Below are positions 1-64,000 of a DNA stretch of 64,000 bases, one piece after another. The position numbers were made by a program, and so were the translations under genes. The stretch covers positions 19,796,450 to 19,860,449 of the forward strand of contig NC_134029.1 of assembly GCF_964204645.1 (NCBI RefSeq), in the 5' to 3' direction. Source of the DNA: Tubulanus polymorphus. Its lineage: Eukaryota > Nemertea > Palaeonemertea > Tubulaniformes > Tubulanidae. Position 1 is the stretch's first letter. Every line of letters starts with the position of its first letter. Under the pieces are notes generated by a model that did no database searches, had not been told where the DNA came from, and worked only from the letters and a program-made list of their open reading frames with translations.

Positions 1-582
1 TGAATGTCCTTAAAAAAAAAAACACGACGCAATGGAAAACTGATTTCGCGTATGATAACGATTCACGCGTATGAATAGACATTCATAAAGAACTATAATA
101 TCGAAGGAAAACTAATCTGAGGAGTGATTACCCGTGGATTCGGCTTAATTCGACGAACTTTAGAATAAGTACACGTAATTACATTTCTTAGAATAATAGC
201 GTTCGCCCGGTCCGGTCGTACCGACTGATTACGCTTTTCGAAACGACTAACGCGCCATAAAAACGACGACGGTAGGTGAATCGATATCCGATAAAATATA
301 TAATTTACAGGTGTGATAGCCGAAGAACACGCTACGACGCCCGCCGCCGCGTATTGTCGTCGTTGAACTAAATAAATGCCCGAAGGCTTTCGGGATGATC
401 GATATATCGGCGTTACGATATATACACATGTACTGCATAGCGAAATAACAACCACACCTACCGACGTACGACCAATATATAAGTTTTCGAAAAAACCGTT
501 CGATAATGTAATACTAAATTCGGCGCACAGAAATTCGACGTTTGCATAGTTCGTACATGTTAAAATTGTATGTTAAAACGTG
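1..582. other. Spacer, no gene seen
   Basis: Open frames on the minus strand reach 120 codons, but they lack splice context or recognisable protein sequence. I see nothing else here. Confidence 0.5.
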
Positions 583-820
583 CAGGGTCCGATCTAAGCA
601 CTTGTCCGATTGCCCGGGACAAGTATATTCTCATTAGGGCAAGTAGGTTATCATTATCACTCGTCCACCGGGCTAGTGCATTTTTATGTCTCAAAGCTTT
701 TTTCCCAATCGATACAGCAGTTGGACTGAGTGTAGGGCAAGTAGATTTTTGATGGGGCAAGTAAAATTTCGGATATGCTTGTTACCAAGCGAGTAGCTTT
801 TATTCCTTAGATCGGACCTG
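583..820. repeat. Short inverted-repeat element (hAT-like MITE)
   Basis: The left end reads CAGGGTCCGATCTAAG and the right end CTTAGATCGGACCTG, which is the reverse complement apart from one extra G. The interior of about 205 bp carries several copies of a GGGCAAGTA-type motif. The CAGG...CCTG termini resemble hAT elements. The flanking 8-mers do not match, so no target-site duplication is visible. Confidence 0.6.
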
Positions 821-1236
821 ACATCGCGAAGGAAAGGAATTCGAACGCTAGCGGCGTCGTTGACGAACAATGACCGTCTTATCGATAATAACACAGAGCT
901 GCCAACTGTCGCTGATTTTCAGTCTATTTGTTACTATTTTACAACGAGAAATATGTAAGATGTTACTGAGGGTCTTACTGTTGATAACTGATTAATTTGA
1001 TTTTTCATTTTCTTTCATATTTCAATGAAAGGTTACTGAAAAAGATTCAATTCGTTACCGATAGCACTTTTCAGAGGTTGGCAGCCCTGATCACACGGGT
1101 GTAAACCGTCGAATTTTGAATAGAATCGGAGCATTATCAACAACGCGTCTTAACGAAAATGTCTAACATTCGCTATTCGCGATCACGAAGCCGAAAAATT
1201 TAAAATATCGCGACATAAGAAATTTAAACCTCGTTT

Positions 1237-1460
1237 CTCATTTCTGCTGTGCTTAAAAGTTGACCCGGCCGGCTGCCTATCTGCCCTGTACATAACTTTT
1301 CTTAAATCACGACCAAGCGAACCATGTTACAGTCCAGACACCTATAGTAATGAACTGATTACAAATTATGTTGTAGTTCACGAAAGTGACCCGGCTGATA
1401 AAGAGAGAAACAAGGTATCATTTTCTTTTAGCCTTAAAAATCGAATGTGGATTAAAAAAC
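1237..1460. repeat. Dispersed repeat, copy A
   Basis: This stretch, starting near TTGACCCGGCCGGCTGCCTA, is visibly similar to 38110-38390, with the same order of landmarks (GACCCGGC, ACCATGTTACAG-like centre, ATCATTTTCTTTTAGCCT-like end). It is an old interspersed repeat of unknown class. Confidence 0.5.
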
Positions 1461-4069
1461 AAACTTTAATATGTTGTATTTCTGGTCATTCCTTGATAAT
1501 GGCTTTTCGAGAAAAACCAAAAATTCTGATACTTGAAAAAAAGATTTCAACTTTGCAACATTTTAAGATTTTTCAGCTTCGTGATTGTGGGACTTACCTA
1601 TAACTCTTTATTCGCGACACATCGCTCAGTTAAACCTCGTCGAGCTTTTCACCGCAAAGCCCTTTCCAGTCGCAAGACTTATAAAACGTACGCTCATAAA
1701 AAAATAAGAATCTAACGACTCTGTCAATCTTCGAACAACAATCTATAGCACGCCAACCAAGTCGCATCGGAGCTAGATAGGGCCGAGATAGAGGCCGGAT
1801 ACCGAGAGTAACGATCATACGTACAAATCATGCAGTTATATGCGTAAAAAATTTCAACGAGAAGCTCAAATAAAACCGCTTCGAATCCAATAATACATTT
1901 AAATTCACTTGTAAAAAATATAGTTCGCGAATCGCGGAAAAATTTTCTTTACGATATACTTTTGAGAAACCAATTGCGAGATGGAATTCAATTGAATTTG
2001 TGTTTTTTTTTTTTAATATTATAATACCACACTGTGAAAATGCTGTGAATTGGCACCATCGACTTGTCAATACTTTTGAAAACAGACATCGACTAGCTAC
2101 TACACCGAAAAATAGGGCCTCGTTTTTGCGATGAAAAATTCATGGCAACATCAATACAGTAGAGACTCCTCTCTCGACTAGGCAAGAGTGCTCGTGTCGG
2201 GAACATAGTGAAACTACAATAATCGAGTTTTTCAGGATGGAGAGAACTCTCGAAATTAGTACTCTGTAAAAACTGCTTGAAGCTTAATCAAATATGATTG
2301 CGTAATCCCGTTTGTAAGTACAATTAACCTTGCGATCATTTGGGACCGACAAAAATCTTCCGACTTCGAATAAGTCAGATTTATAGCCTTTTTTCGAAAA
2401 TGAATATCTGAAAAAGATCAAATCAATATCTATGACAAATGATTTAAAAGCAAATATTTCAGGGTTATTTTTCTATTCTAATACACTGACCAAAACTAAA
2501 ATAACGATATAGTGTATCGTCGATATCAAGCCAGGAACAGAGGTCGGAACTGGGAACAAATCAAACTTCAATGGGAAGAAAATTGCCCTCTGGCTTTCGG
2601 CCTGTGATTTTAACTGATTTTCTTCTAATTTTGGGACCAAGAAAAGAAGTGCCACATGAGGAGATGAGTTTCCGACTTTGGAATGGAAATTTCTTTAAAA
2701 AAGATAAGGAAAAATCAGGACCATCGATATTCATCCGACTTTTGCCGATCCGACTGACGCAAGGTTTACTGTAATATCAATTGATAATCAATATTCTACA
2801 TATGTTTAAGTACACGCAGTTGAGTCTGTACGGGTAAAATCCAAATCAGACTTTGCACATCATCATCATAATCCACGGACTCATAAACGTGATTTGGAGA
2901 AAAAAACTTAGTCCTATGCGTTAAGCATCATACGCACAACCGAAAACAGAATTTCTGATACAACAGATAAATGCTAAAATAAAATATCTATGGCCTTTTG
3001 TGTAACAATCACAAAATCTACATGACAAAGACTGAAAAAAAATAAAACAGCTAAATATGAAAAATGTCGCAGTAACAAGTGATATGTTTTTCGTTTAACG
3101 GTAAATAGTCATAAAAAAACGCAATCGAAAACTCTTAAACCTTACACAACGCCAAATCCACAAAAAAACACCAGTCAAGTTTGCAGAAATAAACAACAAC
3201 ATAACGTTACGTGGATACGTACGATAAAATCTCAAACAAAAAATCTCTGATAGAAAAAAAAAAATGAAAACTAAACAATATTCTGCACCACGAATTATGC
3301 AAACTTTAGACTAAAAATACAATCAAAATATACGTAACATAGATTAGAAATCAGGTCAATCATCAATATGGACATCAATAACAATAAGAATGTACATCAA
3401 TAACAATTAAAAAACGTAAATGTGACTTGCTATGTAAATGCAAATCTAGTCTTATCGACTGATTTGATGCTCCTCAAAGCTTGCATACAGGAAAGTTCAA
3501 CACCGTCCATTCGACTCTTTTTCAACTTTTTTTTTTACAGCAAATTTGCCAGATTCAGCGCAAATTTAACGTTTGAAACGACGTCATGTTTTTCTTGGTC
3601 CCAACAGAGACGTAAATAAATGACATTTGCTGTATGTGAAAAAATGCAGCTAAGTATGGTATTTTTTGCTGTATGTGAAAAAAATGCAGCTAAGTACGGT
3701 ATTTTTGTGTTCATGAACTGAACTGCAAATTCAACCTGGTCATAGACAGAAAAATTTATGTAGGTATCAGTCTGCTGCCTCAACCAACGAGCCCACTCGG
3801 ATATTTTATACTTTATTACCGAGCAATCCGTGAAAATGCTCTCCCGCCAAATTTGGATCGGTGAAATGATGGAACAGACATCATCCCGGACATTTTTTTT
3901 TGAAAATGAAAACGATCTAATGGACTAAAAAACACCAGATATCAGTAATTTAATGACTACCGGTACATTTCCAAAACGGGCGACACACTTCTAAGGCCAA
4001 TAGTTCGAGGCTGACCTCTGATACCTGCATTGGACTCGTCATTTTAGAGTCCATGGTTTGATTCGCAAT
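1461..4069. other. Spacer, no gene seen
   Basis: AT-rich sequence with only short chance open frames. A small tandem duplication at 3626-3707 is listed separately. Confidence 0.5.
3626..3707. repeat. Two-copy tandem repeat, about 39 bp unit
   Basis: The unit beginning TTTGCTGTATGTGAAAAAA and ending AAGTAYGGTATTTTT occurs twice back to back, the second copy with one extra A and one T/C change. Confidence 0.75.
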
Positions 4070-4317
4070 CAGAGGCGGATCCAGGAATTTCGTTAGAGGG
4101 CTCACGCTTATTGAAACGGTCAAAAACGTTTAGAATTCAGCTTTCTGAGACGCATTGTGAGGTCGATGAGAGGCTGTAATCGGCTGAAGTTTCTACCGTC
4201 GGTCCCTAGGCTTATACAATAAGTACATTCTATACACCTCTCACCCTGGAAAGGTAGATCCCGATTTTTTCTGAAGGGTTCGCCGGCAACTACCGAAACC
4301 CCCTGGATCCGCCCTTG
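4070..4317. repeat. Inverted-repeat element with GGCGGATCCAGG termini
   Basis: The left end is CAGAGGCGGATCCAGGA and the right end CCCCCTGGATCCGCCCTTG, inverted copies of each other. The same terminal motif recurs at 6412-6425 and, diverged, at 25537-25703, so this is a family of non-autonomous DNA transposons. Confidence 0.6.
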
Positions 4318-4331
4318 TATTATGATATGCT

Positions 4332-4513
4332 ACAGTCAAACCCGCTTAATCGGGATCGGCTTAATCCGGATTTTGGTCCAATCCAGACAATATCTTCGCC
4401 CATTTGTTCATAACCGGTAATATACAAGAAAACGACTTCTAATCCAGATTTCCCGTAAACCGGATGAACTTGTTGGTCCCGAATGATCCGAATTAAGCGA
4501 GTTCTACCGCGCT
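4332..4513. repeat. Tigger/pogo-like MITE
   Basis: The left end reads ACAGTCAAACCCGCTTAATC and the right end, on the other strand, GCGGTAGAACTCGCTTAATT. Ends of the type CAGTxAAACC..CGCTTAA with TA next to them are typical of pogo/Tigger elements (known family). The 180 bp interior has no coding capacity. Confidence 0.65.
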
Positions 4514-5289
4514 AATAATAATACGGAGGGAATATCGCGCGTTAAAACATAATTCACCATAAGTATCATCGAAAATACCGTATAGGTAAGTAGTATCGAA
4601 TAATAACATCATATACCGGTTCTAACAGGAGTGATGCAAATCGATAGTTTCAGAGAGAGAGAGAGCGACCCCACCCATATTGCATATTCATCATACCACA
4701 GATAACTAGCACCTACGCGATAACACAGTTTTTCCACGAAACGAGAACGCGTCGAAGTAAATCCTTCTCGAGATTGTTTTCGCGCGCTATAAATCGCACG
4801 GCCGCGAACAAACGCTTCGGTTAAAAGACTATTTTCGGCGTCGCAATTACCGATTTAAGCGTTCGATGAAGTTTTGATGAAGTTTCGCCTTCTTTTTTTT
4901 TCTAATTTTCTATTTGATTACGAAACAAGCTAAACAGATGAGGAATTCAGCTGGCAGTCGATGCGATACACGCCGACTGGCAATGACGGATATTTGTTAG
5001 CGTAATAAAAATAACACGAAGGATCGATTAACAATTAGATTCGAAGCCAAAAATTCATTAAGACTTTCGTTCGTAAATTCTTCGGTAACTCGGTAAATTC
5101 CTCGGAAGATAACTCGTGCGAGATGTCTAAAAAGAGGAAAATTCATTTCACGGGCAATCCGAAGATTTTAATGAATCGGCCAGAAAGTCTCGATAACGTA
5201 ACGAGGGATATGTGAAAAATGCCACGTTAAAACGAAAATGATTTCTAAAGTTATCTATCATGAAACTGCGTATGTACACGAGGTTCCGT
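4514..5289. other. Spacer, no gene seen
   Basis: Contains a short (GA)n run near 4652. Nothing else can be supported. Confidence 0.5.
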
Positions 5290-5692
5290 CACAGGGTCCC
5301 TACAGACTATGAGCAATTAGCTAAATAAGATTTTTAGGTTTAGATAATTGCTCGTAGCTACAGATCAGTCATTGCAGAACTCAAGGAGTTATCAACGAGA
5401 AAATTTCAAATTTCGAGGAGTGTCAGCATCACTTTCATATCCCAATTACTGTAGACTCCGCCTAAATCAGTACGGTTTTATCTCGGTAAACCATTTAATT
5501 CGGTGGAATCTGTTTGTATAATAACTAGGCCTAAAACCAAAAATTTTCTGATTGCCAATTTCTCAAAATTAAAGGAGCTTTCAAGGACTTTTGGGCCGTT
5601 TGCTCCAATTCAAGGATATCCAAGGACCTTGAAAAACATTTTTGGTTTAGAAGGAGTTTTCTAGGAATCAAGGAGTCGCAGGGACCCTACAG
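5290..5692. repeat. Inverted-repeat element, family shared with 19663-19890
   Basis: The left end CAGGGTCCCTACAGACT and the right end GCAGGGACCCTAC are inverted copies. The interior, for example the stretch around 5470-5520 with CGGTAAACCATTTAATTCGG, matches the reverse complement of 19663-19890. Confidence 0.6.
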
Positions 5693-6601
5693 CAGACGAT
5701 GGCAAAAGCGCGAACGTCACAGTTTCACCTTAATAGGCTGTTGAAATCGGTTTTGTTTTTTTTCTTTTCTAATTTGGCGCGTGGGATTTTCCCACATGCC
5801 GATGTTTACTCGACTTTCATTCATTTTTGACGATACAAGTCTTCATGAATTTCTGATTTAACCCTTTTGGTGCCGGGACAAATTCTCGGTCGTTCGTCAT
5901 TTTAGTGCCAGGAGATTCGGACATTCTATTATCGATGTATGAGTGTTAAGTGAGAATTAGACAAAGCTACACTTCATTAATACGTGAATTGTTTACGCAT
6001 TATCGAAAATATCGCCGTAAAATCCTCGGAAGTTATGGCAGCGCCCACGGGCCTCTCGAGAACCATTTTCGACGAACCACCCGGCACTAAAAGGTTAAAC
6101 GGCGGACATACTATAGCAGCGATCACACAGAGACGATTTGGCCCGGATCAGACCCAGAATCAAATTTGGCCCGAGCCTAATAAGAGAGCGCGTAAACCAC
6201 TGACTCAGGCCGGTGGATTTGACTATATTCCTCAAAATTGTTGCTCAATTATCTGCCGGTGATGAAGCTCGTTAAAGGGGGTTAGGGGTTCCCCCGCAAG
6301 AAAAATTTGAAAAATGGCTCATTTTCCTAGACTCGTTAGAATAAGTACCGGTACTTCTAGAAAATAAATTATTCACATTTTTCTCACTATATTACAGGGA
6401 ATATAGCTTGGATCCGCCCCTGCTCACTCGATACTTAACAATGCTCAAACAAAGTCAAGTGAGTAACTTTCGGAGCCAGCTGCTATTCGCATGCAATGAT
6501 TTGACCCGCGCTAAAATTTTGCTCGGGCCTGGTCCGATGATTTTTGTTCGGGGCCAAAACGACCGCACGATCTCGCGTATTACGACTAACAAACACCGAC
6601 A
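5693..6601. other. Spacer with a truncated repeat
   Basis: A plus-strand frame at 5984-6262 and one at 6408-6728 have no recognisable product. The sequence near 6245-6425 ends in TGGATCCGCCCCTG and looks like a truncated member of the 4070-4317 family. Confidence 0.4.
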
Positions 6602-9600
6602 TTATTCGCATCGCTCGATCAGTTTATATGCCACCTCCGATTTGATTTTCTGCGAAACGAAACCGATCCGACTGGCGCCGGTGACGAACACAATACTGCA
6701 ACCGAGGCGGTTCAACTCGTCGAGATAATAATCGCGATCGACCGCGTCGCCGTCGTCGTCGTCGTCCTGTAGGTGGCGTTGTTTATCGCAGTCGGAATCG
6801 TCGACGATCAGCAACACGTTGTCCTGTTGCAGGTACTGCTCGACGAACGTTCGCAGCACGTTGTCGTTGGAGACGACGCGGTCGCAGTTCGTCAACTTCG
6901 ACACGACGCAGTCGGCGATGGTCGCGTTCGCGGCGACGATGTCATTCGTGCGCACGACGAACGCGAGCGTGAAGTCCGACGCAAAGCGCTGGCAGTGGTC
7001 GGTGTCGTCGTACTCGAACGCGTGGTTCAACAGGCCGCCGTTGCTGACGCGCGTCATACCGCACACCCACTGGTGCAGCAGGAAGTGCGTGAACACCTTG
7101 GCGAACAGGTCGCACTCACTGCGCACGGCTATGCGGCCGCTTCGACCGACGCCGTGGAAAACGTCCTCGGGACACACTTCCCTCGACCTGAAATACGATT
7201 AGAAAACAAAATCACGGATTGAGATTTCGGAAAAATGAAAAGAAATTTAACATAAAATTGGCGTTTGTGATTAATTCTTCAATACCGGTTATTTTCTAGC
7301 TTTAACGGGGGTTTACAGCAGACCCCACTAAATTTTGCTCATCAGAGGCCAGTTGCCTAGTCGTCGCTTATACTTAAGACCCATCTAAGACCAACTTAGT
7401 TATATAGCCAAATAACAACTTAAGACCGGTCTTAAGATTCAAGGCTAGTGATAGTGCAACTGGGCCCTGAGACTGATGGAATTAATCTGGTTAATGAAAA
7501 ATCCGGATTAATAAACGTACATCATATTTAAAGCATAACTCAGGTCGACTAAGATCCGATCTGATAGTCAGATCATAAGCGGTCAAGTCTGCGATCTTTT
7601 AGTCGGGAACCTATTCGACATGAGTTTACTTACGACCGCGACGGATTCATCGCACACCGATCATAAGCCGGATCGTAATCACCTTAACATTGTAATCGAT
7701 CTTAAAGATCTTAAGTCAAGAAAGGTTTATTGCATTATTGAAATGATAAGAATTAGCAATGGACATAAACAAACAAGCTGATTAATTCATTGCTAGAAAC
7801 ACTGACTTAAATCAGTACCAAAAATTAAGGTATGCCTTTATAATCGTTGTAAGTTTATTAATTGACAATAACTAACACATCATTCATAATAAAAGTGAAC
7901 AGCTTTTTAATAAATCAAATTGGTCGATTTGAGATGGACGGATTAAGTGATTGCTGACATGTAGCAGGGTTGATTTAACAAGAACATTTTTTGAGATACA
8001 TAATGCCTTTTTCAATTACTTGGAGTATAGAGTTTGCGAAGAAATAATGGGAGGGTGAAGTGAAAAAATTAATAAAAGAAAAAAAAATGTTCTTAGTAAC
8101 ATAAAAAATTTGATGATTTAAAAAAATTGATTTATTTTTATTCAAAAATTGTGAGGAAGACACAAAAGGAGGCCTAAATTTTCTTTTTTGATTGGTTTTT
8201 TTGTTGCAGAATTTAGGGAGGCGGATCCATACTCCAAGTTATTAAATAAAAGCCACAAAATAATCAGTGAAAACACAAACGCTCTAAAAACTTCTATGAG
8301 AAGATTTCAAACAAAAAATTCAAAACTTTCATATAACATAAACTGATGAAAAATCTAAAAGGAAAAAGCAAGCAGCGAACAGTGAACGAACTAAGTAACT
8401 ACACCAAGCGTATGTACAAATAATTCTTACTGGACCACTAGTTGACTGCCACCAATTCTCTGCGAAGGGCCGAGAATTGTTAGGATGCGAACTAACGACA
8501 TTGGTTTTCGCATGAGCAAGTCCTCGAACGAATCGACGCGAGCCATCACAGTTAAACTGCGTATCGACGACTCGAATTGCTGGAGAAGTTTGTTCCGTAC
8601 GTGAACCAGGGCTCCTTCAAACAGAAGATCATAAGAAAATGCTAATCCGATTACGTATCTATAGGAAGGTGACGTTGTTGTCGGACTAAGCGCCGGGATT
8701 TCAGGGCCCGCGGTTTCACGAGCGGGGATTGAGCCCCTTATTCGGGTTATTGGCTCATTCGAATTAAGACTTTAAGGTTAATTTTTGATGGGCATTAATT
8801 TCAATTCGGATTAATAACCCGAAAATCTAATCCTACCACGGAGCAGGGTTAAATCGGCTTATTCGTATTAGTTACTACGAAAATGAGACTCGAATGCAAA
8901 CAACATGACAAGCCTTTTAGAATTAAGCCAAGGATTAAGCCAATTTAATTCGAGTTATCCCCTAATTCGAATTATAAGTTAACCCGCGTATTCATGAAAC
9001 CGGGCCCAGCGGTGCTACGTTGTTACATCACTCGCGCTAAGGATGCACTACGTGTGAAATGAAGGAATTCAACTCAAAATAGATGGACCTACCCGAATTG
9101 GTCGATTACCTAACCATCGCGGTATAACGGGGAACCCGCAACACCAGCTATCCCACTAGATGGCGTGACAAGCAGTAGGTCATCCGTTGTCGAAACAAGT
9201 TCATATTTAGTGAACTTTAAACTGGATTTTTCGATTCCCTAATCCAAATAGGCCTATTATCACAGCACCGACCAAATAAACAATACTTTCATTCGTCTAC
9301 TCGGATATTGGTATAGTTTTTCATGAATAATCGATTCATTTAGGAGAAAAATTCATTCGGATTTAATTGAAATCTAGAAGAAATCGAGTGCGGACGACCA
9401 ACTATCATCTACTAGTAACTTCTTGCAGATACTCGTTCGCCGTATGTTGAATCCTCAATACCACAGTAGCGCTGCGGGTAACCCATTAGCCCATGTATAT
9501 AACAAGCTCTACAGGACTAAAAAACGTCGGTATGTAGGCCTAACGGTACGTAAAAAATAGTTGGTTACTCAGGAATGCGTGCATACTCTATGAATGACTC

Positions 9601-11270
9601 TAGGGGCAAAATCCGATGGTTTTAAGGGAAACTAACTAGAAGTTCAAGCGCGTATTTTGGCAGTGCTTTGACAGGAAAAATATCCATCACGAGAATTTTC
9701 AATGATACTATGCCATTGTTTTACAGAAGGTGGGACCCTTAACAATACAAAGTGGCATCTACATACGTGTAAATTATAAAATACAAAAATAAATTTTGCC
9801 CCCTCATGTAGTAAGCGCCCATAATTTAAAGGGGTACTAAGTTTAAAGGATCCACCCCGTGCCCCTAGTCTATAGGCAACTCATTAACACTAGGGATTAA
9901 ACAACATTATCAAACTTACCGGAAGTATCGGCCAGTTCTAAGAAGCCCGTTTCTGATATCGTACTATCCTCGTCCCTCATAATCAGTCCGTGCGGCCCGT
10001 GGGCGTTGGCCGCTATCACATGCGTCAGGATCGCGCCTTCGAACTTCACGTTGCTGCCGAAGTGCACGTGCTCCATGTTGCAGAACGTCAAATTGGCGTT
10101 CGAGAAATCACAGTTGGACATCGACAAGCCGGCGAAGTCGGCGTGCGTCAGGTTCGTGCCGCGAAACGACACGCGCGTCAACTTCTCGGCCATGTGGCTC
10201 ATGACGATGCGCGAGAAGTCGCACTTGGAAAAGTCGGCGTAGTCGAGATAGAGCTGTCCGATCATCAGCTGCGTAGGCCGGTAGACGACCTTCATGTCGC
10301 CCTTGAACCCGTGGCTGACGCGCACGAAGTCGGTGAACGACTTCTGAAAGTCGTTGTTCGGGCCGTGGTGGTTGTTGTTGATGTACGACAGCAGGTCGTA
10401 CGAGTCGATGAATATGTGGTACGGCCGGTAGAGCTGGTGCACGTTCTGGAAACTGAACGGTATCTCGGCGTTCACGCGGTGGTGATACGTCGCCTGGTCC
10501 TGAAAGATCAACTCGAAACACCGACGCCGGTCGTTCCAGTCGTACATCGGGTTGCGAAACCCGTACTTGTGCGGCTTGCACGCGTGCCCGTATGGGCTGA
10601 AACACTGGTAGAACTTGTACTTCGTCTCCTCGGACGAGCCGGGCTCCTCGAGCCGCAAACCGGGGCACTTGAATATCTTCGAAACGTTCCACGACGTCGT
10701 TTTCAAGCGCGTCGACACGTATTTCTTTTTGACGCGCGCGTTCGCCTCCATCACCGCGTGGAACATGTCGTTGCGACAGAAGTTGACGTCCGGTTTTTTC
10801 AGCGAGTTGAACATGCAGTCGACGACGTACTCGGCGAGCGTGTCGACGTCCGAGACGTTCGCGATCATCACCACCTGGTACTCGTAAACGATCGCCAGCT
10901 CGGTGGCGACCTCTTGTATGACACTTTTCAAGTCGCGCATGCCGATACGCGACAGCTTCGACTTCGCCGTCTGCTTACGCGGCATCGGCGGGCTGCCGCT
11001 TTCGGACTGCGTTCCGGATTGCGGCGGCGCATACGACGCCGGCGCCGACGCAGGCCGGCCGCGGAGGCTGTTCGATTTTTTCAGTCGGTTGCGCGCGCTG
11101 CCGATTCCGATGCGGTTGCGCGTCGGCGGGAAATCGAGGATGCTGATTTTTGTCGCGTTGATCAGCGAGGAATACTTGGTGAAGAAGAATCTAATTATCG
11201 CGTCGTGGAAGAGATCTTTACGATCCTTCACTTCATCCAGGGTCGGATGTCTGGAAGCTTCAGTTGCCAT
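6602..11270 (-). CDS. Pentapeptide-repeat protein with degenerate NTPase-like C-terminal region (715 aa)
   Basis: Exons on the minus strand: 11270-9920, 8641-8431, 7187-6602. The splice phases agree (phase 1 then phase 2), with donors GTAAGT and GTAAGA. I do not recognise a named homologue. Residues 341-420 carry A/C-D/N-F-S/x-x pentapeptide repeats, expected to form a right-handed quadrilateral beta-helix. A basic, Pro/Ser/Gly-rich linker lies near residues 65-110. From about residue 520 the order of motifs recalls STAND/NACHT ATPases: GVGRSGRI at 533-540 sits where a Walker A would be but lacks the Lys, VLLIVDDSD at 645-653 resembles Walker B, and SIVFVTGAS near 685 resembles a sensor strand. 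An aspartate run lies between the last two. The ATPase reading is inference from motif order; the exon model is well supported. The middle exon has a second possible acceptor nearby, but only the chosen one keeps frame. Confidence 0.72.
7345..7468. repeat. Foldback MITE in intron 2 of the pentapeptide gene
   Basis: The left end CAGAGGCCAGTTGCCTAGTC and, on the other strand, the right end CAGGGCCCAGTTGCACTATC are inverted copies. The arms continue inward with CTTAAGACC motifs. Confidence 0.55.
9129..9484. repeat. MITE with GGGGTACCCGCA-type termini, copy 1
   Basis: The left end GGGGAACCCGCA and right end TGCGGGTAACCC are imperfect inverted repeats. The whole 356 bp matches, in reverse orientation, the element at 41192-41522. 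It sits in intron 1 of the pentapeptide gene. Confidence 0.7.
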
Positions 11271-12169
11271 GACGACTCGAGTAACGAAGGCTGCAAGTTG
11301 ACATAGAAAAAAAATGTTACAAAAAATTACGTTATAATGAAACTACCAGGTAAATAGAAAACCGTATCGTTGTGAAAAGCCATCTCGGCTTTTGATTTTG
11401 TGCATCGACTGCAATGCAAGGGCTAAATTATGACATTGAGATTTTACAGGAGTCCAACATCCTCTTACAAACCAACTTTCTGATGTTACGTAAAGGGGAA
11501 GGTGCAGGGGGTGCATATCCCCCTTAAAAATGTAAATTTGCCCTGATATTTCATGGAAAATGAGAAATATTCAACTGACACCCAAAAAAGTTTAAATTCA
11601 TATGTGCGCCTTGCCCTCTTTATTTCCATCAAAAATGAGTGAATAATATTCGAATAATATCATTACGGAGCAACGAAGAACATATCGAAATATAAACAGA
11701 ACTACTGTTCAATAATTTCTCACTTATACTATAAACAAATTAAGAATTTGATTAATCGAAACATCACAATGAAAACTTGTCATACAAAATCAACGGTATC
11801 TAAGAATAGGTGTGACATGAGTTTGTTCCGATAGATGTGAAAATTCAAAGATTCAAAAAGGGTCTAATTTTGTGAATTTACCTTTTTCCTATACCTACCG
11901 AATAACAGAAACCCTTCGGAATTATCACTTCTATTAAACTTTTATCAGACTTTGCTTACACCGTATTCACACACAGTTTACAAAGAATATCAAACCCTTC
12001 AAACTGTTTACAGTATTGTTCTTATCAATTCAGGGAATTACCGTATTTCAAGTTTCAATTTGATTATCATAGAAATGAACCATTTTCATTAATGCGGTAC
12101 CAAATACGAAATATACGATCTAATACAATTCATAATAATAGCCTATAGGCCTCAGAAAAAGCAACCGGT

Positions 12170-12212
12170 TAGAATTTAGAAATTTAGAATTTAGAAATTT
12201 AGAATTTAGAAA
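12170..12212. repeat. Tandem repeat of a 15-bp unit
   Basis: The unit AGAATTTAGAAATTT is present about three times in a row. Confidence 0.75.
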
Positions 12213-12272
12213 TTCAAGCTGATATCAGTAGTGCTATACAGGCGTAATGCATTGGTTGTTCAAGGCTTAATT

Positions 12273-12321
12273 GATATCAAAAATACATAAAGAGGACTCT
12301 TTATGTATTTTTGTCGATATG
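12273..12321. repeat. Near-perfect palindrome
   Basis: The arm AAAAATACATAAAGAG is followed after GA by its exact complement, and ATATC/GATAT extends the outer stem. Confidence 0.75.
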
Positions 12322-15300
12322 ATATATAGAATAAAAGACGTTTGCACCTCAATTTTAAAGATGTATCTAAAGCTTTCCTAAACTTATGGGACTATTTGGG
12401 ATCATTCATTTATTACGTACGCATAAAATTCGAATTTTTCAACCCCCCTCCCGCTCTGTACGCAAAATCGGCCATTTTTTCATATACATTAAGCATTACA
12501 GTACGCAATTGCAATGACCCCTCCCCCTCCCCTAATGCATACGTAATAAATGAATGACCCCTTTTGAATACGCTGGTCTCATCTCAGAACTCGCACTTAT
12601 TTCAAACTAGTAGATTATGCATAAACGGCTAGTCTTACCCGCGAGGTACGCTCTCGCTGGTTTTAAAGGCACTGAATTCTGGTTTTTAAACAAATAAATT
12701 TCCACTAAATACCCATTGATGAAACACAAGCGCTGCCTATCGGTGACAATAGTATATAAAATCCCCAAAAAATAGTCTGAAATGTTTCCTTGAGCTAGTA
12801 GAAGTAAATTCAACGTTTCGACTATTATCCTATTTACTAGTCGTTTTCAGGATTTCCAGTATTCGGATATAGATGTTGAATAAACTTCAAGTTCAAGGAA
12901 ACGTTTCGGTCTTTATTTTTCATGTATGGAATTTTCTAGATTATTTTCAAAACATACTGAAGTCTAACTATTTTGTCTGGGATCGATTATTCGGGGATGT
13001 TTCTCTTAATCTTTCGAAGTCATTCCTGCAGTATGAGTAAACAATCATTTATATATCCATTTTGCATCGTATAAAGGATCAGAGAATAGAGACTCCATTT
13101 TATGAACTGACTCAATTTCAACAATACATTTGCATGCCTACCGTTTGAAATTATTTTCAAATCATCAAAAATCACGATTGGTTCGTAGGCTTGGAAACAT
13201 ATTTAATTACAAATCCATTTAAAATTCTTAAAATCTAACTTTAAAAAATGCCTAATCTTTTTAGCTTTTCAACATGAGATCGGCCTAAGGGATTTTTTAG
13301 CAACCCTTCAATACAGCGTAACACGACTAGGTTAAACTTTGCAATGAGTCACGAATGAAGAGTTGTCCCGCAATCACGAAGCCAAAAATGTACGTAATAT
13401 TGTAACGTTAGAATTTATTATCAAAAATAAAAAAAACCATTTTCAAGGAATGATTCGAAATACGTCACATCAAAGTTTATGCGGCAAAGAGATTATTTGT
13501 AGAGAAGCTGTGTTAACTGGGTTTTAGAAGAAATACGAGCGTTACTATAGGCCCTATAGGTTAACTAATTTATTTGACTAACTCGAGCTTTCTAGTAGCG
13601 TCATCACCTGAAGCTTGTCTTACGAAATATTAATTACTACTCGTCTGGTCGTATTTATAGCAAAGAGAATGGTACTGTTGCGCACGTAACTAGGTGATAT
13701 TGACCGGAGGAAATGAAGAGTTTATTGCGGGCGGAGAAACCAAGGTTACCATCGACAGTGTCAATGTCAGACACAGTGGGATATCAAAACGATTGTTTAG
13801 GGGTCATTCATTTATTTACATTTATTCAAACTACACTGTTTCATCAGTGTATTGAGCATGACCGAATCGATGTGTTCCACGTTCAAAAGATTAAGAGAAA
13901 TATCTCAGAAAAGTTGTAGTCGCATGAAACACTCTAATCTGTGTACACTGTAGATAATCGAAGAAGTCCCGCAATTCGAATTTTATATGAAATGATTTAT
14001 TACAACAAAACCACTTCGCTGTAACAAATGATTAATATTATTATTATCATTATTATTTGCTTTATTTCCTGTAAATCATAACAATATATAAATTTAAAGA
14101 GCTACAAAATGGAAATGACAAATTACATAATTTAAATGTATATTCATTAGTTGTTAAAATATATATTGCTTATCGAATTTTATATTTCATATAAAATTTG
14201 AATTGTCGGACTTCTTTGATTATCACACTCAAATCAATATCTCCAAATACCCCTGAATTGAGCTCAATAATTACTCAGCCTGACCTGTCTCTGATAACGA
14301 TAAAATTTTCAAAATACGTAACTAAGAATTTTGATCTCGAGCCTAAAAATCGGACGTACTTACCGGAATTAAAGCGTCGTAATAATCATATCCGCCGAAT
14401 ACGACTGCCTACGTGTGTTACCGTCGAGTAAATGCGTTTCTCGATCTGGTTGGATGGGTGGGTGCAACGACGTTAACGCGCGCGCCCTCGCGTGCTGCTA
14501 CTGAAAATAATCAATACGAATCATCATCAAACGGCATCGGTTACCATAGCAACCAACGAACAACGCTTTCGGCTATCAAACAATACTCGATTTATCGTCG
14601 CGGAGAATATCATATTGTAGGGTGGGTCCTCGTTTCGTCCAGCTTTGACTCATTCTAATTTAATGGCGCGCTAAATAGTCTACCAAATCCCTCGACTTTC
14701 GACGACCTTTCTGCCCTATTTTCCATGTTATTTCCTGACATTTCAAAATTCCACGAATTCCCAGATTTCCGGGTAATTTCCACTCGGGCGAGAGAAGGTT
14801 GTCGGAGCCAGGAAAAAGAGGTACTAGATAGAAACGTGGATAAAATGGCAATATCATTACAGCAAAAATTTCATCTAGACTTTCACTGAATTGAGCACTA
14901 AATAGCTGAAATTCCTGGACTTCTAAAGATCTAGAAAACTATTTTTGAATTATCTGACTTTCTTGAACGAGGGCGGCAACTTTCCACCAATTTACAAATT
15001 CCCTGATTTTTCCATGCTAACACAAAAATCCCTGAATGAACCCAAGGCATTTCCTTGGATAATAATTCCATGATTTATTCATTTTTTATGAATCACATAT
15101 AAAGAAACCACAATAGCATTAAATCCGAATTCCCTGAGTTTTCCAGGATTTTTGCAAAGCTTGTTAAATTTCCTGTGTTTTCCACAGGTTTACCAGGTCA
15201 GTGGCCGGCCACCCTGTGAGCCCCATAGCACTAGAAAATGTTTACAAACGATCTCCGAAAAGATGTATCTAAAAAATAACAGGTTGTGTCAAGTTTGCAG

Positions 15301-15493
15301 GTTTTTAAGATAAACCAAATCATATTTTTCACTTAAGGAGGAAAAAGCGTATTTCTCAACAGAAAATTATTTTTCTACATGTATAGGAAATTTTGTCCCG
15401 GTTATTACATTTTCGTAAATGTGTATAATCAATTTAATAGCCTAATAGTATGATAACCACACTCAAACGTGGTGAACGGATAATAGGATAAAA

Positions 15494-15640
15494 ACCCACT
15501 AGTTACAATTAGAAGAATTTAAAATCGAGATCTCACACCTGACGATGATCTCTAGTGTGAGATCGAAACGTCGTGTTTTTTACATTTTAGAAATAAATTC
15601 TCGATTTTAAATTCTTTTAATTGTACATAGTGTATTGGGT
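15494..15640 (+). repeat. Inverted-repeat element with hammerhead-ribozyme-like core
   Basis: Outer arms of about 38-42 bp pair with each other; both contain GAATTTAAAATCGAGA in opposite orientation. Between them lies CTGACGA (15539-15545), a six-pair stem GATCTC/GAGATC (15547-15552 with 15559-15564), then GAAA-C-GTC (15565-15572). That is the conserved hammerhead order CUGANGA-stem II-GAAA-NUH. ACAC before and GTGT after could close stem I. Stem III has almost no room, so activity is uncertain. Hammerhead motifs are known from Penelope-like elements and retrozymes; this is probably a remnant of such an element. Related copies lie at 49100-49180 and 61834-62014. Confidence 0.6.
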
Positions 15641-16834
15641 TCATATCAATTGCCTAATGTTGTATCAATTGTCCCGACTAAGATAATCTGAAAAATAATT
15701 TTATAGGCCCTACAAGAATCATCGCAAAGCGAGTTTGATTTGCAGAAAAAATCAATTTCTTTGAGCTTTTCTTCAATTCTTTTTTTCAGTAAAATACTGA
15801 TTGATGTTTGTTCATCATTAGTGATGAATCTCAAATAGGGCCCTATGGCCTTGATGATTTACCGGAGTGCCAAATCAAATCATAAAAGCTTTGACTTGGA
15901 CTTCCTTAGGGCCTTACTTCAAATACAGTATAAAATGGATATAAAAACGATGGTTTTTTCAAACTGCACAGTTTCACTGGTCTTATCTAGTCTTGTACCT
16001 AGCCGTTGTTCCTGAAACAGCTGTATGGAACCGTAACAACGACTGGTATTCAGACTATGGTCTTATCAAGACCAAATTGAGGTACCGGTATATCAATGTG
16101 TCTGAACATTTAAGCGGAATATTCCCAAAAAATCGATCCAAAAAAAATTTGATGATAGGCCTAAAACTTTAAAAGTTTTAGAGACTTTAGTTTTTAAATC
16201 TAAGCAGAGTGACAAAAGATGATGTAAATGATGGCACACAAATTTTTGCGTAGCCACACCGGCCAGGCATAGTCATAGTTCCCTCTGCTCCAGTCAGTAG
16301 CCTACTAATGGATGTATCAGGCCTAAACGTCTTAGACTTAAGCAATTCAATGTTAAGCATGGGGTTATTGTAGGAGGTGATGGATGGAGTCAATCAAAAC
16401 ATTTTTGCGTCAGTTAACCCCTCCCTCTGGGTTGGTTTGTAAGGCACACAATACTTACAAGGCAATGAATACCCTACAGGTATGCCATTTTGAGTAAAAA
16501 AGCAATGGTGTATGAACAGTTTTGACCAGAAAATAAACAAAAATCACTCTACCATGACCCGAACGCACTCCAACCATTTACTTTGGTGGTAACAATAAAA
16601 CGAGGCGGTATTCACGGGACATAGCCTGGTTATCCCATGATCCTGAATATCTGTATATCAAGCCTGTAATTAATATCATAATCACACTTTTAAGATTTCT
16701 TATACTGCACATAAATAAGAATCGAAAAGGAATGTAATTTAAAATTATCAAGAAGTTAATAAAAGTTTAATTCAATTTGTCCGCAGTTTAGGCAGATCCT
16801 TTTTTATTTCCGGTTTCACACACATTGCGTCAAA
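15641..16834. other. Spacer upstream of RSL24D1
   Basis: No gene is supported. The proximal promoter of RSL24D1 must lie at the right end, but no clear TATA box was found. Confidence 0.5.
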
Positions 16835-18896
16835 ATGCGCTTGGAAAAATGTTATTATTGTTCGTCGACAGTTTACCCGGGCCACGGAGTCGAATTCGTA
16901 AGGAACGACTGTAAGGTATGTCTCATTGGAAAGCGTTAAATTCATCATTTGTTGTTTCTGAGAAAGAATTACGTAAAAATTCACCGTTCCCAAAAATCCC
17001 GTGATCGTACTAATTATCGAAAAGAACCGTTCGTTATTTCAATGTGTTCTGGCTCAATGGGTAAAGCACTCTAGGCCTACTACTTTTTGGTTTGGTTTTA
17101 AATCCCAATAGGTAAGATTCAAGAATAGGGGACTAGTGGTTAGGATTAGGGTTAGGTTTAGTTCCCTAATCATCATTAATTACTATATACATTACTATCA
17201 TTATATATCATCATTATCAATTACTAATATTATTACTTAATTGATTACTATCACTACATATATATTGCTATAGTCCCCTATTCTTGAATCGCACCGCTGG
17301 GCTCCTTAGCTCGTAGAGCCTTATGCTAGTGCTCCGGTGCTAGTGTGTTTGAATCCCAATTTTAAGCGGCCCCAGTAGCTCAGTGAGATAAGGCGTGATG
17401 CTGCAGCTGTTGCATCAGTGCTGAGTGACAAGTGGGTTCGATGCCGGTTGGCTGCTTACAGTGTGCGGGTTACACTTCAAAGGCGTCCCATCGTGAGGTT
17501 AAATGAATAATCCAATAGGGTTAGTCTTGGATAACCAAGATCCAAGCGACGTAAAGCCAAAACAAAACGAACAAAAAGCTGGCAGTCGCATTAGTGTAAA
17601 AAGATCACCACTGTTTTAACGTCGATTTTCTTCGATTCAATTCGCAGGTCTTCAGATTTTGTCGCGGCAAATGTCACAAGGCGTTCAAAAAGAAGCGCAA
17701 CCCGAGAAAGTCGAAATGGACGAAAGCGTTCCGTAAAGCGGCCGGCAAAGATCTGGCCGTCGACCCGTCGTTGGAGTTCGAAAAACGAAGACACGTCCCG
17801 ATCAAATACGACCGGGAGTTATGGAAGAAAACGATCGACGCGATGAAACGAGTCGAGGAAATTAAACTGAAACGACAAAATCAATTCATTAAAAACAGGT
17901 ACGCCCTAAAAATGTTACCGACAACCGTCATCACATTGTTCCATCCCCTCATTTGTATTTCGAATTTATTTCGGCTTTGAATAAGTCGTCAAAACACAAT
18001 AATGACTACGATGACATAAGTGGAGCCAGCTAAAAGTATGTGTATGTTTAAAGTGGCGGATTCTGAGGGGGTTTTCGAACAAGCTGTTAGTAGTCGTACC
18101 CCCCTTCCTGACCAGGTGCCCTTTCGGAAATCCATTTGATACAGGCTTCTTTACATCCTGTACTGATCTTGATCTGTTATGCGCTAAAATTGCATTAAGA
18201 ATGTACCGGTACCTAAATTTTCGAAACCCTCAGCAAGTGCATCGCACTCACCAGGGCATCTACTATGACTGAAATGCACCTTTCTCATACAAGGAGATCA
18301 CTCTCACTACCCCTGGTTTATATATTTTCTTGATTTTTGTCACTTCTCTGGTTTTTTCTTTCTTAGATTAAAGAAGGGTAAAGAACTTCGCAAAGAAGCA
18401 GATATCAAAGCTGTCAAACAGAGTATACATCTCATCAAGTCGCCTGCTGGTAAGTTCTGTTCGATTTCTTGTGTATGGCTCTCTTCTTATAGTCATGGGA
18501 TCCCAGAATGCAGAATCCCCTTAATTATTGAGGCATTCGTGCAACTTTGACTACTACTAGCGAAAGTCAGTGATCTTTGACTTAAATTTTTGCACACCTA
18601 TATATCCTGCATCCTACAGGACCCAGTACCGGTCAATGCTGCAAACTGCTCAATTCAAAGGCTCTGGATTAGCCTGTAAATGTAGCTTAAGTTTAAGAGT
18701 AGTCGTGTTAGATGTAGGGTGAGAATTAATAGGCATATAACTGAAGGTCCACCCAATAATCCGGATAAGCATTAGAATTGCAAGAATATTCAAACCATAC
18801 TCATCTGGTGTATCTTTTTTTTCAGCTACCGCGAAGGTTTTGGAAAAGAAAATGGAGGTGCAAATATTGCAGGACTCGGATGTCGAAATGGACTAA
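16835..18896 (+). CDS. RSL24D1: RSL24D1, ribosome biogenesis L24-domain protein (161 aa)
   Basis: Exons 16835-16915, 17648-17898, 18367-18449 and 18826-18896 join with consistent phases, and all introns are GT-AG. The product is the metazoan counterpart of yeast Rlp24, a nucleolar factor of 60S subunit assembly that holds the place of ribosomal protein L24. The N-terminal L24e zinc-binding fold is complete: a Cys-x2-Cys pair (EKCYYCS) in exon 1 and a Cys-x3-Cys pair ([12 protein letters not shown]) in exon 2. Family signatures [20 protein letters not shown] and [12 protein letters not shown] follow, then the acidic C-terminus ending DVEMD. Length is close to human (163 aa). The ATG is fixed by the conserved MRxEKCYxC start. 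A poly(A) signal AATAAA lies at 19011-19016. Intron 1 holds the SINE and MITE listed below. Confidence 0.96.
17042..17530 (+). repeat. tRNA-derived SINE sequence in RSL24D1 intron 1
   Basis: Three stretches resemble tRNA promoters: GGCTCAATGGGTAAAGCAC (about 17050), TTAGCTCGTAGAGCC with GTTTGAATCCC (17305-17355), and TAGCTCAGTGAGATAAGGC with GGGTTCGATGCC (17373-17450). The last pair fits RNA polymerase III A and B boxes well. None folds into a credible complete tRNA, so these are tRNA-like SINE heads rather than tRNA genes. Confidence 0.55.
17116..17290. repeat. MITE with perfect 20-bp terminal inverted repeats
   Basis: GATTCAAGAATAGGGGACTA at 17116-17135 recurs exactly, inverted, at 17271-17290. 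The 135 bp interior is AT-rich and non-coding. The element lies between tRNA-like segments, so it probably inserted into the SINE. Confidence 0.8.
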
Positions 18897-19662
18897 AAAA
18901 CTTTGCGTTCTTCAACGCATTTCGAACAGTGATAGAATAAGACTGGACGCTGTGAATGTGAAATCTGTTATTGATGTAAATAGAATAATTCCCACGTGGG
19001 GGATTGATAAAATAAAATACATGAGTATTAAAACTGCAAGCGCTTCGAGTCTTGGTTAGCTCTTGGAAATGGCATAACTGTAAAACGCAGTTAATCTGTC
19101 TAGTCTAGAATCTAGGCTACGATGTCCAGATTGTCTTGTGATACTGCTGGGACAAACATCTCCCAAAAAATTTTGAAGGCACCATAAAGAATTCAGGGGG
19201 GGACAAGGGATCCGCCTTTCAATCCTGAATCTACCAATGATAATGGAACGTATATAAGAATCTGCACTGATCCTCTATAACTGGGAAAGATCAAACAAAA
19301 TCATTAACGTAGTCAAATACTTTAATAATATACTTTATTTGAATTTTTTACAAAAACAAAAACATTTCAAAACAAAGCAATCAGTTCAACGCTGCTATAT
19401 GAATGAAAAGGTTTTTCCACTTTTTCACATGATTGAATATGGATCAAACTTGGATGAAATTTTTAACAAATGTGTAGATGAAATTTTCTCTTATTAATGG
19501 CACTAATGCTTTACCCAAATAAAAGAGCTTTAGGCCCTTGCATGAAGTACATAAAACCCCAATTTACCACTCACAATTGAAGATCGTGTGAAAAATACAC
19601 GAATTATCGACAGGATCTCTACGACTCTTTAAAAATGGAAAATGCTTAATTAAAAGGTGCTA

Positions 19663-19890
19663 GGAACTCTTTCAATTTTGAGAAATAGGCAATTACCGAG
19701 TGTAGGTAGGATTATGGATTAAAATTTGCTTACAAAACCACCGAAATACCAATTTACCGAGATAAACAGTACAGATTAAGGAGTCGACTTTTATAAGAAT
19801 ATCCTCCAAATTTGCTCCTTTAAAAACCCATTGAATACTCCTTATATCGAGAAATGATTGATCTGTAGGAACCTTGATCCAGGCAGAAAT
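19663..19890. repeat. Inverted copy of the 5290-5692 element
   Basis: The reverse complement shows the same succession of words as 5355-5520 (ACAGATCA, AAGGAGT, TATCTCGGTAAA, TTCGGTGG), at reduced identity. Confidence 0.5.
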
Positions 19891-20387
19891 TGAATTTCTA
19901 CCTGCGTGAAACGAACCGACAGAAAACTAAAATTAGCTATAGACATGTTTTTTCTTAGATAAGAGAATAGCCTGAAATAGTCGTAGGATTACTTTGCTCT
20001 ACAAATGATAACATTTTTGCTTATCACAAAGTGTTAGAATAACTTGATATTGTTTATGATATTCGTACGTACCCGGCATATGCATTTTATGCATGGCCTT
20101 AGAGCCAAGTGTTAAAATGATTAACGAATTTGCAGTTAATTACTCAATTAATTAGCTAGAACTGGAAATGATAATTATTCTCCAGTTTTTAACGCCGTTG
20201 CGAGCAGAAAGGAGCAACATTTTTTACACGTGATAACTGTAACCATGATTCGAATCTCAATTTAAATACTGCATGAAGTTGATTCAATATTCCTGAAAAA
20301 ATAAAAGCATTAACCAAATAGTTCATTACAAAGAAAACTAGCGACCATTTCATTTACACCTGTTTCACAATTATCTGTAACAGCCAG

Positions 20388-20563
20388 GGGCTGCAGTTGT
20401 TCAAAAGTTGGTTAAAAGTTAACCCATAGTTGACATCGTGATGACTATTTAAAGTTAGAGTTAACCAGTGGATAGTTGATATAGTGACAGTTAAAAGTTC
20501 ATTGTTACTATGGTATTCATCCACTGGTTATCTTTAACCAACTTTTGAGCAAGTGACCCCCGT
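20388..20563. repeat. MITE with AAAGTTGGTTA termini, copy 1
   Basis: The left end includes TTCAAAAGTTGGTTAAA and the right end TTTAACCAACTTTTGAGCAA. Interior words GATAGTTGATATAGTGACA and CCACTGGTTAT-like recur at 45949-46105, so both belong to one family. Confidence 0.7.
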
Positions 20564-20960
20564 TAATTGCGCCAATACAAAACCAAAACAGTTTCAACAG
20601 CAATATACACCTATTTCGAGATGCGAAAGTATTTTGAAATCAGAATTCATCCACGTTTGATGGCTGTATTTGTATCTTACCAAAACATAAGAACTCTTGA
20701 CGTGTGTGATTGATATTAACAATCCAGGATTTCACTGTGCCACTGGTCATATCAATGCAGCATTTTTAAAGTTATTCGTAAATTCATTCATTTTGCTGCT
20801 AGCGGCCAGGATACACAAACAAGCTGGGCTCCCATTTCATTTCACTGACAATACCAGCTAGGAACCTGTATCTATACCTTACATACCATCTACGTATCAC
20901 AGAAAAAGCATATCAATAACAATAGTAACCTTTACAAATAAAACACGCCGAAATATCCCG

Positions 20961-23464
20961 CTAATGCATTCGAATGAACTGTTCGAGTTTATGAGTAACA
21001 TGACCTTGGTAAGGGATACTGTGGCGGACTATGACACTGGCGGCGAGGCATTGCAAGTTGATGTAATTCAACGGCGACGCGACGTCGTAGATCGTAGCGT
21101 TGCGCATGAGTTGCATCGGCGTTTTATGATCGAGGTTGCACGTGTCGAGGTGCGCGCCGCTCTTCAACAACACGGCCAGGATATCCGTGTCGCACGGCTG
21201 ATTGACGGCCGCCGCATGCAGCGGCGTGTTCGCGTCGACGTTCGCCTGGTTGACGTCGGCGCCGACCTCGATCAGCAACGCGATCACCGCCGCGCACGGA
21301 AAGTTGCACACCGGGTAACGCCCGACTTTGGAAGTGTCGCCGCTGCATGCCAGGTGCAACAGCGAGTTCTCTTTCACGCCTTTTGGATTCAGATTCACGA
21401 CGTGATACATGAGTTTCTTGAACGCGAACAATTCGTCGTCGGTCATCGCGTCGTTCATTTTACACAACAACGCCACGATGTGCATGATGATCACCAACAA
21501 GCGATTGAAATTATTCATATCTTTTTCGCTGGTCGTCGTCGTCGACGAAAGCTTCGCCAGGTGACGAACGCCCTTGTCGAGTTCGTCGGCCGCTTTCTCC
21601 AACACGACCATCAGATCGCGGAACGACAACGTCGCCACGCCGCCGAAGTTCGCCGCCGCGTTGTGCGTCATTATGAACGAGAACAGCTCGGCGAACGACA
21701 GGAAGCTGCTCTGCGTCATCGGGTTCAACGGCTCCAGACTCTTCTGCTGCATGTCCAACGCGTACATCCACAACGCAATGCACCGATCGAAGTTGCCCAT
21801 GTCGGCGTAGACGGCGCCGCGGTAGCGGATGTAGTACGACGTGTCGGGATGCGCCGGGCCGAGTATCCGCTCGCGCACCAACAGCGCTTGCATGCGCATG
21901 TTATCCGAGTCGGCCATCGCCGCGTGTAAATCGGCGTTCGTCGTGAACTCCTTCACTTTCTCGTACGCGGCGATCGAGTCGCGCGGCGCCCGTTTGACGA
22001 GTTTGTTTTTGGCGTTCGACGCGTCGTCGCGCTCGTTCAACGCGCGTTTCCAGTACTTCAACGCGCCGACCATGTCGCGTTTTTTGTCGACGTACGTTGC
22101 GCCGAGCAGCTCCAACGCGTCGACCTTCTCCTCGAGCGTGCACTGCGCTCGCGAGATGAGGTACTCGACGATGTTCATGTGGCCAGACACGCTTGCCGCC
22201 AGCAGAGGCGTCATGCCGTACGAGTCTTTAGTCATCACGGCGTTGTGTTCGATGAGCAATTTCAAAATCTCTAAGCTTCCGGATTCGGCGCAATCGTGCA
22301 GCGCTGTGTTGCCTGAAATAAGCCAAACACAAAATGTACATCAATCATATTTTGCTAAGCTTTTTGTCGGCCCAAAGCATTGTTGGATCTATTAAACCAT
22401 TTCAGTGCACATTTAAACCATTTCTACATCGCACCGCAGTGTATATATCGATGATGGACTTTGCTAGTACACTGCATCATGCTGTGACGGTGTATTGATG
22501 TTTTCCTTAGGCCCTAATTAGTTTGTATCTCTATTGATAGATGGCAGCACCTGTCAAACATTTAAGCATTAGAAACTAACAATACATCGTAACGCAATGA
22601 AGTGGTATGCTCATAATACAACACACTGGTCTGGAGTGGTATTTTTCAAATCGATTTTTTTACCTTTCTAAAAACCAGTTGGACTAGGGAATCCAGGCAT
22701 TCATAATCTGTAGGGATTTTAACATCAAGGAATAGGTCAATTGAAATCAAAACACAGAACCATAAGAATATTCCAGAGCTGATGAAGCCCAATCAGTACC
22801 ATCCTCACTTGCAAGGGTTTGATTGCGAGCATGAATCAGGACCAGCTTTGGCGTAATGTAAGGAGATAAGTCAGAGAGTAGAAAAGATTATTAAGAATTC
22901 ATCAATTTTCGGCGTGATACCTTTTGCGCTTTTACGGTCGACGTTCGCCTTCAGTTCGAGCAGATACTTGACGATCTTGTTATGACCTTTGTAGCACGAG
23001 ATCATCAAACACGTGTGACCGTGTCGATTAGCGATCTCGATATCGGCGTCGTTCTGTATGAGATATCGCACGACGTCGTAGTGCCCGTCAAAACACGCCG
23101 CGCGTAGCGGCGTCGAATTCGTGTACGTCGTTTTGTTCACGTCGCTGCCGTGGCCGACTAAAAGTTTCACGATCTGCAAGTGACCGGCCGCCGCGGCGCA
23201 CCACAACGGCGGAGCGCCGTCGATCGTTTCGCCGTCGAACGTCACCGATCCAGCGAGTTCGATTTCCGCTTTACAAGATTCGATCAGATACCGCGCCGCA
23301 TCCAGGTGGCCGTTTTTGCAAGCCATTATCAGCGGCGTCGCGCCAGCCGTTTTGGCGTTGACGATCGTTTCTTTTTCGATATCGTCGCGGTGGTCCAGGT
23401 AGATTTTCAGTCGCTGTAACTTGCCGTCTCGGGCCGCGTTGTAAACGACGGATTTGAAATCCAT
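20961..23464 (-). CDS. FEM1A/C-type CRL2 substrate receptor (631 aa)
   Basis: Two exons, 23464-22921 and 22312-20961, share a glycine codon split across the intron; the donor is GTATCA and the acceptor TTTCAG. FEM-1 proteins recognise C-terminal degrons, notably those ending in arginine for the A/C branch, and deliver them to the cullin-2 ubiquitin ligase. Residues 1-245 form the N-terminal ankyrin array (NSTPLRAACFDGHYDVVRYL, NRHGHTCLMISCYKGH). A TPR-like middle follows, with the family hallmark GPAHPDTSYYIRYRGAVYAD. Two more ankyrin repeats start at VGRYPVC. The tail LQCLAASVIV is the VHL/BC box that binds Elongin B/C. Length and wording match FEM1C (617 aa) more than FEM1B. The conserved start MDFKSVVYNAARDGKL is at 23464; in-frame ATGs at 23488 and 23605 could add 8 or 47 residues. 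Confidence 0.95.
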
Positions 23465-24795
23465 TGTCGTCGACGTTGAAGATTCCATTTCGATGCGGTA
23501 AACAGTCAAAGGGATCAGATTTCGGGCATTTTTCTTGTCTTTTCCTGCCCCGTAAATTTTCTTTTCTCTGAGTTTGCGGAACGGCCGCGTCAGGTTCTGC
23601 CTCATTTCAGATCTTCACTTGCCACAAGTGGAATCCTCGCGTGCCACAGTAGCTTAAGGCACGAACGGGCAAACTTTCTGTATGAGCTATTGACGTTTCT
23701 TCCACCACTTATTTTAAAGATGAATTTTTTTTTATCCCATTTCAATTTTTATCTTTGAAAATAAGGACTATTAAGTCATTATGTAGTTGATTATTGCGAA
23801 CGTCGTTTCGCTTAGACGTTTAAATTGTATGGTATATTCTGATAGGTTCAATAAATAACTACTAGACTTGTTAACTCTTTGGAAATAGAATTAGATTATA
23901 ATGTATAAAATTGATAAAAAGTCAATTATTTATGTAACGTTAAGGATAATTCAGTTGATTGGCTTTGTTATAAATCCTTTAAGGTTATCCAGGCCAGGAA
24001 TATATTCTTAGGTTTACTTAGATTATGTACATGGCCCAACCCAACCTTACCAGGAAATAAATATGATTTTTTTTCGATTGCTGATGGAATCATAAATAAG
24101 ACTATTGAAGTCAATTATGAGCTGGCACGATATATTTCAATCGTTCTTTGGTTTACCATCTGGATTTAATTCACCAGACCTAGGGGCAGAAGGGTAAGCC
24201 TTGTTAAGTCAAAAAAGAAAAGCTGGCCAGAGGCAGAGTTAAAAAAACAGTTAAAAGGAAGGGGTTATTTTAACACCTCATGGAAACCCTAAACCCTAAA
24301 CCCAATAAAATGATTTTATTGTTCCATAATATGTGGATCCGGCAAAATATCTTTTATAGGTCCGTAACTGGATCCGGCTTAATAACCACTTCCTTAAAAA
24401 AAACAATCAATCTCCCAGCAGCCAGCAACCCTGAAACTAGTCAGTAGTAGGCCTAACCTGACTGTGCTGTGGTTTAGTTTCACTATCGGATATTTTCACA
24501 AACCACATATAAGCCCATACGATTATAAAAAGCTTACCACCAACGATTAGGTAACTAATAGTTAGTTACCTAATCGTTGGTGGTAAGCTTTTTATAATCG
24601 GATGGGCTTATGTGGTTTGTGAAAATATCCGATCGTGAAACTAAACCACAGACAGGTTACTGACTAGGTAACTAACTACCCTGAAACGACTATAACCTAC
24701 CCTGTAGTTTATATATGTGACAAAGCTGTGTTGCGTCAGTGACGTTTGGCTCGTATTTCGCCATTTATAATTTCAATGTTTCTCCTATTTCACAG
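23465..24795. promoter_or_regulatory. Divergent FEM1/HAX1 intergenic region
   Basis: FEM1 (-) and HAX1 (+) face away from each other here, so their promoters share the interval. No TATA box is convincing. The missing first HAX1 exon probably lies here. A fragment at 23629-23655, with GGAATCCTCG and TGCCACAGTAGC, resembles one end of the 41192-41522 MITE. Confidence 0.45.
24438..24677. repeat. Long foldback (palindromic) element with 10-bp flanking repeat
   Basis: The arm 24467-24558 and the arm 24562-24651 are inverted copies with only a few differences, separated by three bases. Shorter complementary patches, ACTAGTCAG at the left and TTACTGACTAG at the right, lengthen the outer stem. ACCCTGAAAC occurs directly on both sides (24428-24437 and 24678-24687), a candidate target-site duplication. 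No coding potential. Confidence 0.8.
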
Positions 24796-27700
24796 GTTCG
24801 ATGGTGGAGGAGAAGGATTAAATGATGAAGCCAGCTTGTATTCCAGATTCCACTCATCCGATGAAATCGACAGAATGTTCAGGGTCTTCGATAATATGTT
24901 CAGCAATTTGAGAATCGACGATTCACCTTTATTTCACAGTTTACCAAATATTGCATCAGGTACTTCATGAAACTTGAGCATTTTCCGATTTGCTAGATCT
25001 GTTATTATAGGCCTACACTTCTGAGCCTTTCATATTACCCTGGTAGTCAGAATACTAAGATTACCCAGAACAATGACTAGATAGGCCAAACTTCATATTG
25101 ATTTTTGTCCTGACTTAATATCATGAGAAAAGTCATGATTTCAATGGAATTCTTCTTGAGCCTGACAAAAAAGTTAAACTTCAGTTTCAGAAAAGAGTTG
25201 TTGAAAATTGTTGTCCCCATTGAAATCATCGAACCTATAGCCAATAGCAATCAAACTCAAAATTTGAGTTAAACTTTTTCATGAAAAACTGAACCCCCGG
25301 GTACCAAATATTATCCCTCTGTGAGTATCGATAAAGTTGCAAAAATGTTCTTAACGTTTGCACCATTTTTCATTCCTTCAAATGGAATAATTCCAGATGA
25401 TTCGATGAATTCTAGTCCTGAAGATGATCGACCCAACAGCAAAGAATCACTGCGAGATCGAATGTTGAAAAAGCCAGATTCTGAAAGTCGACCATTTTCC
25501 AATAATTCTGATGTAAGACTCTATCATTGCTTATTCAGGGGCGGATCTAAGGTCTGATTCAGGGAGGGGTGCACCCTCACAATAGGGCACCCGATCAGAA
25601 CTCATATTTTGAGAAAGAGAAAAAAGCTTAAAAAGAATTCAAACTGTTTAGGTATCAGTAATGAGGTGCACACCCCTCCACCCTACCCTGGGATGCGCCC
25701 CTGTTATTTTTACAATTATCAAAGTTGATTTCTATATTTCTTCGTTTTAAATTCACAGATCTTCACATTTGATTTTACAACTCCTCGATGGACTGGTGAA
25801 TACAGTAATGAAAAAGGCGACCAAGGTAAGCATCATCAAAGAAATGTAAGAAACATTCTTAGCCGTACTAATAGAATCATCAGAAAACTTACCTACCTAC
25901 AGTCAACATATAATATAATGTCGATTAGTGGTTTAGGGTTCTAGCAGTTAAGACAGAATGGTGGGGAATTTTGACTACCGGTAGTTCCAAGACAAAATAG
26001 AGATGTCCCTTTCTCAATAAAACCCTGCAGTAGGCTGGTGGCAACATATCAATATAATATGATATATATGTTGATAGAAAATGCGTGATTAATTCATCGT
26101 CAATATAAACGACTTTGAAGTCTCTACTGGTCTGACAAGTTTACTTATTCTAACTTAATTAAATATAATTGGCTTGCAGATTTAGATGAAAAATACCTCA
26201 AAGAAAAAGATTTAAGCAAGTTATTCAAACGGGAAGGAAATCGAGAAGTCGTGAAGCGGCAGCCATCCGATTCAAATCGTCGTACAAATGACGATGATAA
26301 TGGATTTTTCAGCATTCACGTGAGAAAAAGTTGGTCATCGAGTGAAAACGTACGTGATCGAAAAACCAAAAAGCATAAATTACTAGTAGACTGTTCCAGA
26401 CTCGGTAACATTGGGATGAAAATTTTCGCATTGAGAATTAGGGAATCATGAGGACTTCATTCTCATTTAAATGATTTAGGGAATTTTACTGTAAAATTTC
26501 CTGACTCGAGTGCTTTCCTGATTTGACCGGCACCGAGTAAGGCATAGTCTACAGGGTCCAGTTCCACAGTTCTGAGTTAAGATTTGACCCTGGGTTAAAA
26601 CATTGAAAATGAACTAACTTTAACTCAGAGTTAACTCTAACTCACAACTGTGGAACTGGGTCCTGTATATCAGTAATACTGTTTCGCTTTTCATATTTGA
26701 TTATTGGTATTTTTTTCTGTTATCGCGAAACCTAGCAGTTTATGCTGCGATATTTGTGCAATGTTAACGATTTTTTCTTTTAAATTCCCTCGACCCACTG
26801 ATAGCCACGCAGGGCATTATTAGCGGATTCGATGTTTCTTTTTCCGAATCGGGGAGAGCATCTGGCATTATTACCTGGATTCGTTTGATCCCATAAACCC
26901 TGAATCGACGAGACCGGCGGCTTAATAAACCACTCGGCTACTGCACTTCTCTCTGTTAACTTGTCATTACACATTCTCGATGCTTCCCGATGTGCTACGG
27001 TTGCCGTTCAAATGATTTCTCAGTAATATGATCTAATTATTGTAGGATGTAACGGAAGAACAGGAGACGATACGTAGAGGTTTATTTCGACGGTCGGAGA
27101 AGATAGTTACGCGGCGCGTCGGCGATCGGATACACACGGTTCGTACGTACACGGACAAAGACGGCGAACGCAAAACGGAAGAAACTTTCACCAATATAAA
27201 CCCAGGTGAGTGACGCTCCCAGTAGATGAGATGAATACATCGAAAATCGAACCGCGGGGCCTGGTTTCCAAACAGGGACTTCTGCAAGGGACGCTGCAAG
27301 CAACGACCAAATTTAAAGTTTTATTAATGAAGAGATGTATTATATTGGGCCAATAAATCTATAGAAAATGTTGAAAATCTCATTGGAGAAAGAATTCACA
27401 GAAAAAAACAAAACAATCAAATTCTTGATCCAAGATTCTTGGTTCTTGATACTTAGCACCGGGGTATTTTATGAATGAAATTTTGATCATGTTATAGGAC
27501 TTATGCATTTTATGGGAAGCTAATTCGCGATTAAATTCAGAGATAATTCAAATAAGTTGATTTTTTTCGCTAATTAGCTTTAGTGAAACAGATTTAATCA
27601 GTGAGTTAACTAATGTGAATTAGGCATTTTTAGTTTGAATTATCACTTAATTTGAATTAAAATTTAACCCCCATTTGTGGTCAGATTGATTGATGTGAAA

Positions 27701-30700
27701 AATTCTGAAGAATGGACATCTGCTTGAAAAATTGTTAAAGCTCCAAGTACAGTGTCTGTCAAAATATTTCGATTGTCTCTTTTATGCCGAATACCATTGA
27801 CCTCAGAATTTATGCACAAGTTGTGATTGAATTTTGAGAGATTTCATTTTGATTTATCAAGATTGTGATCAGAGTAACTGATCATGTTATTGTACCTTAC
27901 TAAATGTGACAAAAATGTGAAACAGCGGGAAAAAATGTGTGAAAAATATAGGTTTTGGAAAAATGTGAAAAAGCTAATTAGGCCTATTAGGATGTGATAA
28001 AAGTGGAAATTCTAGAGTCCATCAATTTAACCACTGAAATCGGTGATCGCCTATTGATTCAAGGCTCAGGTTATACAATCCTAGTAGAGAGTATCTACCA
28101 GTTCTCAGGATACGAGATCCTCCATTGTCAGTATTCTGCATCAAAGTTTGGTATCCATTGGATACTAGGACCTAGTTTTCCTTGGGTTAAGTTTCAAATC
28201 AAGAACACGCAGGAAAGAATTGGATAAAACATCTTCCAATGATGAAAGTCTATTGTATTCTTTCGGGATCATTTCAATTTTCAGGATTCCAACAAAACAT
28301 TTAGTACCCTCGAGATACTGGGATACTGCCAAAATCAAACCTCATGACATACGGTAGATGCACTTGAGTTTGGAAAAGTAAATGTGTGGCTTAAATCTCA
28401 AAAATAAGCACCGGTATTATAAGCTTGAAATATGTTCGGAAGAAAATGCTAAATTAGCAATTGTGTAATGAACTTCATCAAAATTAGCCTAGACTAGCAA
28501 ATATGTGTATGGTATGGGTAAAAAAACTTTTTGAATATTTGCATGCATGAAAACAACAGGGTCAAAAACTAAGCGCACACCGTTGTTAGAAACTATGCGC
28601 TTAGTTTCTGAACCCGTAAACATTCTTCCATTGCAGGATAGTAAAGAAATGGAATTCCTCTTTACAAGTTTCACATTTAACTCTGCCCGTCTGATTAACA
28701 TATAACTGTTGAAATTGCAAATAGGGCCAATATGAGAGCTTTCACTGAACGGTAGAAAGGAAATTTTTATCTGGTTAGCAGGTCAGATTTGCCAGCCAGT
28801 AGAATATACATGTTATCGTGCGACCCCCACTCGGTGTGCTTAGCAACAGATGATAAAAGCGTTGAACCTGAATAGAGCTGTATGGCAGATATCACTGGCA
28901 GCCAATCCTGAACAAACGGAACAGATGAATTGTAGTTCGCCAGCTCAGTTGATTACAGCAGCTTCATATTCGCAATTAATTACGCTTGAACTGTTTTTGG
29001 CCCGAACCTCGTGATCCGCCAGTTCTATTGATCGACATTATCAATACTGATTAGAATTGCGGTGGTTCGCTTATAAATATCGCGATCAAAACAGGTTTAT
29101 AGTCATACAAATCTCGACTTCGAAGAGGCATCAACGACGAAGTGTTGTGAAGATATCAGTTATTACGAGGTAATCATAATATCTACATACATTAATACGT
29201 ATAATTTGAATCAAAAGCTCACTGTAAAACAGTGTTAATTTCCAATTCTTTTATCACTGCTTAAATCAATTACGCAGTGATACCTATTTATTTTGCGAGT
29301 GTTTTTTTATGCTGAGGTAATACACTTGTGCAGAAAAAAAAATACCTTGTTTCTCCAATTTGGCGGAGTCGTTTTGTAAACTGAAATATTATTTGTGATC
29401 AGTTCATTTCTATAACTGCCGGGGGTGTTGTGGTTAGCTTGATCGTAATCCCACAAAATCCCACAATGAATCCGAAGGGATTGTTGCACACATTTCATGT
29501 AAAGCTTTATTTGTGTGACGAGAAAGTTCCTAATCGAGTCGTATATTTTAAGATATCTTAAGATCTCTTGTTTTTGCAGAAAAAGAATGTCGCGGGCGGT
29601 ATTACTGCTCGCGTTCGGCGTTATCGCCAACTCGGCACTCGGTTACGCGGCTGAACGCAAGCCGCACGTCGTCTTCATCGTAGCAGATGATCTGGGCTGG
29701 AACGACGTCAGCTGGCACAATCCGGATATGATCACCCCGAACCTCGAGAAACTAGCTCGTTCGGGCGTCATATTGAATCATACGTACGTGCAGCACTGGT
29801 GTTCGCCGTCGCGAAGCGCTTTTATGTCCGGCTATTTTCCGTATCACACCGGAATGCAACACAACGTCATCCCGAATGCCGGACCGTACGGATTGCCGCT
29901 GAATCTGACCATCTTGCCGCAGTACATGAAAAAGGCCGGATACGCTACGCACATGGTCGGCAAGTGGCATCAAGGATTTTGCAAATGGGAGTACACTCCG
30001 ACCGAGCGCGGGTTCGATTCATTTTACGGATACTACGTCGCGCGCGAGGATCACTACACGCATTCCGACCGCGATCCTCACGGATTCGAAGGCTTCGACT
30101 TCCGCGACGGAAAGAAACCGGTGACCGATCTCGGCGGAAAGTACGGCACGGACGTTTTCGCGGAACGAGCCGTCGACATCGTTAGATCTCACGATCGCTC
30201 GAAACCGCTGTTCCTGTATTTGCCGTTTCAAAACGTGCACGGCCCGGTGCAAGTTCCCGAGGCGTACGAAAAGAAATACGAACACGTGCACAATCGCATG
30301 CGTCGAAAATACAGCGGTATGGTGACGATCCTCGACGAGGCTATCGGTAATGTTACCCGCGCCCTCGAAGACGCCGGCATGTTCGACGATACGGTTATTA
30401 TATTCACAACGGACAACGGCGGTCAACCACTCGCCGGCGGAAATAACTGGCCGCTCCGAGGCGCGAAAACTACGCTTTGGGAGGGTGGCACGCGCGGAGT
30501 AGCTTTCGTGCGTAGTCGGATGTTGAAAAAATCGGGATACGTCTACAACGGCATAACGCACGCGTCCGATTGGTTCCCGACTATTCTTTCGATTGCAGGC
30601 ATGACGCCACCGGCGAACATCGATGGACGAAACATTTGGAAATACTTGAGCGACGATACGGCCAGTCCGCGTGACGAGTTCGTTTACAACATCGACGAAC

Positions 30701-32024
30701 TGTTGAAGAACGGAGCTATTCGGAAGGATCGATACAAGCTGATCGTCGGTAACCCGGGACATCTGAATTCGTGGTACCCCGTGCCGAGATTCGACGACCG
30801 TTCGGAAGCGCTCGCGAACGAGAGGTGTATGCATTTGCATTACGAATGCGCCGATACGACGAAGGCGCTTCGATGGAATTTCGATCGAGTCAAACTGTTC
30901 GATATCGACGCCGATCCGACCGAGCATTTCGACGTTTCGAAGACGTATCCGGAAGTTACCGCAGCTCTCGTCGAAAGATTCAAGAAGTATTTAGAAACGT
31001 TGATACCCGGACACCCACACGCCGAAGCGGAGCGAGCAAATCCTAAATATTACGGCGGATTTTGGAGCCCTGGCTGGTGCTAGATTTGAGGCGATGCGTT
31101 AAATTTTGTACATATTTTTTCTATTAAAGTAATGAACTTTTAAAGGATCTTATGAAAATGCTTAATTTCATTGCTAAATGCTTAATTTCATTTTATCGTA
31201 CCTAAATAAATGCCGGATTAGATTTTTTCAACCTCAATTTAAACTGTATCACTTTAGACTTTGTAAATGGTCAAGACTATTTCCAGTCTTGGTGAATGTC
31301 ATTGGGAGAAACCCACAATTCGATTCAAACATTTTTAGCCCACTTGGGACTTAAGTCCCAGCGACTATTGCGTTCACTTTTCGTCCGTCAGTAGATGGAA
31401 TCCAGTTATTTTGGGAAGTTTTGAAGACGCTTCAATGTAATGACTTGATATTTTGGTTACACATATGTATTTCTACACATGAATACATTACACATGTATT
31501 CCCCTAGTTTTCCTCCAAAAAGCCTTGAAGATGGGTGGAAGGATTTCATTGAAAATGTAAGAAAAAAACTATCACAGTTGTTGAAATTGATATTGTAGGT
31601 TTCCCACAAAGACTAGCATTGGTGATTGGAATTGCACTTCAGTGGTTGTTATTTAAAATCAGTGGTTGTTATCTGAAATCATTTTTCCTTGGAAATGAAG
31701 ATAGCTTTAATAAAAAAGTTGGGAATTGTTGGGAAAGTGTTATTAATTCTACTTAGTCGGGAATTTTAAGTAAAATTCTCGAATTTTCCAGTACGGTTAA
31801 GGCGGTGAACACAACAAAACTCGCTTCTCAAAAAAGAAGTGTTTCTCAAAAGATCCGTTGTCATATGAGCCTGTCATTGCGCTGATTAAACCTATCGTTT
31901 TATCGTTTCAGATGAAAAGAGCAGTTTTAACAACTTTTTCAAAAAGCAAGAACCTTTCAATAATGGAGACAGCATGCCACGATTCGGATCTAGACTTTTG
32001 GATTGGTTTTTCAAAGATCGATAA
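24796..32024 (+). CDS. HAX1: HAX1-like protein, first exon not found
   Basis: Exons 24796-24959, 25397-25512, 25759-25825, 26180-26349, 27046-27205 and 31912-32024 join with matching phases and encode about 263 residues. HAX1 is a mostly disordered, mainly mitochondrial protein that works with the HTRA2/PARL and CLPB systems and binds cortactin and HS1. Family features are an acidic N-terminal part, the SLRDRMLKKPDSES motif (human TLRDSMLKYPDS), a domain with RTYTDKDGERKTEETFT (human VVDSEGRTETTVT), and a C-terminal aromatic-basic tail LLDWFFKDR. The first listed exon needs two bases from an upstream exon that should carry MSxFDxFR; I could not find it. An in-frame ATG at 24776 could serve as an alternative start if the apparent acceptor is not used. 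The poly(A) signal is at 32246-32251. The last intron houses the sulfatase. Confidence 0.85.
25537..25703. repeat. Short MITE in a HAX1 intron
   Basis: The left end CAGGGGCGGATCTAAGG and the right end CCTGGGATGCGCCCCTG are inverted repeats of the hAT style CAGGGGCG. The interior is non-coding. Confidence 0.6.
26552..26665. repeat. Foldback MITE in a HAX1 intron
   Basis: CAGGGTCCAGTTCCACAGTT at the left and AACTGTGGAACTGGGTCCTG at the right are inverted copies, one mismatch in twenty. TAACTCAGAGTTAACTC lies in the centre. A related copy is at 42641-42742. Confidence 0.75.
29072..29169 (+). promoter_or_regulatory. Sulfatase core promoter and 5' UTR exon
   Basis: TATAAATA at 29072-29079 is followed about 28 bases later by a plausible start point near 29101. 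The leader exon would end at 29169 before GTAATC. The next acceptor, TTTTTGCAG at 29579, precedes the sulfatase ATG by seven bases. This places a separate promoter inside the HAX1 intron. Confidence 0.6.
29587..31083 (+). CDS. Arylsulfatase B/I/J-type sulfatase, intronless CDS (498 aa)
   Basis: The protein hydrolyses sulfate esters, in this family those of glycosaminoglycans or similar glycans, in lysosomes or outside the cell. A signal peptide (MSRAVLLLAFGVIANSALGY) precedes the sulfatase fold. Residues DD at 34-35 bind calcium. C72 in WCSPSRSAFMSG is the cysteine converted to formylglycine, in the full C-x-P-S-R signature, and GKWH at 125-128 is the second signature. TTDNGG and WEGGTRG are typical of the ARSB/ARSI/ARSJ branch. 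The C-terminus ends FWSPGWC. The whole coding region is one exon; only the 5' leader appears spliced. ATTAAA at 31123-31128 can serve as poly(A) signal. It lies entirely inside the last HAX1 intron, same strand. Intronless structure suggests an origin by retroposition, but I see no poly(A) relic. Confidence 0.95.
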   Translation: MSRAVLLLAFGVIANSALGYAAERKPHVVFIVADDLGWNDVSWHNPDMITPNLEKLARSGVILNHTYVQHWCSPSRSAFMSGYFPYHTGMQHNVIPNAGPYGLPLNLTILPQYMKKAGYATHMVGKWHQGFCKWEYTPTERGFDSFYGYYVAREDHYTHSDRDPHGFEGFDFRDGKKPVTDLGGKYGTDVFAERAVDIVRSHDRSKPLFLYLPFQNVHGPVQVPEAYEKKYEHVHNRMRRKYSGMVTILDEAIGNVTRALEDAGMFDDTVIIFTTDNGGQPLAGGNNWPLRGAKTTLWEGGTRGVAFVRSRMLKKSGYVYNGITHASDWFPTILSIAGMTPPANIDGRNIWKYLSDDTASPRDEFVYNIDELLKNGAIRKDRYKLIVGNPGHLNSWYPVPRFDDRSEALANERCMHLHYECADTTKALRWNFDRVKLFDIDADPTEHFDVSKTYPEVTAALVERFKKYLETLIPGHPHAEAERANPKYYGGFWSPGWC

Positions 32025-32582
32025 TTTTATTATAACAAAAAAATACAATATACACATCGTACAGATAATGTATTTAACGAAACATTATTTCAGTTCTATG
32101 TAATAGAATTTAGGAAATTTCATCGGAATCCTTTAATGATTTTATGCTGCATATGCTTAGAAAAATACTTAAATCCCGTACAATTTGGAAAATCAATCAA
32201 CAGCAAAGCAATATGAAGGCACCATAGTTTTACTCCTATTTAAGAAATAAAGTGTTGTTACTGAAAATAAATTAATTCATCGTTCTCATTTACAATTTAT
32301 CATTTGCCAAGTCAGGCAAAACAATTTTCTCATTCAAACAGCCGAAACAGGACAGGACGGCCTCTTACCCGGAAATGGGGAATTTTCATTTCCTTAAAAA
32401 AGTCGGGGATAGGCGAGGAATTTTTTTTAGAAAAAAAAACAACTCGGAAACGGAAATTTGTTGAGCTTGCTAGATCACGTGTAAAATCTGTGCAAACAGT
32501 TTCCATCTATGTTTCACATATTTTACTAAGCTAATCTTAAACTCCAAGATTAATCTATATTCACTTTAACGTGGGCGTTACT
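32025..32582. other. 3' UTR of HAX1 and spacer
   Basis: HAX1 3' UTR to about 32270, then AT-rich sequence. On the minus strand this would be the transcript end for the distal copy of the duplicated exon, but no AATAAA is near. Confidence 0.45.
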
Positions 32583-34395
32583 ATTTTCAACATTTCAAAA
32601 CAGAATCAGATGGTAATAGCCGGCAGAGGGGCAGACGGTTCTAGACAAGTATTCCCCGATGATTTGTCCGTGTGAAAGTCGAACTTCAACGTTCTAATCC
32701 GATAGTTGTCCTGCGTCGCGGGATCCTTGACGAGGCCGAAATCGTGTTCAAACACGCCGATCCACTTACGGTCCTGATAAACGGTTCCACACGCTTTCAC
32801 CTGGACTAGTCCGTGCGGCTCGCTACGGCCGCGGACTCCGCCATCGCCGTTGTGACTGAATACTAGCATTTCGCGCGTCGTCAATTGTAGCAGTTTTTCG
32901 TGAACCGGGAAAGCTCCTTCAACGTGATCGACTTGCGACCGATTCATACGCAAAATCAGCTGGCAATCGGGCCATAAATGATCGGGCGAAAAGACCGCGT
33001 CGTTATTGCCACCGCGTTGCGGGTTCGTTGCGTTCCAGAGATCGTAAAACCACCGAGCGAAGTGCCACGCGAATACATTCCAATCCGTAGACCCGGGCAC
33101 GTTCGCACTCGCTTCTGCTTCAATTGTCGTAGAATTATGCACAGGTTGACTCGTTTCTGCTACGGTTGGCGTAGATGTAGGCGTAGGTCGACTAAGTTCT
33201 GACGCGACTGCTGTATCGGATGTCATCGCGGCAACAGGAGATTTCCATTTTTCCAGTATTTTCTGAATAATGATCTGTTTGCCCGCGTTTGGCGATATGG
33301 ATACGTTTTCGTTCACTAAATAAAGCACCAGCGCGTCTTTTTTTATCTTTTGACGGCTGAAAAGCTCCTCGCTGGTTTGCGTGAATTTGAAAATTGCCTC
33401 CATCGATTCTGCAAATTGTAAGAAAAACGGGCTGAAGTAATGGTACATCAGGGTTGTTCCGCTGAAGCAATTTCAGCGCCTTTATAAATAGTGACACTAC
33501 TTCCAGTCTTGAGTAATAATTGTGTGAACATGCAAGACAACAATTGCAAAACTGGCACCAAAACTTAGATATTGTTTCATCCTGACATTTGGGGCGGTAC
33601 AATTGCACCCATCTTCAGAGATTTACTTCAAATTGATGGTTACTAATTATAATTAATATATATTATTATTATCTATCATATATTAACATATTTATTATTA
33701 TTCATAATTATTTATTTCATATATATCTATTATAATATATTATTATTCATTGCAATATGATTATCATTTTATTAATATTAGTTATTGTTTCTTGAATCTG
33801 CATTGTTGGTGTTCACACTATTATTTCAGCACCTCTCTGGCTCGCATGTTGTTAGCCGGAGCGGCAATGTGTGCCATATGGTACACAGGCCATACATGAC
33901 ATACATGAGTTGTTGATACTGAAAAAACAATTATGTGTTCAACTGGCATATCTGTTAATCCAGTGCCTACTTTCAGACTCTGGATTGATAAGACAGATTA
34001 TCGTTTTTGCAGTAACTCTCCTACGAGCCCCGTCACACATTCCAGGATCGTCCAGTCAATGTTCGATATTGATGTCCCTGCAAAAACTCAAATCAAATAG
34101 TCAACAAGGACAGAGAAATTGCTGAGATTTTTTAATCCCAGACGTAGGAAATGACCTTGTCATTTTCTTGCAGGATAACCACCACACACATACAACGGTC
34201 TAACTGCAGTTTTAAGGTCACCTTTCCAATTATCCAATAATGCGTGGGGCACTAGAGTTGTTAAAGAATAGTGTTATGGTTAGGTACAACCACCAGGAAC
34301 ACCTAAACTGTAGTCGCTTCTGTATTTGTATTTTACAACCGTCGTGTCCTGTGTAATTTTGTTATTACTACGAAGCAATAAATGTTTATTGAATA
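32583..34395. repeat. Segmental tandem duplication, unit 1 (1813 bp)
   Basis: Unit 1 (32583-34395) and unit 2 (34396-36208) are nearly identical head to tail; corresponding bases are 1813 apart (stop codons at 32606 and 34419). Only a handful of substitutions are visible. Each unit contains a terminal exon of the C3orf38-like gene and about 980 bp of its intron. The junction shares the short word AATT. Confidence 0.95.
32606..33408 (-). CDS. Duplicated terminal exon of the C3orf38-like gene (distal copy)
   Basis: This exon is open for 267 codons and has an intact acceptor (TTTGCAG before 33408), but no first exon of its own lies between it and unit 2. It could be used only by splicing from 36283 over the proximal copy, as an alternative last exon, or not at all. 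Compared with the proximal copy it encodes three different residues (SEELF for SQELF, TSDTAV for TADTAV, GGNND for GGKND), and it is intact, so it is either very young or under constraint. No AATAAA is close downstream. Confidence 0.75.
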
Positions 34396-36208
34396 ATTTT
34401 CAACATTTCAAAACAGTATCAGATGGTAATAGCCGGCAGAGGGGCAGACGGTTCTAGACAAGTATTCCCCGATGATTTGTCCGTGTGAAAGTCGAACTTC
34501 AACGTTCTAATCCGATAGTTGTCCTGCGTCGCGGGATCCTTGACGAGGCCGAAATCGTGTTCAAACACGCCGATCCACTTACGGTCCTGATAAACGGTTC
34601 CACACGCTTTCACCTGGACTAGTCCGTGCGGCTCGCTACGGCCGCGGACTCCGCCATCGCCGTTGTGACTGAATACTAGCATTTCGCGCGTCGTCAATTG
34701 TAGCAGTTTTTCGTGAACCGGGAAAGCTCCTTCAACGTGATCGACTTGCGACCGATTCATACGCAAAATCAGCTGGCAATCGGGCCATAAATGATCGGGC
34801 GAAAAGACCGCGTCGTTTTTGCCACCGCGTTGCGGGTTCGTCGCGTTCCAGAGATCGTAAAACCACCGAGCGAAGTGCCACGCGAATACATTCCAATCCG
34901 TAGACCCGGGCACGTTCGCACTCGCTTCTGCTTCAATTGTCGTAGAATTATGCACAGGTTGACTCGTTTCTGCTACGGTTGGCGTAGATGTAGGCGTTGG
35001 TCGACTAAGTTCTGACGCGACTGCTGTATCGGCTGTCATCGCGGCAACAGGAGATTTCCATTTTTCCAGTATTTTCTGAATAATGATCTGTTTGCCCGCG
35101 TTTGGCGATATGGATACGTTTTCGTTCACTAAATAAAGCACCAGCGCGTCTTTTTTTATCTTTTGACGGCTGAAAAGCTCCTGGCTGGTTTGCGTGAATT
35201 TGAAAATTGCCTCCATTGATTCTGCAAATTGTAAGAAAAACGGGCTGAAGTAATGGTACATCAGGGTTGTTCCGCTGAAGCAATTTCAGCGCCTTTATAA
35301 ATAGTGACACTACTTCCAGTCTTGAGTAATAATTGTGTGAACATGCAAGACAACAATTGCAAAACTGGCACCAAAACTTAGATATTGTTTCATCCTGACA
35401 TTTGGGGCGGTACAATTGCACCCATCTTCAGAGATTTACTTCAAATTGATGGTTACTAATTATAATTAATATATATTATTATTATCTATCATATATTAAC
35501 ATATTTATTATTATTCATAATTATTTATTTCATATATATCTATTATAATATATTATTATTCATTGCAATATGATTATCATTTTATTAATATTAGTTATTG
35601 TTTCTTGAATCTGCATTGTTGGTGTTCACACTATTATTTCAGCACCTCTCTGGCTCGCATGTTGTTAGCCGGAGCGGCAATGTGTGCCATATGGTACACA
35701 GGCCATACATGACATACATGAGTTGTTGATACTGAAAAAACAATTATGTGTTCAACTGGCATATCTGTTAATCCAGTGCCTACTTTCAGACTCTGGATTG
35801 ATAAGACAGATTATCGTTTTTGCAGTAACTCTCCTACGAGCCCCGTCACACATTCCAGGATCGTCCAGTCAATGTTCGATATTGATGTCCCTGCAAAAAC
35901 TCAAATCAAATAGTCAACAAGGACAGAGAAATTGCTGAGATTTTTTAATCCCAGACGTAGGAAATGACCTTGTCATTTTCTTGCAGGATAACCACCACAC
36001 ACATACAACGGTCTAACTGCAGTTTTAAGGTCACCTTTCCAATTATCCAATAATGCGTGGGGCACTAGAGTTGTTAAAGAATAGTGTTATGGTTAGGTAC
36101 AACCACCAGGAACACCTAAACTGTAGTCGCTTCCGTATTTGTATTTTACAGCCGTCGTGTCCTGTGTAATTTTGTTATTACTACGAAGCAATAAATGTTT
36201 ATTGAATA
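34396..36208. repeat. Segmental tandem duplication, unit 2
   Basis: See unit 1. The end of unit 1 brings AATAAA (minus strand, 34385-34390) to within 30 bases of the unit 2 stop codon, so the duplication itself supplies a poly(A) signal for this copy. Confidence 0.95.
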
Positions 36209-36400
36209 ATTGAATTGAATATAGAATTTTTTCGAATTTGCTTGTAAACAAGCATTCTGCAACATACGTGATTTCGGCGTACCTGCTCTAGAGTGCGTCG
36301 ATATGATTCCAGAACTCACTGAATACGCCAGACTTTTTATCGCATCGTCCGACATGTAAGAGAATATTTTGCGCCATTCTCTACATTCGTTTCCCTTCAT
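34419..36400 (-). CDS. C3orf38-like protein (DUF4518 family, 306 aa)
   Basis: Exons 36400-36283 and 35221-34419 are joined in phase 1 (GCA-G plus AA). Exon 1 (MKGNECREWRKIFSYMSDDA) had to be found outside the duplicated block. The family is conserved from invertebrates to human C3orf38 (329 aa) and has been linked to apoptosis, but its biochemical role is unknown. Recognisable parts are the helical N-terminal segment with ELFSRQKIKKDALVLYL, a variable Ser/Thr/Pro linker, and a C-terminal NTF2-like region with HLWPDCQLILRM, HGLVQVKACGTVYQDRKWIG and FEHDFGLVKDPATQDNYRIR. AATAAA lies at 34390-34385 (minus), 29 bases after the stop. Assignment rests on remembered family wording, so I call it C3orf38-like. 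Confidence 0.8.
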
Positions 36401-37819
36401 TTTTACAAGCTTAATCACAGGCACTCGCCGATGGGCTTGGGATACAGTTGCTGGGGTTTTTGATAGTGTATCTGTGTTTTGAGTGGTTATTCTGCAATAA
36501 ATCCGAGAAGAAATGTCTTTACTGATACGTTTAAGAGATTGATGTCTGTCTGCAGAGTTTCCAAGTTCAAGTTCAAGCTCAAGTTCAAATTTATTTCACA
36601 GAAAGCATGATAGGCTCAATCCAGAACCTGTCATGTCAGGTCTTAAGACCTGACATGACAGGTCTGACCTGTCATGTCAGGTCCCGAAAAAAACCCAAAC
36701 TCATGACAATATTTGACGAAACGGCGAAATATCTAGACATGTGCTAGACGAATGGAAGAACATTTTGAGTTGAATGAATATTCTGACCCGTCGTTAATAT
36801 CGAAAATGATTCAACAATAACGATAAGGAAATTGTTCTGACAAATAATTCATTTGAAAGGTTGATTTATAAGAAGAAAATATTACATATGACATCCTATT
36901 ATTCCATCCGACTGTGAGACACTGTCAATTTGTGAAACGTCTTTAGTAATATAAAAGAAAAGGTAGTTGACGAAGCGTGAGCGTATAGGAAAAACTTTAC
37001 AGGCGTTGAGACGGCAACACTACATCGGACTGCTGGATCGGACTGACACACGGTGCAGCGTGCCGTAGTTTGACAGCAATCATTTTTAGGATATAGATTT
37101 ATTAACACGCCAACCATTTCCATGGTATATGGAAGAAAAAGAGTATTTACGTAATTACAAAAATAGGAAATACAAACATTTCGAAACATAACGTCATTCA
37201 CATATTTACAACGAGGCCTGTGTATCGAGTTGAGTCGACCGTACTTATCTATCTATTGTCCACGATTTTTTGGGGAAATTTCGCTTAATTTTCGGTGTGC
37301 ATACCTCAAATAGGTCTTAATCGAATCAGTAGAGTTATGCAGTCCACATAAATCATCGTTTTCATATCCATTTTTAGCTGGAATGGTGTATTCCCCAGGG
37401 TGGGGGTCGTAAAACTATACCCCGTCTGCCTAGATTTAAAAAGGTTGATCCGAAATCATACGGTGCCGCCGGATAAATTACAGCTGGGCACTGCTAAGGT
37501 TGTCAAAAATAGTTTCCAATAATTTCCGATCAATGAATCAACTTGATGACTGTAGTATTCATCTATCGTTGTCTAAAATTGTTTCTAAAAAGGAAATGAA
37601 AAGAAATTGTTCCAATTCGAAGGGAGTCTAAGTCTTTCATCAAACTAGGAGATAATTCCATATTGGTCGGCCCTCCAACTGAGCTTCCGAAACAGTTTTT
37701 CATCGTGTTTTATAGAAAGATATATATTTCAAAGTAAATGTATTCTCTAGTTTAAAAAAGTTAACTTTATTTACAACGATAATAATCAAAAGAATTGTAA
37801 CGATAATAAGCAAAAGAAT
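36401..37819. other. Spacer, no gene seen
   Basis: Contains a TTCAAG-rich microsatellite (about 36563-36590), the palindrome at 36626-36683 and the 3' end of the CNBD2-like transcript, with AATAAA on the minus strand at 37771-37766. Confidence 0.5.
36626..36683. repeat. Perfect 38-bp palindrome plus half-copy
   Basis: Bases 36626-36663 are their own reverse complement, centred on CTTAAG. The arm ACCTGTCATGTCAGGTC then occurs a third time at 36667-36683. Confidence 0.9.
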
Positions 37820-40800
37820 TCATTTCGAACTATGATTTTCCTGTAAGCGATTCACAACGTCTTGTAAAATCTTTTGTCGGTATTGTTCCCAATTGACCTT
37901 GACTTGTAGATTTTCCTGCAGCCTGTATTCTGGTGGGTACTGACGGGCCAGACTTCGTAATCGTTGTCGCACCGCGTCGCTGGCGTGTTGGTAAAAGTAA
38001 CGTTTATTCAACATTATACATTCGGCACCCCGGCTTACCTACATAGCGAAAAAGTAAATATTCTGTTTAAAATCTGATTCCTCATGTAGCGATAGCAAAG
38101 TAAAAATTGATTCCTTGTTTCTCTTTTCAGTTGAGCTTATAAGTTGACCCGGCCGGTTGCCTATCTATCTATCTATCCTGTATATTGTTTTTTTTAAATC
38201 ATTGTCATGCTAAACATAACAGACCCGGCAGCTAAAGAAAAAACAGGATCAATCCCTATTTTAAGATTTAAAAAAAGTTATAAACTCATCATGAATTTCT
38301 ATTGCAGTTTACAAAATGACCCAATCGACCCATTAGGAGAAAACACGGTATCAATTTAGCCTAAAATCAGATTCCGCATTCAACGCAAATATTCAATAAT
38401 ACATTTAGCGATAGCATACAGAGAATTAAAATAGTATGAAATCAATGAGATTGACAATTTGATGATTTGATGCAGCAGAGTGTTATTATGGGTGATTATA
38501 GTTGCAGTTATCTTGCGAAAAAAAGAAATCCACTGCTTTATCCATTATTTCAAGACTCCTGCCGACCTACCAAACTGACACTGCAAACGTCGTCTTCTTC
38601 GTACATAGTATCTTCTGGATCTAAAGAAACCGTGAGGCCCTGTAAATAGCGTGTATATATATAATGATAGCAAAAATGCGAATAATTCGATTGCACAGAT
38701 GCTGCAAAAGTGAAAATATTGTTTCGTGGCGTAAGATCCTTACAAAGTGGTCCCTCGGTTTAAGTAGTTCCACTTGGACGAAAACGGCGTTTTGTCCTCG
38801 CTCCTTATCAGTTTCTGCGTGGTCGTCGTCGTTGTCGGTATTTTCCCAGCTCCGCCCGGTCTTTCTATCCCGCGTTCGCGGATCTTCGCCGTCCGTAAAA
38901 ACTAAACGAGATCCTTCTGCTGTATTCGGCCTTGGCGTCGATTGTCGATCAATGTCATCATCATTTGAATCATCCTATGATTATTTCGATTGATTACGAA
39001 CTCGTTAACGACGTTGTGTACATTTTCGATTATATTATAACGAAAGCTTCGCCAACACATTTAATTCAAATTAGACTAAAGTGTAGATGTGTTTTCATTT
39101 CGACATTTACACAGTCAGATGTACAATATCATTTATGGAAAGGAACGGGATTTACCCGGTGGAAAAATAGATATGTTAGGTACCCTTTAAAATGGTACCT
39201 AATTAACCTTCGAGTACTTCAAAGGTAACTCACGCAAGGACCACGGATATTTTCATTTTATGGTAACGTCAAGTACTATTTGCTCTAAGAGTGTAAATTT
39301 CGTCAGTAGTGATGACTATCTTAGAGCATTTTCCATATTTCAGTTCAAGATTTTTATCGTGTGGTTTGACCTATGTATTTGAAAATGAACACCTCTCAAC
39401 ACGACCATGTTGAATAGGTGAAATATGAGCATATTTACCGGAAATTCTGTTTCTTTTTCATTGTCGATGGCTGTAATCACGGGTAATTGTAATTTCGCAT
39501 CGTCAAGGCTTTTACTGGAGTCACCTAGAAAGATGTGGATGGTTTAACACGAAAATATAAATCAATGGATGAGAGTTATGGAAATAGGAATAATAGAAAA
39601 TACTGTCAAATCCTTACTTTTTATGCTATTTTGTTTGTCGACAAAACCGGGTTGTTTTCGTTTTTGTGAAAGTTTTGGTAATACAGCTTTGAGCTGCTTT
39701 ATCACTTGGCAAGCACCCTAAGAATATTCGATAAGTTTTAGAAGGTAAGAAGTACGATTGTTAATTATTGTTATCTTCACTTCTATTTCACTCACCGATT
39801 TGATCACGTATATCCAGTCGGAATGTCGGCTGTCCTTCACGATAACGACACCGCGTCTGCGTAAAAAGAAGCAGGTGACAAAATTACAATCTCGCGGCAA
39901 CAACCAAAAAATGTTTTCATTCAACTGTATAGATAAACCTGATGATAATTAGCTTAACCAATTCATTCGAGGTCAATGATGATAATGTTTATTTTCCAAA
40001 GAAACAATTTATTAGATCATATTTATGCATATATATAAATGCAAGTATAAAATGCGCCGATACCAAATGAATTGAAGGATCCCAGTGAAGCAAATGCTGT
40101 TGAGATTGGAAATACTTACTTGAAGAAATGGAAAACGCACATGGCTGGTTGACCGAGAAGTTTTTCTATTGGCCAATTTTTCATGAAATCGACAGTGCTG
40201 AAACGAAGTGAAAATGCGTGTGTCATAAATAAGTTAGTCGTTCCTCGATCGTTTGTTTATCGACGGTTTTTTTTCGATCTACCCCAGGAAACGTATATGA
40301 TCCGGTATCGTCTTATCGCTGCCGTTATTCCCGAGAAAAATGGCGAGGAAATCTTTTCGACTGACGCTGATCAATTGAACGTGATTTTGTGTGACGACGC
40401 TAGCCGTTCGCTGGGCATGATGTAGCAGAGCTATCTCCTACGAATCGTAAAAGGAGACATTTGATTAAACGAAATTTACTCTATTCAGCAAAATGAATCG
40501 TTAAAATCTACTAATCGTTTTCGAACAACAATTCTCAAGAAAAAATGCTTATATGTATACATATTAAATGCATATCTTCTTTGTTACTTCTTATGATGAT
40601 TCGCTTTTGATACAGCGTCGACCTTAACGTCCTAGTTTCAGGTCTATTCAGCTCAACTTAATTGTCATTTTCATTGGAATTTAATTATTGAACGCTTATC
40701 AGGTATTTAAGATTAGGTGTCTTTGGTAAGAGACGCTGCAGGTTCGAAAATCGAAACGAGTTAAGAAAGATAGCTAATTCACTATTGTAACGTGTAAGCG

Positions 40801-43346
40801 GCGCGCGTAGCTGTGATCAAATATTTAAGTTGCACAAAGGCCTTCTCTCTCGCACACACACAAGCCTACCCCGAACGTCATCCCTTTTCTCAAAACCGAC
40901 ACAGTTCGAATTGTCGGCTCTCCGGTCTTCGGGTTGCGTTCTAAGATTGACACCAGCGCTATTAAGAATGCAAGATATGGACGAAACAATGGCAAGCGAA
41001 ACTATAATTGCGATGCATGATTAAGAATAAATTTTTACAACGGTACCTGTTCCAGCCAGCACGAAATAGAAATTCTCTGCCTTGTGGCCCTGTCTTATGA
41101 TTATCCGATTGGGGGAAACTCTAATGAAAAATAAAATGATGTATCTTGTATTCACGCATTAATGCGTATTGTCTTGAATACATTCTTGAATGGGGTACCC
41201 GCAGTGCTACTGTGGCAATCGAGGATTCCACGTATGGCAGGCGAAGATCCGCCAGGTTCGCTAGTAGGTAGTTGGTCGTCCGCATTTGATTACTTCTACA
41301 TTTCGGTGAAAACTGAATGAATTTTTCTCCTAAATGAATCAATTATTTATGAAAACTATACCGATCTCCAAGTAGAAGAATGGAAGTATCATATATTTGG
41401 TGGATGAGGTGATAATACATGGACTGGGAGTCTAAAATTCCAGTTCAAAGTTCATTGAAAATGACGACGGACTTTCTGCTCGTCAAGCCATCTGGTGGGA
41501 TTGCTGGTTTTGCGGGTACCCCATTCTTAATGAGAAATTTCGATTATCGTTGATTTACTTTTGGTACCACACGACTTTGCTCAGATTTTCTTGTATGTGT
41601 AGCGGATATTCGGCGAATGAACGAAGATGTTGTAGAGCAAGCATCACCTACAAATGACATCGATTTGACTGAAGTTCTCCACGAGAATTCTGCGATTAAG
41701 GGTATTTCATATTCATTTATGGTACTTACTGACTGTACTTGTTCAGTTGTCCGCGCTCGTGGTGGCAAACTAAGAATATATTTCACGTCATTGCTCAGCG
41801 TTATCTGAGTTAGAAAACATGAATCATAAATAAACATCTATACCATAAATAATAGTAATACGGAATTCAAGATTTTTTCACGTATATCGGTGTACAAGTC
41901 TCACGTTTTTCTCACCTCTTTGTTAGCTCTGAAGTAACTGGCATCGAAAGCCAGTCCCGAATTCTTGACGATTCCACCTTCGTCTGCAACGTTATCTGTT
42001 GTGACGTCATTGAACGTCGGTAAACTGTCCATCAGATTCTTATTAGATGCACTAGAATTTATTCATTATATAATGCACATTTGATATTATATATATTATT
42101 ATTCATTATATATATATATTATTCGACAGACTCTATCTCGAATATAATAATATATATGAATTCATATTTCGGAAATGTTGAAAATGTTGATCATAGGGTA
42201 GTAGATTTCAATCATATACATTTATATCATCAAATATTCATTTAATATAACAATCCTCTAGGCCTTTTACCATTAACGGAACTGAATCATGGGCACTGTA
42301 ACAAGGTAATGGAATACATAATTGTTGTCCTATTAATCGGCATTGTAAGTAGGTAACTGCATTGTACAGTATATAGTGCAATGGCGTACACTAACGCTTT
42401 AATCCGGTTAATTTTGATTTCGACACGTTTTGATTGTAAAATGGATTTTAATAAGATACTAACTTTTTCGTCATTTCTGCCAGCCAGCCTTGTAGTATGA
42501 GTACCATTCGTACGCCATGTCGGAATTTCTCCTTGGCCTGTCGATAGAAAAAACTGTTTAATCAAACTTACGTGAAATAAAGTACTACAACCTGGAATTT
42601 GTGTAATCTGTAAGATTATCGAAATGCGATTCAGACAGATAAAGGCCCGATTCCGCAGTTGTATGTCAGAATTAACTCTGAGTTAAAATCTGTTGATTTG
42701 CAATGCCAAATTCAACTCAGAACTGTGAAACTGAATCCAGGTCGTTATCAAATTGATTTTTCGAGTATTAAAAAAGAAACGCTCGAAATTGTGCATTAGA
42801 TATACGAAAAACAAAAATCCCTGTTGTGCGGTTACGTACAACACCGGGCGGAAATACTGAAAATCGCGGAGTTTCCAACACAAATGGCGAATGCTTTATT
42901 GCCGCTCCTGCTACCAATCCGCACGCTAACGTCGTTCTTTTTGGCCGCGCTAATTCATCGACTGTATTCACGGCGGCCGGCGACACTACCGATACGGCCC
43001 GTCGTTTCTTCATCCCGACCGCGTCACCAACTCGACTCCCGTTCCACGTCCGACCGCCACCATCGCCTGCCCGTTGGGAGAGATACGGTCGAATGGGAGG
43101 TAGCTGATATTTCCGATACGCATCGCTCATCCGCGGCGACCGACTTGGCCGACGACAAGTTTTACTGTCCGTATCCGTTTTATTTCGTTTTGGTCCGGCG
43201 AACGTCACCGATCTGTATTTCATGTAAGCTTTGATTATCGTTTGCGGAAAGTTCGGGGCAATTGTTGCCGTGATTCGACGCGCTGGCGTTCTGCGGCGCT
43301 TATTGGACGAGGCGCCGACAACGCCTGATTGGCAATTCTTATCCAT
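37820..43346 (-). CDS. CNBD2-like cyclic-nucleotide-binding protein (677 aa)
   Basis: Fifteen exons with agreeing phases: 43346-42840, 42537-42460, 42038-41916, 41804-41730, 41647-41559, 41120-41047, 40958-40870, 40437-40283, 40197-40120, 39856-39796, 39717-39618, 39524-39439, 38974-38744, 38639-38571, 38038-37820. Vertebrate CNBD2 (576 aa) is a testis protein needed for sperm tail bending. A helical stretch (EKFRHGVRMVLIL, ALQHLRSFAEYPLHIQ) leads into cNMP domain 1 (NRIIIRQGHKAENFYFVLAG) with phosphate-binding cassette FGEIALLHHAQRTAS, keeping the Glu and Arg used for ligand. Domain 2 (GVVIVKDSRHSDWIYVIKSG) has no such cassette. An acidic, disordered insert fills exon 38974-38744. AATAAA follows on the minus strand at 37771-37766. 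The first exon is the least certain; see 44596-45072. Confidence 0.88.
38110..38390. repeat. Dispersed repeat, copy B, with (CTAT)n
   Basis: Matches 1237-1460 (TTGACCCGGCCGGTTGCCTA start). It carries a short CTAT microsatellite at 38160-38176 and lies in the last introns of the CNBD2-like gene. Confidence 0.5.
41192..41522. repeat. MITE with GGGGTACCCGCA termini, copy 2
   Basis: The left end GGGGTACCCGCA and right end TGCGGGTACCCC are exact inverted repeats. ATTCTTGA on the left and ATTCTTAA on the right look like an 8-bp target-site duplication with one change. The element is the reverse-oriented relative of 9129-9484 and sits in a CNBD2-like intron. Confidence 0.75.
42641..42742. repeat. 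Diverged relative of the 26552-26665 MITE
   Basis: CGATTCCGCAGTTGTATGTC at the left, AACTCTGAGTTAAAATC inside and CTCAGAACTGTGAAACTGAA at the right follow the same layout as 26552-26665. Confidence 0.55.
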
Positions 43347-44595
43347 CCTATAAATCCAATGCCGCACGCGATTGTTCTAAGTGCGTTATATTGCGCGCCG
43401 GACACGCACGCTTCATTAGATATCAATTGATTGGAAACAGACGAGCATTACTTCAGATAAATCACCGTCTGATTGATACGCAGACGGATTCAGATCGATG
43501 CGCGTGATATTTCAATCAAGATCGTTCAATACCCAATACTCGTCTTTCATTCATAGAACTCCCCATCCGATATCTCGAATAACGTACCTTCTTTCCTATA
43601 CGCAATGTTTATCGAGAAAAACAATATTGCGCTTGATATTTCGAACAATTAGTTGATTTTTTTTCGAAGATCATTTCATAGTTCTCGAATTTTCATTCAA
43701 TTTCAAAGTAATATATTTTCATATTCTTCTTATTCACGCGCCAATGGTAGAATACTAATAATCTGAATAGATAAAAGCTAATTCAGTAATAAAACGCAGG
43801 TTTTATGATGAGCGTAAAATCCACCACTTCTTTATATAAAGTATACAAACAGACGAATGTTTTGATTCCTTTTTATCGAATGTTTAATTCCTTTTTATGA
43901 TGGCTTTCAATATCCCACTACAGGCGTCCTGAAAAGTTTTATTGCTTCACACGAACCCTAATCATTCCGCGGCCAGTAATGGACAAAACGGTTTCTTATT
44001 CACGACCCTATTCAACTAGACCATTTAGGGTTAACTTCAGGTAAAATTGCAGAACAAATCTTGACACTGGTCATTAAACACGATTGAATTGAAGCAATTT
44101 GTCCGGGTGAATTCTAAGTATAAACAAACACATTTACATCTATGGACCTCTTGGTCGTAAACTTAAATTGCCGTAAAATAAATAACGCACACATGCCATA
44201 AATGCGCTCCCAATTCAACAGTACAATTTCGATTACCTTCTTATTTCTTTCAAAATGCGTGAATATGAATAATTGTATCCACTGACACCCGCAAATGTGG
44301 AAAAGAATCCAACTATCCGGCAACTCAAATATTTTCCCATAAAGCCATCAGTCGTTTCTTCCTCTGCGGGAGTTTAACTGCTCGAGTTTAACGTGAGCAG
44401 GTTCTTAAAAGTAATGTTTCGTAAAAATGGGCATTTAGCACAGACCAGTGGGTCGTTTGAATCTCCTCGGGGGTTACATACAAGACTTTACAAGAATATC
44501 GACATTTTAATTGCATAATTTAAAGCCGCGTGCGTAATGAACTCGGCAATATTTCTGTTACTGGCACTGCTATTTTTACTTTAAATGGAACTTAC
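43347..44595. other. Spacer between the two candidate CNBD2 first exons
   Basis: No gene is supported. It would be intron or promoter of the CNBD2-like gene. Confidence 0.5.
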
Positions 44596-45072
44596 GTTAA
44601 AATCGTCTCTAACCGATGGCGTTTTGGCTGGTGATAATTTCATCGAAGTTCTCATGCGTCTGAGAAACTGTAGATTCGTCAAATGTCGTTTCAGACCTTT
44701 CCATTTTCGCGGCTTGCTATTGTTCGTTCCGGCGATCGTGTTCTCTCTTCTGATTCCGCCCTCAGGTTTCACGCTGCAATCCAGTCCCGATATGGAACTG
44801 TTACGCGTCATCAACCGAGGCCTCAAGTGAATTTGGGGGACCGGGGACCGCGGCGATATTTGTCCGTCAGCAACGAGCGCATCTTGCGTGTCATTCCGCG
44901 ACCCTTGCGATACGAGTCGATTGTCGGTTAATTCGGGTAGCACAGTACTGTCATCATATTCCATCGTCTGATTTTCGAATGTTTTCAGCAGTTTCAGTTT
45001 CGACGATCTGCGCTCTGTAAGAGTTCGTTGAGTCATAGAGATCGCTGGGTATTTAAGTTGGTGAATATCCAT
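44596..45072 (-). CDS. Alternative first exon, probably of the CNBD2-like gene
   Basis: An ATG in good context (AAAATGG) at 45072 opens 159 codons up to a strong donor, AAC|GTAAGT, in phase 0. Phase 0 is what the exon at 42537 requires, so this exon could replace 43346-42840 as the N-terminus. The encoded part is Ser/Arg-rich and probably disordered, ending WKGLKRHLTNLQFLRRMRTS and then VRDDFN. It could also belong to a separate gene whose next exon I have not found. Confidence 0.5.
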
Positions 45073-46239
45073 TTTCTCACTTTTTAGTCTATTTCCAAGT
45101 CAAGAATTCAATCTATTACATGTATATATACATATATCCCTTTTGATTGATTCTACTTTCATAAGTGCGCATCTTCAAGTACTGATGGTATTTTTGGTCA
45201 TTGCTTTCCTGTGTTTAAACGCCGATTGTCCACATCGTGCACGGTGCAATTTGACAACGTATTTAACTGTTTAAGGTCAGTGATTTTTATGGTGTATAAT
45301 CAAACAGAACCATGCGTGAAAATCACTAAAAGTGACTTTAAGCGAGGAGAAAAATTACGCGATGTCTGTTTTTGAATGCATGAATGATCTTTCAGAGACC
45401 GAAACAACAGATCAAGGCAGGGAACAATACGCACTATAGCGTGACTTTTATTCGTAATTTGGCAACGGTTAAAATGATTGAATAATTGAATGTGCTCATT
45501 ATTCAAACGTCGCAACGTCACTAATAATCAATACAGTCACAGGACAAACAACGGTAATTAGGCTTTTATATACGTTTGAACGCATCCTAGTATATCTATA
45601 CTTATCAATAATTCAACCCTTGGCTAACGTATGATACGTGTAATTATAAGTTTCAATTCGTGAGTTATCAGTTTACGGTAATTCTGAGCGTTTTGTCACG
45701 ATACAAAAATGCTTGCGCAATGTGAAAGGAATACAAGGATCGAACAGGATGAACATTATAAATTTTTATACTATTTTTCCTGGAACCTATATTGATTATC
45801 TCCGGTCTACCTCAGCAATCTGGCTTTCTCTACAACATCGTTACCGGGTACGATTTTTTTCTTTAACTTTATAGTGAGCCATCTCGGGGGTCAATTCTTT
45901 TTACGGCCCTTTTTTCGTATATTCGTACTGATTTTGTCAAATAGACACCTGGGGCTCGAAAGTTGGTTAGACCTAACGAGTAGATAGTTGATATAGTGAC
46001 AATTAGACGTTCATTGTTTTCAATGGTATTTATCCGCTGGTTATTTCTAACCAGGGAGGACCTCCCTGTTCTAACCAACCTTTGAGCAACACTGGTCCCT
46101 GTCCGTTTAATCACAATTCACGCACAACAATTTGTGAAATGGAAATGAATTATCAATCAATTTTCCTTAATTGTCGCAATTCTAAAATGGGTTTCGGTAT
46201 ATTTATCAATCAGCATAATTCATCATATTAACCTGCTGT
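45073..46239. other. Spacer, no gene seen
   Basis: Only the MITE at 45949-46105 can be named. Confidence 0.5.
45949..46105. repeat. MITE with AAAGTTGGTTA termini, copy 2
   Basis: GGGGCTCGAAAGTTGGTTAG at the left and CTAACCAACCTTTGAGCAAC at the right. The interior shares GATAGTTGATATAGTGACA with the 20388-20563 copy and has an extra inverted motif CCAGGGAGGACCTCCCTG. Confidence 0.7.
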
Positions 46240-46769
46240 TTAAAATCGTGTCGCGTTACGTCCGATTCGCTGCTTCTTTCGCAATCCAAAGTCCTCGATG
46301 ATGAGGTGTATCGCCTTTTCACGTTTCTCTTCGTCAGTTCCTCGCACGACGAGGAGTGATGACGCTAAAAAGAAGTGGATAAAGAATTGCCGTTGAAAAC
46401 GTTGACACTATGATTAAAATCCGATTTGAAAAGAAACGAAAGCGCGTATTTCATGATAAACTGTAAAAATGAGTAGCGATACAGAAGACCGGGCCCTGAA
46501 GGGTACATTTATTCACTTATAAGTTCATTTATACAGTTATAAGTTAACATTTGATTAGGAGATCATTTAAGTCAACTGACAACGGCAGCAGCAAAAACTG
46601 CGGAACTGCGTCCGGAAAATCAACAACAACTCCAGATAATTACCTCTTTTAGATGTTTCGGTTTTGTTAGCGATTTCACTATCGAATCCAAGTAGACGGC
46701 TCGTCTGCCCGCCAGTTTGTACGATTGGCCATTGCCGGTTGTTCGGTCGTATTTGCCGGCAGAATCCAT
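46240..46769 (-). CDS. Two candidate exons of an unidentified gene
   Basis: Segment 46769-46644 starts with ATG in good context and ends at GAG|GTAATT; segment 46364-46240 starts after TTTTTAG. In the ATG frame the join gives 86 open codons up to a possible donor (CAG|GTTAAT). In another frame the second segment reads SSLLVVRGTDEEKREKAIHL and ends at TAA, which looks far more like folded protein. The two frames cannot both be right, so the model is unresolved. No family recognised. Confidence 0.3.
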
Positions 46770-47170
46770 CTTATAAAATGGAGGTGCGTTACATCCGGAA
46801 AACCGTTTAAATATGACGTGTAGTGGACACTGCCTTTAATTATGCATCATTAATAAGCATACAAACGACGTTGTACATAATCATTATATAATAAATATAT
46901 CACAGCATGCGTGATGAGACAAGCCATGCAATTACCGACGTGACGGATTATCGTGGATTTGGTGACATAATCTTCTAATCCGTTGACGTCATAGTTTCAC
47001 ACTTCTTGATTAAAATCCTTTTAAACTTCTTTGCGTTTGTTCCCTGTGTACGTTAGGGGCCACGAACAGATAAAGACCCCCGAAAATAATGCATTTAAAG
47101 GAATACCAGTTAGCACTATAACAACAGATTATATTTACAACTCAAATATCTCAAATCAAGCCCTTTAAAG

Positions 47171-48903
47171 TTAATGCGTTTTATTAAAGTATCTTTTCGC
47201 TCTCAGTCGTTCGGATCGTCGTCTTGTATCGCGTCCATACTTCTTTTCGGATGGCTCGACTTTGATTTTCTTAAGTGGCGAGACTTTTTCAACCTTTATT
47301 CGTTTTGCCTGAATTGATTATAGAACATTCCAGCATTATCGAAAATTGCGTTCAAACTGCATCGCGCTAAATATTCCTATGAAAGAACTTACGTGTACTT
47401 TGAGATGTTCTTCGCTAGCAACGGGCTCAGCCTTGATGGATTTTTTAGCCGGTTGTTTCTTCCTTTTTGGGGACTTTGCTCGTGATGCTGGGCCTATGAT
47501 TTAAAAAGGCAATTTCTACATTTTGTTTGAAGAATTTTTTCGATCGAAAAAAAATCACGTTTATGGTATTCGATCAAAATTTGAAGTTCGAATAAATTTC
47601 AATGTCTTTTAGTGTTTTTTGGACAAAACTCACGCCCTGAACCCATTGTTCTCGCTTTTCCGTGAAACCAAATTGTTCTTTTATTACTATCGGTCATAGA
47701 GGACATTCCAGGTTGGTTGTAGCACTGCAACCAGTCATCGAATGCAGTCCTTTCTTTAGATCGTTCTACGCAATAACCTTTGCCTTTTCGTAGAGAATAA
47801 CGTTGAGAATATGTATTAAGTAATCAAGTATTGCATTATAACTACTAAAAGATATTCATATAGAGATTCATAAGCGTGAAATTGTCGTAAAATTGAAGTA
47901 CTTACCTAATCGGATTACTTCGTTGGATACCAAGTAACACATACGTAGTAAGTCCGGGCCTTTTTTCTTGATAGCCAGTTCATCCAAGACCGACCTTGCT
48001 TTGGTAAAAGGTGGTATCCCAGCCCTGTACGTACATATAACTTTTAAGATAAAACTCATAACAATCTGAGCAGACGTTGGCAGAAAGTGATACTGTTTAT
48101 AGACCGTACCTGTATAGAATTTCGGCTCGTAGATAGTTACCGATCCCATTGAAATATTTCTGGTTCACGATTGCTTCGCATATCGGTCGATCAAAAACGC
48201 TTGCGTTCACATTAGCCAGCACATTTTTCCTACAGCAGAGATAGATTCAACGGTCAGTTACACCAAGAACAGTAGTGACTGATGTTGGTTACGCTAGGAT
48301 CGAAGAGCGACGGAGATCTGTGGAGACAACCGCTGCCAGGACTGGTGTGAACGGTCAGTTGGTCAGATATAGAATTAGATGATTCTTACGCTCCAACATC
48401 GATAGTTGTTAGAATTGTCATCTAAGAGATTTAAGTATCGTAATCAATTAAGAAAACGTGAAAGTTGTATATATACTATACCTAAAGGCTGTATATTCCT
48501 GAAGCGCACATGGGCCTCTGTCATTAGACCAACTTGATTGTAAATGCCATTTTCCGAAACGGCGAGAATCGACAAAACTCAAAACCATTTTCCCATCTTT
48601 CGTAAAAAAGTTCAAATGAGCATGCTTATGTTTGTCCTTCACCGGAACGAATCTCAGACATCCAGTCATGCCAAAGTGGATCAGTACGTCTAACGAAGTT
48701 GTGTCCGATTTCTTAGCGGTCAACGTAAGCTTCAGTTCTTTTCCTCTCGAACAAGCGCGGACAAAATAATCACCGTTTTTCCAATTCACATCTGGATTGT
48801 TCCAGCTGACTTGTGATTTCGACACTCTGCCGCCGAAAAGACGGTTTCGACATTGCGTATTAACGAGTTGAGCAGCAAGATAAAGGTCCGGTCCTTCTGG
48901 CAT
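47171..48903 (-). CDS. NEIL1: NEIL1, endonuclease VIII-like DNA glycosylase (349 aa)
   Basis: Exons 48903-48482, 48229-48110, 48024-47906, 47783-47634, 47493-47393 and 47308-47171, all phases consistent. NEIL1 removes oxidised pyrimidines and ring-opened purines and cuts the strand by beta,delta-elimination. MPEGPDLYLA gives the catalytic N-terminal Pro and Glu after Met removal. SRGKELKL carries the catalytic Lys. HFGMTG and VDSRRFGKW supply the Met and Arg-x-Phe that fill the gap left by the flipped base. The H2TH region is VFDRPICEAIVNQKYFNGIG. The zincless-finger segment ends RTIWFHGKAR. The C-terminal 80 residues are Lys/Arg-rich, as in vertebrates (human 390 aa), and probably hold the nuclear signal. 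The gene is divergent from the one at 49402. Confidence 0.96.
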
Positions 48904-49401
48904 TCTCAGTTCTCGCAGTTATTAATTTTTGTCGGCCACAGTTTACATTCAAATTGTTTGGCAGTTTAGCACAGTTGCCAGGTGAACAATGTTTCACGTT
49001 TTGAAGTAAAAACCCCCGCAATATAAAGAACAAACTATAATTGTGCATTTGACTATCAACTCAATTCTGAATCCATGGGCCATTTGCAAAACTAATTTAT
49101 AATGCAGATAAAAATGCCCCATATTGGGTCGAAACGTCAAACTTTCATCTATTTCTTTCGTTATATTGTGGGTCTTTACTTCAAATAGAATTAGACAGTC
49201 ATTTGTCTATGAAAACCAAAATGATACTTCTTTTTAGATGGTTTCTGAAAATAGGCGTATACCACCATATGCGAAACATACTGATAGTCTTTTACTTCAT
49301 ATTCTGGGATTAGACAGTTACTTGAAACTAGAAATCTTTGACATTGTTTCGTATCATGGTTACCGTAACCACCGTAACGTGTACATTAAGACGAAATCAA
49401 A
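48904..49401. promoter_or_regulatory. Divergent intergenic region between NEIL1 and the 49402 gene
   Basis: A 498-bp interval between two outward-facing start codons. It contains a hammerhead-like element remnant (49100-49180). No TATA box is convincing. Confidence 0.4.
49100..49180 (+). repeat. Remnant of the hammerhead-like element family
   Basis: CCCATATTGGGTCGAAACGTC keeps a CCCA/TGGG stem followed by GAAA-C-GTC, but the CUGANGA half is lost. The following TTTCTTTCGTTATATTGTGG matches, in reverse, one arm of 61834-62014. Confidence 0.45.
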
Positions 49402-51088
49402 ATGGAAGGGAACACATTGAATATCGTTGCAGAAACTCTGATATCAGAATTGATACAGGATATTTTGGAGCAAGTGGATGATATTGAGGCACAGGTGAAT
49501 CTAATAAGATACGAATGATTAAGAAATACAACACAATCAAATTCACTATCATCTTAATGAGATTACTCATTCAAATCCGCATCAGTGTCCGTAACCCTTC
49601 AAGGAAAAGTCCACGCCTAACTATAAACTGATACACTTCCACCTGCGCCAATACATGTAACCGTAGTCGGAGCCGTAAGCTGCTAAAAAAAAGATAGGAT
49701 TCAGTCCGGTCATAAATTTTCTTTACGAATGGTTTTGGAAATTAGAATTGAGATTTCATTGTTTTTGTTTTAAGTGTCAGCAAGCACATTCCGAACACCC
49801 ACGATACATCAGCGACGCTAGACGAATGCCGCGGGTAGTTCTAACTCAGAAAACGTCACTGGCCGAAGGTAAAATCTTGCTTCGAGGCGAAACTTCGATA
49901 CAAGATAAAGCAGCATCCAGTCCAGATACGCGAATTCCACGTCGACTGTACGAGGACAGGGACAATGAACGCAAAGATATACCCGTGCCTGCTACTTTAA
50001 CGGGGAATTGTGGAAACCAAAATATGAGTGAATCTGAAAGTAGAAAACACTGTTCGTTTGTAAATGATATACACGATAGTGCTGGGTCTTGTAAACGCAA
50101 TTTGCCCAACTCCGAAGAACAGAACGAAAGAACTGAGGTAGATTCCAATCCCGAAGCTCCTGAAGATCTTACCTGTTATCAAGATGAGGAACAAAATGAA
50201 CAAGTGTCTCGGTTTGACGAAACTAGTCAAACTATTTTCCAAAGAAACGATCACCGTACAGAAAACACGGACAACGTTGCCGACTTGCAAGATGAAACGA
50301 TAGCGAATGAATCGTGTAGTGGTTTTGAAAATGACCCAACTAAGTTGCTACTATTGGAAACGGTTATTGTGGCCGAACACTTGAAAAATGCTGCTCAAGA
50401 TATCGAAGGAAGACTTATCGAAAATGAACCTAACGAAAATAAAATGCCAGCTTTCAGTTCGATTGACGATTCCTCGGAAATAACGGATCATAGAAAGAAA
50501 AACGTTACCAACCAACCTGTAATAGCTCCACTCGAGACTACAGAGTTACTTTCTCAAGAAAAGACACCCGTCGAGCGCGTAGCAATCTTTGAAAATGAGA
50601 TGATATGTCCAGATCATCGATCCAGTCCTCAATGCACAGAAGGATCGTCCGGATGGTTTGTTTACAGTGACGTCACTGAGTCTGAGATGGAACGGCGTCA
50701 CGTGATGGATCTTACGTCTGCCATACGAAACCAACCACGGGATCTTGACGAAAGGCGCGCCTACATCAACGACCTTATCACTATATGGGACCTAACAGGA
50801 GCGGTAAGTAACCGTATATGGACTCGGGACATAATAGCATCCATTTAAAAAAAATCGTTCAGTTTTAACCTGACGCATCTTTTTCTCTAGGACAAACTTA
50901 AACTAGAGGTACTACGCATGCGCCGGTACAACTGCAATTTGCTTATAAAAGCACGTGACCGACGACGTTACGCAAAAGAATATCCGACTATTTTCCACAA
51001 ACTGGGGCGACTCGTGGAATGCGCATGTATACAAGTCCAAAATCTTTTATGTAAATCGACAGAAACATCTGCGGTAATTAATTCGTAA
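49402..51088 (+). CDS. Unrecognised acidic protein, three exons (439 aa)
   Basis: Exons 49402-49494, 49775-50803 and 50891-51088 are all phase 0, with donors GTGAAT and GTAAGT. No known family comes to mind. Exon 1 encodes a short amphipathic helix, VAETLISELIQDILEQV, whose spacing of hydrophobic residues resembles the RII-binding helices of A-kinase anchoring proteins; that is inference only. The middle exon is acidic, rich in Glu, Asn, Asp and Ser, and likely disordered. The C-terminus is basic and helical (DKLKLEVLRMRRYN, ARDRRRYAKEYPTIFHKLGR). The acceptor of exon 2 could also lie six bases later. GCG|GTAATT near 51073 might be a further donor, so a fourth exon cannot be excluded. Confidence 0.6.
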
Positions 51089-51925
51089 AAAATTGTAGAT
51101 ATAATGATGAAATACTAAGCATCACTCTTTCAATGCTTCGTCTTTTGGTTACTTTAGTATGGTGTCTGATTCGGGCCATACTAAAATATCAGAATCAAGG
51201 AGGCGAGAATTCAAAAAGTTTGGTGACCTTTTGGTTTCGCGAGAAAACAACAAAAAGGGGCCAAGGTGAAAATGTTTTTATCGTTCCTCTATCCGCACAG
51301 AACAATTTCTTAGCATGGCCCAAATCAGCCATCATACTTTAGGGATGCCCTATATCTTAGATTCCTTTAAAAGGCTAGTAGGTCCAACATATACGTTACA
51401 ATCATGGAACATTCTCGTATTAAGTTCGGATAATGTATACGTGTAAACCACGGTTTGTCCATTAGACTTAATTTCAAGAAATCATGCGATCCATTTAAAA
51501 TGATGTATTTCTCGAATTGAATTCCACGCACCGAACGCGACGAGCATGTTCTATTGCATTAGTCAGATAAATAAGATAATGCATTCAATAAATCTATAAT
51601 CTGACCACATGAATTTACTGTTTAATATCGACAAATGCGATGAAGCAAAGATAACTTCCATTTTTCTGACTAAAGTTGTGGAAAGCGAATCAGTCTTTCT
51701 TCTTTGATCCTTTCCGGATATTTCAAAAGAAGCACGACAGACAGAGAAAATAGGGGATTACGATGATATATATTCATGTCTAAATCGAATATTCGCATCA
51801 GACTCCGAATTCGAATTGTTCACGTTTTATTAAGCTAAAGATCAAAGTTTCAAGAACAAGAGCACTTACGCAGTAAGTCTGAGATTTTACGACTGTCGTA
51901 TTCGTGTTCTCGAAAACGTGATGCT
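51089..51925. other. Spacer upstream of the GPCR pair
   Basis: No gene seen; should hold the first GPCR promoter. Confidence 0.5.
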
Positions 51926-52885
51926 ATGAACTACACTGGAACAACAGGCCGCTATGTAACAGCTTGGTATACGACTTTACTACAGGATACTCTACAATCC
52001 GTCGATTTTAAAGTGCGGTTCGTGCAGAAGTTCTTCGGACCAATAGTCGTCGCACTGGGCGTTGTTGGAAACCTCGCCAGTTTCTTGGTGATGACGAGCG
52101 AGAAATTCCGCGTGTTTTCCTACTCGCAGTACCTGGCCGCATTGAGCGTTTTCGACACTCTTACGCTATTACAATACCTCATACCTTTCGTTAATTTCTA
52201 CACGTATCCGCATTTAGTTATTGCAATTTCTACGAGTCTCGGTTGCCGAATCTACGAATACTTGAGCATCGTCAACGACGCCATTAGTTCATGGCTAGTA
52301 GTTGTAATAACGCTGGAACGCTTGGCGATAATTACGTGGCCATTTGCGGCTCGGAATATCGCCACCCCAGCGTTCTCCCGTTTGGTCATATTCTTCGTGG
52401 CTCTGGTCGGTTATATTTGTTACAGTTTCATCATAGTTGCCGTCAAGCACAACGGCAACACGTGCGTTATGTTAGAATTTTGGCAACGTATTTACTTCAA
52501 AGCAGCTTCGTACACCCTCGTGTACGGGCCGGCCATATTTCTCATCATGCTCAATACGACATTGATATTCATTCTTCGACGAAGTCAAACGTTTGGGCAA
52601 AATAAGAAAAAAACGGCCAATATGAAAAGAGCCACGGTAATGGTTCTCTCCGTTTCTATTCTATTCGTATTTTTTACGTTTCCGGGTGGTATTTTTACCG
52701 ATGTTGCTACGTCGTTCGGTTTTTCGCGGCAAGTTATCCTTGACGGATCTGCCATAACGGGTTTCCTCTACGGCATGAATTCCGCGATCAATTTCTACGT
52801 GTACTTGTTATCTGGAGGCGAAGTACGCCAGTTTGTTGCTGAGAAATTAAAAGCACTTTTTAGATGCGAGCGTCCACAGAAATAG
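51926..52885 (+). CDS. Class A GPCR, intronless, tandem copy 1 (319 aa)
   Basis: Seven hydrophobic segments are spaced as in rhodopsin-type receptors. TM1 has GNLASFLV and TM2 LAALSVFDTLTLL (the N and D of the family). Cys in LGCRIYEYL at the start of TM3 and in NTCVM in the second outer loop can form the usual disulfide. The DRY position reads ERL, and TM7 reads NSAINFYVY in place of NPxxY. TM6 has TFPGG rather than the CWxP switch. The N-terminus has a glycosylation site (NYT), and the C-tail is short. The overall style is that of invertebrate neuropeptide (FMRFamide/orphan) receptors. The ligand cannot be told. About two thirds of residues match the next gene. Confidence 0.85.
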   Translation: MNYTGTTGRYVTAWYTTLLQDTLQSVDFKVRFVQKFFGPIVVALGVVGNLASFLVMTSEKFRVFSYSQYLAALSVFDTLTLLQYLIPFVNFYTYPHLVIAISTSLGCRIYEYLSIVNDAISSWLVVVITLERLAIITWPFAARNIATPAFSRLVIFFVALVGYICYSFIIVAVKHNGNTCVMLEFWQRIYFKAASYTLVYGPAIFLIMLNTTLIFILRRSQTFGQNKKKTANMKRATVMVLSVSILFVFFTFPGGIFTDVATSFGFSRQVILDGSAITGFLYGMNSAINFYVYLLSGGEVRQFVAEKLKALFRCERPQK

Positions 52886-53567
52886 GTATTTGGTTTCATA
52901 ATTCATGAAGATTTTTTACGTTATTTGGTCTGGTACTCAATGAAACCGCTGACAAATTGACAACAAGACAACGGCTATCGATTAGCATTCGTTATCTAGC
53001 ATAGCTGATAAAGAATTAATCAAATGACAATGCCTTTTTTATTATGCTTTTGATCTAAGTAGGCACCTATCAGACATAAAAATACATGTATATAGAAGAT
53101 GTACAAAATATTCTTTTTTCATTGCAAAGTATTTCTTGAGGTTTCAATTAAAATCCAGGCCCTCCACTCGATTTGGCCATACAATATATTTTAGTTATTA
53201 GAGATCAAATTCAATTTTCATATTTCAGTTGGACACTTTTACTAAAATCATTTTTATATACTTATACTTACCGACTTGAACAATAATGTAAGCACAAACT
53301 ACATGTAGGCTTTGAGCACAGTGGCTGATGTTTGTTATAGTATTTCTGTATCTATTTTATCACGAATGGAAATTATGTTTCAAAATTGAAGTAAAATTTC
53401 GTTTCCACGATGAATCATGGATGAGTTAATATAGTTAGCTCTCATTTCATAGATGATCGGTCTTTCATATATTTGTATATTGCGTAAAATAAATTTGATA
53501 TAATGTCGACCTCTCGCGCAGGCATATTCTATAGGAAGCAATGATTTAATTTAGCAACATCATTCAA
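52886..53567. other. Spacer between the two GPCR genes
   Basis: 682 bp of AT-rich sequence, no gene seen. Confidence 0.6.
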
Positions 53568-54518
53568 ATGAGGCCGTTTCATTCGAACAGCACGTCAGGC
53601 CGATATGAGCTGCCTTGGTACACGTCTATACTGCAAGACTCATCGCCGCTAGTCATTGCAGACGTGCGGTACGTACAGAAATGCCTCGGACCGCTTATTG
53701 TAGCCATCGGCATCATTGGCAACCTCGCCAGTTTCTTGGTGATGGTGAGCAAGAAATTCCGCGTGTTTTCCTACTCGCAGTACCTGGCCGCATTGAGCGT
53801 TTTCGACACTCTTACACTACTAGGATATGTCATACCGTTCGTTAATTTCTACACGTATCCAAAACCAGTTATCTCATTTTCTACGACCCTCGGTTGTCGT
53901 TTGTACGAATATATAAGCGTTGTCAGCGATGCAATAAGTTCGTGGCTGGTTGTAGCGATCACGTTTGAACGTTTTGCGATTGTCGTTTGGCCGTTTGCAG
54001 CTCGAAAGGTAGCCACACCCGCTTTCTCGCGATTAATAATCACTTTATTGGCACTCGTTGCTTATATTAGTTACAGTTTTATTCTGGTTATCGTCGAGCA
54101 CAACGGGAGGACCTGCGTTCTGCCGCGGTCTTGGGAACGTGTTTACTTCAAAACAGCTTCATACACTATCGTGTACGGGCCGGCAATATTGCTTATCGTC
54201 CTCAATACGGCTTTAATATACATTCTTAGAAGAAGTCAGTCGTTAGGGCTAAACAACAAGAAGGCCGCCAATATGAGAAAAACGACGGTTATGGTCGTCA
54301 CTGTTTCTATTCTATTCGTTTTATTTACGTTTCCTGGTCGTGTTTTTACTGATTTCGCTTGGACGTTAAGATTTTCCAAGTTCGTTATCATAAACGGGGC
54401 AGCAATCACAGGTCTTCTTTATGGCATGAATTCGGCCATTAACTTTTACGTGTATTTGCTATCTGGAGCTGAAGTACGTCAGTTTTCCCATAAAATATGT
54501 AAAAACATTTTCTCGTGA
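53568..54518 (+). CDS. Class A GPCR, intronless, tandem copy 2 (316 aa)
   Basis: Paralogue of the gene at 51926, same strand, with the same signatures: GNLASFLVM in TM1, LGCRLYEYIS and RTCVL cysteines, ERF at the DRY position, TFPGR in TM6 and NSAINFYVY in TM7. The N-terminus has an N-S-T site. The C-tail is even shorter, ending KNIFS. Both genes lack introns, consistent with a lineage-specific receptor expansion by tandem duplication after an intronless founder. A 95-bp block in TM1-TM2 is much more similar between the copies than the rest (see findings). Confidence 0.85.
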   Translation: MRPFHSNSTSGRYELPWYTSILQDSSPLVIADVRYVQKCLGPLIVAIGIIGNLASFLVMVSKKFRVFSYSQYLAALSVFDTLTLLGYVIPFVNFYTYPKPVISFSTTLGCRLYEYISVVSDAISSWLVVAITFERFAIVVWPFAARKVATPAFSRLIITLLALVAYISYSFILVIVEHNGRTCVLPRSWERVYFKTASYTIVYGPAILLIVLNTALIYILRRSQSLGLNNKKAANMRKTTVMVVTVSILFVLFTFPGRVFTDFAWTLRFSKFVIINGAAITGLLYGMNSAINFYVYLLSGAEVRQFSHKICKNIFS

Positions 54519-56056
54519 CAATAAAATGGTATATCGATAATGTTGTAAAAGAATCCTTGAAATAGTTTGACTTCTTAACTGAAATGCGCTTAACATCGTA
54601 CTAATAAGCAGTGTATCCAGTGAATCAAAAAGATGACTTAAGCCCAGTAAATGCTTAAGCGCCTGGATCGAGTTAATATTCTCGATGAAAGATATTTTCT
54701 TTACTAAAACCACCGATTTGTAGCGCATTAGCCCAGTAACAATATGTGAACCATTCTCATAAAACTTAAAAGTCGAAATTTGATACTCCACTCAAAAAGC
54801 TTTTGATACAAGTTTTTAATATCGTAGGCCTGAATTTATCGATAAGGCAATTGAAGGAAACGGGAATCAATGTTGTTTAAACGGCTAGGGCTACAATTAC
54901 ATAGGCCGATAATAATCGGGCTGCACACGCCACAGCTATCATAGTTAACATTTGACTCTCAATTGCATGACAAATAACTTTCCATTATTTCTTAAGTTCT
55001 GTTCTTATATTACAAATTGCTATGCATTTCCACTCGACGAAAGTCTGCGCAGGAAGTTAGCGATGTTGAAACACCAGACGAAAGGTTCACAACATTTCGA
55101 ATGGGAGACGTATTTTTGGATGGTGATTGAACTCTTGATGATAAAATATACGGTGATTTCTCACTATCTTCTATTGTTGCAAGAACGGTACTTTGATTGG
55201 ATATCCTAAGTCCGTAGGCGTGTCGTCCGGATGACTAAGAGGCAGGCTATCTTCATGGTGTGACGGAATGAAGAAACAAAGCAATAAACAATGATATCAT
55301 AATGATATTATACCATCATTAACCTCATCATCACCATGATTCTGCCTCCCTAGTATCATAGCATCCTGGGAAGGCAATCAGAGGTTGCGCGGTCTTGTGC
55401 TGCCACTCTGAAAGAGGTCAGGTGTAGTTTGGGTCTTCAGTTAACCATGGTGCCGGCTTCTCAGGTCGGCCTCAGTTGCTTTAAGAGGTTGAAGCGGTCG
55501 GTGTCTAACCCGGCGGGCTTGGTACTTGGAGCTTCCGATGATGGCAAACTCCATGGCTTTTGGACTGGATTTCTTGTGTTCATCCGGATATGATACATAT
55601 AAAATGTATTGATATCAATCCTGATTAGCTTCGCGAAATAAAACCCAACAAATTCATATCGAGCGCGTATTCATTGTTCCTTTAAAAAATAAACTACCCG
55701 GTATGCGTGCGTACTGATATTCACTAAACAACTATTTAGTTAGGCATCTATTGGCCAGTTAAACACGCGAAAAAGAAATCGAAGTGAAATATCGACATCA
55801 TACGTGACTGTTTGAACGAAATTGCCAGTATCAACTGTTTTGACGATTGCAGCGAATCGCTTGATGTCAAAATGCAACATTATACCTTGAAACGCGCGCA
55901 AGTTTCGTCATAAATTATTCACACGTTAGATCTGACAAAAACTTTCGCATTCGCCTTCATTAATCATGACGACTTATATCGTGTACGGTACGTCTGCGCT
56001 AACCGCTCTTTCACAATCCTCAATCGATTAGTCCTTTTCAGATATCATCTATTGTT
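54519..56056. other. Spacer, possible old repeat
   Basis: No gene is supported. 55345-55570 is unusually GC-rich and non-coding (stretches such as GGTCGGCCTCAGTTGCTTTA) and may be a repeat, class unknown. A plus-strand frame at 54952-55209 has no recognisable product. Confidence 0.4.
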
Positions 56057-56813
56057 ATGAATTCATATTTTTTTCTCAAATTTTCAGTGATTGGTGCTCT
56101 ATTTTTCGTAATTCAACATCCTCGTGACGTGGATTGCTATGAACTCGAAGGACTGTGGCCGTTGACGGAATCTTCGCAGGGAAGAGACATTTCTGGCAAT
56201 GGAAACAATGGAACGTTGTCGAAAACCGCCGTTTATTCTGACAATGTACCGTGGAAAACGGTTCGCGGTGTCGTCCAGGTATTAGCCAAAGAAAATTCGT
56301 ACATCAATATTCGGGCGAAAACTAACTTCGGGAGTTACAGCGCATTCGTGTTGATGTTCTTTCTAAATCCGTTCAACGTCCAAGGCGTTGTCTTCCGATT
56401 CGGCTGCTCTCGCTCGATAGTTGGCGGCATTGATATAAAACTGGTGAGCGAAAGATTACAAATCAGACTTTACAACGAGTCGAACGACGTCGTTTACGAC
56501 CACCACATGGACACAAAGCTTCCAGGAAAAACGTGGACTCTGGTAACGATTCGGTATTCGTGCGTTGATTCGCGGGTATACGTTTTTTTCAATGGAACCC
56601 CTGTTTTAATCAGCCAAACTGATGCATGCCACACTCTCAAAACGATCAATATCGGCGATATCTGTCTGGGTACCTTGATGAATTCGGGCAACTATTACAT
56701 GCTGAATGGTGCCTATTATTGTGTACGTCTTTACCGCGGCGAAATGAACGACACCGTTTTGCAACTAGTGCACGATGACTTAGAGTGTCGGATTCATGTA
56801 AACAATCCGATAG
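56057..56813 (+). CDS. Secreted laminin-G-like (concanavalin-type) domain protein, first coding exon
   Basis: The ATG at 56057 opens 252 codons plus one base to the donor G|GTAAGT at 56814. A signal peptide (FFLKFSVIGALFFVIQ region) is followed by one jelly-roll domain: GLWPLTESSQGRDISGNGNN is the typical start of LamG-like/pentraxin folds (W-x-L-x-x..D-x-S-G-N-x-N), and GKTWTLVTIRYSCVDSRVYV its central strands. The chain ends with a Cys pair and HDDLECRIHVNNPI. The protein must continue. A fitting next exon in phase 1 is 57147-57181 (DVFACPPQFSKE, donor GTACGT), but beyond that I could not follow the model. It probably acts outside the cell in adhesion or recognition. Confidence 0.7.
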
Positions 56814-57181
56814 GTAAGTTAAGTAAATACGGTAAGCAACAATTCCATCTTGGAAATATTTAGACCCGTCTCTCGTAGGGTAGGGAAACATCGAAGACTT
56901 AACATTAAACATAACTTAACATTAATAATGTCATATTGTACTTATACTACAAAATATATACCACAAAATATACTACAAAACCATACCATTCGCGCACAAG
57001 GGTTTTTTTATACCAAATATTTCCTCATTGCTTCACTAAAAATGAAACTAGGGAAGTTGAATGAACCGAAGCGAGAATCGAATTGCATAGGCCTTGTATA
57101 CTGCTTAAGGTAGGTATGAATTTTGAATGATAATATTGTTGTTTAGATGTATTTGCATGCCCACCACAGTTCTCGAAAGAG

Positions 57182-58858
57182 GTACGTATACATTTTTGAT
57201 AATAAATAGGTCAAGGTATTCTGACCATTACTTTTTTTCTGGGAGAATATTCATCGCAATGCGCCGGGAATGGAAAATTCTTATGTCATCATTTAAGAGA
57301 AGATGTTTCAGGACCTCAAAGATGCACGTACGATTGGCCAAGGTGATTGCTTACATGACATTTTTTATTGAACGTGGAGTACGGATCCATCGCCCAGAAT
57401 TCCACCAAAACGTTTAATATATTATTTTTAGTCCTCCGTCGTATTTTCATCATAATTTTTGTCGATATTTCCGTATCGATTTTCGAGCAAGGAGTAAGTT
57501 TTTTCTTCGTTTCTGCCATCGTTTCGATAAATTCAATTCAATACGATCTTCGCGATTTTTTTCCGCCATCCTTCTAAGATTTATGTGAAAGATACTCGAA
57601 GGATGACAACATTAACTTTTGTTTCCCCCTGTTGCATTCTGTTTCAAAGATCGGTTATATGAATTCATTTTTCATGTTCCTTTCCATTTTAAAACGTCCG
57701 TGATAGGAAAGAAAGTTATTTTTCGATTTTTCCGCTTTTTATTTTTCCCATCGCCCTTTCGTGAAAAAATCGGGACACCAAGCAATTAGAAAATGGCGCT
57801 AACCATTGAGATATTTGATCGTATAATTTGACAGCTACGTAAGACGAAATGAATATTTCAATATTTACATCGGCGATGGGGCCATTTAGTTAGACATTCT
57901 ACTACGCAATCCACAGTCGATGATAGATTAATATTTGCATTTCATGAAAAAAACATCACGCATTTTGTAGAAATATCGGTAATCGTTGTGACATCATGTC
58001 CGCTACATTTGAATGAAGGATACTAATTCTGAATGTCTCTGTTTGGGCTTCCCTTTGCTGTTTGATTTGTACACGTGGTATTCGGAGTGTGTTTCGCTAT
58101 CAAATAACTTTCACATTAACAGTGTTTGCCCAATAATCGGAAAACACACCTCAACGTCCTATTTTCAATGCAAACAGTTCAAAATCCATTAGTTTTTGTC
58201 GACTATTTTTTCGATGTAGATTTCAATATTGTCCAACACTGCTTGATTGAATATTTTCTCTTCAATAATTTCGCACAAAACATTCAGATACACTTACTGA
58301 CAGGTATGTAAGTTAGCTCTAACTTGTTATCTTCAGAATATAGACGTTTCTTACATACATTAGATTATCAATTTCGCCATCTGTCGGAATAACAAAGTCT
58401 CACCGCCGAACGAACTGATTTTCATAGCTTGCGACATTCTGGGAACGATATTGAATACTTAAGAGTTCAAAGGACCAGAAATATATTGGTCAGCACCATC
58501 CCTTAACCCCAACGCAGACACAGGGAAAGGCGGAAACACTGAATCAAACATGCTTGACTTCGGAAACATTTTTTACAGAAATAACGTTTCTTGTTTATCG
58601 TAAATGCACATGACGAGGGAAACGCTCGGAAACACGTTTCTGTCCTGTTTCCGTGCGTCGTGTGCGATGGTCTCTATCACGATACTTATATATCTTAGAT
58701 AGGAACCCCTTGACATCACCAATTTCTATGGGAACATCAATTACATACCATTTCTTTGGTTATTTGTTAACGCAGCGGCACTAACGGAGGCAATCATTTT
58801 TTCAAGATGTGCCCGGGGATGCTGCCTCTATTGGTAAGCATGTTCTCTGGCAATCGAG
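57182..58858. other. Unresolved sequence downstream of the LamG exon
   Basis: 57242-57342 can be read as a Cys-containing frame (QCAGNGKFLCHHLRED, then QRCTYDWP) ending at a possible donor, AG|GTGATT, but the phase does not fit the exon before it. Nothing else is supported. Confidence 0.3.
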
Positions 58859-59872
58859 GTGATAAGTCTAAATTATCCTCCGATATACACCATCGAGCAC
58901 GACAGATTTATACATATTTTCGCACCTTATCTCGACCAGCGATTGAGGCAATTTTTTCCTACGCCGAACGTAATTGGTGTCCACGGAGACGCCGGGCTTT
59001 CGTTTTATGGCATAAACGCAGTAAGCTCCAGACAACTCGTATTCACATAACACTTGAGGACTATATAGTTTATCACGCGCATCATTGATTGTTTATCGAT
59101 TATCGACGGCTCTCATCCGAACACATGTAATTGAAAAACCATCGCCCAAGCTACATGCTTTGTCGTACCACATTTCCCATGGATTAAATTCAAATCTCTT
59201 ATAGAATATCGTTATTTCGGAATCGATTTTCTTAAGTCTCTGGATGGAACCGGGCCAAGATTCATGAAATACATTCTATTTTGTTTAGGCTATACAACGC
59301 GATTTTGATTTCACTGGGCCTTCATTCTGCATTTAAGATTTAACGTTGAAGTATTTTCCGAATATTTGATTCAATTCAGATTTTCTAAATCATTTGAATA
59401 AGAAATAAAAATTACTTTAATCTGATTCGAATTCAAAATACTGGGCCAATGCAGTACGGAAGTCAAAAGCGGTCTTAAATCTTGAGCTTAGCATTACGTA
59501 AGTTCTTGCATTGGGCAACATAAAAAAGATTGTCTTAATCTCGGTTTTAACTCAAAGCCATGACTCTGAACTGGTCTCTGTGCTCTGATGGATTTAAGGT
59601 GGCAGTCGTCGGTGAAGTCGTCTGCGGACAAGAAAGGAAGAACTCGTCCGCCGCTAACAAACTTAATTTCCCAATTCACGAACCGCGTAATTGAATTATC
59701 AATCAACCCACTCGAGTTTGAATAGGTTATTTATCTACCGCTCACCGACGAGGAGTGGTTTACCAGATTCATTCGCTATATTCATCCGATGCTGGATTCG
59801 AATTCTCACGAGACGCGTGCACCGCGGTATTCCTGCTACTACATTCTCCCAAGCGTGCTATCCGTCGCTTGA
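58859..59872 (+). CDS. Two candidate exons of an unidentified gene
   Basis: 58859-59020 (54 codons, phase 0, donor GTAAGC) and 59726-59872 (49 codons ending at TGA) join in frame. Both read like folded protein: HDRFIHIFAPYLDQRLRQFF and VIYLPLTDEEWFTRFIRYIH. They may be the end of the secreted protein that starts at 56057 or a separate gene. The acceptors are weak, and no family is recognised. Confidence 0.3.
59443..59516. repeat. Short foldback element
   Basis: GGGCCAATGCAGTACGGAAG at the left and TAAGTTCTTGCATTGGGCAA at the right form imperfect inverted ends of about 17 bp. Confidence 0.5.
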
Positions 59873-60034
59873 GCGCCGTCAGCTGCGGCGGAAGAGTTCC
59901 GTTGACGCTCATGAAAACATCTTTACTTAAATTTCTAAAAAGCGCATATCGCTAATTGATCTATTGACATTCGTTTCCGGGTCGCCGGCAGTTCTGGCCG
60001 TGTTTTGTCGTGCATGTCGCGTAAGCATTCCCTA

Positions 60035-60119
60035 ATGGACGGCAAAATGTTTTTCCGCGCTGAACTGATCGCGTGTGCGATGGTAATTTTGCACCGGGGA
60101 TTAGCTTTGAGCATCGAAG
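60035..60119 (+). CDS. Signal-peptide first exon of an unidentified secreted protein
   Basis: ATG at 60035, in frame with a second Met four codons later, encodes MFFRAELIACAMVILHRGLA, a hydrophobic signal sequence, then LSIE and a phase-1 donor G|GTAAGT at 60120. Phase-1 junctions right after a signal peptide are usual for modular secreted proteins. The downstream exons were not found before 64000, so the gene either continues past the window or is not real. Confidence 0.45.
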
Positions 60120-61833
60120 GTAAGTTTTTCCAAGTATTCATGTATGATCATCTCATTCTTATAAATCTATTCATTCATTTGTTTATTCTAGGAATAAAAT
60201 AAGTTTATTGGTAAGCTATGTTGATATGTTGCTTCATTTGAAAACGTCCCCTTCAAAATATTTAGGAAAAAATCATAGGCCTATATCAAGATATCGTAGT
60301 GGCAAGGGCCCATCTTTAATGTAGTCAGTATTGTTTTGTGTAACATCTTCGTAAACACATTATTTCCCGTAGAGTATTCACATCACGTTCGTGACAACGA
60401 AACCTAGGCAGAATCCCTCCCGAGATCGGCGTAAACAGACGTATATAATAAATCGATTTACTGGATTAGCTGTGGTGAACCGTTTCGTTCCCCGGGGCGG
60501 ATGAGACACTTTGAAACGAAAATTCAATTTTCGGACGATCATGCATAGCCTGGGTTCATGAAAATGCCTCAGACGTTAGAATCAATGCTATACCAAACTC
60601 GATATACATATCGACATTCAGCTATCGGTAATCAGTGTATAGTAACCCGATCAACAGCGACGGTTTGAGGAAATTTTAATCAATCGATTCTCATTAATCC
60701 GAAACGATAAATGCTCGACACACGACTAATCTTTACAAATTAGTTGCTGTATGCATTGACCTCGAGACTCGGCACGGAGTGGAATTGGTTGTCTGGTATC
60801 GCAAATATTCCCTGGCTTAGAACGCGCTTCATCGTGAACATTGAGGAGCTCTATATCAACCAGTGGTTCAGAATATCAGCCTTCAAAATTCGAAATCTGT
60901 GGCTGATTATCCGCATTTGAGGTAGAATTAACATTAGACAACACCTCCTACAGAATTCGCGTGTCTCTGACAAAAAAACGATTGGGAAAGAGCTAGCTTT
61001 AAAGAGAAAACAAGGAAAACATTGACCCAAGTGTCGGAGCTCAGTTCTTACATGATTAGTCATGTGAAATGGCATCCATTGATAGGGCTTTTTTACGATT
61101 TTTCCCAAGTACCTGGATTTCTTATATTTGTCACTGCTACTTTCTACGTCATAGCGTGATATGAAATTTACATCGACGAAATTAGCATTGTCTTTGCACC
61201 TGATGCCACGGTTCTGCAACATAGACCGGTATAAACCAGTAACAACATTTAAAACCAATAACGATGGAGTGTGACCGCCGTGTGCGATGCTGTGATTGAT
61301 GTTGCCAGAATTTAATTGGATATGATATCATCGCACTGAAGCAGCTCGCCAGAAGCCTTACGCCAGTAACGTTAAGATTAGCGAACTGAAATTTGAATTA
61401 ATAACGGCGAATTCACGAGCTCCATTTTTGTCCGGCGATAAGACCGAGCTTGAATTTCTAAATACATTTTCCCCATTCCAACATTTATTTGCATTGGTTG
61501 TTAATGCTAATGCGGGTAAATGTAATGTAATGAGATCAAGCTCTTCGACGTGCACAACACCACTAATTACGACGACTGCATTACGAATCGTGGATTCCCG
61601 GAGCGACGAAAAAGCTTCAGGAAACTCTACACGTGGATTTATCTTTGACATTTCAAGACATTTCACTCGCATATTCAATTTCGAAATAATCCGGCAGGAA
61701 TGTCAAGGTCATGACGAGTCGATGAATTTTTCATAACGGGACCCAAAGAAACAGCTATCCAAAATGTCGGTTAACTAATTGCTGTTATAAACATTGATGA
61801 AACACTATAATGTCCGTATTGTGACGATATATT
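60120..61833. other. Unassigned sequence, no gene supported
   Basis: Open frames of about 100-135 codons exist on both strands (for example 60851-61258 minus and 61428-61736 plus), but they overlap one another, lack splice support and match nothing I know. Confidence 0.4.
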
Positions 61834-62014
61834 GAGAATCCCACATTAATATAACGAAAGATGAAGTCCGACAATAATTCATTGATTCGACATTTCGACT
61901 AAAACCAAATAGTCATCTTCGGGAATAGTATAACCTAATAGTCATGCTCATTCCCGATGATGACTATTAGGAAACTTTTCGGACTTCATCTTTCTCGTTG
62001 GGTGTGGGATTCTC
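61834..62014. repeat. Inverted-repeat element of the hammerhead-like family
   Basis: Arms GAGAATCCCACA..AACGAAAGATGAAGTCCGA and their complement (ending at 62014) enclose about 100 bp. On the minus strand, CCGAAGA-TGACTA-loop-TAGTC-GAAA-TGTC (about 61925-61890) repeats the hammerhead order with one change in the first box. Related to 15494-15640 and 49100-49180. Confidence 0.5.
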
Positions 62015-62051
62015 TATATAAATGCTATTGCCATGTTCACCGAAAACCCCA

Positions 62052-62163
62052 GAGCCTGGTTTTGTAGACCGGTATTACCTTTAACCCGGGGGCCAACTAA
62101 ATTGGAAATGAATTCAGTTAGCCCTCGGGTTAAAAGTAATCCCAGTCTGTAAAACCGGTCCCA
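62052..62163. repeat. Foldback MITE
   Basis: CCTGGTTTTGTAGACCGG at the left and CCGGTTTTACAGACTGGG on the other strand at the right, continuing through TTTAACCCGGGGGC and its partner; arms of about 48 bp around a 12-bp centre. Confidence 0.7.
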
Positions 62164-63760
62164 GATGATTCTACGAGATGAAAACCTGTTATAACCTCGA
62201 AAAGGAATTGCTCAGACTGTATACGCGGCCGTATGTAGATTTTATTCAAGTTGTCGGCCCATTAATCGCAGATTCAGCCGAGCAAAATATAAACCGGTCG
62301 ATCAAATGTTTGGCGGATAGATAAGCAAGGTTTTTGTCGTCGAGCTTCGTTGATTGATCGGCAACTTGCAAAAAAGAGATGTCTACGTGAATCAGTGTCA
62401 GAATGCCTGATTCGAGATACTATACGTATACCTAATACAAAGAACGCGGTCTTATATAGCAATATTTACACCGATGTTCTTCCCTGGAGAATTCGGGAGC
62501 TTTAACGTACTAGACAAAATGGCCATCGACGCAGTTTTATCGAGCGTATCTTTTACGCAATGTCTAAGTAAAAGGGTAACTCCGGTTTCGGTTAGCACCT
62601 GTTTTAACCCAGACTGGTAGGGGCGGATTTAGGGTGATCTCGGTCGGGGCTCCTGGTCCCGCTTTCCCATTGAAGTCACCCTATTCGTTGTCAAGACAAG
62701 GATTGTTTAACCTGCAAATTTGACACCCATCCTTTTGGATATTGCATCCCCTTGGGTGTACATATTTCTTCAAAATATCTTATTCCGAGGGAGGGACTCC
62801 GGTGGCCTATGCCATGGCTGCTCTTTCCGAAAAAATGATGACTTTTCTTTTCTTCTGGACCCCTTCCAAATTTCCAGAGCGGCTTCTAGGGGAATTCTAG
62901 TTATAGCTCACTCCCATACGTGTCGCATACGCGCTTTGCGATCTCCACCGCGATAAAATGTAATTAATTCAAATGAGAGAAAAACCGCACAATATTATCG
63001 CCTGTCACGAAAAGGAAAATCGAAAGAGATACGACCTTGAACACGCGGTTAAGGACGCGGATATCCTGTAAAAAAATAACACGTGAAGTCTTAGATGATG
63101 ATCGAAACATATCCAAGATCTGCAAGGACACATCAGCCATTACCCGATAGTACAGTCTTGGTTCTAATTAACCGAATACCGCGACAGAAATTGGATGTTT
63201 CATCAAACTCACCGTCACTGGTCGAGCATGTATCTGGAGTGATTGATCTTCTTTCTCTTTCACCTAATCAGGCAAATACACGCTAAATCATAATCACCCT
63301 ACGGTGTATCAGCTGGCCGATATATACGTGTATGTGTGCGTCTAAACCAACTTTCTTGTTCTTTCCTTCGTTTCGTGGATTACCTCGATGTAGGAAAGTT
63401 TTAAACATTTATCGGGAAGCTTATTCAATGCTCCCGAGGCAGCTTAACAGCTACAAGTTTTGTCGTGTATTCCACACGCAGCTATAACTAACCAAGAAAA
63501 AACTAATGCCCAATCATTGGATTCATAGGACTGTGTATATCGCCTTTCCGCTTAATAGATCGTCGCTTGCCAGGGCTTCATTTCCTCCCACCGAAGCTCA
63601 CGTCAACAAAAACCCTGGCCACAAACCCTTCATTGGTCTATAGACTAGTATTTGTCCAAGATTTCTTGAGCAAACAGATCGCTGCTTAAAGCGGCCACCA
63701 ATCTATGTGTTGAGCTAATCAGATGCGTTGTTATTCACAACGCATCACGATTGGCTGAGG
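62164..63760. other. Spacer, no gene seen
   Basis: A GGGGCGGATTTAGGG end at 62622 suggests a fragment of the CGGATCCAGG family. Nothing else is supported. Confidence 0.45.
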
Positions 63761-63890
63761 CGTTTTTACGAGCATCCGATTTTTGCGATCGATCGTAGGA
63801 GCGCATTTACGAGCACCGATTTTTGCGATCGATTTCACGATCGGCGTTTTTACGAACACGATTTTCCGATCGATTTTTGAAATCGACCAA
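63761..63890. repeat. Imperfect tandem repeat, about 50-bp unit
   Basis: The words GTTTTTACGAGCA / CATTTACGAGCACC / GTTTTTACGAACACG each precede a CGATTTTTGCGATCGAT-type block, giving three diverged units rich in CGATCG palindromes. Confidence 0.7.
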
Positions 63891-64000
63891 CTCGCTCGGC
63901 GAGTGATTTGGCGATTTGATTTCCAAGATGGCAGCACCGGGTAGTTCAAAACCATACATTTTTTTCCTCAACGTCGCCATATTTATGTCATGTGATTAGC

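Follow-up and report, generated by a model that had tools for sequence, protein, structure and literature searches.

A single-copy pentapeptide-repeat gene of the nemertean Tubulanus polymorphus with a candidate inactive STAND-like C-terminal domain

A 64,000-nt stretch of the Tubulanus polymorphus genome, hereafter the window, carries on its minus strand a real three-exon gene with a maintained reading frame, whose product joins pentapeptide repeats to a C-terminal segment that may be a strongly diverged STAND NTPase core from which the Walker A lysine is absent. The furthest-reaching interpretation, somewhat less likely than not, is an animal receptor or scaffold of the inactive-STAND kind, in which a pentapeptide beta-helix is combined with a STAND core dead for NTP binding and whose gene is maintained as one copy in a genome that also has active Apaf-1-like and NACHT genes.

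The three exons can be spliced into one open frame, and the splice signals are canonical. Exon 1 (9920-11270, minus strand) runs from the ATG through codon 450 and one further nucleotide, and ends at the donor CCG/GTAAGT. Exon 2 (8431-8614, minus strand) is 184 nt long and leads from phase 1 to phase 2, and exon 3 (6602-7187, minus strand) is entered at the acceptor TTTCAG/G and closes with a TAA stop (6602-6604). The introns, of phase 1 and phase 2, are 1.2-1.3 kb each, and both begin with the donor GTAAG. A direct junction between exons 1 and 3 is precluded by their phases, 1 at the end of the former and 2 at the start of the latter, and the 184-nt exon 2 acts as the bridge. The first-pass annotation had proposed an in-frame three-exon model encoding 715 residues. 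This model was reproduced, with its motifs in the same places, when exon 2 was entered at an alternative acceptor at 8641, which gives exactly 715 aa; inspection of the acceptor at 8614 (TTTTCTTATGATCTTCTGTTTGAAG/G) revealed a far better pyrimidine tract than at 8641, and the product is therefore taken as 706 aa.

Codon log-odds were 0.57 for exon 1 and 0.60 for exon 3 in its true frame, a bias like that of known genes, while exon 2 gave an intermediate in-frame value of 0.27; stop-free non-coding stretches reach at most 0.32. The open frame, the strong codon bias and the intact splice sites speak for a maintained gene. That the gene is instead decaying or mis-joined, with exon 3 the remnant of a complete STAND gene and its union with exon 1 an artefact of the model, seems very improbable. 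The moderate coding bias of exon 2 would fit such a history, as would the lack of an AATAAA or ATTAAA signal within 1 kb downstream of the gene and the ending of the NTPase core before a winged helix. Nevertheless, the 706 codons contain neither a stop nor a frameshift, both ends of the gene are strongly codon-biased, the phases demand exactly such a middle exon, and a codon bias scan detected no further coding-like exon within either intron.

In the 267.8-Mb, 77-contig genome, exons 1 and 3 each occur once, and no close paralogue of either was found. One weak genome match to exon 2, at E 0.37, looks like chance and was set aside. From recognition of their sequences, we take the nearby genes to encode a FEM1-like ankyrin protein, an arylsulfatase and GPCRs; these neighbours, like the Apaf-1-like and NACHT genes elsewhere in the genome, mark the sequence as animal. 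Two of the GPCR genes, of rhodopsin type (51839-52885 and 53550-54518, plus strand), are intronless, closely alike and arranged in tandem. Elsewhere in the window, two DUF4518 ORFs (PF15008, E 6e-50) on the minus strand (32606-33472 and 34419-35285) are near-identical tandem copies 1813 bp apart; they share a 300-nt block of 100% identity, which points to a very recent duplication or to an assembly duplicate.

The pentapeptide repeats announced by the first-pass annotation are certainly present. Within exon 1 they follow an N-terminal region of unknown fold (residues 1-338) and occupy residues about 339-420 (10011-10256, minus strand), as delimited by PF00805 and PDB matches, with the Pfam core at residues 369-404 (10059-10166, minus strand). 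The PF00805 match has an E value of 4.1e-12 and scores 45.9 bits against the Pfam cut-off for family membership of 20.2, and a PDB sequence search retrieved designed and natural pentapeptide proteins with E values down to 3e-6. Residues 1-338 matched no curated family, and a search of residues 1-334 detected no BTB domain at E up to 10.

Pentapeptide repeats are rare in animals. An earlier remark to this effect holds within the present genome, where the PF00805 profile gave 36 matches and, among those that were translated, two genuine pentapeptide genes were recognized: the gene described here and one at C2:718.9-719.5 kb which, from its sequence, we presume to be KCTD9-like. Several matches on other contigs (L046, L049, L055, L057, L058, L060 and L062) appear to be translated minisatellites and not pentapeptide genes, a reason for caution in counting PF00805 profile matches in animal genomes.

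The last 194 residues of the product, encoded by exon 3, form a candidate degenerate STAND/NACHT-like domain. Its P-loop had been placed at GVGRSGRI (7130-7153, minus strand), with 111 residues from there to the Walker B Asp and 50 to the Phe of strand 2. In NACHT proteins of the same genome, the P-loop precedes the Walker B Asp by 74-80 residues, the strand-2 Phe by 16-18 and the sensor-1 Thr by 103-109. In most bacterial NB-ARC proteins the Walker B spacing is 77-81, and the largest among the STANDs scanned was 92. The assignment of GVGRSGRI as the P-loop is doubtful because its Walker B spacing is 111 as against 74-80. By spacing, the Walker A position falls 31 residues further on, at GMTRVSNG (7037-7060, minus strand), from which there are 19 residues to the Phe, 80 to the Walker B Asp (D129) and 120 to the sensor-1 Thr. 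Here the second Gly is changed to Ser, the Lys to Asn and the Ser/Thr to Gly. GVGRSGRI can then be re-read as part of PEDVFHGVGR, which aligns to the LPxDxxxFVGR of bacterial NB-ARC proteins and stands 28 residues ahead of the P-loop position, where those proteins have 22-33. We conclude from these spacings that GVGRSGRI is probably the GR motif found upstream of STAND P-loops and not the P-loop itself.

The alternative that the domain is STAND-like with GVGRSGRI as its P-loop, Arg replacing Lys and about 30 residues inserted before strand 2, is unlikely. It draws on the resemblance of VFHGVGRSGRI to the VVHGMGGSGKS of an Apaf-1-like protein of the same genome. Profile scores alone were divided on the P-loop, a P-loop-started profile preferring GVGRSGRI by 1-10 bits under some gap settings. 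Both spacings nonetheless depart from those of the NACHT set, the distance to Walker B exceeds that in any sequence scanned, and the preceding residues fit a GR motif and not a hydrophobic first strand. Neither GVGRSGRI nor GMTRVSNG contains a Lys, and no GxxxxGK[ST] occurs anywhere in the product; the lack of a Walker A Lys, as first annotated, thus stands under both placements, whereas the position given for the P-loop was probably wrong.

Downstream of GMTRVSNG, a Walker B-like strand, VLLIVDDSD (6791-6817, minus strand), aligns to Walker B and keeps the acidic pair at the usual distance. The strand resembling sensor-1, VFVTGAS (6671-6691, minus strand), lacks the Arg of the TTR/TSR that follows strand 4 in STANDs. 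The stop codon is reached 22 residues past VFVTGAS, and the winged-helix and helical region that follows the core is absent.

Curated families were silent on exon 3. No STAND family of Pfam, NCBIfam or PADLOC matched it at E up to 10, nor did NACHT (PF05729) or NB-ARC (PF00931) match exons 2 and 3 together at that limit; the profile search suggested earlier as a check on the product thus recovered the pentapeptide repeats but neither NTPase family. Matches of the two protein ends to DUF5329, DUF6651 and Csx19 (Pfam, NCBIfam, PADLOC) were weak, below every cut-off, and were rejected. A PDB sequence search with exon 3 yielded no real match, those to ferredoxins being due to chance.

Profiles built from STAND sequences were compared on a panel of 299 windows, comprising exon 3, 59 windows from nearby or own-genome animal genes and 239 from Escherichia coli. 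A HMMER profile of 20 NACHT domains from the same genome matched exon 3 with 14.7 bits over residues 63-133 (6788-7000, minus strand), spanning strand 2, a helix and Walker B. Shuffling the exon 3 sequence 3,000 times gave at most 5.8 bits and reversing it gave -1.9. Exon 3 ranked first of the 299 windows, and the next scored 5.5 bits. With hhalign, a mixed STAND profile aligned to the whole of exon 3 (P 4.7e-4), and no shuffle or decoy scored higher. A core profile made from 22 STAND sequences, trimmed to the core and applied globally in the profile, also ranked exon 3 first of 299; in the comparison with shuffles it reached Z 3.9-5.5, and no more than 1 of 300 scored higher.

Other profiles gave lower placings. 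Two mixed STAND profiles run in HMMER ranked exon 3 14th-15th of 299, and animal-only STAND profiles ranked it 3rd-13th. A bacterial NB-ARC profile gave Z 1.2-2.0, with 7-10 of 59 decoys scoring higher, and was inseparable from chance; it was made, like the alignment used for fold prediction, from 80 actinobacterial NB-ARC domains fetched with an approximate NB-ARC query. An Apaf-1-like query found no match in the bacterial genomes. True STANDs left out of the profiles reached Z 5-13.5, well above exon 3, and, as several profiles were tried, the best score for exon 3 is partly selected. The STAND-like character of the tail, proposed in the first-pass annotation, is upheld by first rank with two profiles but not by the remaining ones (3rd-15th) or by curated families. 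There is moderate support, from sequence comparison, for exon 3 encoding a strongly diverged STAND-like core.

Structure prediction was carried out with AlphaFold2 on exon 3, exon 2 being left out of the models. The single sequence gave a pLDDT of 34. When 22 NB-ARC domains were aligned to it, pLDDT rose to 53.5, and to 75-83 over part of residues 80-120, in a model whose alignment is itself NB-ARC-biased. Foldseek returned no match with E below 0.001 for this model. VIA-align 2 superposed its residues 43-191 on the AAA+ ATPase core with Z 4.0 or less, residue 43 falling near the P-loop start of the AAA+ chains, and no NACHT or NB-ARC chain was among the 50 matches listed. As the supplied NB-ARC alignment already imposes such a core, the AAA+-like placement is a weak result prone to alignment bias.

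The silence of the curated families and of Foldseek, together with the failure of several STAND profiles to part exon 3 from decoys, would be expected if exon 3 encoded an unrelated alpha/beta domain, Rossmann-like and not of P-loop type, whose STAND-like motifs arose by chance. The product would then be a scaffold built on pentapeptide repeats, and its C-terminal domain would be an orphan. The VTGAS string, which recalls dinucleotide-binding dehydrogenases, is in keeping with this. We consider such an origin possible though rather unlikely, given a NACHT-profile score unequalled by any of the 3,000 shuffles or 298 decoys and an agreement with NACHT proteins in both the order and the spacing of the motifs. 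A dehydrogenase identity as such was rejected because too few residues follow VTGAS for such a domain.

If exon 3 does derive from a STAND core, the product, intracellular and about 706 aa long, would comprise the N-terminal region (residues 1-338), a short beta-helix of pentapeptide repeats, a linker of helical character encoded by exon 2 and a C-terminal module. This module would descend from an NTPase of the STAND class (NACHT/NB-ARC-like) and retain its alpha/beta core alone, Walker A, the sensor-1 Arg and the winged helix having been lost. We infer the fold, the partner and the function of the tail from these features. The loss of the phosphate-binding loop and of the sensor Arg suggests a core without NTP hydrolysis, and most likely no NTP turnover would be needed for function. 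The chances that the product is an NTP-independent pseudo-STAND scaffold or sensor appear about even. In KCTD9 and in bacterial proteins, the pentapeptide solenoid is a protein-interaction surface; the solenoid of the present protein could likewise offer a flat face to which a ligand or partner binds. The dead STAND core could form an assembly surface, perhaps for the active Apaf-1-like and NACHT STANDs of the genome. Alternatively, the core might bind nucleic acid, a role that Kaur et al. (2020, PMC7159879; 2021, PMC8195603) proposed for the inactive STANDs of bacteria.

The NACHT/NLR-type and Apaf-1-type STANDs of the same genome (L003, L016-L036) resemble exon 3 in the order and spacing of the GR motif, P-loop position, strand 2, Walker B and sensor-1, and the NACHT set gave the significant local profile match. 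In contrast to these STANDs, the present protein lacks the Walker A Lys, the sensor-1 Arg, the winged helix and C-terminal repeats, has its pentapeptides N-terminally and contains no recognized Death, CARD or TIR domain. Among the STANDs themselves, some 25 NACHT ORFs (L016-L036) have intronless frames of about 800-1000 aa, and several are clustered on contigs C6, C9 and C56, indicating a lineage expansion of NLR-like genes. L003 (C5:4464964-4465518) is an NB-ARC exon of Apaf-1-like type, and ahead of it, in the same frame, lies a segment that looks CARD-like by eye. Nothing was seen to link the pentapeptide gene to immunity. KCTD9, a BTB plus pentapeptide adaptor, is likewise an animal pentapeptide-repeat protein; it has no NTPase-like tail, and the present protein has no BTB domain.

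To our knowledge, animal pentapeptide proteins other than KCTD9 are nearly unstudied, and it is chiefly in the conflict systems of bacteria that inactive STAND modules have been described. The erosion of NTP-binding motifs in a STAND core likens the present protein, by description, to bacterial iSTAND and iSTAND2, and related bacterial systems include pentapeptide repeats among their modules (PMC7159879, PMC8195603); unlike these, the animal protein is encoded by a single gene without a MoxR-vWA partner. According to Kaur et al. (2021, PMC8195603), the well-studied STAND systems of eukaryotes offer no functional precedent for inactive versions. We found no animal pentapeptide-STAND protein in the open library of papers searched, and a named orthologue group may exist. 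Should the tail not be a STAND core, the gene would encode an orphan scaffold of pentapeptide repeats, and its interest would be modest. If the inactive-STAND reading is true, the protein would represent in an animal the kind of 'dead switch' so far described in bacteria, its tail resembling an immune or cell-death NTPase switch without the nucleotide-binding residues, and would be a eukaryotic counterpart of bacterial iSTAND components, and a conserved animal protein of pentapeptide repeats and STAND core would provide a testable case of a STAND core that works without nucleotide switching.
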